From: Desulfobacterales bacterium
GTDB taxonomy: Bacteria; Desulfobacterota; Desulfobacteria; Desulfobacterales; JAIPEE01
DNA: 32,833 nucleotides
NCBI GenBank assembly: GCA_021737275.1
Contig: JAIPEE010000041.1
Span: 1 to 32,833, forward strand
Direction: 5' to 3'
A model generated the notes under the pieces. It saw only the letters and a list, made by a program, of their open reading frames with translations. It did not search any database and was not told the origin of the DNA. The stretch's first letter is position 1, and each line of letters starts with the position of its first letter. The position numbers and the translations under genes are program-made. Of the stretch, positions 1 through 32,833 are shown piece by piece.

Positions 1-2
1 CA

Positions 3-80
3 TTTAAAGGGAGCATTAAGACCAAACGGTTTAGTGCGGCGCTTGATGTTGATTATCTGGAGGAAATTATGTTCACCTGA
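3..80 (+). CDS. 3' end of an unrecognised gene cut by the window edge
   Basis: One frame is open from base 3 to a TGA at 78-80 and would encode about 25 residues with an ordinary composition (it ends ...DVDYLEEIMFT). Too little is present to assign a family. It could equally be a chance open frame, because the window begins inside it. Confidence 0.25.
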   Translation, partial: FKGSIKTKRFSAALDVDYLEEIMFT

Positions 81-549
81 TCAAAAACATAACGCAAACA
101 TGATAGGGGCTCCAGATATTTTACATGCGTTGTCCCTTGTCCTGAACTATACTTGAATTGACAAGACTGACATTAAGGTCAGAACATCGCTTGACAGTAT
201 GGTATCACAGATTTCCAGAAGCCCCCTTCACCGTTGATGAGTTGGAGTACATCCACGGTGCAAGGCAAATGATTTATGCCAGAATCTACAGTTTCTTTAA
301 AGATGCTCCAGCCCCTATATATTGTATGTGGCCCAAATAATAAAAAGTGAGGGCTAATGGTCGGAGTGTTCATTAGCAAATCTATAACCCCGGCAGTGAA
401 TGAACAGTCTTTTCGACCAGCTTGGCGATTTGCTTGTTCTCACTCGATTCTTCAGCGGAGATACGCTTGAGAGTTCAGTAAAGGGCCTGTTGTTTGAAAG
501 CAACAGGCCCATGTGTCGGGCTTTTGATGATATGGTAGCGCTACATATA
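81..549. other. 469-base stretch without a convincing gene
   Basis: I see no convincing gene here. Short open frames exist on both strands (158-340 plus, 179-379 minus) but have no ribosome-binding site or recognisable domain. On the minus strand, 382-474 encodes about 30 residues of protein-like composition (includes AEESSENKQIAKLVEKT) ending in TAG, with a stop two codons upstream. It could be the decayed tail of a lost gene. A hairpin at 483-510 is listed separately. The stretch fits an inter-operon boundary with gene debris. Confidence 0.4.
483..510 (-). terminator. Hairpin downstream of the quinone oxidoreductase gene
   Basis: A perfect 10-bp inverted repeat (GGGCCTGTTG / CAACAGGCCC) with an 8-base loop lies 40 bases past the stop of the minus-strand oxidoreductase. 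On the minus strand it is followed by only a short T run (CCTTTACT), so the terminator call is moderate. An mRNA-stabilising hairpin is the alternative. Confidence 0.55.
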
Positions 550-1554
550 TTATTTATCCTGCACCGGATTTATATCTACAACGACTTTACCCATTGCCTG
601 GCCGCTGGAAAGACGGTCATGGGCTTTGCCGGCTTCCTCGAAAGAAAAGCGTTGTTCGTCAAGAACTGGCTGTAAACCGCCGGCATCAACGATATCTGCC
701 AGTTTGCGCAGAATTTGAGCATGCTCTTCCCGTTTGTAGTTATGGATCATGGGGATCAACATGAACACGACGTATAGCGACAGCCCCTTGAAATGCGCCA
801 GTGACAAATCTAGCTCAACCATTGCCACCGTGGAAGCAACCTGGCCATTGAGCGCAGCAGCTTCAAAAGAGTTTGTCATATTCGGACCACCCACTGAATC
901 AAAAACAACATCAAAACCGGCACCATTCGTATATTCAGCAACGTAGTCGGCTACCGTTTCCGTCTTGTAATTGATGGCCGTTGCCCCTAACGCTTTGATC
1001 AATTCCAGCTGCTTGTCACCGCCGCCGGTTGAGTAAACTTGAGCGCCGAAATGACGTGCCAGCTGCAGGGCAACATGACCAACGCCGCCGGAACCGCCAT
1101 GGACGAGTACTTTCTGGCCCCGGGTAATGCCTGCCCGTATCAAGCCTTCATAGGCCGTAATGCCAACTAAAGGTAGTGCGGCAGCTTCCCGCATGTTCAG
1201 CTTTTTCGGTTTGGGCGCGATCAGATTGGCATCCGCCACCAGGTACTCGGCAAGGGTCCCAGGCAGATCACCCAATCCGCCGGCACAGCCGTATACTTCG
1301 TCACCGGCAGTATATCCGGAAACACCCGCGCCCACTTCTTCGATGGTGCCGGCAAAGTCCATACCCAGAACAGCGGGAAGTTCCGGTGAAATCGGCAGCT
1401 CCGCACCCATCTGCCGTATCATGGTATCGACGGTATTGACGCTGGTTGCAGCGATCTTAACCAATACGTGGCCCGGTTTTACCGTCGGTTTATCGATCTG
1501 GGCCGGCTCAAATACATCGGAATCACCAAAATTTTTGACTATCATTGCTTTCAT
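550..1554 (-). CDS. Zinc-free NADPH:quinone oxidoreductase (MDR superfamily)
   Basis: This 334-residue protein belongs to the medium-chain dehydrogenase/reductase superfamily, quinone oxidoreductase branch. These are soluble cytoplasmic NADPH-dependent reductases of quinones or alpha,beta-unsaturated carbonyls. An N-terminal GroES-like domain (about 1-120, with GMDFAGTIEEVGAGV) precedes a Rossmann domain whose nucleotide-binding loop HGGSGGVGH lies near residues 152-160. The Cys-rich structural zinc lobe and catalytic zinc ligands of true alcohol dehydrogenases are absent, so the zinc-free QOR type fits best. The ATG at 1554 has a good AAGGAG site upstream. The gene is GC-richer than the genes beyond 4 kb, and its neighbours are an SDR and an HxlR regulator, suggesting a detoxification or redox-stress role. 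The substrate cannot be read from sequence. Confidence 0.85.
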   Translation of the reverse strand: MKAMIVKNFGDSDVFEPAQIDKPTVKPGHVLVKIAATSVNTVDTMIRQMGAELPISPELPAVLGMDFAGTIEEVGAGVSGYTAGDEVYGCAGGLGDLPGTLAEYLVADANLIAPKPKKLNMREAAALPLVGITAYEGLIRAGITRGQKVLVHGGSGGVGHVALQLARHFGAQVYSTGGGDKQLELIKALGATAINYKTETVADYVAEYTNGAGFDVVFDSVGGPNMTNSFEAAALNGQVASTVAMVELDLSLAHFKGLSLYVVFMLIPMIHNYKREEHAQILRKLADIVDAGGLQPVLDEQRFSFEEAGKAHDRLSSGQAMGKVVVDINPVQDK

Positions 1555-1577
1555 TGGTTTCTTTCTCCTTTAAACTT

Positions 1578-1685
1578 TTAATTTGTAATTAACTTTGTCG
1601 TCATGATCTTTTTATCCAGAGGATCCAGGATAGCGGAGTCCATACCTGCATCCATCATCAGGGTTACAAAAGTGCGTTGATGTTG
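1578..1685 (-). pseudogene. C-terminal remnant of a pterin-binding corrinoid methyltransferase
   Basis: Between the radical SAM stop and the oxidoreductase start, the minus strand holds an open frame of 35 codons after an in-frame TAA, ending in TAA at 1578-1580. It contains LMMDAGMDSAILDPLDKK, which closely resembles the segment near the C-terminus of methyltetrahydrofolate:corrinoid methyltransferases (AcsE/MtgA-type, pterin-binding TIM barrel). No start, ribosome-binding site or remaining barrel is present, so this is a fragment left by deletion or recombination. The family match is from memory of the motif and was not searched. Confidence 0.55.
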
Positions 1686-1693
1686 TTATCGAC

Positions 1694-2569
1694 TCATATC
1701 GAATGACGCTCAGGCACACTGTCCAAAATTGCTTCATTCGTATTCGATATAGCATGGTTAACCCTATCAATTGCTCCCTGTTTGCCTTTGGGTAGTTCAG
1801 CATCGAAACTCACTGAGTTTATGATATGTATCCCCATATAATAAGTAGGCACGTCTACCAGCTCGATTGTTTTCTTTTGCTCTTCAAACAATTCACGCTC
1901 AGTAGCCAATTCAAAAGTGCCATCCGCAATGTCTTTAGCCAGTTGGGTGCCTTCATTGGGGCTCAACGTGGTTGGAACAATACCTAAGGGCTTAACCTTA
2001 TTGATAACTTTTGCATTGGCCTCGGCATTTTCAATTCCTTTACCTTTACCGGCAGCACCAAACATAAATCCATAAAAGAACGTGATACCGGCCTTATTTA
2101 AGCGCTCCAACTGTTCGTAAGCATCCTCTATCGAAGAACCTTTATTAAGATACCTAAGTGCCTTGCCATGCCCAGTTTCGACACCAATCCACAGATCACC
2201 AATTCCCAGCTTAGCCAACTCAGCCAACTCTTCATCAGATTTATGCTTAATATTGTTGATTGATGAATACATGGTTATCTTCTCAACTTCTGGCAGATAG
2301 TGATGAACCTTTTCGGCTATCTCCTTCAAGCGCTTTGCGGAAAGCACAAAAGCATCTCCATTTACCAAGAATACCCGCTTTACATTTCCATATAATTGTT
2401 GTGCTTCCTGTAAGTCTTTTTCAACTTGGTCTATTTTCTCTACCTGGAACTTCACATCGCGGTACATTGTACAAAATGTACATTTGTTATGTGCGCATCC
2501 GACTGTCACCTGTAATAACAACGTATTTGCCTCGTATGGAGGTCTGTAAACTGGTTGTGTATAATTCAT
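1694..2569 (-). CDS. Radical SAM protein with a CX4CX2C cluster motif
   Basis: This 291-residue protein has a radical SAM core. Near the N-terminus the sequence GCAHNKCTFC (Cys25, Cys30, Cys33) gives a CX4CX2C motif rather than the usual CX3CX2C. That variant is familiar from a group of uncharacterised bacterial radical SAM proteins with the GC-HNKC-FC signature. It should bind one [4Fe-4S] cluster and cleave S-adenosylmethionine reductively. Later barrel motifs include WIGVETGHG (about 126-134), typical of Elp3/MiaB-like barrels. No extra SPASM cysteine domain is seen. The ATG at 2569 has GAGGGA upstream. The substrate is unknown. The gene sits in an accessory block beside a methyltransferase remnant, so its genomic context may be disrupted. 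Confidence 0.8.
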   Translation of the reverse strand: MNYTQPVYRPPYEANTLLLQVTVGCAHNKCTFCTMYRDVKFQVEKIDQVEKDLQEAQQLYGNVKRVFLVNGDAFVLSAKRLKEIAEKVHHYLPEVEKITMYSSINNIKHKSDEELAELAKLGIGDLWIGVETGHGKALRYLNKGSSIEDAYEQLERLNKAGITFFYGFMFGAAGKGKGIENAEANAKVINKVKPLGIVPTTLSPNEGTQLAKDIADGTFELATERELFEEQKKTIELVDVPTYYMGIHIINSVSFDAELPKGKQGAIDRVNHAISNTNEAILDSVPERHSI

Positions 2570-2657
2570 CTGTCCCTCATCATCTATTAATTCGTTTGTA
2601 AATTGGCCCAGTTGTAAACAATAATCATATTCGAACAGTCTCCACCCAGATCTACCG

Positions 2658-3512
2658 TCAGGCTGGTGAATTTAGAAGCCTACCCGGCTTTGCTACCTTA
2701 GCCAAAACCGCCTCTATTTGGCGTACAATCTTTTCTGATTTTTGAGGATCCAAGGCATCGGGGTGGGGCGAGGTAAACCGGCCGGAATCGTTGTCGAAAT
2801 ACTGACCGGAAGCAACCGCGAACTCATCCGACAGTGCCGCGCGGCAGAGAATTTCCGCGCCGATGCGAAGATCACCGCCAGCCACCCCATAGGCCGCTTT
2901 CACCATCTTGCTGCCAAGAAACGATCTGGGATTGACCGCAATGATAGCCGGACCGCCATTCTTGACCGCAAGCGCCATGTTGCGGGACCACATGGTAAGC
3001 GCCAGTTTGCTTTGCGCATAAGCGGCACCGTCGGGCAGCCTGCCCCGTCCGACCAACGCTTCCAGATCGACTGGAGCCTGAGCTGCGGAGGACAGGTTGA
3101 TTACCCTTCCAGAAGATTCAATCAGCGGCAAGAGCCTTTTCGTCAGCAGATAGGGGGCAAACGTATTGACAGCAAACCTCACATCCAGTCCGTCCAGTGT
3201 TATGGGATCGTTTGTCTTAAAAACACCGGCATTGTTGATCAACACATCCAGTTTAGCGTGCTTTTCAGCTACAGCCTTCGCCAGTGCCTCTACAGCGTCC
3301 ATACGTGATAGATCTGCCACGTAGCTCTCAACGCGTCCGCTATCCGGCAGCGCGGCAAGCGTTTTTGCCACCTTTTCCAGTTTTGCCGGGTTGCGCCCAT
3401 GGAGCAAGACAGTGTGGCCCAACGAAACAAGCATCCGGGCTGTTTCCAGCCCGATGCCGTCGGTTGCCCCGGTGAGAAGAATTGTTTTTTGCATAGTTTT
3501 TTCCGTGCTCAT
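2658..3512 (-). CDS. Short-chain dehydrogenase/reductase
   Basis: This is a classical-fold SDR of about 284 residues. It shows the dinucleotide-binding TGATDGIG (near residues 14-21), the structural NNAG, a catalytic Ser in NLSSAAQ, and the catalytic Tyr/Lys pair in YAQSK. It should be a cytoplasmic NAD(P)-dependent oxidoreductase; the substrate is not predictable. I chose the ATG at 3512 because GGGG lies about nine bases upstream; an open frame extends to 3563 without a better site. It is divergently transcribed from an HxlR regulator across a 132-base intergenic region with a near-consensus promoter (3563-3591). HxlR proteins commonly control a divergent oxidoreductase, so this gene is the likely main target. 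Confidence 0.85.
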   Translation of the reverse strand: MSTEKTMQKTILLTGATDGIGLETARMLVSLGHTVLLHGRNPAKLEKVAKTLAALPDSGRVESYVADLSRMDAVEALAKAVAEKHAKLDVLINNAGVFKTNDPITLDGLDVRFAVNTFAPYLLTKRLLPLIESSGRVINLSSAAQAPVDLEALVGRGRLPDGAAYAQSKLALTMWSRNMALAVKNGGPAIIAVNPRSFLGSKMVKAAYGVAGGDLRIGAEILCRAALSDEFAVASGQYFDNDSGRFTSPHPDALDPQKSEKIVRQIEAVLAKVAKPGRLLNSPA

Positions 3513-3562
3513 TATTTGATCCCCTTTGATGAAATATTCATCCTTTTTCGTTGACTTCGGCA

Positions 3563-3591
3563 AATATAGGGAGTACCTTCTTCATAGTCAA
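3563..3591 (-). promoter_or_regulatory. Sigma70-type promoter of the SDR gene
   Basis: On the minus strand TTGACT (3591-3586) is separated by exactly 17 bases from TATATT (3568-3563). Both hexamers are close to consensus. The -10 lies about 50 bases upstream of the chosen SDR start. Confidence 0.6.
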
Positions 3592-3611
3592 GTAGGCACT
3601 AATAAATCACG

Positions 3612-3631
3612 TAGTATCAGAAAGTATACTA
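3612..3631. promoter_or_regulatory. Candidate HxlR operator
   Basis: An inverted repeat TAGTAT-N8-ATACTA (3612-3617 and 3626-3631) ends 13 bases before the HxlR start codon. Known sites of the HxlR relative YodB have the TACT...AGTA form. Position and symmetry suggest autoregulation; the regulator assignment is inferred. Confidence 0.45.
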
Positions 3632-3644
3632 ATGAGGAAAATCA

Positions 3645-3971
3645 ATGCGTCACAGCACATATAAATGTAACAACGGGTGCCCCGTGGAAGCGACTTTGGA
3701 AATTATCGGCGGAAAATGGAAGGGGGTTATCCTCTATCATCTGCTGGAAAGAACATACCGTTTTGGCGAGCTGAAACAGGCAATGCAAGGTATAACCCAG
3801 CGCATGTTGACAAAACAGCTCCGAGAACTGGAAGCTGATGGAATTGTCAATCGCAAGGTTTATGCGGAAGTGCCCCCAAAAGTAGAATACTCGCTTACCG
3901 AGGTTGGAGAAAGTCTAAGAGGCGTTATGATGATGATGCGCGATTGGGGGAAGAATCACTTTGGATTGTAG
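3645..3971 (+). CDS. HxlR-family winged-helix regulator, possibly thiol-based
   Basis: This 108-residue protein is almost entirely the HxlR winged-helix domain: IIGGKWKGVILYHLLE forms the first helices, RFGELKQAMQGITQRMLTKQL the recognition region, and PPKVEYSLTEVGE the wing. Family members are dimeric DNA-binding repressors or activators. An N-terminal Cys-Pro (Cys12 in GCPVEA, with Cys8 nearby) matches the position of the redox-sensing Cys in YodB/HypR-type members, which respond to quinones, diamide or hypochlorite. With a divergent SDR and a nearby quinone oxidoreductase, an electrophile or quinone response is plausible. The start at 3645 fits the domain and has a weak GAGGAAAA upstream. 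Confidence 0.85.
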   Translation: MRHSTYKCNNGCPVEATLEIIGGKWKGVILYHLLERTYRFGELKQAMQGITQRMLTKQLRELEADGIVNRKVYAEVPPKVEYSLTEVGESLRGVMMMMRDWGKNHFGL

Positions 3972-4055
3972 CTGGGCCTTGTTCGGGGCAGAGTTGATGT
4001 AGCACCTCAAAACTTCTCAAAGGCAAACTAATCCCCTTTCAGGGGTAACTTAAAG

Positions 4056-4074
4056 CCTGGCCCTCAGGGCCAGG
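4056..4074. terminator. Hairpin between hxlR and phoR (convergent)
   Basis: The perfect stem CCTGGCCC / GGGCCAGG with a 3-base loop lies between two convergent genes. It is followed by ATCTTT on the plus strand and by CTTTAA on the minus strand, so it could serve both. A smaller CCCC / GGGG hairpin lies just before it at 4033-4045. Confidence 0.6.
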
Positions 4075-4144
4075 ATCTTTAATAGATAAGCCCGTCCAGC
4101 TTTTCTGATTTCTACCATGAATGTGGTTACAGACTTAATTCCGG

Positions 4145-5920
4145 TCATGAATTTTGTAGAAGGATGGTAAATGTACTGCCTTCGCCCACGCTACTTTCGA
4201 GAGAAACTTTTCCTTGATGTGCCTGAACAATGTGCTTTACAATGGCAAGCCCCAGTCCGGTTCCGCCCAGTTTTCGGCTCCTTGCTTTATCTACCCTGTA
4301 AAATCTTTCAAACAGTCGATTTTGATCTTCAGGTGCTATGCCGATACCATGATCCCTGATCTGAATGGTGGTATTTTCATGGTTCTGTGAAACCATTATC
4401 TCAATTGGCTTTTTCTTGTCGCTGTATCTGATGGCATTTTCAAGGAGATTGATCAGCGCCTGTTCCATAAGTGAAGGATTCAGATCGGATCGTAAAGAGG
4501 GTTCACATTCAACATCAATACTGATGCCTTTTTGAGTTGCATAAGGCCTGCAGAAATGAACAGCCGACATAACAACATCGTAAACAGCCTGGTTTTCGAT
4601 CTTGATTTTATTTTTTTCGTGGTCTGATTCAATTTTTGATAATTTTAAAAGATCGTCAATAATAAAATTCAGACGATCAACATGTTTTTCAATGATACCT
4701 AGAAATCGACTGGATTCTTCCCTGTTTTCAATGGCGCCATGATTCAGGGTTTCAACAAAACCCTTGATGGCCGTCAGTGGTGTCTTCAGCTCATGGGAGA
4801 CATTGGCTACAAAATCACGGCGAATGTTTTCCAGTTTCCTGAGCTGTGTAACATCATCCAGAACGATCAGAACGCCGATATGCTCACCTTTCGGATCACG
4901 TAGTGGATTGCTGTAGCTGTGAAGGATGCGTTCTTCCTTCTGATAAAATATAATATCCGTTTCATCGGATTTTCCGGTTAATATTGCCTCGGAAATAAAT
5001 TTTTGAAGGTCATGATTTCTGATGGTTTCCTGAATGCTTTGTCCCAAAAGATCAGGGGCTGTACTTTCAAACATAGATGCAGCAGCTTGATTTACACTGA
5101 GAATATGATCATTCAGATCAACAGCCACCACACCTTCAACCATATTTGATAAAACTGTTTCCAGCTCATTTCGCTGTTGTCTGACTGCCTGAATGCGGTC
5201 ATCTAACTGCCGGGCCATTTGATTCATGGCTTCGGCCAGCCTGGCCAGCTCTTCAGTATCAGGTGTTGCAAGCTGGTGACGAAGATCGCCCTGTGCAAAT
5301 TTTTGAGCACCGCGCTTCATTTCCTCAAGAGGGTGACTGATCTTTCTTGAAATAAGCAAACTGATCCCTGCGGCAAAAATTGCAATTAAAATGCCGCCGG
5401 CCAAAATTTTAATCTGAATGGCATGTAGTGTTTGATCGATGGATGAAACGGAAAATGATGTACGAATAACGGCTGATATACGGTCCTGATGCTTTAGCGG
5501 GATTGAAACATACATCATGTTTTTGCCCAGTGTTTTGCTATATCGGGTCGAAACACCAACTTCTCCATGAAGTGCCGCTTTTATTTCAGGACGACTGCCG
5601 TGATTATCCATAGTTTTTGGATTTTCCAGGGAATCGCCGATCACTTTTCCGGAAGGTAATATTACCGTTAAACGGGTATCCGCACGTGCCCCGATATCTT
5701 TACAAATCTGATCAATTTTTTCGGCATTCAGTGGTGAAATGACGGGGATAATTGATTTTTCCAGAAGTGTAGCTCTTGCTTCCAGATCAGCAGCAGTCTG
5801 ACCAAGATAAAAACTACGTAACGCACCGGAAGCATACCATGTGACAGCTACAAGCGATATAAGCGTTATAAAAAGATATGAAGGGTAGATTTGCCAGAGC
5901 AGTCGTTTTCTTTTTTTCAT
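4145..5920 (-). CDS. phoR: PhoR-type phosphate regulon sensor histidine kinase
   Basis: This 591-residue membrane kinase has TM1 at about 12-34, an extracytoplasmic sensor domain at about 35-168, TM2 at about 170-191, a HAMP domain (192-243), a PAS domain (about 250-360), HisKA and HATPase. The phosphoacceptor is His376 in VANVSHELKTPLTA. The ATP-binding signatures are NLLENAIRYS (491-500), DHGIG (523-527) and GGTGLGLAI (552-560). The order matches PhoR/PhoR-like WalK kinases, and the partner immediately upstream is PhoB-like. Its ATG overlaps the phoB stop by four bases, implying translational coupling. The periplasmic domain is larger than in E. coli PhoR and resembles the Gram-positive and delta-proteobacterial type. 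No pst or phoU genes are adjacent, so the phosphate assignment rests on the domain order, the partner and the upstream repeats. Confidence 0.85.
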   Translation of the reverse strand: MKKRKRLLWQIYPSYLFITLISLVAVTWYASGALRSFYLGQTAADLEARATLLEKSIIPVISPLNAEKIDQICKDIGARADTRLTVILPSGKVIGDSLENPKTMDNHGSRPEIKAALHGEVGVSTRYSKTLGKNMMYVSIPLKHQDRISAVIRTSFSVSSIDQTLHAIQIKILAGGILIAIFAAGISLLISRKISHPLEEMKRGAQKFAQGDLRHQLATPDTEELARLAEAMNQMARQLDDRIQAVRQQRNELETVLSNMVEGVVAVDLNDHILSVNQAAASMFESTAPDLLGQSIQETIRNHDLQKFISEAILTGKSDETDIIFYQKEERILHSYSNPLRDPKGEHIGVLIVLDDVTQLRKLENIRRDFVANVSHELKTPLTAIKGFVETLNHGAIENREESSRFLGIIEKHVDRLNFIIDDLLKLSKIESDHEKNKIKIENQAVYDVVMSAVHFCRPYATQKGISIDVECEPSLRSDLNPSLMEQALINLLENAIRYSDKKKPIEIMVSQNHENTTIQIRDHGIGIAPEDQNRLFERFYRVDKARSRKLGGTGLGLAIVKHIVQAHQGKVSLESSVGEGSTFTILLQNS

Positions 5921-6609
5921 GAATTTTCCTTAAAACGATAACCGACGCCTCTGACGGTTTCAATATATCGACCGCAGTTTCCCAGCTTTTTTCGCAGACC
6001 GACAATTTGTACATCAACAGCCCTGTCTGTTACCGGATAGTCGTTGCCTCTTACCGCATCAACAATCTGGGATCTTGTAAACACCCAGCCCGGACGCCTG
6101 GAAAGAAAATACAATAATTGAAACTCGGTATATGTAAGGTCAACCGGTTTATTTTTTACCAATACAATTCTTTTCTGCAGATTAATATGTATATCATGGA
6201 TATGGAGAACCGGGGTTTCCTCATCAATATCCGTTATATTTCTTCTCAACACGGCACGAATTCGTGCCGTAAGAACCTTTGGGCTGAAAGGTTTGGTTAC
6301 ATAATCATCCGCACCAAGTTCAAGGCCGGTGACAATGTCCGCTTCATCGCCCTTTGCTGTCAGCATAACAATGGGTATATCTTTAGTGTTTTCATCTTTT
6401 TTTAACATCCTTGCCACTTCCAGCCCGTCAATACCCGGCAGCATCAGGTCGAGAACAACCAGATCCGGGCATTTCTCTTTTGCGCTGACAACGGCTTTTT
6501 CTCCCGAGGCGGCACATATGACCTGAAACCCGTCCCTGACCAGATTATACCTGACCAGTTCAAGAATATCTTCTTCATCATCTACCACAAGTATATGTTT
6601 TTTAGACAC
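5917..6609 (-). CDS. phoB: PhoB-type OmpR-family response regulator
   Basis: This is a 230-residue DNA-binding response regulator. The receiver has acidic residues Asp10/Asp11, phosphoacceptor Asp54 (VVLDLMLPG), Thr84 and Lys106 (TKPF). The C-terminal OmpR/PhoB winged helix ends with the typical VDVQIVGLRKKLG and TVRGVGYRF. It should receive phosphate from the coupled PhoR kinase and act on Pho-box promoters. The start codon appears to be GTG at 6609, with GGAG about nine bases upstream. Three 11-bp-spaced repeats upstream (6669-6696) suggest autoregulation. The numbering and domain spacing match PhoB closely, though the exact regulon is inferred. Confidence 0.87.
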   Translation of the reverse strand: MSKKHILVVDDEEDILELVRYNLVRDGFQVICAASGEKAVVSAKEKCPDLVVLDLMLPGIDGLEVARMLKKDENTKDIPIVMLTAKGDEADIVTGLELGADDYVTKPFSPKVLTARIRAVLRRNITDIDEETPVLHIHDIHINLQKRIVLVKNKPVDLTYTEFQLLYFLSRRPGWVFTRSQIVDAVRGNDYPVTDRAVDVQIVGLRKKLGNCGRYIETVRGVGYRFKENS

Positions 6610-6660
6610 AATCTTTTCTCCATTTAGTATGAATTTTTGAAAAGACTACTGTTTCTTTAT

Positions 6661-6696
6661 TGTTAGCATATTAGATTATTGTTAAAAATTTGTTAG
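6661..6696 (-). promoter_or_regulatory. Pho-box-like direct repeats upstream of phoB
   Basis: Read on the minus strand, CTAACA (6696-6691), TTAACA (6685-6680) and CTAATA (6674-6669) recur with an exact 11-base period; a further CTAACA (6666-6661) is out of phase. An 11-bp-spaced TTAACA-type repeat is the known layout of PhoP boxes in Bacillus and resembles the spacing of the E. coli Pho box. The block lies about 60-90 bases upstream of the phoB start. Confidence 0.5.
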
Positions 6697-6792
6697 CGGT
6701 GATTTTATAATACCGTCTTTCGTCAAGCCGGCTATTTTTTCATATTTTTTGAAATAAATTATAGTCTCTAATATTAAAGGAGGCTTTCATAT

Positions 6793-6861
6793 ATGTCAAA
6801 AAACTTATTATTGAAAAAGGCTTGTCAATTCAAAGTGTTTTCGCTTATAACGGTTTCGTGA
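6793..6861 (+). CDS. Possible 22-residue leader peptide upstream of ettA
   Basis: A short frame beginning MSKNLLLKK is preceded by AAAGGAGG nine bases upstream of its ATG, a stronger site than most in this window. It ends 22 bases before the ettA start. ABC-F resistance genes often have attenuating leader peptides, but EttA itself is not known for this. A sigma70-like promoter (6822-6851) lies inside the frame and would produce transcripts lacking it, so translation is doubtful. Confidence 0.25.
6822..6851 (+). promoter_or_regulatory. Candidate ettA promoter
   Basis: TTGTCA (6822-6827) is followed after 18 bases by TATAAC (6846-6851). This predicts a transcript start near 6858, about 26 bases before the ettA ATG. 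Confidence 0.5.
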
Positions 6862-6883
6862 TTTTATAAAGGAGATGAACAAT

Positions 6884-8566
6884 ATGACAACTGATACCAA
6901 AAAAATTATATATACCATGATGAGCGTCAGCAAGAATTATAATAATAAACCGGTTATTAAGGATATTTCACTATCCTATTTTTATGGCGCAAAAATCGGT
7001 GTGCTGGGCCTGAATGGTTCCGGTAAAAGTACACTGTTAAAAATCATGGCCGGTATTGATAAAGAATTTAACGGTGAATCGCTTTTATCCGAAGGATATT
7101 CGGTCGGATATCTCGAGCAGGAGCCGCAACTGAATGATGAACTGACTGTAAAAGAGATTGTATCCCAGGGTGTACAGGAAGTGGTTGATCTGATCAAAGA
7201 ATATGATGAAATCAATGAACAGTTTGCCAACCCCATGTCTGATGATGAGATGGATAAACTTATTCAGCGCCAGGGAGATGTTCAGGAAAAGATGGATCAT
7301 CTGGATGCATGGGATCTTGATTCGCGGCTTGAGATGGCCATGGATGCATTGCGGTGCCCACCCGGTGATACACCGGTTAAGGTTATTTCCGGTGGTGAAC
7401 GGCGTCGTGTGGCCCTTTGCCGCCTGTTACTGAAAAAGCCGGATATTCTTCTTCTGGATGAGCCTACCAACCACCTGGATGCGGAAACGGTTGCCTGGCT
7501 GGAGCAACACTTGCAGCAATATCCGGGAACCATTATTGCGGTAACCCATGATCGTTATTTTCTGGATAATGTGGCCGGATGGATTCTTGAACTGGATCGC
7601 GGGGAAGGCATTCCATGGAAAGGTAATTATTCTTCATGGCTGGAGCAGAAACGGATCCGTCTTGAGCATCAGGAGAAAAAAGAGACCGAGCGCCAGAAAA
7701 CCCTTGCCCGTGAGTTGGAATGGATCAAAATGTCGCCCAAGGGGCGCAGATCCAAATCAAAGGCCAGAATCAGCTCTTATGAAGCACTTCTGGGACAGGA
7801 TTCTGAAAACAGGGCGCGTGAGCTTGAGATCTTTATCCCGCCGGGAGAACGTCTGGGCGATGTTGTTATTAATGCAGAAAATGTGTCCAAGGCCTTTGGC
7901 GAAAAACTGCTGATAGAAAATATGAATTTTATGCTGCCGCCCGGTGGCATTGTCGGTATCATCGGTCCCAATGGCGCCGGTAAAACAACCCTTTTTAAAA
8001 TGATTACCGGAAGTGAATCTCCGGATGAGGGTAATCTAAAGATTGGTGAAACGGTCCAACTGGCCCATGTTGACCAGAGTCGGGATTCGCTTGATCCTGA
8101 TAAAACGGCTGTGGAGGCCATATCAAATGGCCAGGAGCTGATTCTGGTGGGCGGTCGGGAAGTGAATGCCCGTGCCTATATTGCCAGATTCAATTTTACA
8201 GGCGCAGATCAGCAGAAAAAAGTGGGTGTGCTTTCCGGTGGAGAGCGAAACCGTGTTCATCTTGCCATGATGCTTAAATCGGGCGCTAATGTGCTGCTGC
8301 TTGATGAGCCGACCAATGATCTTGATGTAAATACCATGCGTGCCCTTGAAGAGGGGCTTGAAAATTTCGCAGGATGTGCCGTTATCATCAGCCATGACAG
8401 ATGGTTTCTGGATCGTATTGCCACCCATATTCTGGCATTTGAAGGTGATAGCCAAGTGGTCTGGTTTGAAGGCAACTATTCCGATTATGAAGAAGACAAA
8501 AAGGCCCGGCTGGGTAAAGATGCGGATCAGCCGCATCGGATTAAGTATCGGAGTCTTACGCGGTAA
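6884..8566 (+). CDS. ettA: EttA, energy-dependent translational throttle (ABC-F)
   Basis: This soluble ABC-F protein of about 560 residues is close to E. coli EttA (555). Two ABC cassettes each carry Walker A (GLNGSGKST near 42-50; GPNGAGKTT near 361-369), an ABC signature ([22 protein letters not shown]) and Walker B with the ABC-F DEPTN ([22 protein letters not shown]). A charged linker with [15 protein letters not shown] lies between them, where ABC-F proteins contact tRNA. EttA binds the ribosomal E site and gates the first elongation step according to ATP/ADP ratio. I start it at the ATG at 6884 because AAGGAG lies nine bases upstream; the earlier ATG at 6875 abuts the same site. It is transcribed alone and followed by a strong terminator. 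Confidence 0.92.
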
Positions 8567-8580
8567 ACGACAATCATATC

Positions 8581-8621
8581 AATTAAAACGGGGCTGGATA
8601 AATATCAGCCCCGTTTTAATT
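8581..8621. terminator. Strong intrinsic terminator after ettA
   Basis: A perfect 16-bp inverted repeat (8581-8596 and 8606-8621) with a 9-base loop has a GC-rich core (CGGGGCTG / CAGCCCCG) flanked by AATTAAAA and TTTTAATT. This is a classic intrinsic terminator that could work in both directions. Confidence 0.9.
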
Positions 8622-8661
8622 GTATGTCTTAAACAGCACGATAAAAAAGCTAAAGATCATA

Positions 8662-8691
8662 TTGATAATGCTTTCCTGAAAATGATATAAG
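8662..8691 (+). promoter_or_regulatory. Candidate promoter of the ferredoxin-nitroreductase gene
   Basis: TTGATA (8662-8667), 18 bases, TATAAG (8686-8691). The predicted start near 8698 places the palindrome at 8714-8736 just downstream of transcription initiation. Confidence 0.45.
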
Positions 8692-8713
8692 ATCAGAATA
8701 TCAACTCTCTTTC

Positions 8714-8736
8714 TATCCGACATTATCTGTCGGATA
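8714..8736. promoter_or_regulatory. Perfect palindromic operator candidate
   Basis: TATCCGACA-N5-TGTCGGATA is a perfect 9-bp dyad with a 5-base centre, 39 bases upstream of the ferredoxin-nitroreductase start and just downstream of its predicted promoter. It lacks a T tract, so a repressor site is likelier than a terminator. The regulator is not identified. Confidence 0.5.
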
Positions 8737-8775
8737 ATATAGTTCCAAAAGTTTAATTAAAAACAGGGTATCGTC

Positions 8776-9687
8776 ATGGCAATAAAAACAGGAAGATCTG
8801 ATAAGGTTGCAGAAGTTATTATTGATCACGAAAAGTGTACATTGTGCGGCTTATGCACGGTCGTGTGTAAAGGCGCACCGTTATATATCGAAAATGACAG
8901 GGTCAATGTCGATCATTCCAGAATATTCGGTTGTATCGGATGCGGACAGTGCGCAGCGGTTTGTACGGAAAACTGTATTACCGTTGTGGGACGGACGTTG
9001 TTAGACGGCGACATTGCTGATGAACTTCCACCCGAAGAGACGAAGGCCACATATGATCAATTGAAATCACTATTACTTACCCGAAGAAGTATACGCGATT
9101 TTAAAAAAGAGGAGGTGCCGCAAGATGTTATCGAAAAAATAATTGATGCCGCTTCAACCGCCCCCATGGGCCTGCCGCCTTCGGATGTAGAAATACTCGT
9201 TTTGAAGGGAAGGGATAAGGTAAAGCAATTTTCCGATGATATGATCACCAGTATGAAACAATCAAAATGGATGTTTGGCCCCGTTGCTCAATTACTGATG
9301 AGGCCGTTTATTAAAAAGGAGACCGCCGAACTTTTTAAGACATTTCTGGTGCCGATGCTTGATGCCTTTTTAGAAGGTAAGACGGATGGTAAGGATCTCC
9401 TGTTATATAATGCGCCGCTTGCCATGTATTTTCATGTATCTCCCTATGCAGATTCTGTAGATCCCCTCATCGTTGCGACATATGCCATGATCGCTGCAGA
9501 GTCTCTCGGAATAGGCTCCTGTATGATTGGAACCATTGCGCCCTTTATCAAACACAACAAAAAACTGAAAAAGAAGTATGCTATCTCATTGAGAAACCGG
9601 CAGGGCATCATGCTTATTTTCGGTTATCCGAAAGTAAAATATAAACGGACGATCAAAAGAACTTTCGCAGATATCAACTACTATTGA
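8776..9687 (+). CDS. 2[4Fe-4S] ferredoxin-nitroreductase fusion
   Basis: This 303-residue protein fuses an N-terminal bacterial ferredoxin domain to a flavin nitroreductase domain. The first motif is CTLCGLCTVVC (Cys21, 24, 27, 31) and the second is CIGCGQCAAVC (Cys53, 56, 59, 63); both are CX2CX2CX3C and each should bind a [4Fe-4S] cluster. From about residue 95 the nitroreductase fold begins with LTRRSIRDF, the usual FMN-phosphate contact, followed by STAPMGLPPSD and a late ESLGIGSCMIG. Such fusions are common in strict anaerobes and are thought to let ferredoxin reduce an FMN-bound substrate; the natural substrate is unknown. The start at 8776 has an AGGG nearby. Its stop lies inside a 7-base convergent overlap with the lipoprotein gene. 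Confidence 0.9.
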   Translation: MAIKTGRSDKVAEVIIDHEKCTLCGLCTVVCKGAPLYIENDRVNVDHSRIFGCIGCGQCAAVCTENCITVVGRTLLDGDIADELPPEETKATYDQLKSLLLTRRSIRDFKKEEVPQDVIEKIIDAASTAPMGLPPSDVEILVLKGRDKVKQFSDDMITSMKQSKWMFGPVAQLLMRPFIKKETAELFKTFLVPMLDAFLEGKTDGKDLLLYNAPLAMYFHVSPYADSVDPLIVATYAMIAAESLGIGSCMIGTIAPFIKHNKKLKKKYAISLRNRQGIMLIFGYPKVKYKRTIKRTFADINYY

Positions 9688-10100
9688 GTGACCATCTTCT
9701 GAATTCGCTCGAACTGCAGACGCAGCCCGGACTCCCATGCCGGATCATGATTCAGATAGCGGTTTGCCATGAGATGGTATTCTTTGGCCTGTTCCGCACT
9801 TTGCTTTATAATCCAGGCATCAGCCAGGTAAAAGTAGTTTTCGCCGTTTGAGGGGTGAAGGCTGATGGCTCTTTCGAGAATACGGATGGCTTCATCCGGC
9901 TTTCCATCATGAATATATCGTTTTCCCTGCTCAAGGAGTTGTATTGCTGCAACTACCTGGGGGCTATTTGGAACTTTTCCGGATTCTGATTCGATAACCG
10001 GTTTAACATCCGGTTCTGAGGGTGTTGGTGTGAATATGACTTTCCCGGCACATCCTGCAAGCGCCAGGCAAATCAATATAACGGTAATGTATTTAATCAG
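9681..10100 (-). CDS. TPR lipoprotein with a non-ATG start, overlapping mrcB
   Basis: The frame encodes about 139 residues: a lipoprotein signal ending in the lipobox LAGC, a Pro/Glu-rich linker, and tetratricopeptide-like repeats (GKRYIHDGKPDEAIRILERA, then GENYFYLADAWIIKQSAEQA). It is probably anchored to a membrane facing the periplasm. The start is unclear, since no ATG precedes the signal. TTG at 10076 leaves only eight residues before the Cys and no positive charge. CTG at 10100, overlapping the mrcB stop, gives a proper signal (LIKYITVILICLALAGC). I report the longer form; translational coupling to mrcB would explain the poor start. As the partner of a PBP1B-type synthase it may be an activator or scaffold in the manner of LpoB/CpoB, which is inference from position and TPR content. 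Confidence 0.7.
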   Translation of the reverse strand: MIKYITVILICLALAGCAGKVIFTPTPSEPDVKPVIESESGKVPNSPQVVAAIQLLEQGKRYIHDGKPDEAIRILERAISLHPSNGENYFYLADAWIIKQSAEQAKEYHLMANRYLNHDPAWESGLRLQFERIQKMVTQ

Positions 10101-12417
10101 TTTGAATAAGATCTTTAATCCCCTTTATCATTTTATTTATAGCACCCTGTTTCCCATGAAGTTCACAATATTTATCAGGAACATTGTTTTCAAGAAAAAA
10201 CTCTTCTTTCTGCTCAGGACATTTTCGTGATTCTGCCAGTTGACCGCTTTCAGTGCAAATGATTTTTTTAACGATGCCCCTTGGCTGTCTGAACCATTCG
10301 CCGGTTTGATATTGAGGAATGGCATTCATGAGATCCGCCCAGATTGGCAGTGCTGCACCTGCGCCGGTTGCATGTATGGGATCACCATTATCAAACCCCA
10401 CCCAGACAAGTGCCAGAAGATTTGGCGTATAACCCACAAACCAGGCGTCTCTGGTATTATTGGTTGTTCCGGTTTTGCCGGCTACCGGCCAGGTGATACC
10501 CCATCCTGAAAGTGACCGCGCCGTACCTTCTGTTGCAACTGATTGGAGCATGGAATTCATAATGAATACTTTTTCAGGAGATGTGACCTGTTCAATATTG
10601 GTATGCCGCCGTTCAATGGCATTGTCATTTTCATCAAGTACATCCGTCAGAGATAAAGGAAATGGCAGCATGCCGTCGGCAGCAAAGGCGCAGTATGCGG
10701 TTGCCAGCTCTATGGGAATTACCTCATAAGCCCCGAGCGCCAGAGAGGGATAAGGTTTTAAGGGTGTTGAAAATCCAAATCCGGCCGCTTCGGCAACAAT
10801 TTTATCCAGCCCTGTTTTTAAGGCAAGATCGATAGTGGCAAGGTTATAGGATTTTGTCAAAGCCGTTCGCATGTTGACAACTGTTTCAGCATCTTCTTCA
10901 AAGTTTTGAGGATCCCAAACCTTTCCATCAACTTCATATGCTTTTGGTTCATTGGAAAGCATGGAGGCCGGTGAAAAACCATCCAGGGCGGCCAGATAGA
11001 CAAATGGCTTAAAGACACTCCCAGGTTGCCGCTTGGCCTGAGTTGCCCGGTTAAACTGGCTTTCACTATAGTTTCTGCCGCCAACCATGGCCAGAATGTG
11101 TCCGGTTTGTGGCTGCATGACGATAATGGCACCCTGGAGCCTTTTATCAGAAGCTTCCCTTAATAGAGATGGGTTGGCAGTCTCAAGGCGGGAAAGCCCT
11201 CGCTCCAGCGCCTGTTCTGCAGCCGTCTGCACTTGTGTGTCCATCGTCGTATAAAATGAGAGCCCCAGGCTGGACAGCGCTTCGGTATCATAAAGATCAC
11301 CGGTCTGTCCGGACAGATAATCTATAAAATACGGTGCTTTTTTGCCGGAGACAAAATATCCTACCGGAGATAAATTTTCAGACAGGGCTGTTTCAAGCTG
11401 ACTTTTGGAAATCCATCCCTTTTCATGCATAACGGTTAAAACCGAATTTCTTCTCTCCTTGCAGCGATCCGGATCTATATAAGGTGAATAGGCATTGGGT
11501 GCTCTGATCAGACCTGCAATTGTTGCCGCTTCCGCCCGGGTCAGTTCTGCAACCGGTTTGCCAAAATAAAAATAGGATGCTTCTCCAACACCATTGATGG
11601 AGATTGAGCCCTTTTGGCCAAGATAAATTTCATTCAGATAAATTTCCAGTATTTCCGGCTTTTCATACTGAATCTCAATAATAACAGAGAGGATCAGCTC
11701 TTTGAGTTTCCGGGTATATGTTCTTTCCGGTGTGAGAAAATAGTTTTTGGCCAGCTGTTGTGTGAGTGTTGAGCCGCCCTGACGAATTTCACCATGCCTT
11801 AAATTTGTAATAAAAGCCCGAAGAATTCCTCTGGGATCTATGCCGTGATGCTGATAAAATCGACGATCTTCTGCTGCCAGCACAGCATCAGCGAGAAAAT
11901 GCGGTATCTGTTCTATGGAGACAATCTGGCGTTTTTCGCGTTCAGGTCCGAAAAAAAGCATAATCTCTTCCGGCTCAAGCTCAAGCAGTGGTAAGGTTTC
12001 ACCACTTTCAAGGCCGGTGATGGACAAAATCCGATTTTCTTCAATAATAAACGATGCCGGAAATCCCTTTCTGAACTGCCCCGGCAGGAGGAAATCTTTC
12101 AGATAGATATCAAATCCGGATGGTGTAAAATGAATTTCACCTTGTTTTTCAGGGTTGTGTGTCACACGCCTGTAATTAAGGTTATGGATCTTTTGATAAA
12201 ACAGGGTCGGGTTTATTTTAAGTCCCGGATAGAGAAGCGTTATATCAGAATAAACTTTTGAAGGGATTTGCCAGCGGCGATCGGAAAATCGTTTTTCTAT
12301 ACTGAAAGAGAGATATACGCTGTAGCTGATCAGTAAAAAGCAGCTCAGCATTATCAAGATTGCCAGCGATGCTGCCGTTTTTTTCATAACTTTTTTTATC
12401 GGTATATATTTTTTCAT
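10093..12417 (-). CDS. mrcB: Bifunctional class A penicillin-binding protein, PBP1B type
   Basis: This 774-residue enzyme polymerises and crosslinks peptidoglycan at the periplasmic face of the inner membrane. A short basic N-terminus and one TM helix (about 15-38) are followed by a UB2H-like region with RRWQIPSKVYSD and a glycosyltransferase family 51 domain (catalytic Glu183 in AAEDRRFYQHHGID; RQGGSTLTQQLAKN at 212-225). The transpeptidase domain has the nucleophile Ser467 in PGSVFK, SYN at 523-525 and KTG at 648-650. The UB2H-like segment supports PBP1B over PBP1A. A C-terminal Cys-containing tail (about 718-760) extends past the transpeptidase. The ATG at 12417 has no strong Shine-Dalgarno. 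A TPR lipoprotein gene overlaps its stop. Confidence 0.9.
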   Translation of the reverse strand: MKKYIPIKKVMKKTAASLAILIMLSCFLLISYSVYLSFSIEKRFSDRRWQIPSKVYSDITLLYPGLKINPTLFYQKIHNLNYRRVTHNPEKQGEIHFTPSGFDIYLKDFLLPGQFRKGFPASFIIEENRILSITGLESGETLPLLELEPEEIMLFFGPEREKRQIVSIEQIPHFLADAVLAAEDRRFYQHHGIDPRGILRAFITNLRHGEIRQGGSTLTQQLAKNYFLTPERTYTRKLKELILSVIIEIQYEKPEILEIYLNEIYLGQKGSISINGVGEASYFYFGKPVAELTRAEAATIAGLIRAPNAYSPYIDPDRCKERRNSVLTVMHEKGWISKSQLETALSENLSPVGYFVSGKKAPYFIDYLSGQTGDLYDTEALSSLGLSFYTTMDTQVQTAAEQALERGLSRLETANPSLLREASDKRLQGAIIVMQPQTGHILAMVGGRNYSESQFNRATQAKRQPGSVFKPFVYLAALDGFSPASMLSNEPKAYEVDGKVWDPQNFEEDAETVVNMRTALTKSYNLATIDLALKTGLDKIVAEAAGFGFSTPLKPYPSLALGAYEVIPIELATAYCAFAADGMLPFPLSLTDVLDENDNAIERRHTNIEQVTSPEKVFIMNSMLQSVATEGTARSLSGWGITWPVAGKTGTTNNTRDAWFVGYTPNLLALVWVGFDNGDPIHATGAGAALPIWADLMNAIPQYQTGEWFRQPRGIVKKIICTESGQLAESRKCPEQKEEFFLENNVPDKYCELHGKQGAINKMIKGIKDLIQTD

Positions 12418-12497
12418 AATGTTTTATTAAATTTTTCAGTCCATTTAAAAAATAAAATATTAGCATAATAACGGAATTACGTCACTGTCAATAAAGC

Positions 12498-12521
12498 AAA
12501 TGGATACAGAAATGGATACAG
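12498..12521. repeat. 12-bp perfect tandem repeat upstream of the DUF2157 promoter
   Basis: AAATGGATACAG occurs twice head-to-tail (12498-12509 and 12510-12521). It ends three bases before the -35 element of the next promoter, the usual place for an activator binding to one face of the DNA. The factor is unknown. Confidence 0.6.
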
Positions 12522-12524
12522 GAC

Positions 12525-12554
12525 TTGACGAAAAGCTCCTTCCGGACATACAAT
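12525..12554 (+). promoter_or_regulatory. Promoter of the DUF2157 operon
   Basis: TTGACG (12525-12530), an 18-base spacer and TACAAT (12549-12554) make a good sigma70 match about 75 bases upstream of the DUF2157 start. Confidence 0.6.
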
Positions 12555-12629
12555 AGCCTGACCTGTCTGTGAAAATATTGACCAAAATACCATTTGTCGG
12601 AAGTACTGTCATTTAACGGTGAGAGGGAT

Positions 12630-13988
12630 ATGAGAAATTCCAGTTTTGCTAAACGGATTCAAAAGGAGTTGCCTGTATGGGTTGAACAGGGATGGGTAAA
12701 GCCGGATGGCCATCAGGCCATATTAAATTCGCTTGAACCATCAGACAGCCATGCCGGATTTTTATCCTATGCATTATCCATACTGGGCGTTTTGCTTTTC
12801 GGTTCAGGAGTTATTACCTGGTTTGCAGCCAACTGGCAGGAGATTTCAAAACTGACAAAACTGATCCTGCTTTTTGGTTCGCTCTGGGGAACTTACTGTA
12901 CAGCCGGATATTTAATTGCGGCTGATCGTTATCGAAATATCGGGCAGACAATTCTTTTGCTGGGCGTCATTCTTTTTGGTGCCAATATTATGCTGATCGC
13001 CCAGATTTATCATATCGACAGTCATTATCCCAATGGCATTATGCTCTGGGCGCTGGGCGGTCTGCTGACCGCTTTTGTGATGAGATCACAACCTGCTATG
13101 GTTGCAGCGATTATCCTCTGCACTATCTGGACCGGAATGGAAAACTTTGATTTCGGCCAAAAGATCCACTGGTGGTTCCTGCTGTTCCTGCTGCCCGGTT
13201 TTTGTCTGGTATTTCAAAACCGGTGGCGCTTTGCTGCTCATGCGGCCATGATCGGATTGCTTTTCTGGTGTTTGGCAATTTTTGAACCGGTTGAGCATAT
13301 ATGGCCTAAAGTATCGGTTCTTTATCTTGTTCAGTTTTACTTTCTCTTTTACCTGGGTGCCGGTATTTTATGTAATCTGCTTTATGATGATAAGCATAAA
13401 GCAACTATATCTGTTGTCAGGAATTACTCAATCTTTGGGGCAATAGCGGGCTTTTATCTGCTAACTTTTCCACGTTTTCAAAGCGGGGTCCGATGGGACG
13501 GTGATCCCCAGAGAATTACAGCTTCTCTTCCATGGGTGATTATCACAATTTCGATGATGACTATTGTTGTCGGACTCTCCGTATGGCAATGGCAGCGGCT
13601 TAGCAAAACAGAGGATACCCGCCATATTTTATGGGGCTATATTGTTATCTGTGCTGTCAATATTATACTGATGCTGAATCTGTTTGTTTCAGGCTTATAC
13701 GGCGGCCTCATTGCCATTTCCCTGAATCTCCTCTTTTTTGCATGCCTTGTCTGGATGATCATTGCCGGAATTAAACGGTATGACCGGTATCTTATTAATA
13801 TTGCATTTATCTTCTTTGCATTGGGGCTGATCAGCCGCTATTTTGATACGTTCTGGTCATTGCTGAACAGGTCTCTTTTTTTTATGGTTGGCGGTTTGAT
13901 ACTGGTTGTGGGCGGATTTTTTCTTGAACGGCAGCGCCGCAAAATAACAGGAGAAATTGTCATACAGCAGAAAAAGGAGGCGGTGTGA
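12630..13988 (+). CDS. DUF2157 multi-pass membrane protein
   Basis: This protein of about 452 residues has an N-terminal cytoplasmic segment of about 60 residues (with ELPVWVEQGWVKPDGHQAIL), typical of DUF2157. It is followed by roughly ten or more hydrophobic segments, and the C-terminus is basic. The function of DUF2157 proteins is unknown; they are inner-membrane proteins. I prefer the ATG at 12630, preceded by GAGAGG, to an upstream TTG at 12594. The stop overlaps the next gene's ATG (TGATG), and DUF2157 with a GDYXXLXY protein is a recurrent pair, so the two likely work together in the membrane. Confidence 0.8.
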   Translation: MRNSSFAKRIQKELPVWVEQGWVKPDGHQAILNSLEPSDSHAGFLSYALSILGVLLFGSGVITWFAANWQEISKLTKLILLFGSLWGTYCTAGYLIAADRYRNIGQTILLLGVILFGANIMLIAQIYHIDSHYPNGIMLWALGGLLTAFVMRSQPAMVAAIILCTIWTGMENFDFGQKIHWWFLLFLLPGFCLVFQNRWRFAAHAAMIGLLFWCLAIFEPVEHIWPKVSVLYLVQFYFLFYLGAGILCNLLYDDKHKATISVVRNYSIFGAIAGFYLLTFPRFQSGVRWDGDPQRITASLPWVIITISMMTIVVGLSVWQWQRLSKTEDTRHILWGYIVICAVNIILMLNLFVSGLYGGLIAISLNLLFFACLVWMIIAGIKRYDRYLINIAFIFFALGLISRYFDTFWSLLNRSLFFMVGGLILVVGGFFLERQRRKITGEIVIQQKKEAV

Positions 13989-14566
13989 TGAAGATTTTCT
14001 ATCGTATTGCGATCATACTCATACTCCAGACGCTGGTACTGTTTTTTATGATTGGTATGAAACAGCATACACTAAATACGGGAATACCTATATTGCTGGA
14101 AACACAGCCGGTTGACCCCCGATCCCTGTTTCGTGGCGATTATGTCAGACTGAATTATACCATCAGTGAAATTAATCTTGATCAACTTGCGGGAGATAAG
14201 GATTTTCAAAGACGTGACCCGGTGTTTGTTTTGCTTAAAAAGAGTAATAAGTATTGGGAGCCGGCATCGGTCCATAAAGCATATCCCGAAACGCAGCCGG
14301 ATACAGTGATTATAAAGGGAGAGGTGGAATATCTTCAGTCGCGCTTGTGGAACGATGAAACCAAAGTTTCTGAAAAAGCCAACCTTCTCCGCATTCGTTA
14401 TGGTATTGAAAACTATTTTGTACCGGAAGGTAAGGGGATGGAGCTTGAACGCCCGCAGGATGGTGAAATAGTTGAGATGGTTGTTGCCGTTGATAAATCA
14501 GGAAATGCCGGTATTAAGGCTGTGCTGGTTAACGGTGATGTCAAATATGAGGAAACGTTATTATAA
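13988..14566 (+). CDS. GDYXXLXY-domain membrane-anchored protein
   Basis: A protein of about 192 residues with one N-terminal TM helix (about 5-25) and an external domain bearing GDYVRLNY near residue 50, the hallmark of the GDYXXLXY family. The ATG at 13988 is used because AAGGAGG sits seven bases upstream and the codon overlaps the DUF2157 stop. The family has no assigned biochemical role; it nearly always accompanies DUF2157 or DUF4401 membrane proteins, and the fixed coupling here fits a two-part membrane complex. Confidence 0.85.
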   Translation: MKIFYRIAIILILQTLVLFFMIGMKQHTLNTGIPILLETQPVDPRSLFRGDYVRLNYTISEINLDQLAGDKDFQRRDPVFVLLKKSNKYWEPASVHKAYPETQPDTVIIKGEVEYLQSRLWNDETKVSEKANLLRIRYGIENYFVPEGKGMELERPQDGEIVEMVVAVDKSGNAGIKAVLVNGDVKYEETLL

Positions 14567-14591
14567 TCAATAATTTTGATGGAGATCAGTT

Positions 14592-15365
14592 ATGAAACTG
14601 GATTTTACAGGTAAGACGGCACTGGTAACAGGTGGCACAACCGGAATCGGTTTTTCTACTGCAAAGATGCTTCTTGAATTTGGCGCGAAGGTGGTTGTTG
14701 CCGGTCGTTCCGAAGACAAAGGCAAAAAAGCATTGCAGGCCTTAAATTCATTTGAAGGAAATATTGTTTTTGTCCAGGCAGATGTTTCAAAGGTATCGGA
14801 CTGTAAGAAGATCGTTGACGAAACGGTTTCAAGGTTTGGACGACTTGATAGCCTGATTAACTCGGCCGGTGTTTTTATCCCCGGACTTATCGAAGAAGTT
14901 ACCGAGGAGCAGTATGACTGGATGATGGATATTAATACAAAGGGAACTTTTTTTAGCTGTAAATATGCGGTTCCTGAAATCAGAAAAGCAGGTGGCGGCG
15001 CGATCGTTAATATCTCTTCAGATGCCGGCGTATTGGGAAATACTAACTCAACGGTATATTGTGCTTCAAAGGGAGCCATTACTATTTTTACCAAAGCGCT
15101 TGCCATGGATGTGGCAAAAGATCAGATTCGTGTAAATTGTGTGTGCCCCGGTGATGTAAAAACGCCCATGCTTGAAGCGGATATGGCTGGCCGGCCGGAT
15201 GCGGATCAATATCTTAAGGATATGATCAGTGCTTATCCTGGCGGAAAGATTGCCGAACCCGAAGAGGTGGCCGCAATAATATGTTTTCTGGCATCAGAAA
15301 CAGCGCCATTCGTCATCGGTTCGGCGTGGTCTGTCGACGGCGGGTTGACAGCCTGTTCCTATTAA
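14592..15365 (+). CDS. Classical SDR oxidoreductase (FabG-like)
   Basis: This 257-residue protein is a classical SDR: TGGTTGIG at about 14-21 for NAD(P) binding, a structural N-S-A-G (NSAG, replacing the usual NNAG), catalytic Ser in NISSDAG, and YCASK as the catalytic Tyr/Lys pair, followed by VNCVCPGDVKTPM. The C-terminal VDGGLT is typical of FabG/3-oxoacyl reductase or sugar-alcohol dehydrogenase relatives. No acyl-carrier-protein genes are nearby, so a fatty-acid synthase role is not supported. It starts 25 bases after the GDYXXLXY gene with GGAG upstream and probably belongs to the same transcript. Confidence 0.87.
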   Translation: MKLDFTGKTALVTGGTTGIGFSTAKMLLEFGAKVVVAGRSEDKGKKALQALNSFEGNIVFVQADVSKVSDCKKIVDETVSRFGRLDSLINSAGVFIPGLIEEVTEEQYDWMMDINTKGTFFSCKYAVPEIRKAGGGAIVNISSDAGVLGNTNSTVYCASKGAITIFTKALAMDVAKDQIRVNCVCPGDVKTPMLEADMAGRPDADQYLKDMISAYPGGKIAEPEEVAAIICFLASETAPFVIGSAWSVDGGLTACSY

Positions 15366-15396
15366 ATATCGAAAATCATTTTTTAAGGAGAAGACG

Positions 15397-16011
15397 TTGG
15401 ATCGCCTGAAAAATTTTATCAAAACAGCAATAATTGGTGGCATAGGTATAATTTTGCCGGTAGCGCTGACACTGTTTATTTTTAAGTGGATTTACAACCT
15501 GATCAGGGGGATTGTAAGGCCCCTGACACGAATGGTCATGGAGCGGTCTCAGATTCAGGAATTTATGGCTATCGTGCTGGTTATCCTGATTATTCTGTTT
15601 ATCTGCTTTGTGATTGGCGTTATTGTTAAAACAAAAATGGGCAGGTTTTTCCATGAAAGTCTGGAAGACAGTATATTGAAAATTGCACCCGGCTATACAT
15701 TAATCAAGGAAACCGTGATGCAGTTTCTGGGTAAAAAGAAAATGCCGTTTTCTTCGGTAGCGCTGGTAAGGGTATTTGAAAATGACACATTGATGACGGC
15801 ATTTGTTACCGACACCCATGATGACGGCAGCTACACGGTTTTTGTTCCAACCGGTCCCAATCCGACATCGGGCGTTATTTATCATTTAAAAAATGAAAAT
15901 GTACATCCGGTGAGCATTTCTATCGAAGAAACAATGCGATCCATCATAAGTTGCGGTGCGGGTTCTTCATCCCTGATTAATGCTTATGCGAGTACAAAGA
16001 AAGAAACCTGA
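15397..16011 (+). CDS. DUF502 membrane protein
   Basis: This 204-residue protein begins with a TTG codon supported by AAGGAG six bases upstream. Two hydrophobic helices (about 10-30 and 55-77) are followed by a soluble domain with GYTLIKETVMQFLG and the family motif VPTGPNPTSG (around residues 150-160). DUF502 proteins are widespread inner-membrane proteins in delta-proteobacteria and cyanobacteria with no settled function. It lies 31 bases after the SDR gene and 11 before the next gene, within one operon. Confidence 0.85.
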   Translation: MDRLKNFIKTAIIGGIGIILPVALTLFIFKWIYNLIRGIVRPLTRMVMERSQIQEFMAIVLVILIILFICFVIGVIVKTKMGRFFHESLEDSILKIAPGYTLIKETVMQFLGKKKMPFSSVALVRVFENDTLMTAFVTDTHDDGSYTVFVPTGPNPTSGVIYHLKNENVHPVSISIEETMRSIISCGAGSSSLINAYASTKKET

Positions 16012-16022
16012 GGCAATATGAT

Positions 16023-16385
16023 ATGGATGATGAAATCAAAAAAGTTTTTAAGGTCCCTGACGTCAAAGCGGACAGGCCGTTTCTGATTCCTGATAAACGA
16101 AGAAAAAAACGTGAGAACAAGAAGCAGGGAGAAGTGGCCGGTAAGCATTTCAAACGTCTTGCAAAGGCTGCGGAAGAAGCCCATGCCGTTTTGGTAAGGG
16201 AAAAAGCGCCTTACCGGTTTTGTGTCTATGAGGAAGATGGCGAGGTGTTTATTGACCTGCTGCTTCTGGATGAGCATGGAAAAACCAGGGAAGTAAAAAA
16301 GAAAAATATTACTCACGAAGAGTTCCTGGAATGGATCGGTCATATTGAAAGAGGGGGTGGATTGATACTGGATTCGATTGTGTAA
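16023..16385 (+). CDS. Small charged hypothetical protein
   Basis: This 120-residue protein has a very basic N-terminal third (RRKKRENKK near 26-34) and a C-terminal part with an EEDGEVFIDLLLLDEHGK strand-turn-strand. That part faintly recalls FlaG-like folds, but I do not claim the family. No signal peptide or TM is seen. The start at 16023 follows GAGG by about nine bases; an ATG at 16018 is out of frame with this protein. It directly follows DUF502, so a shared transcript is likely. Confidence 0.7.
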   Translation: MDDEIKKVFKVPDVKADRPFLIPDKRRKKRENKKQGEVAGKHFKRLAKAAEEAHAVLVREKAPYRFCVYEEDGEVFIDLLLLDEHGKTREVKKKNITHEEFLEWIGHIERGGGLILDSIV

Positions 16386-16563
16386 AAAAAATATCTCACC
16401 GAACTTCACTCTATCAAGCTACGTCATGGCAGGCCCACTTCGCTTAAGTACACAAAGAACACACAGAGAAGTCTGGTGAGCGATTTCTTTAATGATTATA
16501 ATTACGAGTACAATTAAGAAAAAAGTATTTCCCGCAAGTTTTTATAGCCTGATACTTTAAAAT

Positions 16564-17169
16564 CTATTTCACCAATAACGCACACATCATTCCTGTAGAC
16601 CAGATAATATCCGCTGGAAACTGCTGTTTGCAGGAACTGTCAAACAGAATATCCACCCGTGCCGGGAACTCATCATCTTTTTCCCATAACACCAGCGTCA
16701 CAGGAAAGGCGGGAAAGGGGAAAAGTGTTATGGCGGCATCTCCAAACTTTGCAAGCGTTCCTCCCAGATCCTTTCCCTTTTGAATAAATCCGGGTGTATC
16801 ATTTTTAAATCGGTCAGCAATGTCATCAAGGGGAAGCATATGAGAGCCTTTCAAAAAAATATCGCCGCCGGGAATTTCTTTCGGACTGATAAGGCTTCCG
16901 GTTATTTGAAGAAAATTAGAACTCGCCAGGTACCAGACCACCGTCAGGGGGTAGAACTCCCAGAGTGAATCCAGAAGGGCGAGTGTTTCCGGATTTTGTG
17001 TGGATACGGATTTTTCTTTAATGGAAACCTGAATGTCATGATTAAATGATTTTACTATATATTGCATGCCGATTTTATCGTATCGAACACCCGCATTCTT
17101 GATAACGACATCAGGGTTAAGCTTATTAAGCATTTCCCATGCTGTTTTTTCTCCGGGAAAATCTGTCAT
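16564..17169 (-). CDS. DUF3786 protein
   Basis: This 201-residue soluble protein fits DUF3786: a middle part with LDSLWEFYPLTVVWYLA and GSLISPKEIPGGDIF, then GGTLAKFGDAAITLFPFPAFPVTLVLWEKDDEFPARVDILFD-type text. DUF3786 proteins are common in sulfate reducers and other strict anaerobes, often near corrinoid or CO-metabolism genes, but have no proven role. The ATG at 17169 has AAAGGAG eight bases upstream. It is transcribed alone, with a possible promoter at 17205-17234 (TTGACA-18-TAACAA, minus strand). Confidence 0.82.
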   Translation of the reverse strand: MTDFPGEKTAWEMLNKLNPDVVIKNAGVRYDKIGMQYIVKSFNHDIQVSIKEKSVSTQNPETLALLDSLWEFYPLTVVWYLASSNFLQITGSLISPKEIPGGDIFLKGSHMLPLDDIADRFKNDTPGFIQKGKDLGGTLAKFGDAAITLFPFPAFPVTLVLWEKDDEFPARVDILFDSSCKQQFPADIIWSTGMMCALLVK

Positions 17170-17316
17170 CTGTCAATCTCCTTTAATTATTTGAGGACAT
17201 CCCCTTGTTAGTTGAAAGTATGTGTTTCTGTCAAGAAAACGTTGTATTTGCTGCTTGACATAGAATGCTTATTTTATTAAAAAATCAACATTCATATGTC
17301 CATATATTAAAATCTT

Positions 17317-17478
17317 TTAGGCTCGATATTTGCCCGGCAACCGTTTTTTAAAGCGTTTGCCATGGAGGGTTTGTTGCGCGGATATAAAGGCTTTGATCTC
17401 TTCAGTCTTCAGTTCTGATGCCGGCATAAAGGATTTGCTGAACAGAGGGTGATCGGGTTTGTTCAAAAGCCCTATCAT
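17317..17478 (-). CDS. Short hypothetical frame antisense to the cheV leader
   Basis: A 53-residue basic frame (from the ATG at 17478; open to 17517) ends with GKRFKKRLPGKYRA. It has protein-like composition but no ribosome-binding site, and it occupies the region upstream of cheV on the other strand. It may be a real small gene, a decayed gene tail, or chance. I recognise no family. Confidence 0.3.
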   Translation of the reverse strand: MIGLLNKPDHPLFSKSFMPASELKTEEIKAFISAQQTLHGKRFKKRLPGKYRA

Positions 17479-17488
17479 GGTTTTGAAC
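17461..17488. promoter_or_regulatory. Inverted repeat in the cheV leader
   Basis: GTTCAAAA-N12-TTTTGAAC is a perfect 8-bp dyad ending 22 bases before the cheV ATG. It could be an operator or a 5' UTR hairpin. Confidence 0.4.
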
Positions 17489-17510
17489 GTAAATAGACCA
17501 GGAGTTTTAA

Positions 17511-18449
17511 ATGGCAAAATCTGACAGGAATGGTATTTTACTTAAATCCGGAACAAATGAAGTTGAAATTGCAGAATTTTTACTGGGCAATCAGAGTTTT
17601 GGTGTCAATGTTGCAAAAATCAAGGAGTTTGTTCCGTTTGAAGAAGATGGCTTGACATGCGTGCCCAATGCCCCGAAATCTCTGATGGGTATGTTTCTGA
17701 TCAGGGGCCGGGCGGTTCCGCTTATAGATCTTAATAGTCACCTGGAAAGGAATGAACAAACTGTTTCACAGCGACCGGTTGTTTTGGTGACGGAGTTTAA
17801 TAATGTGGTCAACGGGTTTACCATAGACAGTATCAAACGAATACACCGGCTTTCATGGGAAGAGATTAAGCCTCTCAGTCCTGTTCTGGCATCTTACAGC
17901 CCAAGAGTAACCGGATCCGTTCATATCGGTGAAGTTGAAATTATGATTCTGGATCTGGAACATATTATTACAGATGTTTTTCCGGAAAGACTTGAGGCTT
18001 TGAGACGTGCCGGAGAGGAAGTTGGTTCGGATACAAAGATGGCGGATAAAAGGGAATCCAAAAGGCTTGTTGTGGCTGAAGATTCCAATGTGATTCGAAA
18101 GCAGATATTAAGTTCACTTATCTCCGGCGGATACAAAAATATTAAGCCCTTCGAAAATGGCTTTGAAGCATTTAGATATATCAATGGCATCAAAGCGTCC
18201 GGCAGAGACGTAAAGGAAGAAGTCGATCTTGTTATTACTGATATCGAGATGCCGCATATGGACGGTTTGACCCTCTGCAAAAGAATCAAGAAAACGCTTC
18301 AGCTTTCCTCTCTGCCTGTGGTGGTGTTTTCATCACTGATAAATGAGCAGATGTCGAGAAAGTGTAAAAGCGTCGGGGCAGACGGCCAGATTACAAAACC
18401 GGAGATAAAAGAACTGGCAAAGCTGGTTGATGGCCTGCTGTATATTTGA
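17511..18449 (+). CDS. cheV: CheV chemotaxis coupling protein (CheW-receiver)
   Basis: This 312-residue protein has a CheW-like domain (about 18-160, with FGVNVAKIKEFVPF and RGRAVPLIDL) and a C-terminal receiver (about 185-305). The receiver has acidic residues Glu190/Asp191, phosphoacceptor Asp244 (VITDIEMPHMDG), Ser274 and Lys296 (TKPE). CheV couples chemoreceptors to CheA in the cytoplasm and helps adaptation through phosphorylation of its receiver. The ATG at 17511 has CAGGAG six bases upstream. No other chemotaxis gene is adjacent, so it acts in trans. Confidence 0.93.
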   Translation: MAKSDRNGILLKSGTNEVEIAEFLLGNQSFGVNVAKIKEFVPFEEDGLTCVPNAPKSLMGMFLIRGRAVPLIDLNSHLERNEQTVSQRPVVLVTEFNNVVNGFTIDSIKRIHRLSWEEIKPLSPVLASYSPRVTGSVHIGEVEIMILDLEHIITDVFPERLEALRRAGEEVGSDTKMADKRESKRLVVAEDSNVIRKQILSSLISGGYKNIKPFENGFEAFRYINGIKASGRDVKEEVDLVITDIEMPHMDGLTLCKRIKKTLQLSSLPVVVFSSLINEQMSRKCKSVGADGQITKPEIKELAKLVDGLLYI

Positions 18450-18640
18450 TGATTCCGGACCGGCGGGCAGGACAAATCGGTCATTCGTATGCAGACAATG
18501 AGACTATGATCTGGAACAATCTGATGACACATCCCCCACACGGGATGATTATATGCACCAGGGGGTTTGATGAAGAGGGTATGCAAGCGGCTTGCAGATC
18601 CGGAAGCCGTATCGTCAGGAGGCTTAAAAAAGAACCTTAA
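18449..18640 (+). CDS. Doubtful short frame coupled to cheV
   Basis: The ATG overlaps the last base of the cheV stop (TGATG) and the frame runs 63 residues (includes MIICTRGFDEEGMQAACRSG). Overlap suggests coupling, but no family is recognised and there is no ribosome-binding site of its own beyond cheV coding sequence. Confidence 0.25.
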   Translation: MIPDRRAGQIGHSYADNETMIWNNLMTHPPHGMIICTRGFDEEGMQAACRSGSRIVRRLKKEP

Positions 18641-18704
18641 TCGGATACAGATCTTTTTCAGAATCTTTAAAGCAGTATATAAAAAAATACATAGCTAAAG
18701 GTTT

Positions 18705-18956
18705 TCAGGCGCAGAGGCGCTGAAGCATTTTATCAATTTTTTGTGAAAAAGAGGCGGGCATACAATTTTGCCTCAAACTTTTACAGATAGTAATTGTTTT
18801 TTTCAATGTTTTTAAGCAATTATCACATTCCAGACATGACTCAACATGTCGGCGGATCTGTTCACATGATGCATCATCAAGCTCACCGTCAATATATTCC
18901 GACAGTTTTTCAAAAAGTTTAATGCATGATTTATGGCTGTGTCCCTGTTCAGTCAT
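18705..18956 (-). CDS. Zinc-finger anti-sigma factor
   Basis: A small protein of 83 residues with the anti-sigma zinc-binding motif HVESCLEC (HX3CX2C) after a helix containing LSEYIDGELD, the zf-HC2/ZAS layout. It is soluble: no TM helix follows the zinc finger, so it resembles redox- or cytoplasm-sensing ZAS proteins more than membrane-spanning ones. The ATG at 18956 overlaps the end of the sigma gene and has AAGGAG ten bases upstream. By position it should bind and inhibit the upstream ECF sigma factor. Extra Cys residues (CDNC, CKSLRQNC) might add redox sensitivity. Confidence 0.85.
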   Translation of the reverse strand: MTEQGHSHKSCIKLFEKLSEYIDGELDDASCEQIRRHVESCLECDNCLKTLKKTITICKSLRQNCMPASFSQKIDKMLQRLCA

Positions 18957-19566
18957 TTTCAAAATACTCCTTCAGCTTCTCTCTCATATATAGCCGGGCT
19001 CTGTGCAGTCTTACCTTAACATTAGAGGTAGAGATATTGAGAATCTTTCCTGTATCGTCACTGCTGAACCCCTCAATATCTCTTAATACAAATACAAGTC
19101 TGTATTTTTCAGGAAGAGAGAGTACTCCCTGTTTTATAATTTCACCCAATTCATCCGTTAGCAGCTGATCAATCGGTCGTGTCGCCCATTCAGGCAATCC
19201 ATCCGGGATATTATCCATATCTTCAGGGATGAAATCATCAAGTGACAGCTCCCGTTCCGGAGCAGATTTTGTTTTCCGCTTTTTTTTCATACAGGCATTT
19301 ATTGCAATTCGAAAAAGCCAGTTTTTAAACGTTGACTCCTTCCTGAAGCCGTCGAGGTGCTCATAAGCGTTTAAAAAAGCATCCTGAACCATCTCTTCGG
19401 CATCGCGAATTTCCCCGCACACTCTAAACCCGAAATTGAAAAGCGGCTGCTCATATTTTTTTACCAGGTTATAAAACAGTTCCGAATGGCCTGCATTAAT
19501 GGCATCTACAAGCTTAAAATCATTTTCCTGGATGGTCATCTGCGGCTGATTTTTTTCTTTTGTCAT
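18949..19566 (-). CDS. ECF sigma factor (RpoE-like)
   Basis: This 205-residue ECF sigma factor has region 2 (about 15-90, with RDAEEMVQDAFLNAYEHLDGFR and FKNWLFRIAINAC) and region 4 (about 140-195, with LPEKYRLVFVLRDIEGFSSDDTG and ISTSNVKVRLHRAR). It should direct RNA polymerase to its own promoters. It overlaps a zinc-finger anti-sigma gene, the usual regulator pair. Both lie at the end of a minus-strand run with a redox membrane module and mobB, so they may control that module or respond to its state. The ATG at 19566 has AAGAAAAG upstream. Confidence 0.92.
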   Translation of the reverse strand: MTKEKNQPQMTIQENDFKLVDAINAGHSELFYNLVKKYEQPLFNFGFRVCGEIRDAEEMVQDAFLNAYEHLDGFRKESTFKNWLFRIAINACMKKKRKTKSAPERELSLDDFIPEDMDNIPDGLPEWATRPIDQLLTDELGEIIKQGVLSLPEKYRLVFVLRDIEGFSSDDTGKILNISTSNVKVRLHRARLYMREKLKEYFEND

Positions 19567-19597
19567 CTTTTCTTGTCACCTGACAAGCATTTTTCAT

Positions 19598-19687
19598 TCA
19601 CGTTGAAATACCTAACTTCGGCAGTATATAAGCCTGCAGAAGAAACCAGATTAGAAAAAATCCTATAAATATTAACGCTTCTACCAT
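19598..19687 (-). CDS. 29-residue single-TM membrane peptide
   Basis: A frame starting MVEALIFIG and ending ILPKLGIST has a continuous hydrophobic helix (about 4-22) and an AAGGAG six bases before its ATG. It sits nine bases after the cytochrome b stop and 31 before the sigma gene, so it fills the gap exactly. Small single-TM subunits accompany several cytochrome b and oxidoreductase complexes. The strong ribosome-binding site and placement support translation; function is inference. Confidence 0.65.
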   Translation of the reverse strand: MVEALIFIGFFLIWFLLQAYILPKLGIST

Positions 19688-19696
19688 TTTATCTCC

Positions 19697-20185
19697 TTAC
19701 CTTAAAGTTAATTGTTCTTTTGTTAACGGCAGTACCCAGCTCTTTTTGAAAATGACCGCATAAAATGAAACCATAAAAAGAATGATAACAAGACTAATGT
19801 GTATAATATCCAGAAAAATAATAAAGCCGGAAGAGAGATATACGTCCGACAGGTTTCGATATACCAGGAAAGCACCGGATAAAATAATACCCAGCAGCAT
19901 AACAACACGCACATAACCTGAAATGGTGATCCGTATATGTTTGCGATATTCTAAAAGATACAATGTTATCATATATCCTGAAATACACAGAAAAATGGCA
20001 GCACCAAGATAGTGAATATAATGCGTAACATAAAATTCCGCCAGCCAGCCGAGGCCCGGGATATCGGCAATATAGTATCTTTTAAAAATCGGCATCTGGG
20101 CAAAACCGCTCAGTGTTAGAAAAAACAGCGTAAACAGATATACCGGACGGACGATTTTGTGTTGAGCTAATAATTGATTACGCAT
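19697..20185 (-). CDS. Cytochrome b-type membrane subunit
   Basis: A 162-residue protein with four TM helices (about 15-30, 52-79, 88-110, 121-146). His9, His55, His58 and His129 are positioned near helices and are plausible haem b ligands, as in formate dehydrogenase/hydrogenase cytochrome b subunits. It should carry electrons between the exported ferredoxin encoded just upstream and the quinone pool. The ATG at 20185 has GGAGG eight bases upstream and overlaps the ferredoxin stop by eight bases, which fixes the pairing. An earlier ATG at 20209 would overlap more and lacks a site. The exact family is not certain. Confidence 0.7.
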   Translation of the reverse strand: MRNQLLAQHKIVRPVYLFTLFFLTLSGFAQMPIFKRYYIADIPGLGWLAEFYVTHYIHYLGAAIFLCISGYMITLYLLEYRKHIRITISGYVRVVMLLGIILSGAFLVYRNLSDVYLSSGFIIFLDIIHISLVIILFMVSFYAVIFKKSWVLPLTKEQLTLR

Positions 20186-21158
20186 GATCATTACCTCCGT
20201 TATCGGCATTTTTTGACATCAAAAACAGTTTTCCTGCGGCGGCGGCAATTCCTGCAACCGGCGCAAGGAGCATAGCCGTGGTCAGGTTATTGGCATCGGC
20301 CATGGTATCTTTGGCAGCGCTAAAATGAGGTTTGCCATCTCCTTTTTCAATAGCTGCTTCAATTTCTTCAAAAGGTACCGGGGAGACATAAATTGTATTG
20401 GTGCCGCCATTTTCATGCTCACCATAGATATATCCATTTATTGATTTGGCCAGTTCATGTGCTTTTTTGATAATTTCATCCCGTGGCCCTATCGTTTGAA
20501 CCCCTTCAGGGCAGGCTTCAATGCAGGCCGGTATTTCTCCATCAGCAATGCGATCATAACAGCGATCGCATTTATACATCACACCGTTACCGGCAAGGGA
20601 GGGAAGAATATCAAGATATAATCCGGTACCGGTCTGACGCTGCGGAATATCCCAGGGACAGACGGATTTACACTTTGATCCGCCGAGGCAAAGGTCGGAA
20701 TCAATTCTTGATAGTCCATTTTCTTGTTGTTTTGCCGCACCCCAGGGACAAAGTTTTACACACGGCGGGTTTTTACAGTGCATGCAACGGCGCGGGATAG
20801 TCAGCGTCGTCTTTTCACCATTAACCATAACTGTTGCACTCTGGATAAAGAGCCAGTTATACGGCGTCAGCCTGTCTGTGACATCCTGCTTATCGGACCA
20901 GTCTTCCACCTTAACCCGGGATGGAACCATTTTAGGAAAGGGCTTTTCAGGTTTTGGATATTTATTAAAATTGCTTTCATTACAGGCATAAACACACTCT
21001 TCACAGCCGATACAATCGCTGATATTAATTAATGTTGCCAGTTGCTTGTCGTTACCGGGTGTTTTAATGGCTGCTGCTGCCGCACCGCCGGTTGCCAGGG
21101 TGCAGGCGGCAGCCATTCCACCTTTTAAAAATGAGCGCCGGGATAATTTTCCAGACAT
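20178..21158 (-). CDS. Tat-exported multi-cluster ferredoxin subunit (FdnH/HybA-like)
   Basis: A 326-residue protein with a twin-arginine signal (SRRSFLKGG at about 6-14) and the cysteine pattern of the beta subunits of formate dehydrogenase-N, HybA and PsrB. The groups are CIGCEECVYAC (49-59), CMHCKNPPCVKLC (125-137), CLGGSKCKSVC (157-167) and CDRC...CIEAC (197-216). The third group has Gly where the second Cys is normal (position 160), so one cluster may be [3Fe-4S]. A C-terminal hydrophobic helix (about 293-315) would anchor it to the membrane. The start at 21158 follows GGAGG; an upstream GTG is less likely. It should pass electrons from a periplasmic enzyme to the adjacent cytochrome b, but no catalytic subunit is encoded here. 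Confidence 0.85.
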   Translation of the reverse strand: MSGKLSRRSFLKGGMAAACTLATGGAAAAAIKTPGNDKQLATLINISDCIGCEECVYACNESNFNKYPKPEKPFPKMVPSRVKVEDWSDKQDVTDRLTPYNWLFIQSATVMVNGEKTTLTIPRRCMHCKNPPCVKLCPWGAAKQQENGLSRIDSDLCLGGSKCKSVCPWDIPQRQTGTGLYLDILPSLAGNGVMYKCDRCYDRIADGEIPACIEACPEGVQTIGPRDEIIKKAHELAKSINGYIYGEHENGGTNTIYVSPVPFEEIEAAIEKGDGKPHFSAAKDTMADANNLTTAMLLAPVAGIAAAAGKLFLMSKNADNGGNDHA

Positions 21159-21242
21159 ATGGCCTCCATAAAGTTGATTCACAAAATCGGGATTCTTACC
21201 GTCAGTAAATATAGAGTCGGATTTTTAAAAAAGGTTACAAAA

Positions 21243-22028
21243 TTATATTTTAATATTCTGTGAAATATAATCACGGACACTCTGAACAGCCATGATAATA
21301 TCTTTAGATTGGGGAAGTGTTGCCGCGATCCGGTCAATAATCTTTTTTTCCGATACATGTTTCAGTGCAGCCGTATAATTCAGATCAAATACCCAGCTTA
21401 TCTGAAGAAGTTTAAAATCATTAACCGTTTTCAGGTTCTCCATGCGGCCAGGCATTTTTGCCTGAAGGCTCTCAATGAAATGTTGAGAATATTGCGGTGT
21501 ATCAGGCAGGCCGATCACAATCGTGGAATCAGAAACTGATGACATCTGTTTATAATGTGCGATCATGACATGCCAGATGTCCAGCTTGTCTGCGTCTCTG
21601 ATGAGTTTCATAAACATAAGGGCTTTTTCATTTGAGGATACAGGCAGATTCAATGCATTGTGCCCGGCAATGGCGCCGGCAATGAAACGTTTTTCCTTAA
21701 TCGTGCATCGATTCAGAATGCCGGCTGCTGAAAGCTGTCTCAGACCCAGTTTTGCATGATTTACCGAGGCTGAATCTTTAAATGTGCCAAATTGTTTAAA
21801 CTGTTCAAAACGGCCGACATCATGAAAGAGTGCAATGGTTTCAGCGATAAATATGTCATCAATCGGCAGGTCCAGAGATCGGGCGAGCATAATAATGTTC
21901 CGGCGGACACGACGGGTGTGATCTTCCTTGAGATGCATCGCATCGTTATGGGTATGGTTATCCGTATAATAACCTGAGACATACCGGGTAAACCAGGAAT
22001 CAAAAAAGTTTAGATCTTCATGGGTCAT
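21243..22028 (-). CDS. HD-domain phosphohydrolase
   Basis: A 261-residue HD-superfamily protein. Metal ligands are His37 (EDHTRRV), His69-Asp70 (LFHDVGRF) and an Asp in RDADKLD (about 145-150), the H...HD...D pattern of divalent-metal phosphohydrolases. It lacks the GYP motif, so it is not an obvious c-di-GMP HD-GYP enzyme. Its substrate (a nucleotide or other phosphoester) is unknown. Its ATG overlaps the mobB stop by four bases, linking it to cofactor metabolism by position. An 84-base gap separates it from the ferredoxin gene. Confidence 0.85.
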   Translation of the reverse strand: MTHEDLNFFDSWFTRYVSGYYTDNHTHNDAMHLKEDHTRRVRRNIIMLARSLDLPIDDIFIAETIALFHDVGRFEQFKQFGTFKDSASVNHAKLGLRQLSAAGILNRCTIKEKRFIAGAIAGHNALNLPVSSNEKALMFMKLIRDADKLDIWHVMIAHYKQMSSVSDSTIVIGLPDTPQYSQHFIESLQAKMPGRMENLKTVNDFKLLQISWVFDLNYTAALKHVSEKKIIDRIAATLPQSKDIIMAVQSVRDYISQNIKI

Positions 22029-22507
22029 AAGATCTTTTTTTCAATATAATCAGTAAGTTCAATTATTGACTCAAGTCCAAACCTGGGTACATTAAGGTCG
22101 ATATCGATATCCGTAACGACGGCAATCAGGCTTTTATGGTCAAGGCAGACAGGCTCCTTATGATTATCTGAACGAATGACTTCAATTTTGGGCGTTTCCG
22201 TTCGTTTAAACCCTTCGGTGATAACAAGATCCATATCGGGGAAATATTTTTCAAGTGCTGCGGGAGAATCCGCTGTTTCGTTTTTGATCATCGCAATTTT
22301 ATCTTTGGATGATAACATAACTGCGTCTGCACCGGCTCTCATATGCTGAAAACTGTCTTTGTCTTCACGGTCCACATCAAATCCGTGGAAAGCATGCTTG
22401 ATGATGCCAACCCTGTAGCCCTTTTTTTTAAGTTCAGGAATAAGTTTCGCAATAAGTGTGGTTTTGCCTGAATCGGAATTTCCAACAATAGATATAACTG
22501 GCGGCAT
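22025..22507 (-). CDS. mobB: MobB, molybdopterin-guanine dinucleotide adapter
   Basis: A 160-residue P-loop GTPase with Walker A GNSDSGKTTL (9-18), the MobB-type IIKHAFHGFDVDREDKDSFQH, RAGADAVML, and DLVITEGFKR. MobB assists MobA in making or delivering bis-MGD cofactor to molybdenum/tungsten enzymes in the cytoplasm. It heads the minus-strand run, overlapping the HD gene by four bases. Its presence next to a formate-dehydrogenase-type ferredoxin subunit suggests that the partner enzyme is a molybdopterin protein encoded elsewhere. Confidence 0.9.
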   Translation of the reverse strand: MPPVISIVGNSDSGKTTLIAKLIPELKKKGYRVGIIKHAFHGFDVDREDKDSFQHMRAGADAVMLSSKDKIAMIKNETADSPAALEKYFPDMDLVITEGFKRTETPKIEVIRSDNHKEPVCLDHKSLIAVVTDIDIDLNVPRFGLESIIELTDYIEKKIL

Positions 22508-22535
22508 TATTTTCCCTTATTCTTAAAATTTAATT

Positions 22536-22550
22536 GTATGCAACGCATAC
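22536..22550. promoter_or_regulatory. Dyad in the mobB leader
   Basis: GTATGC-AAC-GCATAC is a perfect 6-bp dyad with a 3-base centre, starting 29 bases upstream of mobB and just downstream of the candidate promoter. It does not match the ModE site I know of. Operator candidate. Confidence 0.35.
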
Positions 22551-22565
22551 CTGTGAACTCAATGG

Positions 22566-22594
22566 AAACTAATCTGCAAAAACTGACTTGTCAA
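22566..22594 (-). promoter_or_regulatory. Candidate promoter of the mobB operon
   Basis: On the minus strand TTGACA (22594-22589) is followed after 17 bases by TAGTTT (22571-22566). The -35 is perfect and the -10 weak. Confidence 0.4.
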
Positions 22595-22835
22595 GATTAT
22601 TGCCGGATATGATAATTCCTGTTAAAAAATATACTACTGATATACTTGATAATATGAATTTTTTATTAAATATAAAATCCGTTTTATCAGCAACGTTTTC
22701 TTTTGACATCAGGATTTATTTTTATATAATGAGTTCAATTTTTTTCATAAATCAGTCGGTCGTTGGCATTCCCGAACATTTTGACATATAGCAGCATTGT
22801 TCTCATAAAGAGCCAATCAACAAAAGGAGAAAACC
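22595..22835. other. Rest of the divergent intergenic region between mobB and the TPR gene
   Basis: The full gap (22508-22835) is 328 bases. Apart from the two mobB elements listed, this part is AT-rich. A 67-residue open frame at 22588-22791 has no ribosome-binding site and looks spurious. AAAGGAG before the TPR start is the only clear signal. Confidence 0.4.
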
Positions 22836-23264
22836 ATGAAAACAAAAAGTATCAAGTTGTCTGTTTTTATATCAATATTTTTATTAGTTCTGATTCTGAG
22901 TGTTGGACAGGCTTTTTCAAATGAGTTTTTTGACGGGCTGACCACATATGAAAAAGCAACGTTCAGTGCAACATATGGAAATGATAAAGCCGCTATTGTC
23001 TATTTCAATAAGGCCATTAAAGAAGATCCGGCAAATATCGATGCCTATTTTTATATGGGTATTTCCTACGGAGAGCTGGGTGAATATGGTAAGGCCATTT
23101 CATCAATAACAGTAGCCATTAATCTTTCACCTGATAACGGCAATTACTATTTTGGCCGTGGCAGAATTTATATGATGTCCGGTGATCAGGAAAAAGCTAT
23201 GGCTGATATTACACAGGCTGCCACACTTGGTAATAAAGATGCTATTAACTATCTGGATAGATAA
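22836..23264 (+). CDS. Exported tetratricopeptide-repeat protein
   Basis: A 142-residue protein with an N-terminal signal peptide (about 1-29, hydrophobic core FISIFLLVLILSV) and three TPR units, including AIVYFNKAIKEDPANIDAYF, YMGISYGELGEYGKAISSIT and a third ending EKAMADITQAATLG. It should be a small periplasmic scaffold; partners are unknown. AAAGGAG lies six bases before the ATG. The gene runs convergent with the MFS gene and overlaps it by 20 bases at the 3' end. Confidence 0.8.
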   Translation: MKTKSIKLSVFISIFLLVLILSVGQAFSNEFFDGLTTYEKATFSATYGNDKAAIVYFNKAIKEDPANIDAYFYMGISYGELGEYGKAISSITVAINLSPDNGNYYFGRGRIYMMSGDQEKAMADITQAATLGNKDAINYLDR

Positions 23265-24492
23265 TTTTATATGATTTGGCTTTAACTGAAGCCGTACCTG
23301 ATGAATCCTTTTCCGATATTTTAAGCGGCGTCCTGTGCCAGGTGAAGATTGTAAAAAGGATCATGCCGGAGATCATTAACAGGGCGCCGAAAGGAAAGGC
23401 ATGGTCAAGTTTTGAAATGTCCATTATAAGGCCCGCCAGAAGAGAGCCTGCCATCATGCCCATGCTGTGAGACATGGTCATCAGTCCGACCACAGAACCC
23501 ATTGACTCCGTCTGATTACCCTTGATCACGACCAGTGCCATTAATGGCGGCATGGCAATTCCGCCACCCAGCCCAAAGAGAATATTGGCCCAGAAAAGAT
23601 CCTGAAAGCCATCTGCCGGAATAAAGGCGTAAACTGAAAGTGTAACCAGCAGCCCGCCAAACAGAATCATCCCCTTACGGTTAATCCTGTCAGCAAGGTA
23701 CCCCATGGGTGTATTTATTATACCGCTGATGAATACAGCCAGCATCAGCAGGATGCCGATCTGTCCACTTGAAAGTGAAAACTTCACATCTGCCATTATC
23801 GGTAAAAACCCCCATATTATACCGATACAGAAAGTATAGGTGAATCTGAAAAGGAAATATCCGATAATATCCCTGTCTTTGAGCAATAGCATCCAGGGAA
23901 TAGGCATCTCATTTCTGGAGATCGCCGTTTCATTTTTTCTGCCGGGCAAAAGAAGGTAGCTGAGTATAACGCCAAATGCAGACAGTGCGCCCATGCAGGC
24001 AAAGGCGGCACTCAGACTGAGCCTGTCACTGATGATGCCGCCAATCAGGGGGCCGATACTTAACCCGAAAAAGACAGACATGTTGAAAAGGCCCATAACA
24101 AAGCCCTCCTGCCCTTCAGGCGTGATATCACCGACATATGCCTGCGTAACGGGCATGATCATGGCAGAGGCAATACCCTGGATAAAGCGAATAGCAATAA
24201 GCGTTTCAACATCATGTGAAAAGATAAATGCAATAGATATAATGGTATATGCCAGCAGGCCGAATACAATAAAGGGTTTTCTGCCTTTTACATCCGAAAG
24301 CCTGCCAAAATATGGGAGAAAAAAGGTGCGTGATAAGGAGAAGGCGCCGAATATTAAACCGATATACAATCCGCTTGCACCCAGATCATGGGCATAAACA
24401 GGAAGAAGGGGGACAACGATGCCGACACCGGTAACCGATGCAAAGATCGAAAAAAAAAGTGTTCCGAATATTTTTTTGTTCAGCTTTGTCAT
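23245..24492 (-). CDS. MFS efflux transporter (DHA1-like)
   Basis: A major facilitator of about 415 residues with twelve predicted TM helices. The loop 2-3 signature is GRLSDVKGRKPFIV, and RFIQGIASAMIMPVTQAYVGDITP in the N-half is typical of the DHA1 drug/proton antiporter family (TetA/Bmr-like). It is probably an inner-membrane exporter; the substrate is unknown. I start it at the ATG at 24492 (MTKLNKK), directly before the first helix, because the frame upstream to 24561 is non-membrane and lacks a better site. It is divergent from a TetR regulator, the classic arrangement for repressor-controlled efflux. Confidence 0.85.
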   Translation of the reverse strand: MTKLNKKIFGTLFFSIFASVTGVGIVVPLLPVYAHDLGASGLYIGLIFGAFSLSRTFFLPYFGRLSDVKGRKPFIVFGLLAYTIISIAFIFSHDVETLIAIRFIQGIASAMIMPVTQAYVGDITPEGQEGFVMGLFNMSVFFGLSIGPLIGGIISDRLSLSAAFACMGALSAFGVILSYLLLPGRKNETAISRNEMPIPWMLLLKDRDIIGYFLFRFTYTFCIGIIWGFLPIMADVKFSLSSGQIGILLMLAVFISGIINTPMGYLADRINRKGMILFGGLLVTLSVYAFIPADGFQDLFWANILFGLGGGIAMPPLMALVVIKGNQTESMGSVVGLMTMSHSMGMMAGSLLAGLIMDISKLDHAFPFGALLMISGMILFTIFTWHRTPLKISEKDSSGTASVKAKSYKIIYPDS

Positions 24493-24625
24493 TTTATTTT
24501 TTATCTTTCGCAGATTCAATAACACCCCATGTGGACTCAAACAAGGGGATTTTGAAGACATTTTACAAATTGTTAAATATTGTTTTCATTCGGATTGGTA
24601 TGAAAAAAGGGCACTTATGGTATTT

Positions 24626-24653
24626 ATTATAGTTCAAAAAAAATGATTGACAG
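24626..24653 (-). promoter_or_regulatory. Candidate promoter of the MFS gene
   Basis: On the minus strand CTGTCA (24653-24648), 16 bases, TATAAT (24631-24626). The -10 is perfect. It lies about 25 bases from the palindrome at 24678-24691, close enough for repressor interference. Confidence 0.4.
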
Positions 24654-24677
24654 GGTGGATTTTTTATGAAAAAACTG

Positions 24678-24691
24678 ACTGAGTACTCAGT
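24678..24691. promoter_or_regulatory. 14-bp perfect palindrome, likely TetR operator
   Basis: ACTGAGTACTCAGT is a perfect 14-bp palindrome 21 bases upstream of the TetR start and in the divergent MFS-TetR region. This is the expected form and position of a TetR-family autoregulatory site. Confidence 0.65.
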
Positions 24692-24712
24692 ATAGGATTT
24701 GATAGAGATAAA

Positions 24713-25300
24713 ATGTCAAAAAAAGAAAACATTCTTAATGCAGGTACCGCACTTTTTGCCCAAAAGGGGTTCAGGGATACCTCGACGTCCGATATTGCCA
24801 ATCTGACCAATGTGGCAGACGGGACAATTTTTTACCATTTCAAAACAAAAGAGGCACTTCTTCTGGCCATTCTCGAAAAGGTTAAAATCGATATTCTTAA
24901 TGAATTCAAACAATATACCGGTAACAAACAGTGCGACAACGGAATTGACATGGTTGAAAATGCCATTGCATTTTATCTCTATTTATCCGGTAAAATGGAA
25001 AACCAGTTCCTGCTTTTACACCGCCATTTTCCTTATGAATTAGCTGAAAAAAATGAGGAATGCCGTGAATACCTTGAAGCTATTTACAATTGCCTTGTTG
25101 ATATATTTGAAACAGCCATACTGAAAGGACAAAAAGATGGATCTATTCCTGCGGAGAAGATAACCCGGAAAACAGCCCTGATCATTTTCTCAATGGTCGA
25201 TGGTGTGGTGCGGTTTAAAACGTATAACATGTATGATGCGAGTGCGCTTTACGGTGAACTGATCAATTCGTGCCGTTGTATTTTAACATGTAAAATCTAA
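24713..25300 (+). CDS. TetR/AcrR-family transcriptional regulator
   Basis: A 195-residue TetR-family protein. The helix-turn-helix lies in the first 50 residues: NAGTALFAQKGFRDTSTSDI then DGTIFYHFKTKEALL. The C-terminal ligand-binding domain (about 55-190) is unspecific. It should repress the divergent MFS gene and itself through the palindrome at 24678-24691. The sulP gene follows only 26 bases downstream on the same strand, so the same regulator may also control the transporter cluster. Confidence 0.9.
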   Translation: MSKKENILNAGTALFAQKGFRDTSTSDIANLTNVADGTIFYHFKTKEALLLAILEKVKIDILNEFKQYTGNKQCDNGIDMVENAIAFYLYLSGKMENQFLLLHRHFPYELAEKNEECREYLEAIYNCLVDIFETAILKGQKDGSIPAEKITRKTALIIFSMVDGVVRFKTYNMYDASALYGELINSCRCILTCKI

Positions 25301-25326
25301 TAAAAAACAAGACAGGATGACATCAC

Positions 25327-27456
25327 ATGCTGAATCGAATTTTCCCCTTTCTTAATTGGTTTAAGAGCTACAGTCTTGATATATTCAGGGCAGATGCCAT
25401 ATCCGGCCTTACTGTTGCTCTGGTGCTTATACCCCAATCCATGGCATATGCCCAACTTGCAGGTCTGCCGCCTTATTATGGTCTGTATGCATCATTTTTA
25501 CCACCCATGATTGCAGCGCTTTTCGGATCCAGCAGGCAGCTGGCGACCGGCCCGGTGGCCGTTGTATCGCTTATGACGTCAGCCTCTCTTGAGCCGCTGG
25601 CAACGGCCGGAAGTGAAGGCTATATCGCGTATGCCATATTGCTCGCGCTTATGGTGGGTATATTCCAGCTGTCACTTGGTGTACTCCGGCTTGGAATTGT
25701 TGTTAACTTTCTGTCGCATCCGGTTGTTAACGGTTTTACCAATGCTGCGGCCATTATTATCGCATCATCCCAGTTGAGCAAAATCTTCGGGGTTTATGTG
25801 GATAAGGCACCGCATCATTATGAAACAATTATCAGGGTGGTCGAGGGGGCTGTACATTATACGCACTGGCCGACGTTGTTTATGGGCGCACTGGCATTTA
25901 CCGTCATGTATGGCCTGAAGCGCTTCGTGCCGAAAGTTCCTTATGTTCTTGTCGCTGTTGTTATTACCACATTGATTTCATTTTTTGGCGGTTTTCAGCA
26001 CAATACAACTGCAATGGTGACTGAGATCAAGTCATCTGAAGTCATAACAAATATTGACGAATTTAATATCGTAACCACCAATATTGAAAATCTTTCAAAA
26101 GAGAGAGCCAATGCCAACGAAAGGCTGGAACAGGCTAAAGGTGCAGACGACCAAATTGAAATTATTAATGCAAAACATGATTTTGAAGTGCTGGTTTCCC
26201 GGATAGAACAGCAGAAACATGAAGCGGAAATACTTCGGGGTAATATCCGTTACTATTTATTTAAAAGGGTTGAGATGGAAAACGGTGGTCAGGCCTTTTT
26301 TATAAAAGGAGATGTTCCCGGCGGCATTGAAGATGATGGGCGGACCTGGCGTATAAAAGTCGGTAATTCAAATCTTGAAACCGGCTCACTTAAGATGATG
26401 GGCGGTGGTGCCATTGTCGGAGAAATACCCAAAGGCCTGCCGTCCTTAACCGTTCCGAAGGTGGACTTAAAGCTGGTACTTCGGTTGTTTCCCTATGCGG
26501 CTATTATTTCGTTGCTGGGTTTTATGGAGGCCATTTCCATTGCAAAGGCCATGGCTGCCAAAACAGGTCAGCGTATTGATCCGAACCAGGAACTGATCGG
26601 ACAGGGGTTGGCCAATATTTTTGGTGCTATCGGAAAAAGTTATCCGACTTCAGGTTCTTTTTCACGCTCGGCAGTCAACCTTCAATCCGGTGCCATAACC
26701 GGCCTTTCCAGTGTTTTTACCAGCGTTGCGGTTCTTATTGTGCTCCTGTTTTTAACACCACTGCTTTATCATCTGCCGCAATCCGTTCTGGCGGCAGTTA
26801 TTATGATGGCGGTGATCGGTCTGGTCAATGTGTCCGGTTTTATCCATGCCTGGCGGGCTCAGCGCTATGACGGTGTCATATCAGTACTTACATTCATTTT
26901 TACCCTCGTTTTTGCACCACACCTTGATAAAGGCATCATGGTCGGTGTCACCTTATCTTTGATGGTCTTTTTATATAAAAGTATGCGGCCGGCGGTTTCA
27001 TCTCTTTCCCGATGTGAAGACGAAGGATTACGTAACTCCAAGCTCAATGATCTGATGCAGTGCGAATATGTTGATTTGATCCGCTTTGAAGGAACACTGT
27101 TTTTTGCCAACGCCAGCTATCTTGAAGATCAGATTAATGACCGGATAAAAAATAATAAAAATCTCAAACATATTATTATCGCGGCCAATGGTATCAATGA
27201 CATGGATGCGTCCGGCGAGGAGGCATTGTCCCTCATTATTGAAAATGTCAGAAGTGCCGGTGTAAATATTTCATTCAGCGGGATAAATGAATCCGTGATG
27301 GCGGTTATGCAGCGGACCCACTTGCTGGAAAAGATCGGTGAGAATAATATTTATCCGACCATGGAAAAGGCAATCTGTTCAACCCATTCGCATGCACATC
27401 AGGATGGGAAGGAAGATCAATGTCCTCTGACAACCGTTTGTCGCCTGTACCGTTGA
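25327..27456 (+). CDS. SulP anion transporter with a coiled-coil insert and STAS domain
   Basis: A 709-residue SulP/SLC26 transporter, larger than the usual 500-600. The N-terminal half has the family motifs ALVLIPQSMAYAQLAGLPP (about 31-49) and SRQLATGPVAVVSLM. After FFGGFQ (about 222), a soluble insert of about 135 residues (225-358) interrupts the membrane domain: a charged, heptad-like helical part (KERANANERLEQAKGADDQ; SRIEQQKHEAEILRGN) and then a Gly-rich beta part. The membrane domain resumes at EIPKGLPSLTVP with a GFMEAISIAKAMA helix. A C-terminal STAS domain (about 579-690) has the conserved Ser629 in DMDASGEE. The likely substrate is sulfate or bicarbonate. AGGAT precedes the ATG. 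It probably shares a transcript with tetR and the downstream receivers. Confidence 0.85.
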   Translation: MLNRIFPFLNWFKSYSLDIFRADAISGLTVALVLIPQSMAYAQLAGLPPYYGLYASFLPPMIAALFGSSRQLATGPVAVVSLMTSASLEPLATAGSEGYIAYAILLALMVGIFQLSLGVLRLGIVVNFLSHPVVNGFTNAAAIIIASSQLSKIFGVYVDKAPHHYETIIRVVEGAVHYTHWPTLFMGALAFTVMYGLKRFVPKVPYVLVAVVITTLISFFGGFQHNTTAMVTEIKSSEVITNIDEFNIVTTNIENLSKERANANERLEQAKGADDQIEIINAKHDFEVLVSRIEQQKHEAEILRGNIRYYLFKRVEMENGGQAFFIKGDVPGGIEDDGRTWRIKVGNSNLETGSLKMMGGGAIVGEIPKGLPSLTVPKVDLKLVLRLFPYAAIISLLGFMEAISIAKAMAAKTGQRIDPNQELIGQGLANIFGAIGKSYPTSGSFSRSAVNLQSGAITGLSSVFTSVAVLIVLLFLTPLLYHLPQSVLAAVIMMAVIGLVNVSGFIHAWRAQRYDGVISVLTFIFTLVFAPHLDKGIMVGVTLSLMVFLYKSMRPAVSSLSRCEDEGLRNSKLNDLMQCEYVDLIRFEGTLFFANASYLEDQINDRIKNNKNLKHIIIAANGINDMDASGEEALSLIIENVRSAGVNISFSGINESVMAVMQRTHLLEKIGENNIYPTMEKAICSTHSHAHQDGKEDQCPLTTVCRLYR

Positions 27457-27502
27457 TGACAAGGGGATAAGATTGCTGTATTGATTTTACTTAATAAGCC
27501 GT

Positions 27503-27514
27503 ATAGTGCACTAT
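27503..27514. promoter_or_regulatory. 12-bp perfect palindrome between sulP and the kinase-like gene
   Basis: ATAGTGCACTAT is a perfect palindrome 70 bases upstream of the kinase-like receiver gene, in a 127-base gap. It may be an operator for an internal promoter. Confidence 0.4.
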
Positions 27515-27583
27515 CCGGTAGAACCTAATTGCTTGTGACATGATCACGGAATTTTTGAATATATAAAAAAAGGAGCCTCAGGC

Positions 27584-28810
27584 ATGTCTGTAATCACCAT
27601 ATTTAACGGCATTTATTGCAGAGAAAATGATATCATTCAGAAAATTGCTGATAAAACCGGTTTTTCAACTGTTACGGATGACGTGATCATTCAGCAGGCC
27701 GGCAGGACATCCGGATTTTCGGACAGCAAGATTCTGGGTGCCATAAACGGCAAAGTTTCAATTTTCAACAAGTTTACCCATGAGCAGGAAAGATCCATTG
27801 CTCATCTCAGGCTGGCCGTTGCTAATGCACTATTGGACGATAATGTGGCCATCATCGGCTATTGCGGACATCTGATCCCGAAAGAAATCAGTCATGTTCT
27901 TCGAATCTGCCTGATTGCCGATACGGCTTTCCGAATATCTCAGGCTGCCAAGACATTGAAGATAAAAGAAAATGAAGCAGCGGGTGTGATCCATAAAAGT
28001 GACAGCAATGCCGCAACCTGGACCCACACCATTTTCGGAAACAGGGATCCATGGGCGGCTTCACTATATGATATACTTATTCCGACTGATAAAAGAAATG
28101 ATGATGATATTGTTACTCTTGTTTCAGAGAATCTTTCAAATGAAGTGCTTAAGCCGACCGAAGCTTCTCTGAAGGCCGCAAAGGATTTTATTCTGGCTGC
28201 CCGTGTGGAAGTGGCACTATCTCAGGAAGGTCACAATGTCAGTGTTAATGCGCGTGACGGCGCCATCACCCTGACGATCAACAGAAATGTGTTGATGCTG
28301 CGCCGGTTGGAAGAGGAACTTAAATCCATTGTTGAAAAGGTCGATGGCGTTGCCTCAATAGAAACGAGGGTCGGTAAGGGATTCTACCAGACGGATATTT
28401 ACAGGAAAGTTGATTTTGAAGCGCCTGCGAAGATATTACTGGTTGATGATGAGCGGGAATTTGTCCAGACACTTTCGGAACGGTTGCAGATGAGGGATAT
28501 CGGCTCTGCCGTCACTTATGATGGCGCATCGGCGCTTGAGATGCTTGATGATGACGAGCCGGATGTTATGATACTGGATCTCAAGATGCCAGGTATTGAT
28601 GGTATTGAAGTCCTTAAAAAAGTGAAAGCGACACGTCCTGGAATTGAAGTTATTATTCTGACGGGGCAGGGGTCTGAAAAAGATGAGGCCTTATGTATGA
28701 AACTGGGTGCCTTTGCGTACCTCCAGAAGCCGGTGGAAATCGATCTGCTCAGTGATACCTTGAACAGAGCTTACAAAAAGGTCCGTCAGAACAAAAAGGA
28801 TACAAAATAA
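27584..28810 (+). CDS. Degenerate cytidylate-kinase-like domain fused to BON-like and receiver domains
   Basis: A 408-residue three-part protein. Residues 1-195 match the cytidylate-kinase-like (CK2-type) family, with ITIFNGIYCRENDI where active kinases have a GSGG-type P-loop, NVAIIGYCGHLI, and DPWAASLYDILI. The phosphate-binding Lys/Gly loop and the Arg-rich lid are lost, so it is probably a pseudokinase that may still bind a nucleotide. Residues 200-265 are BON-like (VEVALSQEGHNVSVNARDG...GVASIETRVG). Residues 284-402 are a receiver with phosphoacceptor Asp332 (MILDLKMPGIDG) and Lys382 (QKPV). There is no DNA-binding output. AAGGAG lies eight bases before the ATG. It is flanked by sulP and another receiver. 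Confidence 0.8.
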   Translation: MSVITIFNGIYCRENDIIQKIADKTGFSTVTDDVIIQQAGRTSGFSDSKILGAINGKVSIFNKFTHEQERSIAHLRLAVANALLDDNVAIIGYCGHLIPKEISHVLRICLIADTAFRISQAAKTLKIKENEAAGVIHKSDSNAATWTHTIFGNRDPWAASLYDILIPTDKRNDDDIVTLVSENLSNEVLKPTEASLKAAKDFILAARVEVALSQEGHNVSVNARDGAITLTINRNVLMLRRLEEELKSIVEKVDGVASIETRVGKGFYQTDIYRKVDFEAPAKILLVDDEREFVQTLSERLQMRDIGSAVTYDGASALEMLDDDEPDVMILDLKMPGIDGIEVLKKVKATRPGIEVIILTGQGSEKDEALCMKLGAFAYLQKPVEIDLLSDTLNRAYKKVRQNKKDTK

Positions 28811-28822
28811 AAGGAAGACATC

Positions 28823-29251
28823 ATGCCTGAAAAAATTTTGCTCGTTGATGATGAAAAAGATTTCATTGAGGCGCTGGCAGAGCGAATGAGAATCAGAGGC
28901 ATGGACGTCAGTACTTCCATATCCGCAAAAGAGGCATTGCAAAAAATCAAAACGGAATCTTATGACGCCATTTTACTGGATCTCCAGATGCCTGAAATGG
29001 ATGGTCTTGAGGCGCTCACAGCCATTAAAAAACTAAAGCCGGAAATCCAGGTTATCCTCCTGACCGGCCAGGCGACTATTGAAAAAGGTATTGAGGCTAT
29101 GAAACTGGGCGCCATGGATCTGGTCGAAAAACCGGCGGATTTTCAGGTCATCATTGAAAAGGTCAAAAAAGCCCAGGCCAAAAAAATGATCCTCGTTGAA
29201 AAAAATACGGAAGAAAAAATAAGGAATATTATATCCGGCAAAGGCTGGTGA
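28823..29251 (+). CDS. Single-domain response regulator with a C-terminal helix
   Basis: A 142-residue receiver: Asp9/Asp10, phosphoacceptor Asp53 (LLDLQMPEMDG), Thr81 and Lys103 (VEKPAD). After the receiver comes a charged tail of about 30 residues (KKAQAKKMILVEKNTEEK) with no recognisable effector. It resembles the receiver of the preceding fusion protein and may be a phosphate sink or a protein-protein switch. It starts 12 bases after the fusion gene with AAGGAAG upstream. No histidine kinase is encoded nearby. Confidence 0.88.
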   Translation: MPEKILLVDDEKDFIEALAERMRIRGMDVSTSISAKEALQKIKTESYDAILLDLQMPEMDGLEALTAIKKLKPEIQVILLTGQATIEKGIEAMKLGAMDLVEKPADFQVIIEKVKKAQAKKMILVEKNTEEKIRNIISGKGW

Positions 29252-29346
29252 AAGATAGTAACCAAATAACTTTTAATATGACCAGGTTTATTGAGGATTT
29301 GCAATAGGCCTGATCGATCGAAAATTGATAAGGAGATAACCGGACT

Positions 29347-29901
29347 ATGGAAGCAAATACAGTAGAACATTTGATGGTACCGCTTTCCGAATATGCAACC
29401 GTTTCAATGGAAGCAACATTGTACGATGCCATTCTTGCGCTCGAAAAGGCTCAGAAAGAGTATGATCCATCCAGATATCACCACCGCGCCATACTGGTTT
29501 ATGATCAACATAATCACATTATCGGGAAAGTCAGCCAGCTGGATATCATTATGTCTCTTGAACCGAAATATCAGTCAGTGGGAGCAACCACACCCCTGTC
29601 CAGATTTGGTTTCAGTAATTCATTCCTCAAATCAATAATGGGTCAGTTCAGCCTGTGGGAAGAACCCCTGAGTGAATTTTGCAAAAAAGCGGCTCAGGTA
29701 AAAGTCAAAAATGCTATGCATACGCCCTCCGAGGGAGAATATGTTGATAAGAATGCGCCAATAACCGAAGCCATTCACCAACTGGTCATCGGTCATCATC
29801 AATCGCTTCTGGTAACCAGTGGAAAGGATATTGTTGGTATTTTACGATTAACCGATGTTTTTTTGGAAATCTGTCAGGCAATGAAATCCAATAAACAATA
29901 A
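29347..29901 (+). CDS. CBS-domain pair protein
   Basis: A 184-residue protein with two CBS motifs: the first at about 8-75 (VSMEATLYDAILALEKA ... HHRAILVYDQHNHIIGKVSQLDI), the second at about 122-178 (ITEAIHQLVIGHHQSLLVTSGKDIVGILRLTDV). A linker of about 45 residues separates them. CBS pairs (Bateman modules) bind AMP, ADP, ATP or SAM and regulate transporters and enzymes. No other domain is attached. Its position after sulP and two receivers suggests it senses adenylates for this cluster, which is inference. AAGGAG lies eleven bases upstream of the ATG. Confidence 0.85.
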   Translation: MEANTVEHLMVPLSEYATVSMEATLYDAILALEKAQKEYDPSRYHHRAILVYDQHNHIIGKVSQLDIIMSLEPKYQSVGATTPLSRFGFSNSFLKSIMGQFSLWEEPLSEFCKKAAQVKVKNAMHTPSEGEYVDKNAPITEAIHQLVIGHHQSLLVTSGKDIVGILRLTDVFLEICQAMKSNKQ

Positions 29902-30149
29902 TGTTTATGTTGTCATAAATATTTTTTCAGGTAATAATCAAAGAATGAATACACCTATATACTATTTTTGTAATTGACCCCACACTATTGATGAACAATA
30001 ATATGGTATATAAATCATCCCATTTGTTTTTAAAAATCGTCTTTTGGACTATTTACATGATTTAAAATACCAAGTAGCTTTATTCAGAGATAAAACCCGC
30101 TAAAACAAAAAAAAGTTGATATATAACCCAAGGTTGATGTAAAGCTTAT

Positions 30150-30216
30150 ACAACCGGTTGTTTTTTTTAAATTTTCTACATGGCCGTCTATATCACTTAG
30201 TTTTTTTAAACCGGTT
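30150..30216. promoter_or_regulatory. Pair of AACCGGTT palindromes
   Basis: ACAACCGGTTGT (30150-30161) and a second AACCGGTT core (30209-30216) are 57 bases apart, centre to centre. The first is followed, and the second preceded, by TTTTTTTAAA, so the flanks mirror each other. They look like two sites for one DNA-binding protein. The first, with its T run, could alternatively be a weak terminator, but it has no loop. Confidence 0.4.
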
Positions 30217-30382
30217 CTGCTGGATCAGTTACAGGATAATGGTGTAACAATCTCAAAATCTAAACATGGAGGGTTGTTATAATAATTGATTTTTATAAAG
30301 TGTGCCCGGAATAAATTTCAGACAAACCCAGAAAATCTATTAAAACTTAATTTTGTAAAAGGTTTATGTTTTAGTAACCATG

Positions 30383-30395
30383 CGAATAGTATTCG
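30383..30395. promoter_or_regulatory. 13-bp palindrome near the livK-like start
   Basis: CGAATA-G-TATTCG is a perfect dyad 63 bases upstream of the substrate-binding protein gene. Operator candidate; no regulator is encoded nearby. Confidence 0.4.
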
Positions 30396-30458
30396 TTTGA
30401 TAAATGATTTTTTGCAGACCCGTTGTAAACAAGAATTGAGGTTAAGGAGGAGGTAAAG

Positions 30459-31721
30459 ATGAATCAGAGAAGCAAATTATTTTTAATTGTATTGACTGTA
30501 ATCTTTGGACTTTCATTAATTGCCGGCGAAGTTACAGCCGCTGAAAAGATTTTCAAACTCGGGGTGCTCGCACCGCTAACCGGCCCCGCTGCCAAAAGTG
30601 GTAACGAAATGAAAGATGCCGCTACTATGGCCATTGATGAAATGGGCGGGAAAGTCGGTGATTATACAATCGAACTGGTTTATATAGATGACCAGTCGGA
30701 CCCCTCAAAGGGTACCAGTGCCTATGCCGAGGCCATTGAACGTAAAGGCGTGCAGGCCGGAATTTTAAACTGGAATACGGCTGTTACCGTTGCCATTCAG
30801 CCCATGCTGGCCAAATACAAAGTGCCCCATTTCTTCTGTATGGGTGCCGGTATTGCCGGTAATGAAAAATGGGCATCCATGCCTCCCGAAGACCGGTATC
30901 TCATCATGAAGGGCTGGCCAATTCCCCAGAAACTCGTAGTGGGCTATGTAGACCTTTTGGATTATGCCGAAGAGAAAGGTATCTTTAAACCTGAAAAGAA
31001 AATAGCCGCCCTCTGGGGTGAGGATACCGACTGGGGCCGCAGTCTGGTTGGCGGTCTGGCCAAAGGTCTGAAGGAAAACGGCTGGGAGATTTCCACAGAA
31101 GAGTATTTTGATCTGAAAAAAACCGATTTCTATCCTTATATAAACAAATGCAAGCAGGCAGGTGTTTCACTTATGGCCGGTTCGAGTACAGGCGCCGCTT
31201 CCGTCTCTGCAATTATTAAACAGGCGGGGGAAGTTGGTTATAAAGGATTGATCATTGCAGACGGCCTTGGCTGGGTGGGTGACTGGTATAAATTGACCGG
31301 CCGCATCTCAGATGGTGTTCTGGATATGCAGCCCCAATTGTCAACGCCGAACCAGAAAGCATGGGTAAAAAGATTCAAGGACCGTTTTGGTTATAACCCC
31401 AGCCCCTCTGCTGCCGGTCAGTCATATGATTATGCGCTCTTTTTTACCAAGATTGCAGAGCGTGCCATTGAGAAATACGGCGAACTCAACAGTGAGACGG
31501 TCACCAAGATCGGCCGCGAAGAAGTCGCTGAAGGCAAGCTGACATTTTCCCGTGCAGATGGTGCCCTAGTGCATGCACGCTACACTACTGATGCAGCCAG
31601 CGTTCCGGATCCCACAATTGGTCCGGCCGACTTTTTCTTTCCAATCATCCAGTACAAAAAGGGAATCGGTTTCAGCGTTTTCCCGGAAGATACCAAACAG
31701 ACAGAGTTGATGGTAAAATAA
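30459..31721 (+). CDS. LivK-type periplasmic substrate-binding protein
   Basis: A 420-residue periplasmic binding protein with a signal peptide (about 1-27, cleavage near VTAAEK). The mature start KIFKLGVLAPLTGPAAKSGNEM is typical of branched-chain amino acid/amide-type (type I) binding proteins, with IDDQSDPSKG and a second-lobe WGEDTDWGRSLV. GGAGGAGG gives a very strong ribosome-binding site, fitting the high expression of such proteins. Substrate could be a branched-chain amino acid, amide, urea or aromatic acid; sequence alone does not decide. It is followed by ABC ATPase genes, with a hairpin between. Confidence 0.88.
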   Translation: MNQRSKLFLIVLTVIFGLSLIAGEVTAAEKIFKLGVLAPLTGPAAKSGNEMKDAATMAIDEMGGKVGDYTIELVYIDDQSDPSKGTSAYAEAIERKGVQAGILNWNTAVTVAIQPMLAKYKVPHFFCMGAGIAGNEKWASMPPEDRYLIMKGWPIPQKLVVGYVDLLDYAEEKGIFKPEKKIAALWGEDTDWGRSLVGGLAKGLKENGWEISTEEYFDLKKTDFYPYINKCKQAGVSLMAGSSTGAASVSAIIKQAGEVGYKGLIIADGLGWVGDWYKLTGRISDGVLDMQPQLSTPNQKAWVKRFKDRFGYNPSPSAAGQSYDYALFFTKIAERAIEKYGELNSETVTKIGREEVAEGKLTFSRADGALVHARYTTDAASVPDPTIGPADFFFPIIQYKKGIGFSVFPEDTKQTELMVK

Positions 31722-31730
31722 TGGTTGTAC

Positions 31731-31756
31731 AGAGCGGTAGCGAGAGCTACCGCTCT
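31731..31756 (+). terminator. Intercistronic hairpin between the binding protein and ATPase
   Basis: A perfect 11-bp stem (AGAGCGGTAGC / GCTACCGCTCT) with a GAGA tetraloop (GNRA type) lies ten bases after the livK-like stop. No T run follows, so it is better read as an mRNA-stabilising or attenuating structure that raises binding-protein levels over the ATPases, as in maltose operons. Confidence 0.65.
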
Positions 31757-31784
31757 CAACTTCTTACGGTTCGGACAACAGATT

Positions 31785-32507
31785 ATGAAAATATTGGAAA
31801 GTAAAAATCTTAGTAAGCTGTTCGGGGGGCTTGTGGCTGTCAACAATGTCAGTCTGCAAGTTGAAAAGGGCGAAATTTTAGGACTGATCGGCCCCAACGG
31901 GGCCGGGAAAACAACCCTTTTAAATGCCATGGCCGGTTTAAACCCTCCGTCAACCGGCTCGGTTTTTTTTAATGAAAAAGATGTCACCGGGTTGACACCG
32001 GAAAAAATGTGTCATCTGGGACTTGCGAGAACCTTTCAGATTCCCAGGCCATTTCCTAAAATGACGGTGCTGGAAAATGTTATGGTTTCCACCGTGTTCG
32101 GGAAAAAAATACACAAGAAAACCGATGCGGTCAGGCATTGCAGGCGTATGCTGGAATACGTAGAATTTCCAGCCACAGAAGATACGGTATCCGAAACACT
32201 GAACGCCGTGCAACTGAAGCGTCTGGACCTGGCTCGTGCCCTTGCCAGTGAACCGAATCTGCTTTTTCTGGATGAACTGGCTTCAGGGCTGACAGAGGGC
32301 GAGTTGACGGATATGATTGCCATCATCTCAAAAATCCGGGACAAGGGTATTACGATTGTCATGGTTGAGCATATTATGCAGGTGATCATGAACCTCTGTG
32401 ACCGGCTGGTGGTTTTGCAGTTCGGAAATAAGATTGCAGACGGGCCGACCAATGATGTGGCACAGGATCCTGCTGTTATGGAAGCATATTTTGGGGCGGA
32501 AGAATAA
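31785..32507 (+). CDS. LivG-type ABC ATPase with a degenerate signature
   Basis: A 240-residue ATPase of the branched-chain amino acid transporter group. Walker A is GPNGAGKTT (36-44), the LivG-type LARTFQIPRPFPKMTVLENV follows, Walker B is LLFLDE (159-164) and the switch His is in MVEHIM (His196). The ABC signature reads LNAVQ (139-143) instead of LSGGQ-like, and DEPAAGL is DELASGL. Both changes occur in a LivG subgroup I recall from proteobacteria, so it is likely functional. I start it at the ATG at 31785; an in-frame TTG at 31725 would run through the hairpin. No Shine-Dalgarno is evident, and the hairpin may affect its translation. Confidence 0.85.
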   Translation: MKILESKNLSKLFGGLVAVNNVSLQVEKGEILGLIGPNGAGKTTLLNAMAGLNPPSTGSVFFNEKDVTGLTPEKMCHLGLARTFQIPRPFPKMTVLENVMVSTVFGKKIHKKTDAVRHCRRMLEYVEFPATEDTVSETLNAVQLKRLDLARALASEPNLLFLDELASGLTEGELTDMIAIISKIRDKGITIVMVEHIMQVIMNLCDRLVVLQFGNKIADGPTNDVAQDPAVMEAYFGAEE

Positions 32508-32587
32508 AGGTGTTGATGCCCAATATTTGATGCTAAATTATCAGAAACCGGAAATCAAAAGATAAAAAATTTCGGATAAAATAAATT

Positions 32588-32833
32588 ATGAATACGGATA
32601 ACCAGCAGTTTTTGCAAATCGACAAACTTGATTCAGGCTACGGATTCCTGCAAGTGCTGTGGGATGTATCGATTACCGTCAACAAGGGGGAATACGTTTG
32701 CATTGTGGGGCCCAATGGTGCCGGGAAAAGTACCTTTCTAAAATCGGTTGCCGGAATGATAAATACCTTAGGCGGCAGTATCAATTTTTGCGGGAAACCC
32801 ATTGAGCATATGCCGGGACATAAAATCTGCCGG
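32588..32833 (+). CDS. LivF-type ABC ATPase, cut by the window end
   Basis: The first 82 residues of an ABC ATPase: DSGYGFLQVLWDVSITVNKG, then Walker A GPNGAGKST (41-49) and SVAGMINTLGGSI. The SGYG...VLWDVS start is characteristic of LivF-type partners. It lies 80 bases after the LivG-like gene. Permease genes (livH, livM) have not appeared by the window end and would be expected downstream. Confidence 0.82.
   Translation, partial: MNTDNQQFLQIDKLDSGYGFLQVLWDVSITVNKGEYVCIVGPNGAGKSTFLKSVAGMINTLGGSINFCGKPIEHMPGHKICR

What the first reader, a model, noticed from the sequence alone, without database searches (positions are those of the whole stretch)
18705..22507. Redox membrane module without a catalytic subunit, coupled to mobB, an HD protein and an ECF sigma pair
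Seven genes run in one direction with overlaps or short gaps: mobB, HD hydrolase, Tat-exported ferredoxin, cytochrome b, a 29-residue TM peptide, ECF sigma and anti-sigma. The ferredoxin and cytochrome b resemble formate-dehydrogenase/PsrB electron-transfer subunits, but no molybdopterin enzyme is present. It may serve an enzyme encoded elsewhere, or act as a redox sensor feeding the sigma factor.
Basis: partly seen in the sequence, partly recalled or inferred. Interest (0 to 1): 0.6.

Follow-up and report, generated by a model that had tools for sequence, protein, structure and literature searches.

The report
Hidden selenoprotein in a sigma-factor operon
A tiny "29-residue peptide" next to two electron-transfer genes is really the first half of an apparently undescribed 55-residue membrane selenoprotein, found in most sampled genomes of this bacterial class, whose selenium-insertion signal sits right at the start of a stress sigma-factor gene.

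Summary
The seven genes are there, but two readings change. (1) The 29-residue peptide ends at a UGA that is very probably selenocysteine. All 25 distinct relatives first found by the upstream half alone end in TGA, and each continues in frame into a conserved segment (U-M/L-x-D/N-A/S-C) with a covarying SECIS-like hairpin. The genome has SelB, tRNA-Sec and a UGA-containing FdhA; one Acidobacteriota relative has Cys there. So this is a 55-aa, one-helix selenoprotein (SEL), in 238 of 291 class genomes, unmatched in Pfam, NCBIfam and a 2026 catalogue of 119 selenoprotein families. (2) An ECF-type promoter lies between HD and ferredoxin, so the likely unit is ferredoxin–cytochrome b–SEL–sigma–anti-sigma; mobB and HD lie outside. 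Where sigma follows SEL, its start codon lies inside SEL, 34–40 nt from the UGA, just past the hairpin, in 25 of 28 loci (such an ATG in 4 of 36 without sigma): selenium supply could set sigma translation (untested). No orphan exported molybdopterin subunit was seen. Likeliest function, inferred: a quinone-linked thiol/selenol relay under a redox-stress sigma factor. All biochemistry is untested.

The parts
19520..19687 (-). SEL: 55-residue single-helix membrane selenoprotein (29 residues, Sec at 30, 25 residues, stop TGA 19520-19522); UX4C pair Sec30/Cys35
   Evidence: Read-through and conservation; class and phylum searches; no Pfam/NCBIfam match:
19598..19600 (-). UGA read as selenocysteine
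   Evidence: TGA in all 34 ORFs (25 distinct) found from the upstream half alone; Cys codon in one Acidobacteriota homologue
19572..19587 (-). SECIS-like hairpin, 6-bp stem, AGGU loop that begins 16 nt after the UGA
   Evidence: Fold -6.9 kcal/mol, z -2.28; covariation; stem and loop counts in 66 copies
19576..19581 (-). AGGUGA in the hairpin, the best Shine-Dalgarno-like string upstream of the sigma start
   Evidence: by eye; function inferred
18949..19566 (-). ECF sigma factor; start codon inside SEL, 34 nt from the first base of the UGA (a later in-frame ATG lies at +61, also inside SEL)
   Evidence: PF04542/PF08281; start position in relatives
18705..18962 (-). zinc-binding anti-sigma factor (zf-HC2; HVESCLEC = HX3CX2C)
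   Evidence: PF13490 36.4 bits; TIGR03988 RsrA 32.2 bits, below its cut-off 62.5
19697..20209 (-). small membrane protein, about four helices in a low-confidence model, two invariant His; probable b-type cytochrome
   Evidence: (pLDDT 62); no family match
20178..21182 (-). Tat-signal multi-cluster ferredoxin with C-terminal helix, HmcB/HybA/FdnH-like; likely true start ATG at 21158
   Evidence: NF045715 HmcB 137 bits (cut-off 420), 1kqf_B E 4.3e-21; RR and 15 invariant Cys in relatives; helix by eye
21210..21239 (-). predicted ECF-type promoter TGTAACC-N14-GACTCTATA of the ferredoxin–anti-sigma unit
   Evidence: only match to the strict pattern in the held genome
21243..22028 (-). HD-domain protein; neighbour, upstream of the promoter
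22025..22507 (-). mobB; neighbour, upstream of the promoter
   Evidence: PF03205, TIGR00176 137.7 bits over cut-off 76.2

Best explanation
The locus is an autoregulated extracytoplasmic-redox operon: ECF-type promoter, Tat-exported Fe-S protein, small cytochrome b, a 55-residue membrane selenoprotein (SEL) mistaken for a 29-residue peptide, ECF sigma, zinc anti-sigma. SHOWN from sequence: the SEL frame is conserved across its UGA, with a SECIS-like hairpin, a Cys homologue, and presence in 238 of 291 class genomes; the promoter motif precedes the unit in most ECF-linked loci; the sigma start lies inside SEL just after the hairpin. INFERRED: an oxidised anti-sigma releases sigma, which transcribes the operon; the Fe-S protein and cytochrome b connect the quinone pool to thiols, and the Sec/Cys pair of SEL passes electrons to or from thioredoxin-like proteins. 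No molybdopterin subunit is needed. My confidence: selenoprotein about 0.95, self-regulated unit about 0.85, thiol/selenol relay about 0.5.
For: Selenoprotein: 34 of 34 ORFs (25 distinct) collected from the upstream half end in TGA; in 66 distinct copies no in-frame stop follows for at least 17 codons (other frames: median 6 and 13), with a coding-type codon pattern; hairpin covariation, pair 15-28 U-A 13 / C-G 11 / U-G 1, covariation score 0 of 500 shuffles; SelB 372 bits over cut-off 242, tRNA-Sec 73 bits over 47, FdhA with in-frame TGA before His (93); Cys homologue E 2.9e-11 with the Sec column masked, overlapping a thioredoxin-family ORF (54, 56, 59, 74, 93). In the phylum sample SEL is commoner with SelB (158 of 353) than without (8 of 42; p 0.0015, confounded by completeness). 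Self-regulation: motif upstream in 23 of 28 ECF-linked versus 1 of 36 other copies. Thiol link: RsrA-like score of the anti-sigma; thioredoxin-family ORF beside the pair in 12 of 56 loci; in genome G118 the three strict promoter hits precede the operon, a CcdA-like plus thioredoxin-like pair and a thioredoxin-reductase-like ORF (names by eye).
Against: SEL and cytochrome b do not co-occur beyond chance in the class (102 both, 17 cytochrome only, 136 SEL only, 36 neither; p 0.17). SelB over its cut-off is missing from 37 of 291 class genomes, and 26 of the 36 visible ones carry SEL; in the phylum 8 SEL-bearing genomes lack it, and a full rescoring of seven found none over cut-off, only pieces in some. 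In 30 class genomes of at most 10 contigs, 30 have SelB and 28 have SEL, so gaps in draft genomes are the likely cause, not proven. Two of five pairing measures do not beat shuffles (403 and 418 of 500). The window hairpin misses the published -7.5 kcal/mol filter (-6.9); 39 of 66 copies meet it. The motif precedes ccdA in 3 of 19 ECF-linked loci, all of one family (0 of 9 others). Outside the operons the promoter pattern gives 13 hits in 16 genomes, 7 of them in one, against 8 in reversed controls. Topology of SEL is undecided. The 66 copies were partly chosen for TGA and the Cys, so only the first 25 are unbiased.
Confidence: 0.65

Rival explanations
1. The UGA is a true stop; the 29-residue peptide is a leader, and the hairpin is only an RNA element controlling translation of the sigma gene.
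For: Where sigma follows, its start lies 34-40 nt from the UGA, just past the hairpin. The hairpin alone could explain some conservation of Cys-Gln-Val. Some SEL-bearing genomes lack a SelB over cut-off.
Against: Frame, residues and hairpin are conserved also in 36 copies without a sigma gene within 900 nt; Asp/Asn and Ala/Ser codons next to the UGA vary at synonymous sites; a Cys homologue reads straight through; Sec machinery is present in the window genome.
Confidence: 0.04
2. Ferredoxin and cytochrome b are the electron-transfer arm of a molybdopterin oxidoreductase encoded elsewhere.
For: The ferredoxin is like HmcB/HybA/FdnH and mobB is near; the genome has four PF00384 proteins.
Against: None of the four looks like an exported orphan: two have partners of their own, two lack a Tat signal by eye. 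In 60 neighbourhoods of the pair no relative of their molybdopterin domains was found (E up to 1e-5, these four queries only). mobB also flanks SEL without the pair.
Confidence: 0.1
3. SEL is a metal- or selenium-handling or purely structural small membrane protein, not a thiol relay.
For: A copper-type P-type ATPase stands upstream of SEL in 5 of 40 loci; SEL occurs without the redox pair; small one-helix subunits such as CydX stabilise oxidases (recalled).
Against: Sec and Cys are invariant with fixed spacing in the 25 first copies, as in redox pairs; the Cys homologue overlaps a thioredoxin-family gene; the anti-sigma scores towards RsrA.
Confidence: 0.25

Closest known systems
Bacterial selenoproteins (catalogue of 119 families/subfamilies, PMC13188914 Table 1; parts 1 and 2 of 3 of section 7 read)
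   Same: In-frame UGA, SECIS-like hairpin directly after it, Sec beside a Cys, Cys homologue
   Different: No row names a T-U-x4-C motif or a small one-helix protein (several rows give no motif); closest spacing is UxxxxU of TsoB, a rhodanese/DsbD fusion
HmcB / HybA / FdnH-type exported ferredoxins
   Same: Tat signal, multiple clusters, C-terminal helix (NF045715 137 bits; 1kqf_B E 4.3e-21)
   Different: Below the curated cut-offs shown; 15 invariant Cys, Gly at the place of a sixteenth; no catalytic partner gene beside it
Sigma-R/RsrA and other ECF sigma – zinc anti-sigma pairs
   Same: ECF sigma followed by zf-HC2 anti-sigma, predicted self-regulated promoter; TIGR03988 RsrA partial score
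   Different: Below the RsrA cut-off; sigma start embedded in a selenoprotein gene after its SECIS
SelB autoregulation of E. coli (mentioned in PMC8124441, passages seen; that a SECIS-like element is bound is recalled)
   Same: SelB may govern translation of a neighbouring gene
   Different: Here the hairpin would be a working SECIS inside a selenoprotein gene and the controlled gene a sigma factor

Membership tests
Bacterial selenoprotein | Conserved in-frame UGA with conserved coding sequence after it | tested here: met
   34 of 34 ORFs, 25 distinct, found without using the downstream part; 66 distinct copies (partly selected for the motif)
Bacterial selenoprotein | Homologue with Cys at the Sec position | tested here: met
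   One Acidobacteriota ORF, E 2.9e-11 with Sec column masked; only one found, with a strict motif
Bacterial selenoprotein | Sec machinery in the same genome | tested here: met
   Window genome: SelB and tRNA-Sec over cut-off, FdhA with UGA; SelA and SelD not searched. Across genomes: not always
Bacterial selenoprotein | Selenium in the protein | not testable with these tools
   needs labelling or mass spectrometry
Published bSECIS model (PMC13188914 section 5) | Loop 3-9 nt, stem 4-16 bp, G in the first two loop positions, loop 16-37 nt after UGA | tested here: met
   Loop 4, stem 6, AGGU, 16 nt; in 66 copies 37 have all 6 pairs and 29 have 5
Published bSECIS model (PMC13188914 section 5) | MFE at or below -7.5 kcal/mol | tested here: not met
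   Window -6.9; 39 of 66 copies meet it. So it is called SECIS-like, not filed under the strict model
Any of the 119 catalogued selenoprotein families / NCBIfam / Pfam | Match to a family model | tested here: not met
   0 families at E up to 10; Table 1 read by eye
HmcB (NF045715) | Score over curated cut-off 420 | tested here: not met
   137 bits; HybA 123.8 of 263, DsrO 88.6 of 200
Formate-dehydrogenase-type cytochrome b | Family match | tested here: not met
   No Pfam/NCBIfam match, no PDB match below E 0.2; two invariant His only
ECF sigma factor with ZAS anti-sigma | Regions 2 and 4; zinc-finger anti-sigma in the next gene | tested here: met
   PF04542, PF08281, PF13490 over cut-offs
RsrA (TIGR03988) | Score over cut-off 62.5 | tested here: not met
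   32.2 bits: may work like it, not filed as it

The most novel reading that the evidence does not exclude
The SECIS of SEL doubles as a selenium-responsive translational switch for the sigma factor. The sigma start codon lies 34-40 nt from the UGA, its best Shine-Dalgarno-like string (AGGUGA) is the hairpin loop and stem itself, and an upstream start in its frame is blocked by a stop at +22 in 22 of 28 loci. SelB with Sec-tRNA on the hairpin, or a ribosome stalled at or passing the UGA, would then set how much sigma is made, so that selenium supply tunes a redox-stress response. The direction of the effect is open.
Probability: 0.35. Interest if true: 0.92.

Novelty: new variant of a known kind. 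Interest (0 to 1): 0.8.

Why it matters
A membrane microprotein carried by about four in five sampled genomes of a class of bacteria that probably includes Desulfosarcina would be a selenoprotein that a standard ORF call ends at its UGA. Homology-based selenoprotein searches lean on Cys homologues (PMC13188914 and PMC12013277, passages seen), and here only one was found, which may explain why it is in no catalogue that I saw. It also gives the orphan ferredoxin–cytochrome b pair a candidate redox partner in place of a missing molybdoenzyme, and offers a testable case of a SECIS that may control a transcription factor.

Tried and rejected
Molybdopterin partner: four PF00384 proteins of the genome looked at with their neighbours and compared with 60 neighbourhoods; no exported orphan seen. 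Phyletic dependence on SelB: mixed. SelB is over cut-off in 254 of 291 and 353 of 395 genomes; the association is favourable in the phylum (p 0.0015), but 26 SEL-bearing class genomes and 8 in the phylum lack it; the SelB-negative genomes were read off the rows shown, one class and one phylum genome not being visible. Co-occurrence of SEL with cytochrome b: not significant. Structure of the membrane protein: single-sequence model too poor (pLDDT 62), so no fold search was run. Regulon in the window genome: the strict pattern gives only the operon itself; a looser one gives one more place, at chance level (2 hits against 6 in the reversed control), before no gene that I recognise. Membrane orientation of SEL by charge: undecided, 42 of 66. 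Recalled, from no call: CydX; the SECIS-like element of E. coli selAB. Not in print, as far as searched: (five peptide strings, 0 papers); listings only, apart from PMC13188914 (outline, sections 5 and 9, parts 1 and 2 of section 7, passages) and PMC12013277, PMC9312934 and PMC8124441 (passages). Supplementary files could not be read.
Full report
What was checked. The window carries on its minus strand mobB, an HD protein, a Tat-type ferredoxin, a small membrane protein, a 29-codon ORF, an ECF sigma factor and a zinc anti-sigma. The genome held for the window has 4.26 Mb in 104 contigs, 96% complete. The full seven-gene order was seen in two of the 20 neighbourhoods examined first, both from one other genus (L043, L044). 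The shorter order ferredoxin–cytochrome b–peptide–ECF recurs in several families.

The 29-residue peptide. Searching neighbourhoods of the cytochrome b gene with the peptide alone gave 34 ORFs, 25 distinct with the window's own. Every one ends in TGA, and the frame after TGA stays conserved: U-[MLV]-x-[DN]-[AS]-C-[QR]-[VL] in most, with Cys 35 in all 25. I call the read-through product SEL. A profile search reading through stops finds SEL in 238 of 291 class genomes at E up to 0.1 (three of them weaker than 0.001), in 111 of 123 genera, and in 166 of 395 genomes across the phylum at E up to 0.001 (this set includes 17 genomes of the class sample). All rows displayed carry TGA except one match that ends before that place (G610); undisplayed rows were not seen. 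In 57 copies found by a motif that demanded the Cys but allowed Cys or any stop at the Sec place, 57 have TGA; 40 of these loci had been picked from rows already showing TGA. Over 66 distinct copies the Sec position is residue 30 in 64 and the length 45-68; no in-frame stop follows for at least 17 codons in 66 of 66, whereas the other two frames close after a median of 6 and 13 codons.

SECIS. The 25 first copies share a hairpin whose loop begins 16 nt after the UGA. Pairs 15-28 and 18-25 covary (U-A to C-G); no shuffle of 500 reaches the covariation score or the number of double changes, 3 of 500 reach the share of paired cells, while two further measures do not beat shuffles (403 and 418 of 500); slid structures score lower on covariation. 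In 66 copies the loop is AGGU in 53, AGUU in 12 and GGUU in 1; 37 have six of six pairs and 29 have five. Four of five criteria of the published bacterial model (PMC13188914, section 5 read) are met; the energy filter (-7.5 kcal/mol) is missed by the window (-6.9) and met by 39 of 66.

Sec machinery and the Cys homologue. The window genome has SelB (372 bits, cut-off 242), tRNA-Sec (73 bits, cut-off 47) and an FdhA with one in-frame TGA followed by His and a hairpin with loop GGUCU. Across genomes the picture is mixed. In the phylum sample SEL occurs in 158 of 353 genomes with SelB and 8 of 42 without (p 0.0015). In the class SelB is over cut-off in 254 of 291, and 26 of the 36 visible negatives still carry SEL. 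Seven of the eight phylum cases were rescored in full; none is over cut-off, though at least two hold pieces. Of 30 class genomes in at most 10 contigs, 30 have SelB and 28 have SEL, so draft gaps are the likely cause. A strict Cys-form motif gave one match in the species-level genome collection: a Bryobacteraceae MAG with a 54-residue ORF of the same design, Cys for Sec. With the Sec column masked it scores E 2.9e-11 for 5000 sequences. Its start overlaps the end of a thioredoxin/redoxin-family ORF by 4 nt.

Promoter and sigma start. 30 of 66 copies have an ECF gene within 900 nt downstream; two of these are first copies of tandem pairs and were left out of the counts below. Of the remaining 28, 25 have an ATG in the +1 frame 34, 37 or 40 nt from the first base of the UGA, inside SEL; of 36 copies without ECF, 4 have one (Fisher p 1.5e-10). 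An upstream start in the sigma frame is blocked by a stop at +22 in 22 of 28. The spacer between hairpin and start is A-rich with no clear ribosome-binding site of its own; AGGUGA in the hairpin is the best candidate (18 of 28 have CAGGTGA there, by eye). Upstream of the unit (before the ferredoxin in 18, before SEL in 10) the motif TGTAAC[CT]-N13..15-G-N-[GCT]-TC occurs in 23 of 28 ECF-linked copies and 1 of 36 others (p 1.4e-11; shuffles average 0.02 of 28). The loci are related and the motif was chosen on them, so these p values overstate the case. In the window genome the strict form occurs once, at 21210-21239, with 0 in the reversed control. It lies between HD and ferredoxin, so mobB and HD are probably a separate unit. 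Over 16 ECF-bearing genomes the strict form gives 24 hits against 8 in reversed controls; 11 lie at the operon itself, 13 elsewhere, 7 of these in G267.

Function. The ferredoxin is highly conserved (62-74% identity in 20 loci), with twin Arg and 15 invariant Cys; in 54 of 54 sequences Gly stands at the place of the second Cys of one cluster motif, so one cluster may be [3Fe-4S] (inference). The membrane protein keeps two His. Some neighbours point to thiol chemistry: a thioredoxin-like ORF beside the pair in 12 of 56 loci and a rhodanese protein on the other strand some 3.6 kb away in 10 of 56 (one representative each checked in Pfam), one locus (L071) with SEL, a regulator, the thioredoxin, ferredoxin and cytochrome b together, and in G118 promoter hits before a CcdA-like/thioredoxin pair and a thioredoxin-reductase-like ORF. 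A wider test of ccdA upstream regions found the motif in 3 of 19 ECF-linked loci, one of them 293 nt before a partial match, and 0 of 9 others, so the regulon claim holds at most for one family. Against a fixed complex: SEL and cytochrome b co-occur at chance level in the class, and in the 40 loci L111-L150 SEL stands near other genes: mobB in 11, HD in 8, ECF in 8 by clustering (10 by the later search), P-type ATPase in 5.

Known or new. SEL matches no model in Pfam or NCBIfam at E up to 10, and no row of the 119-family table in PMC13188914 shows its motif (several rows give none). deep-Sep (PMC12013277, passages seen) accepts candidates with a known Sec homologue or Cys homologues; it lists Desulfosarcina ovata at 7,630,248 bases with 24 known and 0 new selenoproteins. 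Genome G226, contig length 7,630,248, is probably that genome and carries SEL; whether SEL is among the 24 cannot be told from the passages.

Noticed in passing
L040 5669-5983 and L017 2134-2520: Two different SEL genes in tandem ahead of the ECF gene, each with its own UGA and hairpin.
   Followed up: partly
L151 620-1302: Acidobacteriota Cys form of SEL overlaps the 3' end of a TlpA/ResA-like thioredoxin gene.
   Followed up: partly
window 20178-21182: One ferredoxin cluster motif has Gly in place of the second Cys in 54 of 54 sequences, hinting at a [3Fe-4S] cluster.
   Followed up: partly
L113, L118, L132, L136, L137, L138, L146: SEL lies behind a histidine kinase – small lipoprotein-like ORF – response-regulator-like trio, all in genomes of one family (lipoprotein by eye).
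   Followed up: no
genome G267, loci L158, L168 and L170-L175: Eight promoter-pattern hits in one genome (one at its SEL operon), several of a TGTAACC-N15-GTCTC form, perhaps another sigma factor's sites or a repeat.
   Followed up: partly
window 17511-18449 (+): CheW domain fused to a receiver domain (CheV-like), convergent with the operon.
   Followed up: no
window 19572-19587 (+): The SECIS palindrome is also picked up as a terminator-like site on the opposite strand.
   Followed up: no
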